From Streptosporangiales bacterium (GTDB lineage: Bacteria > Actinomycetota > Actinomycetes > Streptosporangiales > WHST01), in contig WHST01000070.1 in assembly GCA_009379955.1 (NCBI GenBank), positions 1-35,071 on the forward strand: a stretch of 35,071 bases of DNA, read 5' to 3'. The position numbers and the translations under genes were made by a program. This document shows, piece after piece, positions 1-35,071 of the stretch (the stretch's first letter is position 1; each line of letters starts with the position of its first letter). The notes under the pieces were generated by a model. The model saw only the letters and a program-made list of their open reading frames with translations, did not search any database and was not told the DNA's origin.

Positions 1-101
1 AAAGCCTGCGAGGACTTCGCCCGCCGAGACCAGCCGATCAGTTGCTCCCGCTCGGCACCGGTCAACACCAACTCCGCCTTCGGACGCCCAGTTCTCGGCA
101 T
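1..101 (-). CDS. IS630-family transposase, N-terminal fragment (runs off window)
   Basis: Only the first 33 codons are inside the window, reading from ATG at 101-99 toward position 1. The peptide begins MPRTGRPKAELVLTGAERE and continues with LIGWSRRAKSSQA. This matches the usual start of actinobacterial IS630-type transposases, where a GRPK-x-ELVL segment precedes the helix-turn-helix and the WSRRAKSSQ segment. GGTGGTGG lies just upstream as a weak ribosome binding site. The DDE catalytic domain would lie outside the window, so it cannot be judged whether the gene is intact. The family call rests on recognition of this short N-terminus. Confidence 0.7.
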   Translation of the reverse strand, partial: MPRTGRPKAELVLTGAEREQLIGWSRRAKSSQA

Positions 102-149
102 GCCACCACCATACCGACTTAACCTACGAATTAACGACGGGCGACACTA
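1..149 (-). mobile_element. Right end of an IS630-like insertion sequence
   Basis: The DNA between the transposase start (101) and about position 149 is the presumed element end. At 145-154 the sequence ACACTAGTGT is palindromic and contains CTAG. IS630-type elements insert at TA, often within CTAG, and duplicate the TA. I infer that TA at 148-149 is the target duplication and that the terminal repeat begins on its left side. The other end is outside the window, so neither the inverted repeat nor the TA duplication can be confirmed here. Confidence 0.45.
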
Positions 150-1114
150 GTGTCCCGCCGGCCGGCGAGCGCCATCATCGCGAGGATGTCGTAGACCAGG
201 GTCGCACCGGCCAGGGCCGTGATCTCGCCGTGGTCGTACGCGGGGGACACCTCGACGAGGTCGGCCGCGACGATCGGCAGGTCGCGGAGCCGGCGCAGCA
301 GGCCGAGCAGCTCCCTGGACGTGAAGCCGCCCATCTCCGGGGTGCCGGTCCCCGGCGCGAAGGCGGGGTCGAGGACGTCGACGTCGATCGAGAGGTAGAC
401 GGGGCAGCCGCCCGTGCGGTCGTGGATGTGCTGGGCGATCTGCTCGGCGCCGAGGGTGTCGAGGTCGGCGGCGCGGAAGATGCGGAAGCCGAACGCGGCG
501 TCGTCGTCGAGGTCCTGGGGCGAGTAGAGGGGGCCGCGGATGCCGACGTGGGTCGACCGGTCGCGTTGCAGCAGGCCCTCCTCGAACGCCCGCCGGAAGA
601 TCGTGCCGTGGGTCACCGGGGCGCCGAAGTAGGTGTCCCAGGTATCGAGGTGGGCGTCGAAGTGCACCAGCGCGAGCGGGCCGTGCACCTCGCTGGCGGC
701 CCGCAGCATGGGCAGCGCGACGGTGTGGTCGCCGCCGATGGTGACGAGTCGCCGCCGCGCGTCGACGAGGTCACGTCCGGCGCGGTACGTCGTCGCGACC
801 GCGTCGTCGATGCTGAAGGGGTTGCACGGCACGTCGCCGGCGTCGACGACCTGCACGCCGGCGAACGGTGCGACGTCGAGGTCCGGGTGGTAGGCCGGTC
901 GCAGGTGCCGGGAGGCGGTCCTGATCGCGAGCGGGCCGAACCGCGCGCCCGGCCGGTACGACGTGCCACCGTCGAACGGTGCGCCCACCACAGCGATGTC
1001 GTAGTCGGTCACCGCGTCGATGGACGGGATGCGGGCGAACGTCGAGGCGCCCGCGAAGCGCGGGACCTGCGTGCCGTCCACGGGTCCGACCGGGCCGGCG
1101 GAGGCGGACGTCAT
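131..1114 (-). CDS. Agmatinase-family ureohydrolase (agmatinase, guanidinobutyrase or similar)
   Basis: A 327-residue enzyme of the arginase/agmatinase fold, predicted to hydrolyse a guanidino compound to urea and an amine with a binuclear Mn centre. Metal-binding motifs are all present: GGDHT (127-131), DAHLDTWD (153-160) and SIDVDVLDP (242-250). THGTIFRRAFEEG (168-180) is the substrate-loop region typical of agmatinase/guanidinobutyrase members. The ATG at 1114-1112 overlaps the stop of the upstream DUF1989 gene (ATGA), so the genes are probably translationally coupled. The reading frame stays open upstream to 1576, but that part is out-of-frame DUF1989 coding. The last residues (about TSVARR) look unnatural and may be encoded by the adjacent IS630 end. 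Exact substrate (agmatine, 4-guanidinobutyrate or guanidine) cannot be read from the sequence. Confidence 0.88.
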   Translation of the reverse strand: MTSASAGPVGPVDGTQVPRFAGASTFARIPSIDAVTDYDIAVVGAPFDGGTSYRPGARFGPLAIRTASRHLRPAYHPDLDVAPFAGVQVVDAGDVPCNPFSIDDAVATTYRAGRDLVDARRRLVTIGGDHTVALPMLRAASEVHGPLALVHFDAHLDTWDTYFGAPVTHGTIFRRAFEEGLLQRDRSTHVGIRGPLYSPQDLDDDAAFGFRIFRAADLDTLGAEQIAQHIHDRTGGCPVYLSIDVDVLDPAFAPGTGTPEMGGFTSRELLGLLRRLRDLPIVAADLVEVSPAYDHGEITALAGATLVYDILAMMALAGRRDTSVARR

Positions 1115-1710
1115 GCGCCCTCGCGCTCGGCGACGCTGACCTGGATCGGGGACGGTGACCAGCCGTTGCACGGGTTCTGGTCCTGCGGGCACGCGGTGAC
1201 GACCACGAGGACGTCGACCAGTGCGGTGAACGACGCGCGGTCGCCGGCGCGGCTGCGCGGCTCCAGCGTCTCGATCGAGCCGTCGGGTCGGATCTCGGAG
1301 TTCTGGAACACGTTGACGGGATCGGGCAAGCGATGCGCCGGGATCCCGTACGGGACAAGGGCTTCGGTCATCGCGTCGCGGCAGTTCGGGTGGTCGGGCA
1401 GACCGAAGTCGCCCCGGTAGCGCTCGGCGTCGCACATCGCGAACGCCATGTCGTGCACGCCGACGTCGTCGTGGCGCAGGCGCAGGATCGGCTGCCGGAC
1501 GTTCGTCAGCAGCTCGTCGCCCTGCCGCAGCCGGAAGCGTCCGAGTGACGAGCGGGTGTGCGTCGGCGACAGCCACTCGACGTCCGGGTCGGCGGCGGTG
1601 AACGCGACCATGTCGGCGACCTGACTGCCGGCGACGTCGGTGATGTCGAGCGTCTGGCCGGCGTTCATCCGCAACGCGTGCGCCGTGCCCGGCTCGATGA
1701 CGTGGGTCAT
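1111..1710 (-). CDS. DUF1989 / urea carboxylase-associated family protein
   Basis: A 199-residue protein of the DUF1989 (YcgI, urea carboxylase-associated) family. Recognisable family features are the N-terminal segment GQTLDITDVAGSQVADMVAF, HPNCRDAMTEAL in the middle, NVFQNSEI, and the C-terminal cysteine motif TACPQDQNPCNGW. Members of this family occur in urea and guanidine degradation loci, where some act in pairs as carboxyguanidine deiminase subunits. Here only one copy is present and no urea carboxylase lies in the window. Start ATG at 1710 overlaps the MFS stop (ATGA), and its stop overlaps the agmatinase start. It is therefore the middle gene of a coupled three-gene operon. A role in processing the agmatinase-family substrate or product is inference. 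Confidence 0.85.
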   Translation of the reverse strand: MTHVIEPGTAHALRMNAGQTLDITDVAGSQVADMVAFTAADPDVEWLSPTHTRSSLGRFRLRQGDELLTNVRQPILRLRHDDVGVHDMAFAMCDAERYRGDFGLPDHPNCRDAMTEALVPYGIPAHRLPDPVNVFQNSEIRPDGSIETLEPRSRAGDRASFTALVDVLVVVTACPQDQNPCNGWSPSPIQVSVAEREGA

Positions 1711-3062
1711 GCCGTCCCTCCGGTAGCTGTCGCGGGCGCGGCGGCCGACACCTCGTCGAGCGACCTGCCCTTGGTCTCGGTCGCGAGGAAGATCGAGACG
1801 ACGAGACCGACGAGCGTCACGGCCGCCTCGACGAGCATGGTGATGCCGAGGCCGAATGCCTCCAGGAGGATGGGGACCAGGAACGTGCCGGCGGCGGCCC
1901 ACACCCGGCTGAACGCGGTGCCGACGCCGACGGCGGTCGCGCGGATGTGCGTGGGGAAGAGCTCCTGCGGATAGACCCATTCCAGGATGTTGGCGGCGCC
2001 GGCCGCGAGCGCGTAGATCGTGAACCCGGCGATGATCAGCGGCAGCGGCGCGCCCTCTCCCGGCACGAGAAGCGCGAGGCCGAGGGTCATGAAGACGAAG
2101 CCCCAGATGACCAGTGGACGGCGCCCGAAGCGATCGACCCAGTGCAGGCCGGGGAAGCATCCGACCAGGATGAGAGCGTTGATGACCACGGCGCCGACGT
2201 ACGTGATCAGGTGCGACTCGACGTCGAGCTGTTGCAGGATGACGGGACCGAACGTCGCGACGGCGTAGAGCGGGACGATCTGGCAGCCCCAGAAGACGCC
2301 GACGAAGATCGTGCGCTTCAGGTACACGCCGCGGAAGACCTCGCGCATGTCGGTCCGCGGCGGCTCGGCGGGCGCCTCCAGACGGTTCAGGTCGAGCCCG
2401 TAGACGCGCTTGACCACCTGCTTCGCCTCGTCGACCCTCCCCTTGAGGAGGAGCCAGCGCGGTGACTCGGGCGTCCCGATCCTGGCGAGCACGATCACCA
2501 GACCGAAGACGGCGGCGCTCGCGAGCATCAGGCGCCATCCGTACGGCTCGACGTTCGACAGGGCCCAACCGACGAGCGCGGCGACCAGGGCACCGGCCGA
2601 CCAGCTGGTGATCAGCGTGCCGAGCATCGCCCCGCGCCGGCGGACGGGGAGGAACTCCGCGAGCAGCGACGTCGCGATCGGGTAGTCCGCGCCGATGGCC
2701 ACGCCGAGCAGGAAGCGGGCGGCGATGAGCTGCCACGGCTCGGCCACGACCGCCGACAGCACCGACATCACCACGAGCGTCAGCAGGTTGATCGTGTACA
2801 TGATCTGCCGGCCGACCCGGTCCGTGACGTACCCGAAGAACAGCCCGCCGACGAAGATCCCGACGAGTGCCGCGGTGCCCACGAGGCCGGCCTGGTAGCC
2901 GGTCATGCCGAGCTGCGGCGTCATCTGCAGGAAGGCGAACCCGATGATCGTCAGGGCGTAGCCGTCGAGGAACGGACCGCCCCCGCACAGCACGATGAGC
3001 TTCTTGTGGAACCCACCGAGCGGCGCGCGGTCGATGGCTTCGAGTCCCGTTGCTCCGGACAC
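1707..3062 (-). CDS. MFS transporter, metabolite:H+ symporter (sugar-porter-like)
   Basis: About 451 residues with roughly twelve hydrophobic segments. Signature loops include GYVTDRVGRQ after the second membrane segment, WLLLKGRVDEAKQVV in the central loop, WVDRFGRRPLVIWG in the second half and a TETKGRSLDEV tail, as in the sugar/metabolite:H+ symporter branch of MFS. I place the start at GTG 3062-3060 because GGAGGG lies about 8 nt upstream; the frame is open to an ATG at 3152 but that stretch (Arg-rich) is not membrane-protein-like. First gene of the operon with DUF1989 and the agmatinase-family gene, so it probably imports their substrate. It diverges from a PucR-type regulator across about 110 bp. 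Confidence 0.85.
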   Translation of the reverse strand: MSGATGLEAIDRAPLGGFHKKLIVLCGGGPFLDGYALTIIGFAFLQMTPQLGMTGYQAGLVGTAALVGIFVGGLFFGYVTDRVGRQIMYTINLLTLVVMSVLSAVVAEPWQLIAARFLLGVAIGADYPIATSLLAEFLPVRRRGAMLGTLITSWSAGALVAALVGWALSNVEPYGWRLMLASAAVFGLVIVLARIGTPESPRWLLLKGRVDEAKQVVKRVYGLDLNRLEAPAEPPRTDMREVFRGVYLKRTIFVGVFWGCQIVPLYAVATFGPVILQQLDVESHLITYVGAVVINALILVGCFPGLHWVDRFGRRPLVIWGFVFMTLGLALLVPGEGAPLPLIIAGFTIYALAAGAANILEWVYPQELFPTHIRATAVGVGTAFSRVWAAAGTFLVPILLEAFGLGITMLVEAAVTLVGLVVSIFLATETKGRSLDEVSAAAPATATGGTA

Positions 3063-3171
3063 GGCGTGCTCCCTCCGCCTGCGCCGCCAGCTTGGGAGCT
3101 GGCACCGCGGAGAGCCATCCGACCTCGGCACGACATTGCCCGTACGCGTCATACCGTGGTACGGCTACGTC
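3063..3171. promoter_or_regulatory. Divergent intergenic region between MFS operon and PucR regulator
   Basis: This 109-bp gap must hold both promoters and probably the PucR operator. On the plus strand TACCGT (3152-3157) is a possible -10 hexamer 14 nt before the regulator start. GGAGGG for the MFS gene lies on the minus strand next to 3070. I see no clean -35 box and no convincing palindrome. Confidence 0.35.
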
Positions 3172-4683
3172 GTGCTCGCCGTCGGTGACCTCCTGGAGAT
3201 CCCGCACCTGCAGCTCGCGCTCCTCGCGGGCAGGTCGGGGCTCTCCCGGCCGGTCACCTGGGTGCACATCTCCGACCTGCCGAACCCCTGGGAGTGGCTG
3301 GGCGACGGCGAGCTGCTGGCCACCAACGGCCTCAGCCTGCCGGTGGACGGCGCCGCCCAGGCCGCGTTCCTCGAGACGCTCGACGCAGCGGGTGCGAGCG
3401 GCCTCGCCGTCGGCACGGACATGCCGTCCGCGCCGCCGCTGCGCCCCGAGCTCGGCGACGAGGCGGAGCGGCTGGAGATCCCGGTGCTGCTGGTCCCCTA
3501 CAGCGTGCCGTTCTCGGCGATCGTCCGCGCGGCCGCCGACGCCAACACCCGCGAGGAGGCCGCGCGGCTCACCAGGATCGCGCGGGTGTACGAGCTGCTG
3601 CGGGCGGCCATGGCCGGCGGTCGGTCGCGCCGTGGCGTGCTCCGCCGGCTCGGTGCGGAGCTGGACTGCCGCTTCTCGCTCGTCGACCCCGAGCTCGGCT
3701 CGGCGCTGCTGCCGGGAGAGGAGGCGAGTGAGCTGGCCGCCGAGCTGGCGGCGGAGTACGCGGGCCACGACGGTCGGCTCCCCGGCGCGGTCCACCTCGG
3801 TACGCCCGAGCGTCGCGGCATCGCCGTCGCGATCCCGGCGGAGCAGCCCGCGGCGCTGGTAGCCGAACCCGTCGGCGACCGGTTCCCCGACCTCGACCTG
3901 CTGCACCACGTCGCGACGGTCGGGTCACTCGAGCTGGCGGGGCTGCGGGCCGAGCGGGAGCGGATGCGGCGCCAGGGCGCCGAGCTGCTCGCCCGCCTCA
4001 TCGACGGCGTCGTCGACGACGCCGCCGCGCGGCGGGAGCTGCGGCGCTTCGGGCTGACCGTCGCCGAGGCGCTGGTCGTCGCGCTGCGCCGCGACGACCT
4101 CGACGAGGCGAGCGAGTCGCTGCACCACCAGTTCTCCCGGCGCGGCGTCGCGAACGCCATCCTCGGCAGGGACCCGCACCTCGTCGCGCTGCTCCCGTCG
4201 GCCGAGCGGCCGCTGGCGGCGGCGCTCGACTTCCTGACCGCTGCCGGGGTGCCGGCGGGTGTCAGCGCACCGCTGACGGCGTCGCGGCGGACGTCCGAGG
4301 CGGTGAGGGAGGCGACGTGGTCGCTGGGCATCGCCAAGGCGACGGGGGAGCGGGTCGTCCACTTCACCGAGGAGTCGACGCTGCTCCTGCCGCGGACGAT
4401 GGACGAGGCGGAGCTCATCGTCTCGCGGGTGCTCGGCCCGCTGCTGTCGTACGACAGGGACCACGACTCGCAGCTGCTGCGCACGCTCCGGGTGGTGCTG
4501 AACGCCGACAGGTCGTGGCGGGCCGCGGCCGAGGAGCTGCACGTGCACAAGCAGACGCTCGCCTACCGGATGCGCAGGATCGAGGAGCTCACCGGCCGCA
4601 ACCTGCGATCGACCGGGGACATCGGTGAGCTGTGGTTCGGCCTGCGCGCGTACGAGCTGACGCTCGGCGACGTCAGGAGGTGA
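3172..4683 (+). CDS. PucR-family transcriptional regulator
   Basis: About 503 residues. The N-terminal part (VGDLLEIPHLQLALLAGRSGLSRPVTWVHISDLPNPWEWLGDGELLATNG) is a PucR N-terminal domain. The C-terminal segment LLRTLRVVLNADRSWRAAAEELHVHKQTLAYRMRRIEELTGRN is the PucR-type helix-turn-helix (HTH_30). The family regulates purine, allantoin, amino-acid and other nitrogen catabolism. The start is uncertain: the frame is open to 2995, but that part overlaps the divergent MFS gene. GTG at 3172 places the PucR domain at the N-terminus, as usual. Divergence from the MFS/DUF1989/agmatinase operon makes it the likely local regulator, with the substrate as effector (inference). Its stop overlaps the convergent reductase gene by 11 bp. 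Confidence 0.87.
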   Translation: MLAVGDLLEIPHLQLALLAGRSGLSRPVTWVHISDLPNPWEWLGDGELLATNGLSLPVDGAAQAAFLETLDAAGASGLAVGTDMPSAPPLRPELGDEAERLEIPVLLVPYSVPFSAIVRAAADANTREEAARLTRIARVYELLRAAMAGGRSRRGVLRRLGAELDCRFSLVDPELGSALLPGEEASELAAELAAEYAGHDGRLPGAVHLGTPERRGIAVAIPAEQPAALVAEPVGDRFPDLDLLHHVATVGSLELAGLRAERERMRRQGAELLARLIDGVVDDAAARRELRRFGLTVAEALVVALRRDDLDEASESLHHQFSRRGVANAILGRDPHLVALLPSAERPLAAALDFLTAAGVPAGVSAPLTASRRTSEAVREATWSLGIAKATGERVVHFTEESTLLLPRTMDEAELIVSRVLGPLLSYDRDHDSQLLRTLRVVLNADRSWRAAAEELHVHKQTLAYRMRRIEELTGRNLRSTGDIGELWFGLRAYELTLGDVRR

Positions 4684-5233
4684 CGGCGTAGCGCATGTGC
4701 ACCACGCCGCTGCCGAAGCGCTGCTGGTGGAGCAGCTCGAGGGGCAGCTTCACGTGGAGGGGCAGGGCCGGCTTGCCGCCGCCGACGGAGACGGGATGCA
4801 GGAACAGGTGCACCTCGTCGACCAGGCCGGCGCGGAACGCGTGGGCGGCGAGGCCGGGACCGCCGATGCCGATGTCGTGCTCGGTGTCCGCCTTCAGCTT
4901 CCGCACCGCCGCGGGGTCGAACTCGCGCTCGAGCGTGGTGCGGGTGGTGGAGACGCTCGCCAACGTCGAGGAGTACACGATCTTGTCGGCGGCCTGCCAG
5001 ACGGCGGCGAAGTCGAGCGCGACGGCGGACAGGTCGGGGACGGTGTGGGCGGTCTCCCAGTAGACCATCATCTCGTACATGCGACGCCCGTACAGGTAGG
5101 TGCCCGCGCTGCGCTCGAGGTCGTTCACGAACGCGTGCAGCTCGTCGTCCGGCTCGGCCCAGTCGAAGGTGCCCGCCTCGTCCTCGATGTAGCCGTCGAG
5201 CGAGGTGATCGCGGCGTAGATCAGCTTGGCCAT
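4673..5233 (-). CDS. RibD/dihydrofolate-reductase-like family protein
   Basis: A 186-residue protein of the RibD C-terminal / DHFR-like superfamily, predicted to be an NADPH-dependent reductase of unknown substrate. It starts MAKLIYAAITSLDGYIEDEAG, has the nucleotide-binding LYGRRMYEMM segment, IGIGGPGLAAHAFRAGLVDEVHLFLHPV near the C-terminus and a typical length. This is the common stand-alone 'dihydrofolate reductase family protein', not a true FolA. ATG at 5233 has no Shine-Dalgarno but sits 7 nt after a TATCCT hexamer, so a leaderless mRNA is likely. It is divergent from an HxlR regulator with overlapping promoters, which suggests it is that regulator's target. Confidence 0.85.
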   Translation of the reverse strand: MAKLIYAAITSLDGYIEDEAGTFDWAEPDDELHAFVNDLERSAGTYLYGRRMYEMMVYWETAHTVPDLSAVALDFAAVWQAADKIVYSSTLASVSTTRTTLEREFDPAAVRKLKADTEHDIGIGGPGLAAHAFRAGLVDEVHLFLHPVSVGGGKPALPLHVKLPLELLHQQRFGSGVVHMRYAVTS

Positions 5234-5254
5234 GGAAAGGAGGATAGGTAAACT
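5226..5254 (+). promoter_or_regulatory. Promoter of the HxlR regulator gene
   Basis: TTGGCC (5226-5231), a 17-nt spacer and TAAACT (5249-5254) precede the regulator, which has GGAGG at 5278-5282, 4 nt before its ATG. The element overlaps the opposite promoter, so one bound regulator could block both. Confidence 0.45.
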
Positions 5255-5269
5255 GCTCCTGAAATGCAA
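5241..5269 (-). promoter_or_regulatory. Promoter of the RibD-like gene (leaderless)
   Basis: On the minus strand TTGCAT (5269-5264), a 17-nt spacer and TATCCT (5246-5241) are followed after 7 nt by the ATG. Transcription would start at or next to the start codon. It overlaps the divergent hxlR promoter. Confidence 0.5.
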
Positions 5270-5286
5270 TCAGTCTCGGAGGTCCG

Positions 5287-5796
5287 ATGACCGACGCTCA
5301 CCGCTCGGCGTGCCCGATCAACCTCTCCCTCGAGGTCTTCGGCGACAAGTGGAGCCTGCTCGTGCTGCGCGACATGATCTTCGGCGGCCGCCGGCACTTC
5401 CGCGAGCTGCTGAACGGGTCGCAGGAGCGGATCGCCTCCAACATCCTCACCAGCCGGCTGAGGTCGCTGGTCGAGACGGGCATGCTCACCAGGAGCGCCG
5501 ACCCCACCCACAAGCAGAAGGTGGTCTACAGCCTCACCGAGGCGTCGATCCAGCTGGTGCCGATCATGGCCGCGCTCGGCACCTGGGGGAGCGCCTGGCT
5601 GCCGGTCAGCGAGGACCAGTCGGTCCGGGCGCGCGTGCTCGAGGACGGCGGCCCGGCGATGTGGGACCGGTTCATGGCCGAGCTCCGCGAGGAGCACCTC
5701 GGCATCACCGCCGGGCCGCCTCCCGGCGGCGCGACCGTCCGCGACCGACTCCAGGAGGCCCACCTGTCGGTCATCGCCACGGTCACTCGGACCTGA
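5287..5796 (+). CDS. HxlR-family winged-helix transcriptional regulator
   Basis: 169 residues. The N-terminal 95 residues form an HxlR winged helix: [44 protein letters not shown] (recognition helix) and LVETGMLTR followed by the wing and YSLTEAS. Cys9 sits in the family's conserved N-terminal position, which in several members senses redox or electrophilic stress. The C-terminal 70 residues are a less conserved extension. ATG 5287 has GGAGG 4 nt upstream. It is divergent from the RibD-like gene. Its stop overlaps the convergent ppa gene by 14 bp. Confidence 0.88.
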
Positions 5797-6265
5797 GGCG
5801 GGCGCGGGACGCCTCGATCTCCTGCTCGGCCTCTGCGCGACCGACCCAGGTGGCGCCCTCGACCGACTTCGCCGGCTCGAGGTCCTTGTAGACCTCGAAG
5901 AAGTGCTGGATCTCCAGGCGGTCGAACTTCGGCACGTCGCCGATGTCGCGCAGCTTCTCCTGCCGCGGGTCGGTCGCGGGCACGCAGAGCACCTTGTCGT
6001 CCGGGCCCTTCTCGTCGGTCATCCGGAACATGCCGATCGCTCGGCACCTGATGAGGCAGCCGGGGAACGTCGGCTCCGGCAGCAGGACGAGCGCGTCGAG
6101 CGGGTCGCCGTCCTGGCCGAGGGTGTCCTCGATGAAGCCGTAGTCGGCCGGGTACTGCGTCGACGTGAAAAGGGTGCGGTCGAGCCGGATCCGGCCGGTC
6201 TCGTGGTCGACCTCGTACTTGTTCCGCTGACCCTTGGGGATCTCGATCAGCACGTCGAAGTCCAC
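5783..6265 (-). CDS. ppa: Inorganic pyrophosphatase (family I)
   Basis: A 160-residue soluble enzyme hydrolysing pyrophosphate to two phosphates, which pulls biosynthetic reactions forward. The N-terminus [19 protein letters not shown] and the signature [25 protein letters not shown] with its metal-binding aspartates are complete, as are [13 protein letters not shown] and VGR-A-EA near the C-terminus. GTG at 6265 is chosen because GGAGG lies 5 nt upstream and the next residues are the family N-terminus; the frame is open to 6376 without family sequence. Divergent from dacB, an arrangement common in actinomycetes. Confidence 0.95.
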
Positions 6266-6351
6266 GCGGCCCTCCGTTCCTCGGCGTCTCGACTCAGGAA
6301 GGCTACCGTTACGACCTGCGACGGCCGACGAGGCGAGCGGACGGAGAAGCG

Positions 6352-7773
6352 TTGGGCACGGGCAGCTGGAAGCCACGGGTACGCCTCGCCGGCACCGTGG
6401 TGCTCGCGGTCGTCATCCTGCTCGCGCTGGTGGCCGGCGGCGCGGTCGCGATGTACAGCCCCGAACGCGTGCGCGCCCTCGCGGTCGAGTCGCCGAGCCC
6501 GACCCCCACCGTCCCCCGCCCGACGCCGACGACCGTCCCGCCGGTGCTGGCCACCCCGGCCACGACGGCGGCGCCGAGGGCCGCGAGCGTCGAGAGCCGG
6601 CTCGCCGGACTGCTGGGGGAGAGGTCGCTCGGCACCAGGTTCGGCGCGTACGTCGTCGACCCGGCGAACGAGCGGACGCTGCTCTCCCAGCGTGGCACGT
6701 CCGCGGTCACGCCGGCGTCGACGGCGAAGATCCCGACGAGCGTCGCCGCGCTCAGCGCGCTCGGCCCCGACACGAGGTTCACCACGACGGCGGTGCGGAG
6801 CGGGCAGAGCGTGGTCCTCGTCGGCGGCGGTGACCCCACCCTGCTCGGCCCGAAGAGGCAGCCGAAGCTGCCGGCGTACCCGAGCCTCGCCAGGCTCTCG
6901 ACGCTGGCGAAGGAGACGGCGAAGGCGCTCGGCGACAACGCCGGCACGGTGCGGGTGCGGATCGACGACAGCCTCTTCTCCGGCCCGCGCACCGGCCCGG
7001 GATGGAAGCCCAACTACGTGCCCGAGGGCAGCGTCGCCCCGGTGAGCGCCCTGACCATCGACCACGGGCGGTCCGACCCGCGCAAGGGCGGCCGGGTGTC
7101 CGACCCCGCGATGCTCGCCGGCAACGCGTTCCGCAGGCTGCTCGCGAACGAAGGCGTACGCGTCGCGGGCAAGGTCGGGCGCGCCGGCGCCGCGAAGGAC
7201 GCCGCCGAGCTCGCGTCGGTGCGGTCGCCGACGGTCGCCGAGCTCGTGGAGCTCACCCTCACCTACAGCGACAACGACGTCGCCGAGGCGCTCGCCCGCC
7301 ATGTCGCGCGCGCCGAGGGCGAGCCCGCGTCGTTCGCGGGCGTCGCGAGGGCCACCGGCAGGGTGCTCGCCGAGCTCGGGATCGGGTCGGGCATCACGCT
7401 CTACGACGGCAGCGGCCTGTCGACCAAGGACCGGGTGACGCCGCAGGGCCTCGCGCAGGTGCTGCAGCTCGTGGCGTCCGGCGAGCATCCCGACCTGAGT
7501 GCCGTGCTCAGCGGCATGCCGGTGGGCGGCTTCTCCGGCACCCTCGCCGACCGGTACGACCAGGCGGAGTCACAGGGTGGCGTCGGCGTCGTCCGTGCCA
7601 AGACCGGCACCCTCGACGGCGTGAGCAGCCTGGCCGGCTACGTCCAGGACGAGAACGGTCGCGTGCTGGTGTTCGCGTTCGTCGCCAACGGGATCCCGAA
7701 GAAGAAGGCGGGCGAGACGCGACCGACGCTCGACCGCCTCTCCGCGCGCCTCGCGACCTGCGGCTGCTCCTGA
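6352..7773 (+). CDS. dacB: D-alanyl-D-alanine carboxypeptidase/endopeptidase (PBP4, peptidase S13)
   Basis: 473 residues. Residues 12-34 form a signal/anchor helix, followed by a Pro/Thr-rich linker (about 46-75), then the S13 penicillin-binding domain. Active-site motifs are SxxK as STAK (123-126), SxN as SDN (306-308) and KTG (417-419). It would trim or cleave peptidoglycan peptide crosslinks outside the membrane. TTG 6352 is preferred as start because GGAG lies 5 nt upstream and it gives a full signal segment. Adjacent to ppa (divergent) and ending 7 bp before the convergent ParA gene. Confidence 0.92.
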
Positions 7774-7780
7774 CCGGCGG

Positions 7781-8596
7781 TCACGAGGCCGACGCGGTGC
7801 CGTCCCGCACCGACCTCAGCAGCCGGCTGAGGTAGCGGTCGAACGACTCGGTCACGTCGCGTCCCGCCGGGGTGTGCCACAGCTGCACCGGACGCGCCAT
7901 GCCCTGGGCGTGCTGGATCACCGAGCGCTCGGGGACCGGCGGCGCGAGGACGAGGGGGCCGAAGAGGTCCCGCATCTCCTGCAGCCGGTAGCGGTGCTCC
8001 GGCGAGCGTTCGCGGTAGCGGTTCACGACCACGCCGAGCGGCTGGAGGTCGGGGTTGTGCTGCTGCCGCTCGTCGGCGATGGCGCGCAGCGTGCGCTCGG
8101 CGGCGTGGACGGTGAACAGGCTGGGCTCGGTGACGACCAGCGCCCGGCGGCTGGCGACGAGTGCGCTCCTGGTGAGCTGGCCGAGCGACGGCGGGCTGTC
8201 GATGAGCACGATGTCGTACGGGTGGTCGAGCCGGCCGAGCAGCGCGCCGAGGCGCCGCAGGTCGTGCGCCTTGGGCATCGGGTCGTCGTGCCGGTGGGTG
8301 GCGTCGTCGCCCGGGATGACGTCGAGGACGCCGGCCGGGCGACCGCCGTCGTCGTCGGTGGCGAGCCAGCCGCTCGGGACGATCGCCCGCGACGGCGCGC
8401 GGCGCGGCTCGTCGAGGACGTCGGCGACGGTCGCCTCGCCGGGCGTGGCGTCGAGCCCGAGGGTCGCGTTGGCCTGGGGGTCGAGGTCGACGACGAGGGT
8501 CGAGAGGCCGCGTTGGAGTGCCGCACCCGCCAGTCCCAAGACCACTGTGGTCTTGCCGGCGCCGCCCTTCAGACTGAGCACAGTGAGAACGCGCAC
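7781..8596 (-). CDS. ParA/Soj-type ATPase
   Basis: 271 residues. The deviant Walker A KGGAGKTT is at residues 10-17, followed by VVDLDPQANATLGL (A' motif) and YDIVLIDSPPSLGQLTRSALVASRRALVVTEPS (Walker B). C-terminal QEMRDLFG-LVL-PPVPERSVIQHAQ is typical of ParA relatives. No parB lies beside it, so this is probably an orphan MinD/ParA-like ATPase positioning some other cargo rather than the chromosome-partition ParA. GTG 8596 is chosen because the frame upstream carries no family sequence and TACGGT lies 7 nt before it, pointing to a leaderless mRNA. Confidence 0.85.
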   Translation of the reverse strand: MRVLTVLSLKGGAGKTTVVLGLAGAALQRGLSTLVVDLDPQANATLGLDATPGEATVADVLDEPRRAPSRAIVPSGWLATDDDGGRPAGVLDVIPGDDATHRHDDPMPKAHDLRRLGALLGRLDHPYDIVLIDSPPSLGQLTRSALVASRRALVVTEPSLFTVHAAERTLRAIADERQQHNPDLQPLGVVVNRYRERSPEHRYRLQEMRDLFGPLVLAPPVPERSVIQHAQGMARPVQLWHTPAGRDVTESFDRYLSRLLRSVRDGTASAS

Positions 8597-8603
8597 GGAC
8601 CAC

Positions 8604-8609
8604 ACCGTA
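8604..8609 (-). promoter_or_regulatory. -10 element (TACGGT) of the ParA gene
   Basis: TACGGT on the minus strand lies 7 nt before GTG 8596 and there is no Shine-Dalgarno. No clear -35 hexamer is visible. Confidence 0.4.
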
Positions 8610-8662
8610 GCGAAAACCGCCGGCGACGCGGAGTATTGCCCGGAACTACCGGGCAAGATGCC

Positions 8663-9127
8663 CTAATAGCCCGGATATTGTCCCGGTTGCTGCGGGGGGT
8701 ACTGCGGGCCCTGCGGCGGGTACTGCTGTCCCTGCTGGGGGTACTGCTGGCCGCCGTACTGCTGCTGCGGCTGGTACTGGTCGTGCCCGCCGTACTGCCC
8801 GCCGCTCTGCTGCGCCGGCGCCTCCTCGGAACGGAAGAGCGCCATCAGGAGCATCGCGACGCCGCCGATCTCGGTGAGGATCCGCAGCAGGCCGATCAGG
8901 CTGCTCGCCCCGAGGACGCCGCGGTAGTTACCGCCGCTGAGCAGCGCCCCGATGGACAGGGTCCAGATCAGGCTCACCAAGGCGCCGAAGGTCAGGATGC
9001 CGAAGCCGATGAGTGCGAACGTCGCGCGCTTCGGGTACTTGCTCCGGCCGACCAGGCAGAGCACAGCGGCGGCACCGTAGAGCAGCACCGGGAGGAACCC
9101 GATGGCGCCCGAGAGGAGAGAGCCCAT
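8663..9127 (-). CDS. Small membrane protein with Q/Y/P-rich C-terminal tail, unknown function
   Basis: 154 residues. The first 100 hold three to four hydrophobic segments (about 5-27, 36-64 and 83-98). Residues from about 105 are a low-complexity tail of QYGG, QYPQQG and QYPPQ units ending QYPGY, probably cytosolic and disordered. No family function recognised. ATG 9127 lacks a Shine-Dalgarno, and TAGAGT (9141-9136) lies 8 nt upstream. Similar tails occur on the proteins at 20445-21197 and 24846-25568. Confidence 0.72.
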   Translation of the reverse strand: MGSLLSGAIGFLPVLLYGAAAVLCLVGRSKYPKRATFALIGFGILTFGALVSLIWTLSIGALLSGGNYRGVLGASSLIGLLRILTEIGGVAMLLMALFRSEEAPAQQSGGQYGGHDQYQPQQQYGGQQYPQQGQQYPPQGPQYPPQQPGQYPGY

Positions 9128-9135
9128 GGGCGGTC

Positions 9136-9141
9136 ACTCTA
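9136..9141 (-). promoter_or_regulatory. -10 element (TAGAGT) of the tail-bearing membrane protein
   Basis: TAGAGT on the minus strand, 8 nt before ATG 9127, with no Shine-Dalgarno between. Suggests leaderless transcription. Confidence 0.4.
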
Positions 9142-9248
9142 CGGGGAGCGGCCCGTTCTCAGGGCCGACTCCTTCTCTTTCAGGGGAGGACTCCGCTTTT
9201 CCGGGGCGGACCGGGGTCGACCGGCCGCCACGACTCGTTCCGCCCAAG

Positions 9249-9254
9249 TAGGTT
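9249..9254 (+). promoter_or_regulatory. -10 element (TAGGTT) of the metalloprotease gene
   Basis: TAGGTT followed after 6 nt by ATG 9261. The spacer GGACGG is not a convincing Shine-Dalgarno at this distance. Confidence 0.45.
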
Positions 9255-9260
9255 GGACGG

Positions 9261-10355
9261 ATGAGCGACGACGACATGATCGACTGGGGACTCGCGGTCG
9301 CGACCGGGACCCGCCTCGTCCGTCCGGGCCCACAGGTCGGCCGCGACGAGGCGCGCCGCGCCGTCGCCGACCTGCGCACGCTGTCGGACGAGGCCGAGCA
9401 CCACGTCAAGGCGTTCACCGGCATGGGTGAGGCCACCGAGCACAGCCCGGCCGCGGTCGTCGACCGGCCCGGTTGGATCAAGGCCAACGTCGACGGCTTC
9501 CGCGTCGTGCTCGACCCGGTCGTGCAGCGCATGGCCCGCCACCGCGACGAGTCGTTCGGCGGCACTCTCGTCACCGCGGTGGGCTCGCGGGTCACCGGGC
9601 TGCAGGTCGGCTCGATCCTCGCGTACCTCGCCGGTCGCGTGCTCGGCCAGTACGAGCTCTTCCTCCCACCCGACCCCGACGGCACGCAGCCCGTGGGCCG
9701 GTTGACCCTCGTCGCCCCCAACGTCGTCCAGGTCGAGCGCGACCTCGACGTCGACCCGCACGACTTCCGGCTCTGGGTGTGCCTGCACGAGGTCACCCAC
9801 CGCACACAGTTCACGGCCGTGCCCTGGCTGCGCGACCACGTGCACTCCGAGATCACGTCGTTCCTGCTCGCGTCCGAGGTCGGGCCGAGCGAGATCCTCG
9901 ACCGGATGAAGGCCGCCGCGGAGGCCGTGGTCGACGCCGTGCGCGGCGGCGACACGAGCCTGCTCGAGGCGGTGCAGAGCGACCAGCAGCGCGAGGTGCT
10001 CGACCGGCTCACCGCGGTCATGACCCTCGTCGAGGGCCACGGCGACTTCGTCATGGACGGCGTCGGACCCGACGTCGTCCCATCCGTCGCCGAGATCAGG
10101 GAGAAGTTCCAGAAGCGACGGGCCAGCGGCAACGCGCTCGAGCTCGCCTTCCGCCGGCTGCTCGGCATCGACCTGAAGATGAAGCAGTACGAGCAGGGCT
10201 CGGCGTTCGTCCGCGCCGTCGTCGACAGCGTCGGCATGGAGGGCTTCAACAGGGTCTGGACCTCGCCCAACACCCTGCCCACCCGCGACGAGATCACCGA
10301 CCCCGACCGCTGGATCGCCCGGGTCGCCCGCCCCGGCCTCACCGACGGCTCCTGA
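9261..10355 (+). CDS. Zinc-dependent metalloprotease-like protein (DUF2342 family)
   Basis: 364 residues of the actinobacterial DUF2342 family (zincin-like, sometimes called coenzyme F420 biosynthesis-associated). The zinc motif HEVTH is at 176-180 within [20 protein letters not shown], and a helix-rich C-terminus holds the glutamate-containing segment [19 protein letters not shown]. No signal peptide or membrane helix is visible, so it is probably cytosolic. Its substrate is unknown. It directly precedes tilS (13-bp gap), a linkage seen widely in actinobacteria, so co-transcription with tilS-hpt is likely. Confidence 0.88.
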
Positions 10356-10368
10356 CGCCGCACCGCAG

Positions 10369-11370
10369 ATGGGGCCACCGGCCGCGGTCGCCGAGGTGCG
10401 TCACGCGGTGCGCGGCGCGCTCGGCGACCTGCCACCGGGCGCGCTCGTGCTCGTCGCGTGCAGCGGCGGCGCCGACTCCCTCGCGCTGGCGGCGGCCGCC
10501 GCGCACGAGGGTCCACGCCTGCGCCTCGACGTCGGCGCGGTGACGGTCGACCACGGCCTGCAGGACGGCTCGGCCGCCCGCGCCGGGCAGGTCGCCGCGA
10601 CGTTGCGCGAGCTCGGGCTCGCGCCGGTACGCGTGGCCACCGTGCGCGCCGACGGTCCCGGTGGGCCCGAAGCGGCCGCGCGCACGGCGCGCTACGAGGC
10701 GCTCGACGCCGCCGCCGACGAGCTCGGCGCCGCGGCCGTCCTGCTCGCCCACACCAGGGACGACCAGGCGGAGACCGTCCTCCTGCGCCTCGCCCGCGGC
10801 TCCGGCGCGCGGTCGCTCGCCGGCATGGCGCCGGTGGCCGGTCGCTACCGCAGGCCGTTGCTCGACCTCACCAGGCTGCGGGTCGGCGAGATGTGCGCCG
10901 CGGCCGGGCTGACGCCGTGGCACGACCCGCACAACGCCGACCCCGCGTACGCGCGCTCGCGGGTGCGTCACGACGCCCTGCCCGTCCTCGAGCACGCCCT
11001 CGGTCCCGGCGTCGCCGCCGCACTCGCGCGGACGGCACGGCTGCTGCGCGACGACGCCGACGCCCTCGACGCCTGGGCGACCCGCGCGCACGCCGAGTGC
11101 CGCGCGGGCGGGGAGCCCGGCCTGTCCGCCGACGCACTGGCGGCCCTGCCCGCCGCCGTCCGTACCCGGGTGCTCCGGCTCGCCGCGGTCGACGCGGGGT
11201 GCCCGCCGGGGGCGCTCGGCGCGGTCCATCTCGGTGCCGCCGACCGACTCGTGACGGACTGGCACGGCCAGGCCACCGTCGACCTACCCGGCGGTGTGGC
11301 GTGCGTCCGTCGGCATGGGAGGCTCTGCTTCAGGGGCCACCATGAGACCGCCGGAGGCGGTGAATGCTGA
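10369..11370 (+). CDS. tilS: tRNA(Ile)-lysidine synthetase
   Basis: 333 residues. The PP-loop SGGADS (32-37) lies in [15 protein letters not shown], with downstream [29 protein letters not shown] and RPLLDLTR motifs of TilS. The enzyme uses ATP to attach lysine to C34 of the AUA-reading tRNA-Ile, making it essential for decoding. The C-terminal region is short, as in actinobacterial TilS. ATG 10369 follows the metalloprotease stop by 13 bp. hpt begins about 50 bp downstream, matching the common tilS-hpt-ftsH order. Confidence 0.93.
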
Positions 11371-11420
11371 ACGGTCCCCGCTGACCCGGGACGACTGCAC
11401 GCGCGGCGATCGGAGTGCTG

Positions 11421-11978
11421 GTGGACACGACCGACATGGGCTCGGACCTGGCGGCGGTCCTGGTCACCGAGGACGAGATCAGGCACCGGCTGGTGGAGAT
11501 GGCCAAGACCCTCGACACCGACTACCAGGGACGCGACGTCCTGCTCGTCGGGGTGCTGAAGGGCGCGGTCATGATGATGGCCGACCTCGTCCGTGCCATG
11601 CACAGCCCGGTCGAGATGGACTGGATGGCGGTGTCGTCGTACGGCGCGGGCACCAAGTCGTCCGGCGTGGTCCGGATCATGAAGGACCTCGACCGCGACA
11701 TCACGGGCCGGCACGTGCTGATCGTCGAGGACATCATCGACTCGGGCCTCACCCTGTCCTGGCTGCTGCGCAACCTCAGGTCGCGCGGGCCCGCCTCGGT
11801 CGAGGTCTGTGCCCTGCTCCGCAAGCCCGAGGCCGTCCAGGTCGACATCCCCGTGAAGTACGTGGGATTCGACATCCCCAGCGAGTTCGTCGTCGGCTAC
11901 GGCCTCGACTACGCGGAGAAGTACCGGAATCTCCCGTTTGTCGGTACTCTCGCGCCTCATGTGTACGGCGGGGCGTGA
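11421..11978 (+). CDS. hpt: Hypoxanthine-guanine phosphoribosyltransferase
   Basis: 185 residues. The PRPP-binding motif VEDIIDSGLT is at 102-111. Other family segments are LLVGVLKGAVMMMADLVRAM, DWMAVSSYGAGTKSSGVVRI (flexible catalytic loop) and VGYGLDYAEKYRNLPFVGTL at the C-terminus. The enzyme salvages hypoxanthine and guanine to IMP and GMP. Start GTG 11421 is preferred over the in-frame GTG at 11415 because GGAG (11412-11415) lies 5 nt before it. It belongs to the tilS-hpt-ftsH cluster. Confidence 0.95.
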   Translation: MDTTDMGSDLAAVLVTEDEIRHRLVEMAKTLDTDYQGRDVLLVGVLKGAVMMMADLVRAMHSPVEMDWMAVSSYGAGTKSSGVVRIMKDLDRDITGRHVLIVEDIIDSGLTLSWLLRNLRSRGPASVEVCALLRKPEAVQVDIPVKYVGFDIPSEFVVGYGLDYAEKYRNLPFVGTLAPHVYGGA

Positions 11979-12019
11979 TGCGGCTCTCCTCCGTGGCCGC
12001 ACGAGGGGGTTACCCCACG

Positions 12020-12180
12020 GGAACACAGGGGATGCGATGATGAGTTGACATAGCGAACGTGTAAAGCGTCGGCGTGTCGGTCAGCGCACGGCGGCGAACA
12101 TCCCAGGTCGTTTTCGGCGTCGATCACCGCCCCGAGGGGCACCGGCAGGCAGGAGGGAGAGCGCAGCGGCGCTCGCTCGG
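12020..12180 (+). promoter_or_regulatory. ftsH promoter and 5' leader with hairpin between Shine-Dalgarno and start
   Basis: The region 11979-12180 has no gene. GGAAC (12020-12024) and GTT (12044-12046), 19 nt apart, fit the sigma-R/sigma-H stress-promoter pattern. TTGACA (12045-12050) lies at the same place but has no -10 partner at normal spacing. AGGAGGG (12151-12157) is a strong Shine-Dalgarno yet ends more than 20 nt before ATG 12181. Between them GAGCGC-AGCG-GCGCTC (12159-12174) forms a perfect 6-bp hairpin. When folded, it shortens the effective spacing of GGAGG to about 8 nt. Confidence 0.5.
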
Positions 12181-14202
12181 ATGGACATCAAGCGTTATCT
12201 CCGCGGACCACTGGTGTGGGTACTCCTCATCGGTGTCCTGCTGATCGTGCTGCTCCAGCTCTTCAACGGCGGCAGCGGGTACAAGCAGGTAGACACGTCC
12301 ACTGTCATCTCCAGGATCGACGAGGGCCAGGTCAAGTCCGCCCTGCTGACCGACAAGGACCAGAAGATCCAGGTCACCCTCAAGGACGGCTCCAAGCTCG
12401 AGGCGTTCTGGGTCGCCGGTCAGCAACGCGAGATCGTCTCGTCGCTGCAGGACAACCGGCCGCCGTCCGGCTGGAACGTCGAGGTGCCCAAGCAGAGCAT
12501 CTTCATGAGCCTGCTGATCAGCCTGTTGCCGATCATCCTGCTCGTCCTCATCTTCCTGTTCATCATGAACCAGATGCAGGGCGGCGGCAGTCGCGTCATG
12601 AACTTCGGCAAGTCCAAGGCCAAGATGATCACCAAGGACATGCCGAAGACGACGTTCGCCGACGTCGCGGGCGTCGACGAGACCATCGAGGAGCTCAAGG
12701 AGATCAAGGAGTTCCTCGAGAACCCCGCGAAGTTCCAGCAGATCGGCGCGAAGATCCCCAAGGGCGTCCTGCTGTTCGGCCCGCCCGGCACCGGTAAGAC
12801 CCTGCTCGCCAGGGCCGTCGCCGGCGAGGCGGGCGTCCCGTTCTACTCGATCTCCGGGTCCGACTTCGTCGAGATGTTCGTGGGTGTCGGTGCCTCGCGC
12901 GTCCGCGACCTGTTCGAGCAGGCCAAGGCCAACGCGCCGGCGATCGTGTTCGTCGACGAGATCGACGCGGTCGGCCGTCAGCGCGGCGCCGGCCTCGGTG
13001 GTGGTCACGACGAGCGCGAGCAGACCCTCAACCAGCTGCTCGTCGAGATGGACGGCTTCGACGTCCGCGGCGGCGTCATCCTGATCGCCGCGACCAACCG
13101 TCCCGACATCCTCGACCCGGCGCTGCTGCGCCCGGGCCGCTTCGACCGCCAGATCGTCGTCGACCGCCCCGACCTGGAGGGCCGCAAGGCGATCCTGCGG
13201 GTGCACGCGCGCGGCAAGCCGTTCGCGCCGGAGGCCGACCTCGACGTCATCGCGCGGCGCACCCCCGGGTTCACCGGTGCCGACCTGCAGAACGTCATCA
13301 ACGAGTCGGCGCTGCTGACCGCGCGCAACGACATGAAGCAGATCACCGCGGAGACCCTCGAAGAGTCGATCGACCGGGTCATGGCCGGGCCGGAACGCAA
13401 GAGCCGGGTCATGAGCGACCGGGAGAAGAAGATGATCGCGTACCACGAGGGCGGCCATGCCCTGGTCGGACACGCGCTCCCGTTCGCCGACCCGGTGCAC
13501 AAGATCACGATCCTGTCCCGTGGCCGTGCGCTCGGCTACACGATGTCGCTGCCGACCGAGGACAGGTTCCTCTCCACCCGTAGCGAGATGCTCGACCAGC
13601 TCGCCGGCCTGCTCGGTGGTCGCGCGGCGGAGGAGCTCGTCTTCCACGAGCCCACGACCGGTGCGAGCAACGACATCGAGAAGGCCACGACCATCGCGCG
13701 CAACATGGTCACCCAGTACGGCATGAGCGAGCGGCTCGGTGCGCGCAAGTTCGGTTCGGGCGACGAGAACGTCTTCCTCGGTCGCGAGATGGGCCACGAG
13801 CGCGACTACTCCGAGCAGGTGGCGTCGACCATCGACGAGGAGGTCAGGCGCGTCATCGAGCAGGCCCACGACGTGGCCTGGGAGGTCCTCGTCGAGTACC
13901 GCGAGAGCCTCGACAACCTCGTGCTGCGGCTGATGGAGCGCGAGACCTTGCAGCGGGCCGAGGTGCTCGAGGTCTTCGCCGCGGTCAAGAAGCGGCCGGC
14001 GCGGCCGTCGTACTCCGGCTACGGCAAGCGGCTGCCGGACGACCGTCCGCCGATCCTGACCCCGAACGAGCGGGCCGCGGCCTTTGCCACCGAGCCGAGC
14101 GGCAACGGTGCGGCGTCCCACGAGGGCGGCACGCCGGCCGGCGCTCCCGACCACGTCGCCGCGCCTGGCACCGGCGCCGACGAGCCGCCTCGGGAACCCT
14201 AG
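12181..14202 (+). CDS. ftsH: ATP-dependent zinc metalloprotease FtsH
   Basis: 673 residues, a membrane-anchored AAA+ protease that degrades misassembled membrane and regulatory proteins. Two membrane helices flank a short external domain (about 10-28 and 107-129). Walker A is GPPGTGKT (200-207), the pore loop MFVGVG is near 232, Walker B VFVDEIDA is near 256-263, the second region of homology [21 protein letters not shown] follows, and the zinc site is HEGGH (422-426). The C-terminal 60 residues are a disordered Gly/Pro/Glu-rich tail. The start matches the actinobacterial N-terminus M-D-x-K-R-Y-x-RGPLVW. Its stop codon shares one base with the folE GTG. Confidence 0.97.
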
Positions 14203-14807
14203 TGCCCGATCGCGGTGACGGCACCGCGACGGAGGTCGATCTCCCCCGCGTCGAGCGCGCCGTCCGTGAGATCCTGCTCGCAATTGGGGAGGACCCCGAC
14301 CGCGACGGCCTGCAGCACACCCCCGAACGGGTGGCGCGCTGGTACGCCGAGGCATTCTCCGGGCTGACCCAGAAGCCCGAGGACGTCATGACCGTCGTCT
14401 TCGAGGCCGAGCACGACGAGATGGTCCTCGTCCGCGACATCGAGGTCGCGAGCATGTGCGAGCACCACCTCGTGCCGTTCCAGGGCGTCGCGCACGTCGG
14501 CTACATCCCCGACGGCAGCGGCCGCGTCACCGGCCTGTCCAAGCTCGCGCGTCTCGTCGACGTCTACGCCCGCCGCCCGCAGGTGCAGGAGCGCATGACG
14601 AGCCAGATCGCCGACGCGCTGATGACGGTGCTCGCCCCTCGCGGCGTGATCGTGGTCATGGAGTGCGAGCACCTCTGCATGACGCTGCGCGGCGTCCGCA
14701 AGCCGGCCGCCCGCACCGTGACCTCCGCCGTCCGCGGCCAGTTCCGCCGGTCCGACAAGACCAGGAGCGAGGCACTCGCCTTCATCTACGGCCACCGCTC
14801 CCACTGA
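14202..14807 (+). CDS. folE: GTP cyclohydrolase I
   Basis: 201 residues. It opens the folate pathway by converting GTP to dihydroneopterin triphosphate. Zinc-binding and catalytic residues are present: CEHHL (C86, H88, H89) and C159 in CEHLCM, with [19 protein letters not shown] and the tail segment [10 protein letters not shown]. The GTG start (14202-14204) overlaps the last base of the ftsH TAG, so the two are likely coupled. The rest of the pathway (folP-folB, folK) follows after one membrane-protein gene. Confidence 0.96.
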
Positions 14808-14825
14808 CGCCGCCCGCCGGCGGCG

Positions 14826-14831
14826 TAGTCT
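14826..14831 (+). promoter_or_regulatory. -10 element (TAGTCT) of the MprF-like gene
   Basis: TAGTCT lies 8 nt before GTG 14840, with no Shine-Dalgarno between, so leaderless transcription is likely. Confidence 0.4.
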
Positions 14832-14839
14832 CTGGCCTC

Positions 14840-16582
14840 GTGGCGGCGACGGAGGACCGGCGTGGAAGCCGGAGGTGGGTGCCGGTCACCGCGGGGCTGG
14901 TCACGCTGGCCGTCGGGATCATCGACGTCGCGAGCGTGCTGCTGCCGGACGTCGGTAGCCGCGTGCACGTGTTGCGCGGGGTCGTGCCCGGTGTGATCCC
15001 CGGGACGGCGGCCGCGGCCGTGCTGCTCGTCGGGCTGCTGCTGGTCATGCTGTCGCACGCGTTGCGGCGCCGGAAGCGTCGCGCGTGGCGCGCCGTCGTC
15101 GTGCTGCTGGCCGCGAGCGTGGTGCTGCACGTCCTCAAGGCGCTCGGCGCCGGGTTGCTCTTCCTCGGCCATGCCGCGCTGCCGTCGCTGCTGCTCGTCC
15201 TGCTCGTCGTCTTCCGGCGGGAGTTCTACGCGGTCGGCGACCCGACGACGCGGTGGCGAGCGCTGCGGGTGTTCGTCCTGCTCGCCCTCGCCGACGTCGC
15301 GCTCGGCCTGCTCTGGTTGTACGCGGGGAGGATCCCGGTCGCCGGCGGGATGTCGTTCGGTGACGCGGTGTGGCACGTGCTGTCCGGCCTCGTCGGGATC
15401 GAGGGGCCGGTGCGGTTCGCCTCCGACCGCGCCGGTGACGTCAGCTACGCCCTGCTCGTCGGACTCGGCGGCTTCACCGCGGTGGTCTCCGCCTACCTCC
15501 TGCTCCGTCCGGCCAGGCCGCTGCCGCGGCTCAGCGGGTCGGACGAGGAACGCCTGCGGGAGCTCGTCGTCAGGCACGGGTCGAACGACTCGCTCGGCTA
15601 CTTCGCGCTGCGCGGCGACAAGAGCGTCGTCTGGTCGCCGTCGGGCAAGGCCGGCGTGACGTACCGCGTCGTCTCCGGCGTCATGCTGGCGAGCGGCGAC
15701 CCACTCGGCGACCCCGAGGCGTGGCCGGGCGCCATGACCGCGTTCGTCGAGCAGGCCGACAGGCACGCGTGGGTGCCTGCGGTGCTCGCGTGCGGCGAGT
15801 ACGCCGGTGAGGTGTGGGTGCGCGAGACCGGCCTGACCGCGCTCGAGCTCGGCGACGAGGCCGTGGTGCCCATCGGCGAGTTCACCCTCGACGGGCGCGC
15901 CATGCGCGGTGTACGGCAGGCGGTCGGGCGCCTGGAGCGCAAGGGCTACCAGGCCGACGTCGTACGGTCGCGCGACCTCGACGAGGCGCAGCGCTCCCGC
16001 CTTCACGCGGAGGCGGCGCGCTGGCGGCGCAGCCAGACCGAGCGCGGGTTCTCGATGGCCCTCGGCAGGTTCGCCGCCGGCGAGGATCCCGACTGCGTGA
16101 TCGTGACCGCACGGGAGGACGGCGAGCTGCGCGGCTTCCTCCAGCTGGCTCCCTGGGGACGCGACGGGCTGTCGCTCGACGTGATGCGCAGGGATACCGG
16201 GAACGCCGACAACGGCATCAACGAGCTGCTCATCGTGCGGCTGCTGCGGGAGGCGCCGGCGCTCGGCGTCCGCCGCGTGTCGCTCAACTTCGCGGTGTTC
16301 CGCTCGGCGCTCGCCCGCGGCGAGCGGCTCGGGGCGGGACCCGTCGTCCGCGGGCTGCGGAGCATCCTGCTGTTCCTGTCCCGCTGGTTCCAGATCGAGT
16401 CGCTCTACCGGTTCAACGCGAAGTTCCGCCCGGAGTGGGAGCCGCGCTTCCTGCTGTACCCGACCGGCCGCGACCTGCCCCGGGTGGTGCTCGCCGGGCT
16501 GCAGGCCGAGGCGTTCGTCGTCTGGCCGCGTCCCGTCCTGCGCTGGTGGCGCCCGAGGTCGGTCGTCGACACGTCCACCTGA
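14840..16582 (+). CDS. MprF-like phosphatidylglycerol lysyltransferase-domain membrane protein (DUF2156)
   Basis: 580 residues. The N-terminal 230 residues contain about six membrane segments. The C-terminal part is the DUF2156/LPG-synthase fold: LGYFALRGDKSVVWSPSGKAGVTYRVVSGVMLASGDPLGDPEAW, then GFSMALGRFAAGEDPDCVIVTA and SLNFAVFRSALARGERLG, and FNAKFRPEWEPRFLLYP near the end. Relatives transfer amino acids from aminoacyl-tRNA to phosphatidylglycerol, giving resistance to cationic peptides. No lysyl-tRNA synthetase domain is fused here. The membrane part is shorter than in full MprF, so the exact lipid substrate is uncertain. The start is GTG 14840; the frame is open further upstream, but that part overlaps folE. 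Confidence 0.82.
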   Translation: MAATEDRRGSRRWVPVTAGLVTLAVGIIDVASVLLPDVGSRVHVLRGVVPGVIPGTAAAAVLLVGLLLVMLSHALRRRKRRAWRAVVVLLAASVVLHVLKALGAGLLFLGHAALPSLLLVLLVVFRREFYAVGDPTTRWRALRVFVLLALADVALGLLWLYAGRIPVAGGMSFGDAVWHVLSGLVGIEGPVRFASDRAGDVSYALLVGLGGFTAVVSAYLLLRPARPLPRLSGSDEERLRELVVRHGSNDSLGYFALRGDKSVVWSPSGKAGVTYRVVSGVMLASGDPLGDPEAWPGAMTAFVEQADRHAWVPAVLACGEYAGEVWVRETGLTALELGDEAVVPIGEFTLDGRAMRGVRQAVGRLERKGYQADVVRSRDLDEAQRSRLHAEAARWRRSQTERGFSMALGRFAAGEDPDCVIVTAREDGELRGFLQLAPWGRDGLSLDVMRRDTGNADNGINELLIVRLLREAPALGVRRVSLNFAVFRSALARGERLGAGPVVRGLRSILLFLSRWFQIESLYRFNAKFRPEWEPRFLLYPTGRDLPRVVLAGLQAEAFVVWPRPVLRWWRPRSVVDTST

Positions 16583-16637
16583 CGTACCGAGCTGGGACCC
16601 CGCCGCTCTGCCTCCCGCGTCATGTTGCTGATCACAC

Positions 16638-16689
16638 CGTGAGTCGGGGGTTCCCGCGTGCTGCAGGCGATGAGAACCCCCGAATCACG
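16638..16689. repeat. Intergenic near-perfect palindrome (16-nt arms, one mismatch)
   Basis: The left arm CGTGAGTCGGGGGTTC (16638-16653) and right arm GAACCCCCGAATCACG (16674-16689) pair at 15 of 16 positions around a 20-nt loop. It lies in the 180-bp gap between the MprF-like gene and folP-folB. It could be a terminator without a U-tract, which is common in actinomycetes, or a member of an intergenic repeat family. The outer end CGTGAGT is shared with the palindrome at 26801-26861. Confidence 0.75.
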
Positions 16690-16750
16690 ATGTCCGGCCT
16701 GCGCACCTTCCTACGTCCACCGGCCGATGCGGACTGTGCGTGCGGGTGCG

Positions 16751-16756
16751 TAGGGT
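16751..16756 (+). promoter_or_regulatory. -10 element (TAGGGT) of folP-folB
   Basis: TAGGGT is followed after 6 nt (GTCGGC) by ATG 16763. No Shine-Dalgarno fits, so the transcript is probably leaderless. Confidence 0.5.
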
Positions 16757-16762
16757 GTCGGC

Positions 16763-18043
16763 ATGCCCAGTGCCACCGACCCTCCGGCGTGGGTGCGCGG
16801 GCTCCCCGCCGTCGGGCGCTGCCTGGTGATGGGGGTCGTCAACGTCACGCCGGACTCCTTCTCCGACGGCGGCACGCACTTCGACGTCGACAAGGCGATC
16901 GCGCACGGGCGCGGTCTCGCCGCCGACGGCGCCGACATCGTCGACGTCGGCGGCGAGTCGACGAGGCCGGGCGCCGGCAGGATCGACGAGGCGGAGGAGC
17001 TGCGCCGGGTCGTCCCGGTCGTGCGGGCGCTCGCGGCAGACGGCGTCACCGTCAGCGTCGACACGATGCGGTCCGGGGTCGCCGCGACGGCGGTCGGGGC
17101 CGGTGCCCGCATGGTCAACGACGTGAGCGGCGGCCGGGCCGACCCCGCGCTCGTGTCGTTCGTGGCCGAGGCGCGGGTGCCGTACGTCCTCATGCACTGG
17201 CGCGGGCACAGCGACGTGATGCAGGAGCGTGCGGTCTACACCGACGTCGTCACCGAGGTCCGCGACGAGCTCGCGAGGCAGCTCGACGACGTGACCGGTC
17301 GCGGCGTCTCGTTCGACCAGGTCGTCCTCGATCCCGGCATCGGGTTCGCCAAGCGGCACCCGCACAACTGGTCCCTGCTCGCCCGGCTCGCCGCGCTCGC
17401 CGCGCTCGGCCGGCCGCTCCTCGTCGGATCGTCCCGCAAGGGGTTCCTCGGTGCGCTGCTCGCCGGCGACGACGGCAGTCCGCGTCCCGCGCCCGGGCGG
17501 GACGACGCGACGGTGGCGCTCACCGCCCTCGCCGCAGCCGCGGGGGTGTGGGGCGTCCGGGTCCACGACGTCGCGGCGAGCGCCGACGCCGTACGGGTCG
17601 CCGCGCGGATGGCGGTCGAGCGGCCGGCCGGCGCGCCCGCCGGTGTGCCGCGGCACGACAGGATCGCATTGCGCGGACTCCGGGTCCGGGGGCACCATGG
17701 CGTCTTCACCACCGAACGCGAGACCGGCCAGACGTTCGTCGTCGACGTCGTGCTCGACGTCGACACGGGGCCGGCTGCCGCGGCAGACGACCTGGCCCTT
17801 ACGGTCGACTACGGCGAGCTCGCCGACCGTCTGGTCGCCGTGGTCGGTGGCGAGCCGGCCGACCTGCTGGAGACGGTCGCGCAGCGGCTGGCGGATGTGT
17901 GCCTGGCCACCAGGGGCGTGTGGGCAGTCGAGGTCACGCTGCACAAGCCCGAGGCGCCCCTGGGGCATACGTTCGACGACGTCGCGGTTTCGATCGTGAG
18001 GAAGAGGGAGCAGATGACCGACCGAGAGGGCAGGCGCGCATGA
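16763..18043 (+). CDS. folP-folB: Fused dihydropteroate synthase - dihydroneopterin aldolase
   Basis: 426 residues carrying two folate-pathway enzymes in one chain. Residues about 19-285 are FolP: MGVVNVTPDSFSDGG, DVGGESTRPGA, SVDTMRSGVA, VNDVSGGRADP, LDPGIGFAKR and LVGSSRKGFLG with the pABA/pterin-site residues. Residues about 299-414 are FolB: IALRGLRVRGHHGVFTTERETGQTFVVDV, VDYGELADRLV and VTLHKPEAPLGHTFDDVAVSI. A Gly/Ala/Pro linker (about 286-298) joins them without a stop; GTG at 17644 could allow internal initiation but has no visible ribosome binding site. In most actinomycetes folP and folB are separate neighbours, so this looks like a local fusion. folK follows. Confidence 0.9.
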   Translation: MPSATDPPAWVRGLPAVGRCLVMGVVNVTPDSFSDGGTHFDVDKAIAHGRGLAADGADIVDVGGESTRPGAGRIDEAEELRRVVPVVRALAADGVTVSVDTMRSGVAATAVGAGARMVNDVSGGRADPALVSFVAEARVPYVLMHWRGHSDVMQERAVYTDVVTEVRDELARQLDDVTGRGVSFDQVVLDPGIGFAKRHPHNWSLLARLAALAALGRPLLVGSSRKGFLGALLAGDDGSPRPAPGRDDATVALTALAAAAGVWGVRVHDVAASADAVRVAARMAVERPAGAPAGVPRHDRIALRGLRVRGHHGVFTTERETGQTFVVDVVLDVDTGPAAAADDLALTVDYGELADRLVAVVGGEPADLLETVAQRLADVCLATRGVWAVEVTLHKPEAPLGHTFDDVAVSIVRKREQMTDREGRRA

Positions 18044-18153
18044 CGGTATATCCCGAGGACCTCCTCCGCTCCGCTCCTCGCTCATGCGCGGTCGGTGCGC
18101 GACGTGCGGCTCTCGTTCTCGCTGCGATGCTCACTTCGGAGGGCGGCTCATGA
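18040..18153 (+). CDS. Possible 37-residue mini-cistron between folP-folB and folK
   Basis: ATG 18040 overlaps the folP-folB stop (ATGA) and the stop TGA 18151-18153 overlaps the folK ATG, again as ATGA. The encoded peptide (MTVYPEDLLRSAPRSCAVG...) resembles nothing known to me. The DNA (CCTCCTCCGCTCCGCTCCTCGCTC and CTCTCGTTCTCGCTGCGATGCTCACTTCGG) resembles an intergenic repeat often seen in actinomycete genomes. The ORF may therefore be a chance product of an inserted repeat that preserves translational coupling. Low confidence as a gene. Confidence 0.25.
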   Translation: MTVYPEDLLRSAPRSCAVGARRAALVLAAMLTSEGGS

Positions 18154-18653
18154 CCTACCGTGCGGTAATCGCGTTCGGGAGCAACCTCGGGGACCGCCTG
18201 GCCTACCTCCAGGGCGGCGTCGACGCGCTGCTCGACACCCCGGGCACGACCTACATCGCGCAATCGGCCATCTACGAGACCGACCCTGTCGGCGGACCCG
18301 AGCAACCGGCGTTCCTCAACGCGATCGTCATCGTCGACACGATGCTTCCGCCGGCCGCGCTCCTCGACCGCGCGCACGCGATCGAGGAGGCGTTCGAGCG
18401 CGCGCGGATCGAGCACTGGGGTCCGCGCACCCTCGACGTCGACATCATCTCCGTCAACGACGAGCAGTTCGACGAGGGCGATCTCACGATCCCGCACAAG
18501 TCCGCGCACGAGCGCGCGTTCGTGCTCGTGCCCTGGCTCGATGCCGATCCCGACGCCGAGCTCATGGGGCACGGCAAGGTGGCCGACGTGCTCTCGACAA
18601 TGGACAGAAGCGGCGTGCGGAGCTCGGAGGCCGCACTGCGGGAACCTGCGTGA
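18150..18653 (+). CDS. folK: 2-amino-4-hydroxy-6-hydroxymethyldihydropteridine pyrophosphokinase
   Basis: 167 residues. It activates the pterin with ATP for FolP. Family motifs are AFGSNLGDRLAYLQ, IYETDPVGGPEQPAFLNAI, WGPRTLDVDI (catalytic aspartates) and IPHKSAHERAFVLVPW. ATG 18150 is chosen because GGAGGG lies 6 nt upstream and the family N-terminus starts there; the frame is open to 18084 with non-family sequence. The following DUF3180 gene overlaps its stop (GTGA). Confidence 0.95.
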   Translation: MTYRAVIAFGSNLGDRLAYLQGGVDALLDTPGTTYIAQSAIYETDPVGGPEQPAFLNAIVIVDTMLPPAALLDRAHAIEEAFERARIEHWGPRTLDVDIISVNDEQFDEGDLTIPHKSAHERAFVLVPWLDADPDAELMGHGKVADVLSTMDRSGVRSSEAALREPA

Positions 18654-19123
18654 GACCCACCCGCATCGCCACTCTCGTCGCGGTCGCCGTGGCCGTCGGC
18701 ATCGGCCTGTGGGTGATCGTCCGCGTGGCCTATGCGGTGATCCCGCCGCTGCCATGGACGACCGTCGCCGTGCTCGTGCTCGTCACCATCGTCGAGCTCG
18801 TCCTTGCCTGGGCGGTCTGGGCGCGCATCAACCGCCGCCCAGGCGCCCCGATGCTCGGCCCGCTGGTGATCGCGCGGTACGTGGCATTGGCCAAGGCGAG
18901 CGCGTACGCCAGCGCCGTGGCCGCCGGCGCGTTCGGCGGCCTGTTGGCGTACCTGCTCGACAGCCTCTCCAGCCCCACCCAACAGGCCGACGCCTGGGTC
19001 GCCGGTGCGAGCATGCTGGCGTCCTGCGCCCTGTGCGTCACGGCCATGCTGCTCGAGTACGCGTGCCGCGTCCCGAAGGACCCCGACGACGAGGACCGCA
19101 AGTCCCCGGCCAACACCGGTTAG
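18650..19123 (+). CDS. DUF3180 membrane protein
   Basis: 157 residues with about four membrane helices: TRIATLVAVAVAVGIGLWVIV, TTVAVLVLVTIVELVLAWAV, a central helix over VALAKASAYASAVAAGAFGGLLAYL and AGASMLASCALCVTAMLLEYAC. The C-terminus is acidic. DUF3180 genes regularly follow folK in actinobacteria; their role is unknown. GTG 18650 overlaps the folK stop, implying coupling. Confidence 0.88.
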   Translation: MRPTRIATLVAVAVAVGIGLWVIVRVAYAVIPPLPWTTVAVLVLVTIVELVLAWAVWARINRRPGAPMLGPLVIARYVALAKASAYASAVAAGAFGGLLAYLLDSLSSPTQQADAWVAGASMLASCALCVTAMLLEYACRVPKDPDDEDRKSPANTG

Positions 19124-19143
19124 CCCGTCGAAGGAATCCGCCA

Positions 19144-19158
19144 TTGGCAGTGTGCCAA
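19144..19158. promoter_or_regulatory. Perfect palindrome TTGGCA-GTG-TGCCAA, candidate operator
   Basis: A 15-bp perfect inverted repeat lies in the 220-bp non-coding stretch 19124-19343, about 185 bp before the next start. Apart from the TAGCCT promoter hexamer, I see nothing else in this stretch. Which regulator binds it is unknown. Confidence 0.4.
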
Positions 19159-19330
19159 CGCGTGTCGCAGCGCCCGCGGTGTCGGCAGCTGCGGCTACTA
19201 TCGCCAGCCAGACGGGTGCCGTGGGGGACGGCCGACCCGATTCGCGTTCAGGCGCCGCGCGACAGGCGTGACGCAAGTGTTTCTTGTGTCTCGTGCGGCG
19301 TGGCGGCGTGGCGAATTCCCGCCCCGCACC

Positions 19331-19336
19331 TAGCCT
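19331..19336 (+). promoter_or_regulatory. -10 element (TAGCCT) of the next membrane protein gene
   Basis: TAGCCT lies 7 nt before ATG 19344, with no Shine-Dalgarno. Fits leaderless transcription. Confidence 0.45.
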
Positions 19337-19343
19337 TCCGTCC

Positions 19344-19955
19344 ATGCTGCGGCGTTCTCACCGACGACGCCCGCCTATACCCGTCTGGGTGGCGGTCGTC
19401 CTGTTCGTCCTGGCCGCAGTCGCGGTGGTCGGCGCGGTCGTGGTCCGCGACCCCTGGCTGCTGCGTGGCTCCGTCGCCGCACTCGCCGTGGTCGCCCTCG
19501 TCAACGCGCTCCTGCTGCGCCGGATGCGGTCGATCCTGCGCCGTGCCCAGGTGCAGGTCGCGGGGAGCGCCAGCGCGCTCGCGCGCTCCGAGACCAGGGC
19601 CGGTCGCGAACTGCTCGCGCGCGATCACGAGATCGGCCGGCTCAGCGGTGAGCTCGACGTCGCGTCCACCCGGCTCGTGGAGGTGACCGGCGCGAGCCTG
19701 TACGCCGCGACGGTGCTGGCCGAGCTGCTGCGCAACAACACCCTGATGACGACAGACGCCGACACCGCGGACGCCTCGGCCACTGCCGAGAGTGACGACG
19801 ACGACGAGGATGTTGCCAACAAGGCGGCGAGCAGTACGGTGGTCCAGGTCTGGCCCAGCGTCGACGATGCACCGACCGTGGTCGACCTGCTTCGCTGGGA
19901 CCAGGTGCGCCGGCTGACCGACGAGCCGGTCGCCGAAGGGCAGCGTCCCGCCTGA
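19344..19955 (+). CDS. Two-helix membrane protein, unknown function
   Basis: 203 residues. A basic N-terminus (RRSHRRRPP) precedes two membrane helices (about 14-36 and 41-59). An extended cytosolic part follows with a probable coiled coil (RSILRRAQVQVAGSASALARSETRAGRELLARDHEIGRLSGELDVASTRL), an Asp/Glu stretch and a conserved-looking end (VDLLRWDQVRRLTDEPV). No family recognised. The start at ATG 19344 is supported by the leaderless -10; the frame is open to 19284. Confidence 0.68.
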   Translation: MLRRSHRRRPPIPVWVAVVLFVLAAVAVVGAVVVRDPWLLRGSVAALAVVALVNALLLRRMRSILRRAQVQVAGSASALARSETRAGRELLARDHEIGRLSGELDVASTRLVEVTGASLYAATVLAELLRNNTLMTTDADTADASATAESDDDDEDVANKAASSTVVQVWPSVDDAPTVVDLLRWDQVRRLTDEPVAEGQRPA

Positions 19956-19992
19956 GGCCGCTGCGCGCGAGGCTAAGGAGCGCGAGCCCACG

Positions 19993-20448
19993 ATGCAGGC
20001 AATGACGCGGCACCTCATCGGTGCCGGATTCGGCGTTGTCGCCGTCCCGGTGCTGTTGGTGCTGTCCTGGTGGTCGGCGCGCGAGTACCAGCTGACCGTC
20101 CAGTTCTTCAGGCCCGGGCACGGCGCGTTGTTCCTGCTGTCGGTCGCGCTGGTCGGCGTCGTCGCGGGCGTGCTCTGCGCCGGGCGTTTCGTCTCGCCCG
20201 TCGCGTCGGTCGTGGCCGGCGGGGTGCTGCTGGTGATCAACCTCATGGTCTGGGCGCCGCTCGCGCTGCGCATCGGCGGACGTCTCGAACTCAACGGTTT
20301 CCTCTTCAGGGCGGTCGGTCTCGTGCCCACCCTGCTCGCGCTCTCGTTCGTCCTGCTGACCGCGAGCGCCTTCCCGTCCCGCTGGGTCGGCGAGCGCTCC
20401 CGGCCGGCTCCTCGTCCTCTCCCTGCACAGGAGGTGCAGCGTCCATGA
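19993..20448 (+). CDS. Four-helix membrane protein, unknown function
   Basis: 151 residues with about four hydrophobic segments (near 8-26, 45-64, 68-90 and 105-124) and a Pro/Arg-rich C-terminus. No family recognised. ATG 19993 and ATG 20002 are both possible; AAGGAG lies about 12 and 21 nt upstream respectively. It overlaps the next gene as ATGA, so the two are coupled. Confidence 0.65.
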   Translation: MQAMTRHLIGAGFGVVAVPVLLVLSWWSAREYQLTVQFFRPGHGALFLLSVALVGVVAGVLCAGRFVSPVASVVAGGVLLVINLMVWAPLALRIGGRLELNGFLFRAVGLVPTLLALSFVLLTASAFPSRWVGERSRPAPRPLPAQEVQRP

Positions 20449-21197
20449 GGCACTTCGCGGGCGTCCTGCTCGGAATCATCCTCGTCCCGGTCTTCTTCAC
20501 CCTGAACTGGCTGGTCAACTACGCGGGCGACAGGGTCGCCGACGACCAGGGCCGGATGTGGCTGCTGCTGCTCCTCGGCGCGTACGCGGTGATGGGGCTG
20601 CTCGTGGCGATCTTCCTCGCCTCGCGGTCGATCTCCGCGATCTCGCTGATCATCGGCGGGCTGCTGATCGCGGCGGCCGAAGTCCTGCTGCTGCTGCCGG
20701 CGCTCGCCGACATCGAGGTCAACCTCCCGCGGCTGTACGACTACCCGAACATCACCGACGGCTACCTGCTGGTGGCGGTCGGGGTCGCGCTGCTGTTCGG
20801 TGGCCTGTTCCCGACCCGGTGGGCACGGCCGAAGCCGGTCGACGAGGACGAGGACCTGCCGGTCCGCGGCTCCTCCCTGCTGCCCGGTGACGAGCGCGGC
20901 CGCGACGCCGACTACGACTCGTCGTGGGGCTCGGGTCGCAACGAGTACGCCGAGGAGCCCGAGGCGCCGTACACCCAGGGCGGGCGCTACGACGAGCCGC
21001 AGACCCGGCAGTTCTCGGCATCCGGCGGCGAGCAGCACCACGAGGGCGAGCCCGCCACCCAGCCGGGACAGTACGACCAGTCGCAGCCGTCGTACGACTA
21101 CGACCAGGGCCAGGAGCAGACGTACCGGTCCTCGGACTACGGCGACTACCAACAGCAGCCGGGCCAGTACGACCGGCCGCCCGCCGACCGGTCCTGA
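20445..21197 (+). CDS. Membrane protein with long acidic Q/Y-rich tail, unknown function
   Basis: 250 residues. About four membrane helices occupy residues 1-125, similar in layout to the preceding protein. From about 130 on the chain is hydrophilic and disordered, rich in Asp, Glu, Tyr, Gln and Ser, with QPGQYDQSQPSYDYDQGQ and QQPGQYDRPP units. AGGAGG lies about 10 nt upstream of ATG 20445. The two genes look like a duplicated pair in which the second gained a tail. Confidence 0.68.
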   Translation: MRHFAGVLLGIILVPVFFTLNWLVNYAGDRVADDQGRMWLLLLLGAYAVMGLLVAIFLASRSISAISLIIGGLLIAAAEVLLLLPALADIEVNLPRLYDYPNITDGYLLVAVGVALLFGGLFPTRWARPKPVDEDEDLPVRGSSLLPGDERGRDADYDSSWGSGRNEYAEEPEAPYTQGGRYDEPQTRQFSASGGEQHHEGEPATQPGQYDQSQPSYDYDQGQEQTYRSSDYGDYQQQPGQYDRPPADRS

Positions 21198-21290
21198 CCC
21201 GCTCCAACACCCCGGCGCGCCGTCCGTCTTCCTCCCCGTAGCGCAGCGGCGGGAGGATCATGCTCCTGCCCGATTCGTGAGGAGCGAGAC

Positions 21291-22235
21291 ATGACCGACG
21301 CGCGGCCCACCGGGGTGGTCGAGGGGGTCCCCCTGCTCGACCTGTCCCACGTCGCCTCCGAGGACGACCTCGACTTCCTGTCCTCCATCGAGAAGGTCGC
21401 GGTCGTGGTGGTGCCTGAGCACCTCGTCGCCGCGCTGCATCGCATCCCGATGCGCAAGGTGGCGAGCATCGTCGCGGTGCCGCAGGGTGCGAACGTCCGC
21501 ATGCACACCGGCTCGCTCATGGTCGGCGGCGAGGGTCTCGCCGAACCTGGCGGCGACAACGAGGTGCTCGTCGTGACCGGTGCCCTGATCGTCACGAGTC
21601 CCGTGACCAGCGTGGGGTACCGGCAGATCGTCGTCACCGGCCTCGTCCTCGCGCCGCGCGGCAGCGAGTCCGCGCTGGGCTCGGGTCTCACCAGCGTCAC
21701 CGGAGGGGTCGTCTACTACCGGTACGCGGAGGGCCAGGAGCTCCGGCAGTACTCCGGCACCGTCAAGGTGAGCGGGGCGACCCTGGCCAACCAGGGCGGG
21801 ACGCCGGACGACGTGCTCGTCGCCGCCGGCCAGCTCATCGTGACCGGTCCGGTCACCGAGGTGGGCTACCAGCAGATCGTCCTCGCCGGGCAGCTGCTGG
21901 CCCCCCGCGACAGCGAGGCGTCCATCGCGCCCGCACTGATGGTGCAGGGCCAGGTGGCCTGGTACTCCGGCGATCCACGCTTCCTCGTCGGCGACGAGAC
22001 GTACGGTCGTGCCTTCTTCGAGATGCTCGACGGACCGCAGGAGCTCGCCATCCTCGGCGACGTGACGATCGAGGACGACGGCCTCACCCCCGAGCTGCTG
22101 CGGGAGAAGATCTCCGACCTCACGCTCGTGGGCCGCCTCACGGCGCCGAAGGCGCTCGTACCGGCGTTCCAGGTGCTCGCGACCGAGAAGCTTGGCGAGA
22201 TCAGGGCGAGCGACGGTGGCACGGAGCCGCGGTGA
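21291..22235 (+). CDS. Repeat-containing protein upstream of an ECF sigma factor, possibly beta-helical
   Basis: 314 residues, no signal peptide or membrane helix. The core contains two similar units about 82 residues apart (near 72-128 and 154-210). Matching stretches are VLVVTGALIVTSPVTSVGY with VLVAAGQLIVTGPVTEVGY, and QIVVTGLVLAPRGSES with QIVLAGQLLAPRDSEA. Short beta-strand repeats of this kind suggest a beta-helix or bactofilin-like fold (inference). The N-terminal SHVASEDDLDFLSSIEKVAVVVVP and C-terminal FLVGDETYGRAFFEMLDGPQELAILG segments are unfamiliar. Ribosome binding site AGGAG lies just upstream of ATG 21291. Its end overlaps the ECF sigma gene by 20 bp, so it is probably a partner, sensor or target of that sigma factor. 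Confidence 0.72.
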   Translation: MTDARPTGVVEGVPLLDLSHVASEDDLDFLSSIEKVAVVVVPEHLVAALHRIPMRKVASIVAVPQGANVRMHTGSLMVGGEGLAEPGGDNEVLVVTGALIVTSPVTSVGYRQIVVTGLVLAPRGSESALGSGLTSVTGGVVYYRYAEGQELRQYSGTVKVSGATLANQGGTPDDVLVAAGQLIVTGPVTEVGYQQIVLAGQLLAPRDSEASIAPALMVQGQVAWYSGDPRFLVGDETYGRAFFEMLDGPQELAILGDVTIEDDGLTPELLREKISDLTLVGRLTAPKALVPAFQVLATEKLGEIRASDGGTEPR

Positions 22236-22770
22236 CGACGAGCGGGCGTTCGGGGAGCTCTTCGACGAGCACCGCCCGGGCGTCTTCGCGTACCTGGTGG
22301 GCAGGGTGAGCGACAGGGACTGGGCGGGCGACCTGCTGCAGGACGTCTTCCTGCGGGCGTGGCGCCGGCTCGACGAGATCCGTGACCTGCCGGTCGAGCG
22401 GCAGCGCGCGTGGATCTTCACGGTGGCGAAGAACCTCGTCACCGACGCGTACCGCTCGCGCGCGACCCGCGCGGCGACGATGTCGACGTTGCGACAGACC
22501 GCGGAGACCGCCGCTCCCTGTCACGACGAGCCGGCGTCCCGGGTGGAGGCCGCCGAACGGGTGTCCGCGGTGGCGTCGGCCGTCCGGCAACTGCCCGACG
22601 AGCTGCGCGTCATCGTCACGATGAACGCCGTCGGCGAGCTGACGAGCGCGCAGATCGGGGAGGCGCTGGGCCAGCCGGCGGGCACGATCAGGTACAAGCT
22701 CTCGCTCGCGCGTCGCAGGCTGGCCGAGATCCTCGAGACGCACGCACCGACGGCAGTGGAGGCACGATGA
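22216..22770 (+). CDS. ECF-type RNA polymerase sigma factor
   Basis: 184 residues. Sigma-2 spans AFGELFDEHRPGVFAYLVGRVSDRDWAGDLLQDVFLRAWRRLDE with WIFTVAKNLVTDAYRSR. Sigma-4 is VRQLPDELRVIVTMNAVGELTSAQIGEALGQPAGTIRYKLSLARRRL. GTG 22216 lies inside the end of the upstream gene (20-bp overlap) and gives a normal N-terminus; upstream in-frame starts are less likely. Its stop overlaps the next small gene as ATGA. No membrane-bound anti-sigma factor is adjacent, so the neighbours on either side are the candidate regulators. Confidence 0.88.
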   Translation: MARSRGDDERAFGELFDEHRPGVFAYLVGRVSDRDWAGDLLQDVFLRAWRRLDEIRDLPVERQRAWIFTVAKNLVTDAYRSRATRAATMSTLRQTAETAAPCHDEPASRVEAAERVSAVASAVRQLPDELRVIVTMNAVGELTSAQIGEALGQPAGTIRYKLSLARRRLAEILETHAPTAVEAR

Positions 22771-23003
22771 CCGACAACGCGGACAACCTCGATGCGATGC
22801 TCGGCGGCTGGGCCGCATCGGTGCGGCTCTCCGACACCGAGGCAGACACGATCAGGCAGGCCGTCGTCGCCGTGCCGGTTCCCGCGGCAGTTCCGCCGGT
22901 CACGACGTCGCTCTCGCCGTCGTGGTGGACGGACTTCTCGATGCAGATCAGCGCCGTCATGGTCGACGCCGGCCGCGCCGGCGCCGCGCCGTTCGCGGCC
23001 TAG
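22767..23003 (+). CDS. 78-residue protein coupled to the ECF sigma factor
   Basis: Starts at ATG 22767 in an ATGA overlap with the sigma gene. The sequence begins MTDNADNLDAMLGGWAASVRLSDTEAD and has a Pro/Val-rich middle followed by WWTDFSMQISAVMVDAGR. It lacks an obvious membrane helix and a zinc-binding HxxxCxxC motif, so it is not a standard zinc anti-sigma factor. The position suggests a small soluble anti-sigma or co-factor (inference). It ends 2 bp before the convergent nuoD stop. Confidence 0.6.
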   Translation: MTDNADNLDAMLGGWAASVRLSDTEADTIRQAVVAVPVPAAVPPVTTSLSPSWWTDFSMQISAVMVDAGRAGAAPFAA

Positions 23004-23005
23004 TG

Positions 23006-24199
23006 TTACCTGTCGATGTCGCCGACGACGAAGAAGAGCGAGCCGAGCACCGCGATCATGTCGGCGACCAGGCAGCCGGGCAGGATCTCCGCGAGCACCT
23101 GGACGTTGTTGAACGACGCCGAGCGCAGCTTCATCCGCCACGGTGTCTTCTCGCCGCGCGACACCAGGTAGTAGCCGTTGATGCCGAGCGGGTTCTCGGT
23201 CCAGGCGTACGTCTCGCCCTCCGGCACCTTGAGCACCTTGGGCAGCCGTTGGTTGATCGGCCCGCGAGGCAGGCCGCGCAGGCGCACGACGCAGGCGTCG
23301 ACGAGGTCGAGCGACACGTGCGCCTGGTCGAGCAGGCAGCGGAACCTCGCGCGCGCGTCACCCTCCTCGCGGACGACCACCCGCCCCGGACCTCCTGGCG
23401 CGAACAGCTCGCCGTACGCGAGGTACGGCTCGTCGCGCCGCAGGTCGAAGTCGACGCCGGACGCGCGGGCGACCGGACCGCTGACGCCGTACTGGTGGAC
23501 GGTCTCGGGCGTCAGGACGCCGATGCCCTTCGTGCGGGCCAGGAAGATCTCGTTGCCGACGATGATGTTCTCGAGGTCGGGTAGCCGCGCGCGCACCGCG
23601 CGCACCGTCTCGGCGACCCGGTCGAGCCAACCGGCGGGCAGGTCCTCCTTGAGGCCGCCGACCCGGTTGAACATGTAGTGCATGCGGCCGCCGGAGACCT
23701 CCTCCATCACGCGCTGGATCGCCTCGCGCTCGCGGAACGCGTAGAACATCGGCGTGATGGCGCCCATCTCCAGCGGGTAGGCGCCGAGGAACATCAGGTG
23801 GTTGAGGACGCGGTTGAGCTCGGCGAGCAGCGTGCGCGCCCACGTCGCGCGCTCGGGTACCTCCATGCCGAGCATGCGCTCGACCGCGAGCACGACGCCG
23901 AGTTCGCTGGAGAACGCGGACAGCCAGTCGTGCCGGTTGGCGAGCACGATGATCTGCCGGTAGTCGCGCACCTCGAACAGCTTCTCCGCGCCTCGGTGCA
24001 TGTAGCCGATGACGGGATCGGCCGACACGATGCGCTCGCCGTCGAGGGTGACGACGAGCCGCAGGACGCCGTGGGTGGACGGATGCTGCGGACCGATGTT
24101 CAGCGTCATCTCGGTCGTCGTGAGCCCACCCGCGCCCGCGCCGACGCCGACGACGCGGGTCGTGGTGTCGGGGGAGTCCGGTGGGGTCGGGGCGTTCAT
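23006..24199 (-). CDS. nuoD: NADH-quinone oxidoreductase subunit D (orphan copy)
   Basis: 397 residues of the 49-kDa complex I subunit family. Seen motifs include [100 protein letters not shown] and the C-terminal [24 protein letters not shown]. In a full complex it helps form the quinone site with NuoB. No other nuo gene is adjacent, so it is either a second nuoD copy or a displaced one. ATG 24199 gives the usual N-terminus; the frame is open to 24271 but enters the divergent gene. Convergent with the sigma cassette. Confidence 0.9.
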
Positions 24200-24206
24200 C
24201 GGACCC

Positions 24207-24230
24207 CATGGTGCCACCATTGGGTGCCAT
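24207..24230. promoter_or_regulatory. Short divergent start region with GGTGCCA repeats
   Basis: Only 29 bp separate the nuoD start (24199) from the next gene's ATG (24229). It contains the perfect palindrome ATGGTG-C-CACCAT (24208-24220) and a second GGTGCCA copy (24223-24229), in direct repeat with the first (24210-24216). The spacing leaves no room for two full promoters, so at least one must extend into the opposite gene. Confidence 0.3.
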
Positions 24231-24849
24231 GACACAGGGTCCGGGGCAGCCGCCCGCGCGCCCGCGGCCACTCGTCGACCCGGCGGAGCTGCGTCCGCGC
24301 CGCCGCATGTACTGGGTCGGCCTCAGCATCTTCACCGTCACCCTCGTGGTCGGCATCACCGTCGGCGTCGTCCTGGTCAAGGGATTCGTCGCGAATACCA
24401 GGGACTTCCAGGGGCTCACCAACGGCGCCCCGTCCACCGTCTCGCTCCCGGCCGGCGACGAGAAGATCCTCTACGCCGCCGGCGGCGATGTCGAGCCGTT
24501 CGACGAGCCGCCCGACTGCGAGTTCGACGGTCCCGGCGACGTCCGCCTCACCGACCTCCACGGCAGCAGCACCCTCGAGCTCGAGGATGAGGTCTGGAGC
24601 GGCATCGCGGGCATCCACGTCTCGGCGGCCGGCGACTACACCGTCACCTGCCCCGCGTCCGGCGACGTCAGGTACGGCATCGGCAACAGGATCGGTGGCA
24701 TGCTCGCCCAGGGGTTCGGCGCGGCCGGAGCGTTCCTCGTGCTGCCCGGCATCGGCTTCGTCGTCGGCGGTACCATCGCGCTCGTGACGCTTGTCGGTCG
24801 TAACGGGCACCGCAACAGGATCCTGCGGCAACGAACCCCGAAGCCGTGA
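24229..24849 (+). CDS. Membrane protein with external beta-type domain, unknown function (paralogue 1)
   Basis: 206 residues. A Pro/Arg-rich N-terminus, one helix (about 28-50), an external domain (about 51-150) holding the segments [14 protein letters not shown] and [20 protein letters not shown] with two cysteines, then a second helix (about 163-188). Same layout as the next gene, so the two are probably paralogues. No known family. The start ATG 24229 follows the nuoD start by 29 bp on the opposite strand. Confidence 0.68.
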
Positions 24850-25568
24850 ACGCGGCCCCCGCAGGCATCGACTCGCGTGCCGTCAGGCCCACGCGTGTCT
24901 GGTACCTCATCGCCGCGATCGTCGCCGTGGTCGCGATCGCCGTACCCGTCGTGCTGCTAGTCGTCAGCCAGCTCACGGCGCCCAAGGTCGAGGAGATCAA
25001 CCTCGGATCCGACACCAAGCGGATGGTCGCGAAGGAGGTGAAGTGGCTCTACGCCACCAAGCCCAAGGGACTGGTCCCTCCGCTGTGCAAGGTCGACGGG
25101 CCGGCCGACGTCCACGTCAAGCCACTCACGAGCCTGGACACGACGACGTACGAGGGCACGACCTGGTACGCCGTCGCGCAGGTCACCGTCGACGCCACCG
25201 GCGACTACTCGATCCAGTGCCTCAGCACGATGAAGGGTCTCCGGGCCGGGATCGGCGGTGAGCCCGCGAAGCAGCCCGGTCTCCTCTCGGGCCTCGTCCT
25301 GAAGTGGGTCGTCCCGGTCGTCGGTGTCGTCGCCGCGGCCGTCGTCGCACTGGTCACGTTCCTGCGCAGGCGATCACACCGGGCCGGCATGCTCGCCGCG
25401 GCGTCGCACGGCTCCTGGTACGACCAGCAGGGTGGCGGCCAGTACCCGCAGCACGGCCAGTATCCGCAGGGCCAGTACCCGCAGCAGGGTCAGTACCCCC
25501 AGCAGGGCCAGTATCCGCAGCAGGGTGGGCAGCCGCCATATGGTCAGCAGCCGCCGTACGGGTACTGA
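24846..25568 (+). CDS. Membrane protein with beta-type domain and QYPQQG tail (paralogue 2)
   Basis: 240 residues. GTG 24846 overlaps the previous stop (GTGA). Helix at about 18-44, external domain ending ATGDYSIQCLSTMKGLRAGIG (compare [18 protein letters not shown] in the previous protein), second helix about 146-170, then a basic stretch and a disordered tail from about 185. The tail repeats QYPQQG or close variants about six times before PPYGQQPPYGY. The external domains keep two cysteines each, possibly a disulfide. Confidence 0.7.
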   Translation: MNAAPAGIDSRAVRPTRVWYLIAAIVAVVAIAVPVVLLVVSQLTAPKVEEINLGSDTKRMVAKEVKWLYATKPKGLVPPLCKVDGPADVHVKPLTSLDTTTYEGTTWYAVAQVTVDATGDYSIQCLSTMKGLRAGIGGEPAKQPGLLSGLVLKWVVPVVGVVAAAVVALVTFLRRRSHRAGMLAAASHGSWYDQQGGGQYPQHGQYPQGQYPQQGQYPQQGQYPQQGGQPPYGQQPPYGY

Positions 25569-25834
25569 TGGGCGGCGTGCGTCCACGACGGCGCTGGTAC
25601 GCGCTGCCCGCCGGCATCCTGCTCGGCTCGCTGGGCGTCGGCAGCCTGGTGTTCTGGCTCGTCATCAGGCCGCTCGAACACGGCGAGGGCACGCCGCTGC
25701 GTATCCTCGCCGCGTTCGTCGTGCTCGTGATCGTGGTGGCCGCCGGCTTCCTGACGTCGTTCGTCGCCGCACTCGTGATCGCCGTACGGCGGTCCCGCGC
25801 CAGGCGCGAGGCTCTCGCCGACCTCGACGGCTGA
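25568..25834 (+). CDS. Small two-helix membrane protein, unknown function
   Basis: 88 residues with two hydrophobic segments (about 11-34 and 45-72) between basic ends (VRPRRRW and RRSRARREAL). ATG 25568 shares one base with the preceding stop (TGATG), so it is the third gene of the operon starting at 24229. No family recognised. Confidence 0.6.
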   Translation: MGGVRPRRRWYALPAGILLGSLGVGSLVFWLVIRPLEHGEGTPLRILAAFVVLVIVVAAGFLTSFVAALVIAVRRSRARREALADLDG

Positions 25835-25838
25835 CGGG

Positions 25839-26774
25839 TCAACCCAGCGCGGTGGGTATGTCCGTGCCGACGTCCTGGACAAGCCAGCGGAACGCCCCGA
25901 GACCCTGACGATCGGTCAGCTCCGCGGCCTCGCTCGCCCGGCCGAGGGCGCGGAGGTAGCCGGCCGGGTCGGAGCTCGCCGTGGCATGCGGCGGTGGTCG
26001 TCCGTCGACGCCGAGGGCGGTCAAAGCCGCGCGCTGGGTGGTGAGCACGGTCGCTCCCGCGCCGGCTCGGCGGCCGGCTGCCGCGCAGGAGTCGATGGCG
26101 ACATGCGCGGTGACGTCGCAGGTGCCGTCGGGCACCGGCGGCACCTGCCGGCCGTCGCGGTAGCCGGTGAGGGTCCCTCGCGGCGGGCGCGACGCCAGGT
26201 CGTGGCCGTAGTCGATCGCGACCGCGAGGCCGCGCCGGACCCGGCCGACGGCCGCTGCCCACGCGTCGTCTCGCGTCCGCCCGATCTCGGCGCGATCGCC
26301 GACGCCGGCCAGCGGCCACCAGGCGTCGAGCCACGCCGCGTCCTCAGCGTCCGGCGGCTCACCGAGGCGCTCCCTGCCGGTGTCGTCGACCTCGACGAGG
26401 CGGGGCCCGGCCGGCGTCAGCTCGGCGACGTCGAGCGGCACGTCGTCGAGCCACTCGTTCGCGACGACGAGCGCCTCGACGCCGTCGGGTATCTCGGTGG
26501 CGAACGACGGGTGGGCGATCTCGACCGAGACGACCTCCAGGTCGGACGCGACGCGCGCACACGCCGCCGCCAGCTCGCCGCGTCCCGCCCCGACGTCGAC
26601 CAGCGTGCGGAGCCCGCGGGTCTCGGCCAGCCGGGCGAGAGCCGCGGCGAACAGGTCGGACGCGTGCACCGAGGTACGGAACTGGCCGGCGGGACCGGTC
26701 GGTCCCCGGTAGAACCCGGCGGGCCCGTACAGCGCGTCGGCGGTCGCCGCGCGCCAGGTCCGCCATCGCGTCAC
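25839..26774 (-). CDS. SAM-dependent methyltransferase, MidA/NDUFAF7-like
   Basis: 311 residues of the Methyltransf_28 (MidA) family. The N-terminal segment [37 protein letters not shown] is typical. The SAM-binding glycine loop is [13 protein letters not shown], followed by [12 protein letters not shown] and AIDYGH. Human NDUFAF7 methylates an arginine of complex I subunit NDUFS2, the NuoD homologue. An orphan nuoD lies about 1.6 kb away, which is intriguing but unproven. GTG 26774 is chosen because TAGCGT lies exactly 7 nt upstream (leaderless); GTG 26783 is the alternative. Confidence 0.83.
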
Positions 26775-26781
26775 ACCGGTC

Positions 26782-26787
26782 ACGCTA
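26782..26787 (-). promoter_or_regulatory. -10 element (TAGCGT) of the MidA-type gene
   Basis: TAGCGT on the minus strand, 7 nt before GTG 26774, without a Shine-Dalgarno. Confidence 0.4.
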
Positions 26788-26800
26788 GCCGCCCGCCCGT

Positions 26801-26861
26801 CGAACCCGTGAGTGGCACCCTCACCGTGTGATGGCGCGGTGAGGGTGCCCCTCACGGGTCG
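26801..26861. repeat. Large intergenic palindrome (25-bp stem, one mismatch and one bulge)
   Basis: The left arm (26801-26826) and right arm (26837-26861) pair almost completely around a 10-nt loop. The central halves are CCCGTGAGTGGCACCCTCAC and GTGAGGGTGCCCCTCACGGG. It lies between the divergent MidA-type and CPBP genes, so it is not a simple 3' terminator. It shares the CGTGAGT end with the palindrome at 16638-16689, which suggests a repeat family. Confidence 0.8.
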
Positions 26862-26928
26862 AGAGGGGAGGGTCGAACGAGGGACGCCGAGGCGCCGCGA
26901 TCCGGCGTGCCGCGGCACCGTACGCCCT

Positions 26929-26934
26929 TAGGCT
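26929..26934 (+). promoter_or_regulatory. -10 element (TAGGCT) of the CPBP gene
   Basis: TAGGCT is followed after 6 nt by ATG 26941, with no Shine-Dalgarno. Leaderless transcription is likely. Confidence 0.5.
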
Positions 26935-26940
26935 CCGCGT

Positions 26941-27759
26941 ATGGCTGACGAGGCGATCGAGCGGCCGCGGCGGTCGCCGTGGGCGTTCTTCGGCCTCGTC
27001 GTCGTGCTGTCGGTCCCGCTGTACGTCCTCAACCCCCTCGTGCACGCGGCGGGCATGCCCAAGAACATGCCGGTGCTCGACGCGGCGCTCGCGTTCGTAC
27101 CGTTCGCCGCCGCCGCGATCCTCACCGCCAGGCGTGAGGGGGCACCCGGTATCGGTCGGCTGCTGAGGCGGGCGGTCGATCTCGGCAGGATCGGGCGGAA
27201 GACCTGGTACCTGCCCGTGTTCCTCCTGGCGCCGGGCACGCTGCTCGCGTCGTACGGGCTCATGCGCCTGTTCGGGGTGCAGGTGGCCGGCCAGCCGCGC
27301 CTCCCGCTCGCGGCGATGCTGGTACTGCCGCTCGTCTTCCTCGTCGCCGCCGCGGGTGAGGAGTTGGGCTGGACGGGCTACGCCACCGACCCGCTGCAGG
27401 AGCGGTTGGGTGCACTCGGTGCCGCGCTGGTCCTTGGCACGGTGTGGTGGGCCTGGCACCTCCCGTCGATCGTGCAGAGCGGGCAGCCGCCGGTGCTTGT
27501 CGCGCTGGGAGCGCTCGCCGCGATCGGCGGGCGGGTCGTGTGGGTCTGGATCTACCACGGCACGGGGCGAAGCGTCGCCGCGATCATCGTGGTGCACGCA
27601 CTGGCCAACGTCTGCGGCTCGTTCGTGCCGTCGGTCCCCACGGGCGCGGGTGGACCCGTCACCGTGGTCCTCGCGGTCACCGTCACGGTCCTGTGGGGCG
27701 CGCGCACGCTGGCGCGGTTCAGGTTCGCCGGCCGAGCCCGCGCGGACGCCTCCCCCTGA
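26941..27759 (+). CDS. CPBP-family intramembrane metalloprotease
   Basis: 272 residues with about seven hydrophobic segments. The Abi/CAAX-protease motifs are present: EELGWTGYATDPLQERLG (motif 1 with EE), WWAWHLPS (motif 2, His) and VVHALANVCGS (motif 3, His/Asn). Bacterial members act in bacteriocin immunity, protein processing or are uncharacterised. The C-terminus is Arg-rich. The histidine kinase follows after about 65 bp with its own promoter, so a shared function is uncertain. Confidence 0.85.
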   Translation: MADEAIERPRRSPWAFFGLVVVLSVPLYVLNPLVHAAGMPKNMPVLDAALAFVPFAAAAILTARREGAPGIGRLLRRAVDLGRIGRKTWYLPVFLLAPGTLLASYGLMRLFGVQVAGQPRLPLAAMLVLPLVFLVAAAGEELGWTGYATDPLQERLGALGAALVLGTVWWAWHLPSIVQSGQPPVLVALGALAAIGGRVVWVWIYHGTGRSVAAIIVVHALANVCGSFVPSVPTGAGGPVTVVLAVTVTVLWGARTLARFRFAGRARADASP

Positions 27760-27812
27760 GGGCGTACGGCGCGTCGTCCGTGCTGCCGACGCCGGAGGCG
27801 CGGGCGAGCGCC

Positions 27813-27818
27813 TAGGGT
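27813..27818 (+). promoter_or_regulatory. -10 element (TAGGGT) of the histidine kinase operon
   Basis: TAGGGT lies 6 nt before GTG 27825, with no Shine-Dalgarno. Probable promoter of the kinase-regulator operon before the insertion. Confidence 0.45.
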
Positions 27819-27824
27819 TTGAGC

Positions 27825-29012
27825 GTGCTGGCCTCCCTGTGGGCATGGCTCCGTCGGCACCCGCGCATCGTCGACGGCGTGGTGGCGGGGTTCATCGCGC
27901 TACCCAACCTCCCGTACATCGCCGCCGGGATCTTCCCGGCGGGCGAGGCGATGGGCGGTCGCCTCCTCGCGACGGTGTTCATCCTGCTCCAGTGCGTGCC
28001 GCTGATCTGGCGGCGGAGGTGGCCGCTTGGCGTCTTCGCGGCGCTGTCGTCAGTGGCGTTCGTCCAGTGGTCGGCGAACCACTTCATGACGTTCGCCAAC
28101 GTCTCGCTCCTCCTCGCGCTGTACACGGTCGCGGCGCAGAGTCGCCGGCTGCACACGGCCCTCGCCTTCCTCGTCATGGAGCTCGGCGCCCTGCTCGCGG
28201 CGCTGCGCTGGACCGGCGGCGCCGACGACCGGGTCGTGACCTTCGTCGGGCTGTCCTTGTGCATCCTCGTGTCCGGCCTGCTCGGCGACAGCGCGCGCAG
28301 CAGGCGGGCGTACTACGCGGAGCTGGAGGCGCGGGCGGACCGGCTGGAGCGCGAGCGTGAGCAGGAGGCGCAGCTCGCCGTCGCCGACGAGCGCGCACGG
28401 ATCGCGCGCGAGATGCACGACGTCGTGGCGCACAACGTGAGCGTCATGGTCGTCCAGGCGGAGGGGGCCGCGTATCTCTTCGACACCGACCCGGGGCGCT
28501 CGCGCCAGGCGATGAGCACCGTCGCGAGCACCGGGCGGCAGGCGCTCGCCGAGATGCGCAGGCTGCTCGGCGTGCTCAGGTCGGAACGGCCGGCCGACGA
28601 CGAACGCGCACCGCAGCCGGGGCTCGGCGACCTGCCCGACCTGGTCGACCGGGTACGGGTCGCCGGCGTCGCGGTCGACCTGACCGTGACGCCAGGGAAG
28701 GGTCCGGTAGGTGCCGGCCACGGCCTCGCTGCGTACCGCGTGGTGCAGGAGGCGCTGACCAACGTGCTGAAGCACGCCGGCCCCCGCGTGTGCGCGCGAG
28801 TGCGGGTCGACCGGGCGGACGACGCCCTGCGCCTCACCGTCACAGACGACGGCCGGGGAGCGGCGGCCGACTCCACCGACGGCAGGGGACACGGTCTGCG
28901 GGGGATGCGTGAGCGGGTCGGCGTCTACGACGGTACGTTGCGGGCGGGACCGCTGCCCGGAGGTGGTTACGAGGTGTACGCGGAGATCCCGTTGAAGGGG
29001 GTGGGCGGATGA
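27825..29012 (+). CDS. Sensor histidine kinase, NarL/DesK type
   Basis: 395 residues. The N-terminal 155 residues carry about five membrane helices with little external sequence, so it probably senses within or at the membrane. A coiled coil (YYAELEARADRLEREREQEAQL) leads to the HisKA_3 box RIAREMHDVVAHNVSVMVVQ with phospho-acceptor His198. The ATPase domain has VVQEALTNVLKHAG (N box), DDGRGAA (G1) and GHGLRGMRERV (G2). GTG 27825 is set by the TAGGGT hexamer. Its stop TGA is preserved inside ATGAG, originally the overlapping start of the response regulator, which is now 1.5 kb away behind an IS110-family insertion. Confidence 0.92.
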   Translation: MLASLWAWLRRHPRIVDGVVAGFIALPNLPYIAAGIFPAGEAMGGRLLATVFILLQCVPLIWRRRWPLGVFAALSSVAFVQWSANHFMTFANVSLLLALYTVAAQSRRLHTALAFLVMELGALLAALRWTGGADDRVVTFVGLSLCILVSGLLGDSARSRRAYYAELEARADRLEREREQEAQLAVADERARIAREMHDVVAHNVSVMVVQAEGAAYLFDTDPGRSRQAMSTVASTGRQALAEMRRLLGVLRSERPADDERAPQPGLGDLPDLVDRVRVAGVAVDLTVTPGKGPVGAGHGLAAYRVVQEALTNVLKHAGPRVCARVRVDRADDALRLTVTDDGRGAAADSTDGRGHGLRGMRERVGVYDGTLRAGPLPGGGYEVYAEIPLKGVGG

Positions 29013-29023
29013 GTTGCCCTGTG

Positions 29024-30265
29024 TCAAGCCGCTGCTGGTTGGTGTTGGTTGAGGATGCGTTGGAGGGCGCGGTGGTGGTCGGGGTGGTAGGGGGTGGTGG
29101 TGGTCCAGCAGGCCCAGATGTTGTCGACCCAGGCGCGGGCGAGGATGCGGACGGCGTGGGGGTGGTCGTGTCCTCGGGTGCGGGCGCGTTGGTAGAGGTC
29201 GGCGGCCCAGGGGTTGGCGTGGCGGGTGTCGCCGGCGAAGTCGCAGAGGGCGTCGCGGAGTTGTTTGTCGGCGCCCCAGCGGAAGCTGACCGCGGTGGTC
29301 TTGCCGGATTGGCGGGTGGAGGGGGCGACTCCAGCGAGGCAGGCCATCGAGTCGGCGGTGGGGAAGCGGCCGCGGGCGTCGCCGATTTCGGCGAGCAGTC
29401 GGGCGGCGCGCACGGTGCCGGAGCGGGGCAGGCTGGTGAAGATCGGTGCGTCGGGGTGCAGGTCGAGTTGCTCGGCGATCCGGGTGGCCAGGGCCTCGAT
29501 TTGGGTCGTGATGGTGCGCAGCACGGCGGTGAACGCGGCGGTGACGGTGGCGGCGGACTCGCTGGCGGAGCCGGTGGCGCCGCGTGGGGCGTTGGTCAGG
29601 CGGGTGTGGAAGGTGTCGGGGCTGGTGCGGCCGCAGTAGCCGGCGGCCGACAGCCAGGCCGTCCATCGCTTGGGCGAGAGCCAGTCGGCGCGGTCTTGGG
29701 TGTCGAAGCGGTCGAGGAACCGCAGGCTGATCGCGGAGTCGATGTCGGCGAACAGGCCGACCGTGCCGGGGAAGCAAATCTGCAGGTGTGCGCGCAGCTG
29801 GTTAGCGACTGCGACCCGGTGGGCGACGAGGTCGCGGCGGGCACGGACGGTCTGGCGCAGCGCGGTGGTGGCCTCGGTGTCGACCAGCAGCGGGCGGAGC
29901 CGGCGGCGGTCGGTGCGCACCACGTCGGCCAGGACGTAGGCGTCGAACCGGTCGTCCTTGTTGCCGGCCGACCCGTAGCGAGACCGCAGGTTCTTCAGCT
30001 GACCGGGCGGGATGACGTAGACGACCAGCCCGGCCTGGCGCAGCGCGTCGACGACCGGCCCGTCGGGACGCTCGATCCCGACCTCGCTGACCTCGGCGGC
30101 CAGCAGCTTGCGGACCATCGTGCGCAACCCGGCGGTGTCATGGGCGACGGGGAACCGGTCGATCGGTTCGCCATCGGGGTCGACGATCGCGATGGCGTGA
30201 TCGTCTTTGGCCCAGTCCACCCCGGCGGTAGGTCGCGGCAGGACGGGGGCATCGGCGACACTCAA
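29024..30265 (-). CDS. IS110-family transposase (DEDD recombinase)
   Basis: 413 residues. The RuvC-like DEDD domain has GVDWAKDDHAIAIVD (D17), VGIERPDGPVVDALRQAG (E65) and NKDDRFDAYVLAD (D105/D108). The C-terminal Transposase_20 domain has FTSLPRSGTVRAARLLAEIGD and LAGVAPSTRQSGKT with the conserved serine. TTG 30265 is chosen because GAGGAG lies 6 nt upstream; the frame is open to 30391, but that overlaps the presumed RNA region. It appears complete, so the element may still be active. Codon use is similar to the neighbours. Confidence 0.93.
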   Translation of the reverse strand: MSVADAPVLPRPTAGVDWAKDDHAIAIVDPDGEPIDRFPVAHDTAGLRTMVRKLLAAEVSEVGIERPDGPVVDALRQAGLVVYVIPPGQLKNLRSRYGSAGNKDDRFDAYVLADVVRTDRRRLRPLLVDTEATTALRQTVRARRDLVAHRVAVANQLRAHLQICFPGTVGLFADIDSAISLRFLDRFDTQDRADWLSPKRWTAWLSAAGYCGRTSPDTFHTRLTNAPRGATGSASESAATVTAAFTAVLRTITTQIEALATRIAEQLDLHPDAPIFTSLPRSGTVRAARLLAEIGDARGRFPTADSMACLAGVAPSTRQSGKTTAVSFRWGADKQLRDALCDFAGDTRHANPWAADLYQRARTRGHDHPHAVRILARAWVDNIWACWTTTTPYHPDHHRALQRILNQHQPAAA

Positions 30266-30309
30266 TGTTGTCTCCTCGCTGTTGCACCAGTGGGAAGACA
30301 CCTGGTGGT

Positions 30310-30500
30310 CCCGGGACGCGGCTGCCGGTCGCTCACTGATCGGCGCTCTGTGGCGCACAGCCCTGTAGCCAGTCGGCGCGTCCTGGGCCACCGGGCCTCG
30401 CAGAACTCATCCCGGACCTCAAGAGTCGAGCGAGCAGGGCGATGGCCCGGTGGGGACCTCAGGTGCGCCCGAATCCTGTCATCAACAGGACCGGACACAA
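30310..30500 (-). ncRNA. Candidate IS110 bridge RNA
   Basis: Read on the minus strand, three structural modules follow each other. First is a 6-bp hairpin TCCTGT-TGATG-ACAGGA (30490-30474). Next is a loop closed by a perfect 10-bp stem (30453-30444 with 30397-30388). Last is a smaller loop closed by GGCTG/CAGCC (30362-30358 with 30324-30320). The first loop holds GGATGAG (30412-30406), complementary to the target right half CTCATCC. The second holds CAGTGAG (30338-30332), complementary to the element's own end CTCACTG. Left-side guides are less clear: CACAGAGC (30352-30345) or ACAGGGC (30366-30360) resemble the other element end CACAGGGC, and UCGCU in the first loop resembles the target left half ending CCGCT. 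RNA ends are approximate. Confidence 0.75.
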
Positions 30501-30513
30501 GGATGGTGCACCA

Positions 30514-31194
30514 GTGAGCGGTGCGGGTGAGGCGATCCGGGTGCTGCTCGTCGACGACCAGGAGCTCGTGCGTGCGGGCTTCCGCATGGTCATCGACGCG
30601 CAGCCGGACATCGACGTGGTCGGCGAGGCCGCCGACGGGGCCGGTGCGCTCGAGGTCCTGCGGAGCACGTCCGTCGACGTCGTGCTGATGGACATCCGCA
30701 TGCCGCGCATGGACGGCGTCGAGGCCACGCGCCGGATCCACGAGTCCGGCAACGACCTGCCGCGGGTGCTGATCCTCACCACCTTCGACCTCGACGAGCA
30801 TGCGTACGCCGGCCTGCGGGCGGGCGCGTCCGGGTTCTTCCTCAAGGACGCGCCGCCGGCCGACCTGCTGTCGGCGATCCGCGCGGTGCACTCCGGCGAC
30901 GCCGTCGTCGCGCCGAGCACCACCCGCCGGCTGCTCGACCGGTTCGTCTCCCACCTCCCCGACGACGAGGCCGCGCCGGCCGCCGGCCTCGACTCGCTGA
31001 CCGAGCGCGAGCGCGAGGTCCTCGTCGAGATCGCGCAGGGCCTCTCCAACGCCGAGATCGGCGTCCGCCTGTACGTCTCCGAGGCGACCGTCAAGACCCA
31101 CGTCGGCCGCATCCTCGCCAAGCTCGGCCTCCGCGACCGGGTGCAGGCGGTCGTCCTCGCGTACGAGACCGGCCTGGTCCGTCCCAGCGCCTGA
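30514..31194 (+). CDS. LuxR/NarL-family response regulator
   Basis: 226 residues. Receiver domain IRVLLVDDQELVRAGF with acidic pair and phospho-acceptor D60 in VVLMDIRMPRMDG, lysine in FFLKDAPP, and a C-terminal LuxR HTH (LTEREREVLVEIAQGLSNAEIGVRLYVSEATVKTHVGRILAKLGLRDR). GTG 30514 is the reconstructed start: before the IS110 insertion it was ATG, overlapping the kinase stop. The A of ATG is now G, supplied by the element end. AAGGA inside the element, about 10 nt upstream, may act as a ribosome binding site. Expression now depends on read-through or on the element. It probably controls the downstream ABC genes. Confidence 0.92.
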   Translation: MSGAGEAIRVLLVDDQELVRAGFRMVIDAQPDIDVVGEAADGAGALEVLRSTSVDVVLMDIRMPRMDGVEATRRIHESGNDLPRVLILTTFDLDEHAYAGLRAGASGFFLKDAPPADLLSAIRAVHSGDAVVAPSTTRRLLDRFVSHLPDDEAAPAAGLDSLTEREREVLVEIAQGLSNAEIGVRLYVSEATVKTHVGRILAKLGLRDRVQAVVLAYETGLVRPSA

Positions 31195-31222
31195 CGCGCG
31201 CATCTACGACCTGAGGTGTAGT

Positions 31223-31252
31223 CGAAGGTCGAGGTACCCCTCCGAAGGTTGA
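31223..31252. promoter_or_regulatory. Direct repeat CGAAGGTYGA, candidate response-regulator site
   Basis: CGAAGGTCGA (31223-31232) and CGAAGGTTGA (31243-31252) are spaced 20 bp apart, about two helical turns, so bound dimers would lie on one face of the DNA. They lie 48 bp upstream of the TAGGGT hexamer, a plausible activator position. Confidence 0.4.
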
Positions 31253-31299
31253 CGCGGGAACCGACCGATGGCCCGATGCGGGCGCCCCCTGCCCTTCCC

Positions 31300-31335
31300 T
31301 AGGGTCGAACCAGTCAAGATCATCAACCGGGGAGG
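31300..31335 (+). promoter_or_regulatory. Promoter and ribosome binding site of the ABC transporter operon
   Basis: TAGGGT (31300-31305) is a likely -10. Unlike many genes in the window, the transcript has a leader of about 30 nt with GGAGG (31331-31335), 6 nt before GTG 31342. No good -35 is visible, as expected for an activated promoter. Confidence 0.4.
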
Positions 31336-31341
31336 AACTCC

Positions 31342-32235
31342 GTGTCGGTCACGACCCCAGGGTCGTCGCAGCAGCGGCCCACCACGGACGCGTCGCCCGA
31401 CCCGTTCGACGTGGCACGCCGCGCGGCCGCCAGGCACGACGCCGGCCGGCACGCGGCGGCACCGCAGATCGGGCCCGCGCCGGTCGCACCGCGGCCACTG
31501 CCTCCGGGGACGACTCCGGTCATCCGCGCCGCGCAGCTGGCGAAGGTCTACGGGTCAGGGGAGACGGCGGTACACGCACTCGACGGCGTCGACGTCGAGG
31601 TCGCCGCGGGCTCGTTCACGGCGATCATGGGTCCGTCCGGCTCGGGCAAGTCCACGCTCATGCACTGCCTCGCGGGCCTCGACGCCGCGACCTCCGGCAC
31701 GATCCACGTCGGCGACATCGACATCACCCGGCTGAACGACAAGGCGCTCACCCTGCTGCGGCGCGACCGCGTGGGTTTCGTCTTCCAGTCGTTCAACCTC
31801 CTCCCGATGCTCACCGCGAAGCAGAACATCGTGCTCCCGCTCGACCTCGCCGGTCGCAAGCCCGACCAGCAGTGGTACGACCAGGTCGTCGACGTCCTCG
31901 GCATCCGCGACCGGCTCGGCCACAAGCCGGCTCAGCTGTCCGGCGGTCAGCAGCAGCGCGTCGCCTGCGCGCGTGCGTTGCTGAGCCGGCCGCAGGTCGT
32001 CTTCGCCGACGAGCCGACCGGCAACCTCGACTCGAGGTCGGGTGCCGAGGTGCTCGGGTTCCTGCGCCGCTCCGTCCGCGAGATGGGGCAGACGATCGTC
32101 ATGGTCACCCACGACCCCAACGCCGCGGCGTACGCCGACCGCGTGCTGCTACTCGCCGACGGCCGGGTCGCCGGCGGCATCGACGCGCCCACCACCGACA
32201 GCGTCATCGACGCGCTCCGGCAGCTGGGGGGCTGA
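31342..32235 (+). CDS. ABC transporter ATP-binding protein, MacB/LolD type
   Basis: 297 residues. A 57-residue Pro/Ala-rich extension precedes the ATPase. Walker A GPSGSGKS is at 97-104, Q-loop FQSFNLLP at about 148-155, signature LSGGQ at 199-203, Walker B VVFADE at 219-224, then the H-loop VTHDP. Family members power mechanotransmission systems for lipoproteins, peptides or antibiotics rather than classical import. It lies 4 bp upstream of the permease and downstream of the two-component pair, so the four genes likely form one envelope-response unit. The N-terminal extension is unusually long; an internal start cannot be excluded. Confidence 0.92.
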   Translation: MSVTTPGSSQQRPTTDASPDPFDVARRAAARHDAGRHAAAPQIGPAPVAPRPLPPGTTPVIRAAQLAKVYGSGETAVHALDGVDVEVAAGSFTAIMGPSGSGKSTLMHCLAGLDAATSGTIHVGDIDITRLNDKALTLLRRDRVGFVFQSFNLLPMLTAKQNIVLPLDLAGRKPDQQWYDQVVDVLGIRDRLGHKPAQLSGGQQQRVACARALLSRPQVVFADEPTGNLDSRSGAEVLGFLRRSVREMGQTIVMVTHDPNAAAYADRVLLLADGRVAGGIDAPTTDSVIDALRQLGG

Positions 32236-32239
32236 CGAG

Positions 32240-34741
32240 GTGCTCAAGACGACGCTGGCCGGCCTGCGCGCCCATGGCGCGCGGCTGATCTTCTCGTCCC
32301 TCGCCATCATTTTCGGCGTCGGTTTCGCGGCCGGCAGCTTCGTGCTGACCGACACGATCAAGGCCGGCTACGAGATGTCGTTCGCCGCCGACGCGCGGTT
32401 GCTCGACCTCGTGGCCACGCCCGACGAGGACGAGGACGAGGCCGGCAAGGCGGTCCCGGCCGCGACCGTCGACCGCATGCGTGACGTCGACGGTGTGGCG
32501 AGCGTCGAGGAGCGCTACCAGGGTTACGGCACGCTGCTGAACTCCAAGGGCAGGCCGCTCGGCAACCAGGGCATGGCCACGGTCGACAGCATCGCGGCGG
32601 ACAAGGCGCTCCGCTGGCAGCAGGTCGCGAAGGGACGCCTGCCCGACGCGGCCGACGAGCTGACCCTCGACACGGCGACGGCGAAGCGCGCGGGCTATGC
32701 GGTCGGCGACCCGGTCCGGGTGATCGACGTCGAGGACGAGGTGCACAGCTACACGCTGACCGGCACGATCGACGTCGAGGACTCACCGCAGTACGCGGGC
32801 ATCCCGTACGTCGGTGTCACCGCTTCGCAGGCCAAGCTGATCGACGGGGCCGACGCGCCGTCGCGGATCGACATGCGTACCGCCGACGGCGCCGACGTCG
32901 CCGCGGTCGAGTCCGACGTCGCGGCGCTGCTGCCCTCGGGCTGGCAGGCGTCCACGGGCGCGGAGTTCACCCGGCAGCAGCTGAAGGACATCTCCAGCGA
33001 GCTGACCCAGCTCAACATCGCACTGCTGGCCTTCGCCGCGATCGCGATGTTCGTCGCCGCGATCGTCATCGCCAACACGTTCACGATCCTCATCGCGCAG
33101 CGCACGCGCGAGATGGCGCTGCTGCGTTGCGTCGGGGCGACGCGCGGTCAGGTGTACCGGTCGGTCCTGCTCGAGTCGATCGTCCTCGGCATCGTCGGGT
33201 CGACGCTCGGCCTGCTGGCGGGCATCGGTCTCGCCGCGGTGGCGCAGGTCGTGCTGCGCGCGGTGGGTGCGCCGATGGGGCCGGGCCCGGTCTCACCGAC
33301 CCTCGTCGGCCTGGTGATCCCGTTCGTCCTCGGCACGGTGGTCACGGTCGTCGCGGCGGCCTTCCCGGCGATCGGGGCCACCCGGATCGCGCCGATCGCG
33401 GCGCTGCGCAACCAGCCCGACATCGGCCGGGTGCGCAAGTCGCACCGCGTGCGTACTGTGCTCGCGTTCCTCGCCCTCGTTGCGGGGATCGCGGCGATGG
33501 TGCCCGGCGTGCGCGGCGACGGCAGCGAGCAGAACTTCCTCCTCGCTCTCGCCGGGGGAGCGGTGGCGTTCCTCGGGATCCTGTTCCTCACGCCCGTGAT
33601 CGTCCCCCGGCTCATCAGCGTTCTCGGCTTCGTCCTCGCGCGGCCGTTCCGCACGCCGGGCAGGCTCGCCCGGGCCAACGCGGTGCGCAACCCGGGACGT
33701 GCGGCCGCGACCAGTGCGGCCCTGCTCGTCGGGGTCACGCTGATCAGCATCATGGCGGTCGTGTCCGCGTCGGTGCAGAAGACGGCGACGGCGAGCCTCG
33801 ACGAGGAGTTCCCGTTCGACCTGTCGATCACGTCCCGCACCGCGGCGGTGCCGGGGCCGGTGGTCGATGACCTCGAGAAGGAGAAGCGCCTGTCCGGCGT
33901 CGTGCCCGTCTACACGGCTCGCGGCACGGTGGGCGACGGCCGCGGGTTCACGGTGCAGGGCGTCGACAAGGCCGAGGCCGAGCGGGAGCTCGGTCCGCTC
34001 AAGCAGTACGAGAAGGCAGCGCCCGGCAGGGTGGTGATCCCGAAGTTCGTCGCCGCCGTCGAGAAGCTCGACGTCGGCGACGAGGTGACGATCGGGCTCG
34101 CCGACAAGTCGGAGCTGACGGCCGAGATCGCCGGCACCGTCTCAGGCGACACCGCGATCGCCACCTCCGACGACCTCCTCGAGGCGGCGCCGGACGCGGT
34201 GGTCGGCAGCGTCTTCCTCAAGGCGAAGTCGGGCGAGTCGGCCGAGGACGTCCAGACCGCGGTCGACCGGGCCGTCGCCGACCGTCCCGAGCTCACGGTC
34301 GAGGGACCGCTGCAGTACAAGGCGGCGATCGAGAAGGGCGTGCAGGCGACCCTGCTGCTCTTCGCCGGCCTGCTCGGCATCGCCGTCCTCATCGCGCTGT
34401 TCGGCATCGCCAACACGCTCGCGCTGAGCGTGCTGGAGCGCACTCGCGAGTCGGGGGTGTTGCGGGCGCTCGGCCTGACCAGGCGCCAACTCCGCGCGAT
34501 GTTCTCCGGCGAGGCCGTGCTGATGGCGGCCGTGGCGGGACTGCTGGGCGTCGGACTCGGCGTCGCCTTCGGCTACGTCGCGATCCGCTCGCTCGTCGGG
34601 TCGTCCGCCGACCTCGTCGCCCCGTACGCCCAGCTCGGCCTGTTCGTCGGCCTCGCCGCGCTCGCCGGCCTCGTCGCGTCGGTCGTCCCCGCGCGCAAGG
34701 CGGCGCGCAGCTCGGTCGTGGTCGCCATGGCGGAGGAGTGA
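32240..34741 (+). CDS. FtsX/MacB-type ABC permease with two FtsX domains
   Basis: 833 residues. A first helix (ARLIFSSLAIIFGVGFAAGSFVL) is followed by an extracytoplasmic MacB-like domain. Three helices in the middle include LLAFAAIAMFVAAIVIANTFTILIAQRTREMALLRCVGATRGQV (FtsX core). After further helices comes a second external domain, then a second FtsX core ending LSVLERTRESGVLRALGLTRRQLRAMFSGEAVLMAAVAG and the final helix. This duplicated layout is common for actinobacterial transporters paired with a LolD-type ATPase. GTG 32240 follows the ATPase stop by 4 bp. Cargo unknown; peptide or lipid export or resistance is inferred from family and context. Confidence 0.92.
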   Translation: MLKTTLAGLRAHGARLIFSSLAIIFGVGFAAGSFVLTDTIKAGYEMSFAADARLLDLVATPDEDEDEAGKAVPAATVDRMRDVDGVASVEERYQGYGTLLNSKGRPLGNQGMATVDSIAADKALRWQQVAKGRLPDAADELTLDTATAKRAGYAVGDPVRVIDVEDEVHSYTLTGTIDVEDSPQYAGIPYVGVTASQAKLIDGADAPSRIDMRTADGADVAAVESDVAALLPSGWQASTGAEFTRQQLKDISSELTQLNIALLAFAAIAMFVAAIVIANTFTILIAQRTREMALLRCVGATRGQVYRSVLLESIVLGIVGSTLGLLAGIGLAAVAQVVLRAVGAPMGPGPVSPTLVGLVIPFVLGTVVTVVAAAFPAIGATRIAPIAALRNQPDIGRVRKSHRVRTVLAFLALVAGIAAMVPGVRGDGSEQNFLLALAGGAVAFLGILFLTPVIVPRLISVLGFVLARPFRTPGRLARANAVRNPGRAAATSAALLVGVTLISIMAVVSASVQKTATASLDEEFPFDLSITSRTAAVPGPVVDDLEKEKRLSGVVPVYTARGTVGDGRGFTVQGVDKAEAERELGPLKQYEKAAPGRVVIPKFVAAVEKLDVGDEVTIGLADKSELTAEIAGTVSGDTAIATSDDLLEAAPDAVVGSVFLKAKSGESAEDVQTAVDRAVADRPELTVEGPLQYKAAIEKGVQATLLLFAGLLGIAVLIALFGIANTLALSVLERTRESGVLRALGLTRRQLRAMFSGEAVLMAAVAGLLGVGLGVAFGYVAIRSLVGSSADLVAPYAQLGLFVGLAALAGLVASVVPARKAARSSVVVAMAEE

Positions 34742-34777
34742 TCGCCACGAGATGACAAGGACGCCGGCGGCGGCGTG

Positions 34778-34808
34778 CCGCGGTGACGCATGGGGCGCCT
34801 CACCGCGG
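34778..34808. terminator. Hairpin after the permease gene
   Basis: CCGCGGTGA (34778-34786) and TCACCGCGG (34800-34808) form a perfect 9-bp stem with a 13-nt loop, 36 bp after the permease stop. There is no U-tract, as often in high-GC actinomycetes. Confidence 0.5.
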
Positions 34809-34848
34809 ACGGCTGGGGTAGCTGCCGCCGCCGGACCATCGGGGATGA

Positions 34849-34886
34849 AGCGGGACCTGCTCCATCGGGGGTGAGCAGGTCCCGCT
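34849..34886. terminator. Strong 14-bp hairpin, probable bidirectional terminator
   Basis: AGCGGGACCTGCTC (34849-34862) and GAGCAGGTCCCGCT (34873-34886) are perfectly complementary around a 10-nt loop. An outer pairing of CCGGAC (34831-34836) with GTCCGG (34892-34897) may extend it. Symmetry and position between the permease and a possible convergent gene suggest termination in both directions. Apart from these hairpins, I see no gene in 34742-35042. Confidence 0.6.
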
Positions 34887-35042
34887 CGCATGTCCGGGGA
34901 CGGTCTGGGAGGAGCAAGGGCTCCGGCCCCGGCGGGTCCGAGGGGTCCATTCCTGGTCCTGCCGGGGCCGGGACGTGGCGGCCGCCACGCCGGCACGGTG
35001 AACCGGCCGGGCCTCGGGGCTGATCCGCGGCCGGTCACCAGC

Positions 35043-35071
35043 TCAGACGTTGTTCCAGACGGGGACGTGGT
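35043..35071 (-). CDS. Possible C-terminal end of a convergent gene
   Basis: The minus strand reads HVPVWNNV followed by TGA (35045-35043). Its position after two terminator-like hairpins fits a convergent gene entering from the right. With only eight residues visible, neither the frame nor the function can be established. Confidence 0.25.

Follow-up and report, generated by a model that had tools for sequence, protein, structure and literature searches.

A conserved three-gene ECF sigma factor cassette of Actinomycetota encoding a predicted solenoid protein and a candidate soluble anti-sigma factor

Described ECF systems and the three-gene cassette

ECF sigma factors are a major route of signalling in bacteria. 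The gene for an anti-sigma factor usually follows that for its sigma factor, as in Escherichia coli, in which rseA lies 3' of rpoE, and RslA is the anti-sigma partner of SigL. According to the available part of one review (PMC8103513), the marks by which ECF sigma factors were first defined are promoters with AAC and CGT elements, an anti-sigma factor encoded in the same transcript, and a positive effect on their own transcription, and membrane anti-sigma factors restrain 74% of those whose control is known. The class I anti-sigma domain, as described in excerpts of another source (PMC7406223), places helices 1 to 3 on sigma region 4 and, past a flexible linker, helix 4 on region 2, and helix 4 carries a conserved aromatic residue in some class I groups. 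Soluble anti-sigma factors without a zinc domain restrain the sigma factor in SigX-CfrX (ECF102) and EcfG-NepR (ECF15), and ECF286 and ECF292 are associated with Asp23-family proteins that are predicted anti-sigma factors (PMC8999054, in the sections available).

Here we describe a cassette of three genes, A, B, and C, on the forward strand of the window (the whole 35,071-nucleotide stretch of DNA analyzed, from a Streptosporangiales bacterium), in which A overlaps B by 20 bp and B overlaps C by 4 bp (Table 1). The initial annotation had placed three genes with these overlaps at 21291-23003, and its coordinates were confirmed. The cassette shares with RpoE-RseA and SigL-RslA a sigma factor that consists of regions 2 and 4 only with a short linker, an AAC/CGTC promoter before its own operon, and a small helical protein encoded directly after the sigma gene. 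Those systems have membrane or zinc class I anti-sigma factors, whereas C has no membrane segment, cysteine, or Pfam anti-sigma match, and the cassette has a solenoid gene ahead of the sigma gene. The role proposed for C resembles that described for NepR and CfrX. The further components differ: the response regulator PhyR takes part in EcfG-NepR, and a porin and an ion channel in SigX-CfrX (PMC8999054, sections available), whereas the third member of the cassette is a predicted cytoplasmic solenoid. Like the cassette, ECF286 and ECF292 pair a sigma factor with an unusual soluble protein whose role is unproven, but A and C have no Asp23 match in Pfam at the cutoffs used. A literature search, mostly of records without full texts, returned no description of such a module, and the accessible portions of two reviews that cover soluble anti-sigma systems (PMC8999054 and PMC8103513) include none with this composition. 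The module is discrete and strictly linked, two of its proteins are soluble and belong to no named family, and it offers a testable case of an uncharted control mechanism.

Table 1. Positions in the window of the cassette genes and of features within and before them
Feature	Position	Strand	Description
Predicted ECF-type operon promoter	21204..21229	+	CCAAC-N16-CGTCT; -35 AAC, -10 CGTC
Six-codon leader ORF MLLPDS	21260..21280	+	Predicted ORF at the counterpart position of the Nitriliruptoria small basic ORF
Gene A	21291..22235	+	ATG start, 314 aa, predicted solenoid protein
First 57-residue repeat of A	21564..21734	+	Residues 92-148; 26/57 identical to second copy
Second 57-residue repeat of A	21813..21983	+	Residues 175-231; offset 83 from first
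C-terminal coils of A	21972..22169	+	Residues 228-293; homologous to RHH_8 (PF17723) C-terminal half
Gene B	22216..22770	+	GTG start, 184 aa, ECF sigma factor
Sigma region 2 of B	22258..22464	+	Residues 15-83, PF04542
Sigma region 4 of B	22570..22722	+	Residues 119-169, PF08281
Gene C	22767..23003	+	ATG start, 78 aa, soluble helical protein, candidate anti-sigma factor; overlap with B is ATGA
C-terminal helix of C	22917..22985	+	Residues 51-73; invariant Trp-Trp pair 53, 54

Protein B matched Sigma70_r2 (E value = 9.3e-14) and Sigma70_r4_2 (E value = 2.1e-10), with about 35 residues between the two. It therefore has regions 2 and 4 only and a linker of fewer than 50 residues, in agreement with its earlier designation as an ECF sigma factor, and the nearest solved relative of its family is the ECF sigma factor SigL (E value = 8.8e-24). 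On the 3' side of C, the next gene lies on the opposite strand and is 82 to 87% identical to genes in two relatives; we take it to be nuoD, and the absence of a membrane anti-sigma gene reported for the cassette stands. Because the genes after C differ among five loci compared by eye (the window, L010, L011, L015, and L016), the operon probably ends at C. In a genome of the same genus (G001), the genes that flank the cassette are adjacent to each other and the cassette is absent, and in a genome of the same order (G003), A, B, and C all lack a match at the corresponding place. The G+C content of the cassette is 71.3%, versus 71.8 and 72.1% in its surroundings. Two pairs of neighboring genes in the window, at 19993-21197 and 24181-25568, each match a single stretch of G001, which suggests that tandem duplications flank the cassette.

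Distribution and conserved gene order

Protein A was found in seven genomes, the window's own (6.6 Mb, with 42 matches to sigma region 2) and six Nitriliruptoria, and the order A-B-C is kept in all seven, across two classes. The initial annotation had regarded a gene order not conserved in relatives as counting against a signalling module and had suggested a search across phyla; the order proved to be conserved, but all relatives found are Actinomycetota. Outside this phylum, coverage was by a pattern scan in which each of 84,980 species was represented by a single genome; it returned two relatives of A, both in MAGs of Nitriliruptoraceae (class Nitriliruptoria, phylum Actinomycetota) that are counted once, as G756 and G792. 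Profile searches placed A in four other genomes among 396 taken phylum-wide and, within the class to which G620 belongs (Nitriliruptoria), in 6 of 66 genomes. No A was found in 60 relatives, two of the same genus (single-protein search), in the other 393 genomes of the window's class (profile search; two weak matches were rejected), in the other 344 genomes searched of its order (three weak matches were RHH proteins), or in the viral contigs and plasmids searched. In the large sets, a part of the candidates was scored per genome (5 to 6 for A, 18 for C, and up to 53 for sigma factors), so distant relatives may have been missed.

Several candidate A loci were rejected. The frames of L012 and L021 are antisense to another gene and to a long ORF, respectively, and that of L013 lies, as judged by eye, inside an esterase-like ORF. 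L018, L019, L020, L022, L113, L114, and L115 are RHH proteins, and the two on which Pfam was run (L018 and L113) are RHH_8 members.

The coupling of the genes is similar among loci. On the assumed start codons, adjacent genes either overlap or are separated by no more than 3 bp in all seven loci (the sigma start is not fixed in L017). The overlap between A and the sigma gene is 11 to 20 bp in six of the seven; that between the sigma gene and C is 4 bp in three loci, and a gap of 2 to 3 bp separates these two genes in the other four. In the one-contig genome G522, A (L017, about 1139-2082) is split by a frameshift into two frames, which reflects either decay or a sequencing error; the sigma gene and C remain open there despite the split. 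In G792, A is interrupted by contig ends.

The sigma factor and C follow A in their distribution. Among the 66 Nitriliruptoria genomes, the B subfamily scored 277 to 288 bits in exactly the six that bear A; other sigma factors reached an E value of 1e-25 or better in three genomes, at 95 to 101 bits, so that the next best score was 101. Strong matches to C occurred in 4 of 296 genomes, all four A bearing (the sample may or may not include the remaining A-bearing genomes), and 27 further genomes had C matches with E values of 4.9e-4 or worse, which look like chance. Identity to the window's proteins is 50 to 56% for A (five relatives), 42 to 49% for B, and 32 to 42% for C. The window's A and B are slightly more distant from their relatives than these are among themselves, which is not so for C. 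The cassette is present in 6 of 66 Nitriliruptoria genomes and in 1 of 345 from the order of the window, a pattern that could reflect either gain through transfer or repeated loss.

Overall, the module is real, discrete, co-inherited, and compact, and it is more than a chance arrangement because gene order, sigma subfamily, and promoter are all conserved. The suggestion that it represents an undescribed signalling module is thus supported, with the order conserved in 7/7 genomes.

Promoter and search for a wider regulon

A predicted ECF-type promoter precedes the operon. The pattern CCAAC-N16-CGTC was first seen in five loci, every one of those with sufficient upstream sequence. A motif search added a sixth, on the contig bearing the start of the G792 operon, the last bases of which encode the start of the A protein, so that CCAAC-N14-TCCGTCT stands before the operon in 6/6 loci with enough upstream DNA. 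The motif was not found in the 122 bp available upstream in L025, and none is expected in the window by chance (100 shuffles). An AAC at -35 and a CGT at -10 of the predicted promoter before its own operon are as expected for an ECF sigma factor, and the conservation of this promoter makes it likely that B autoregulates the operon. The predicted promoter could go straight into a reporter construct.

A small basic ORF of 60 to 78 codons lies between the promoter and A in L011 (896-1102), L015, L016, L017, and L098, that is, in all five Nitriliruptoria loci readable there. It starts 48 to 64 bp after the first base of the motif, and the window's six-codon ORF starts at 56 bp and is possibly a remnant of it, as judged from its placement. 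The small basic ORF of L011 had no family match above chance.

A wider regulon was sought with the promoter pattern, which showed no consistent genome-wide excess over a reversed control in the window's genome and its six relatives. For CCAAC-N16-CGTCY, the window's genome has 33 sites versus 51 in the control; counts were also below the control in G482 (32 versus 59), G620 (36 versus 60), G522 (28 versus 40), and G756 (18 versus 35) and above it in G784 (32 versus 22) and G792 (39 versus 26). The stricter CCAAC-N14-TCCGTCY, searched in eight genomes, returned the promoter of the operon in G620 and in G792 and one more site in G792; G001 and G003 had two sites apiece, and the other four genomes had none; the reversed control gave 0 to 2 per genome. 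Among the sites listed for the window's genome, the strict form occurs at the operon and on contigs C35, C37, and C139. The C35 site (L092, G000:C35:16878-16903) shares 23 of 26 bases with the operon promoter and is followed by a small basic ORF, an HTH-like gene, and a transporter-like gene. It was rejected as a second target and judged a chance match: the ORF shows no detectable relationship to the Nitriliruptoria small ORFs (521 of 1,000 shuffles score equally), and the site lies, by eye, within an inverted repeat just past the preceding gene, which is presumably gcvT-like. The sites on C139 and on C67 of G784 were inspected and found unsupported.

Proteins A and C and proposed control of the sigma factor

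Protein C, described initially as lacking zinc and membrane motifs, fits that description. No cysteine occurs in any of seven C proteins (the window's and six relatives), which leaves no cysteine site of the kind found in zinc anti-sigma factors, and the best 19-residue Kyte-Doolittle mean is 1.41 in the window's protein and 0.35 to 0.75 in the six relatives, with no transmembrane helix of the membrane anti-sigma type. Seven residues are common to all (L8, D9, L12, W15, L21, W53, and W54). A model built from three sequences, of modest confidence (pLDDT 65.8), has helices at 2-18, 23-35, and 51-73, and the linker before the last of these varies in length among the seven relatives. By this layout, C looks like a shortened class I anti-sigma domain; the class I domain has three helices, a linker, and helix 4, whereas the C model has three helices in all.

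Sequence searches do not place C in a known family. None of the seven C proteins matched an anti-sigma family in Pfam (one matched a hydrolase family, with an E value of 0.24), the window's C had no NCBIfam or Pfam match, and its match in PHROG was weak and uncharacterized (E value = 0.015). Six weak matches to solved chains (best E value = 0.047) included no anti-sigma factor. A local match to E. coli RseA covers 11 aligned columns near the end of the RseA cytoplasmic part, a position that is suggestive; 13 of 300 shuffles were as good, and the hhalign probability of 0.6% is not significant. We therefore do not class C as a member of the class I anti-sigma domain, since the sequence match is missing.

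Protein A contains the two 57-residue repeats noted initially, which are real: self-comparison gave 40 identities at an offset of 83 versus 18.0 expected (500 shuffles; 5.7 standard deviations). In an AlphaFold2 model from three sequences (pLDDT 85.3, pTM 0.79), strands of about 10 residues alternate with short helices or loops in about 13 coils, mostly 20 to 22 residues apart by our own reading of strand starts, and the 83-residue offset corresponds to four coils. The earlier suggestion of a beta-helix is to be modified accordingly: the protein is predicted to be a mixed solenoid of strands and short helices. The earlier proposal that it polymerizes is unsupported, as no bactofilin or other polymer-forming protein was matched by sequence; bactofilin matches (presumably family PF04519) were absent at an E value of 10 for the window's A and of 1 for six A proteins. 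A stack of short coils, as predicted for A, also occurs in leucine-rich-repeat and beta-helix proteins and in bactofilins, none of which matched A in sequence. Foldseek gave no match to solved or viral structures at an E value of 0.001 or better. VIA-align gave weak matches only. A phage adhesin tip was at the top (Z = 5.0); 77 residues matched an antifreeze beta-helix and 73 a leucine-rich-repeat chain, both with a Z of 4.2 (leucine-rich-repeat matches reached no higher), and the lack of matches above a Z of 5.0 does not establish a new fold.

Profile comparison shows homology between the last coils of A and the C-terminal half of RHH_8 regulators (hhalign probability 93.8, E value = 1.8e-7, 35% identity over 66 columns), and PF17723 was matched by three of six A proteins (best E value = 4.5e-4), the window's A not among them. 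The alignment covers RHH residues 56-124 only, and no RHH_1 match was found by Pfam in the window's A or in the set of six A proteins. The N-terminal ribbon-helix-helix of RHH_8 regulators is missing from A, and A has about ten coils more than they do; with the DNA-binding half absent from its sequence, it is not classed as one of them. The window's A had no NCBIfam match and a single chance-level match in Pfam (E value = 1.1), and no anti-sigma or known antagonist family matched A in the sequence searches. The chance-level match, at 21435-21548 (A residues 49-86), is to PF21668, the RNA polymerase beta' hybrid domain, which three of six A proteins match weakly (best E value = 0.027); this is odd for a partner of a sigma factor and is probably chance.

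The strict linkage and coupling of the genes make it plausible that the partner of the sigma factor is A or C, both candidates by position for the cotranscribed anti-sigma factor. The explanation we favor, at somewhat short of even chances, is that the cassette is an ECF module under positive autoregulation, with C serving as a minimal soluble anti-sigma factor and A as a sensor or scaffold in the cytoplasm. B would transcribe its own operon from the conserved CCAAC-N16-CGTC promoter. C, whose gene immediately follows the sigma gene, where an anti-sigma gene is canonically found, would be a minimal zinc-free anti-sigma factor; judging from its layout, its N-terminal helical hairpin might bind sigma region 4, and the Trp-Trp helix past the variable-length linker might bind region 2. 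A would sense a signal or act as a scaffold and so set whether C holds or releases B. Synthesis of the three proteins may be balanced, as expected from reading frames that overlap or nearly touch. The more specific proposal of a new ECF switch, in which an RHH_8-related cytoplasmic solenoid is the sensor or scaffold and controls the sigma factor jointly with a new minimal anti-sigma fold (C), is on balance doubtful.

Because A is better conserved than B or C, it could be A, not C, that forms the core of the module. A would then itself be the anti-sigma factor or a sequestering scaffold that binds newly made sigma factor, with C as an accessory or effector. Beyond its conservation (50 to 56%, the highest of the three), A is encoded immediately 5' of the sigma gene, with frames overlapping in 6/7 loci, and shares a domain with transcription regulators (RHH_8); we nevertheless consider such a role rather unlikely, since an anti-sigma gene usually lies 3' of its sigma gene and A matched no anti-sigma family in the sequence searches. 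An unlikely explanation, somewhat less credible still, is that B has no protein inhibitor and is controlled at transcription only, with A and C as its output, such as a structural protein together with a partner. No convincing target other than the operon promoter was found, and some ECF sigma factors may be regulated at transcription alone (PMC8103513, available part), but strict three-gene linkage and coupling in 7/7 loci are what would be expected of a regulator and the protein it regulates, and a positive loop without a check would be prone to becoming locked on.

A two-step switch, in which C is the anti-sigma factor and A an anti-anti-sigma factor, or in which the Nitriliruptoria small basic protein is a further regulator, appears improbable. 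It would account for the presence of A in every case and of the basic ORF between promoter and A in the five readable Nitriliruptoria loci; however, the window's ORF has at most six codons, so such a protein would be dispensable there, and A matches no known antagonist family. Under the favored explanation, with C as the anti-sigma factor and A as sensor or scaffold, the module would connect the uncharacterized half of the RHH_8 family to sigma control.

RHH_8-type regulators that share the C-terminal coils were also seen, by eye, in other settings, with L018 and L115 beside a depolymerase-like esterase gene and L113 and L114 beside an ABC transporter.
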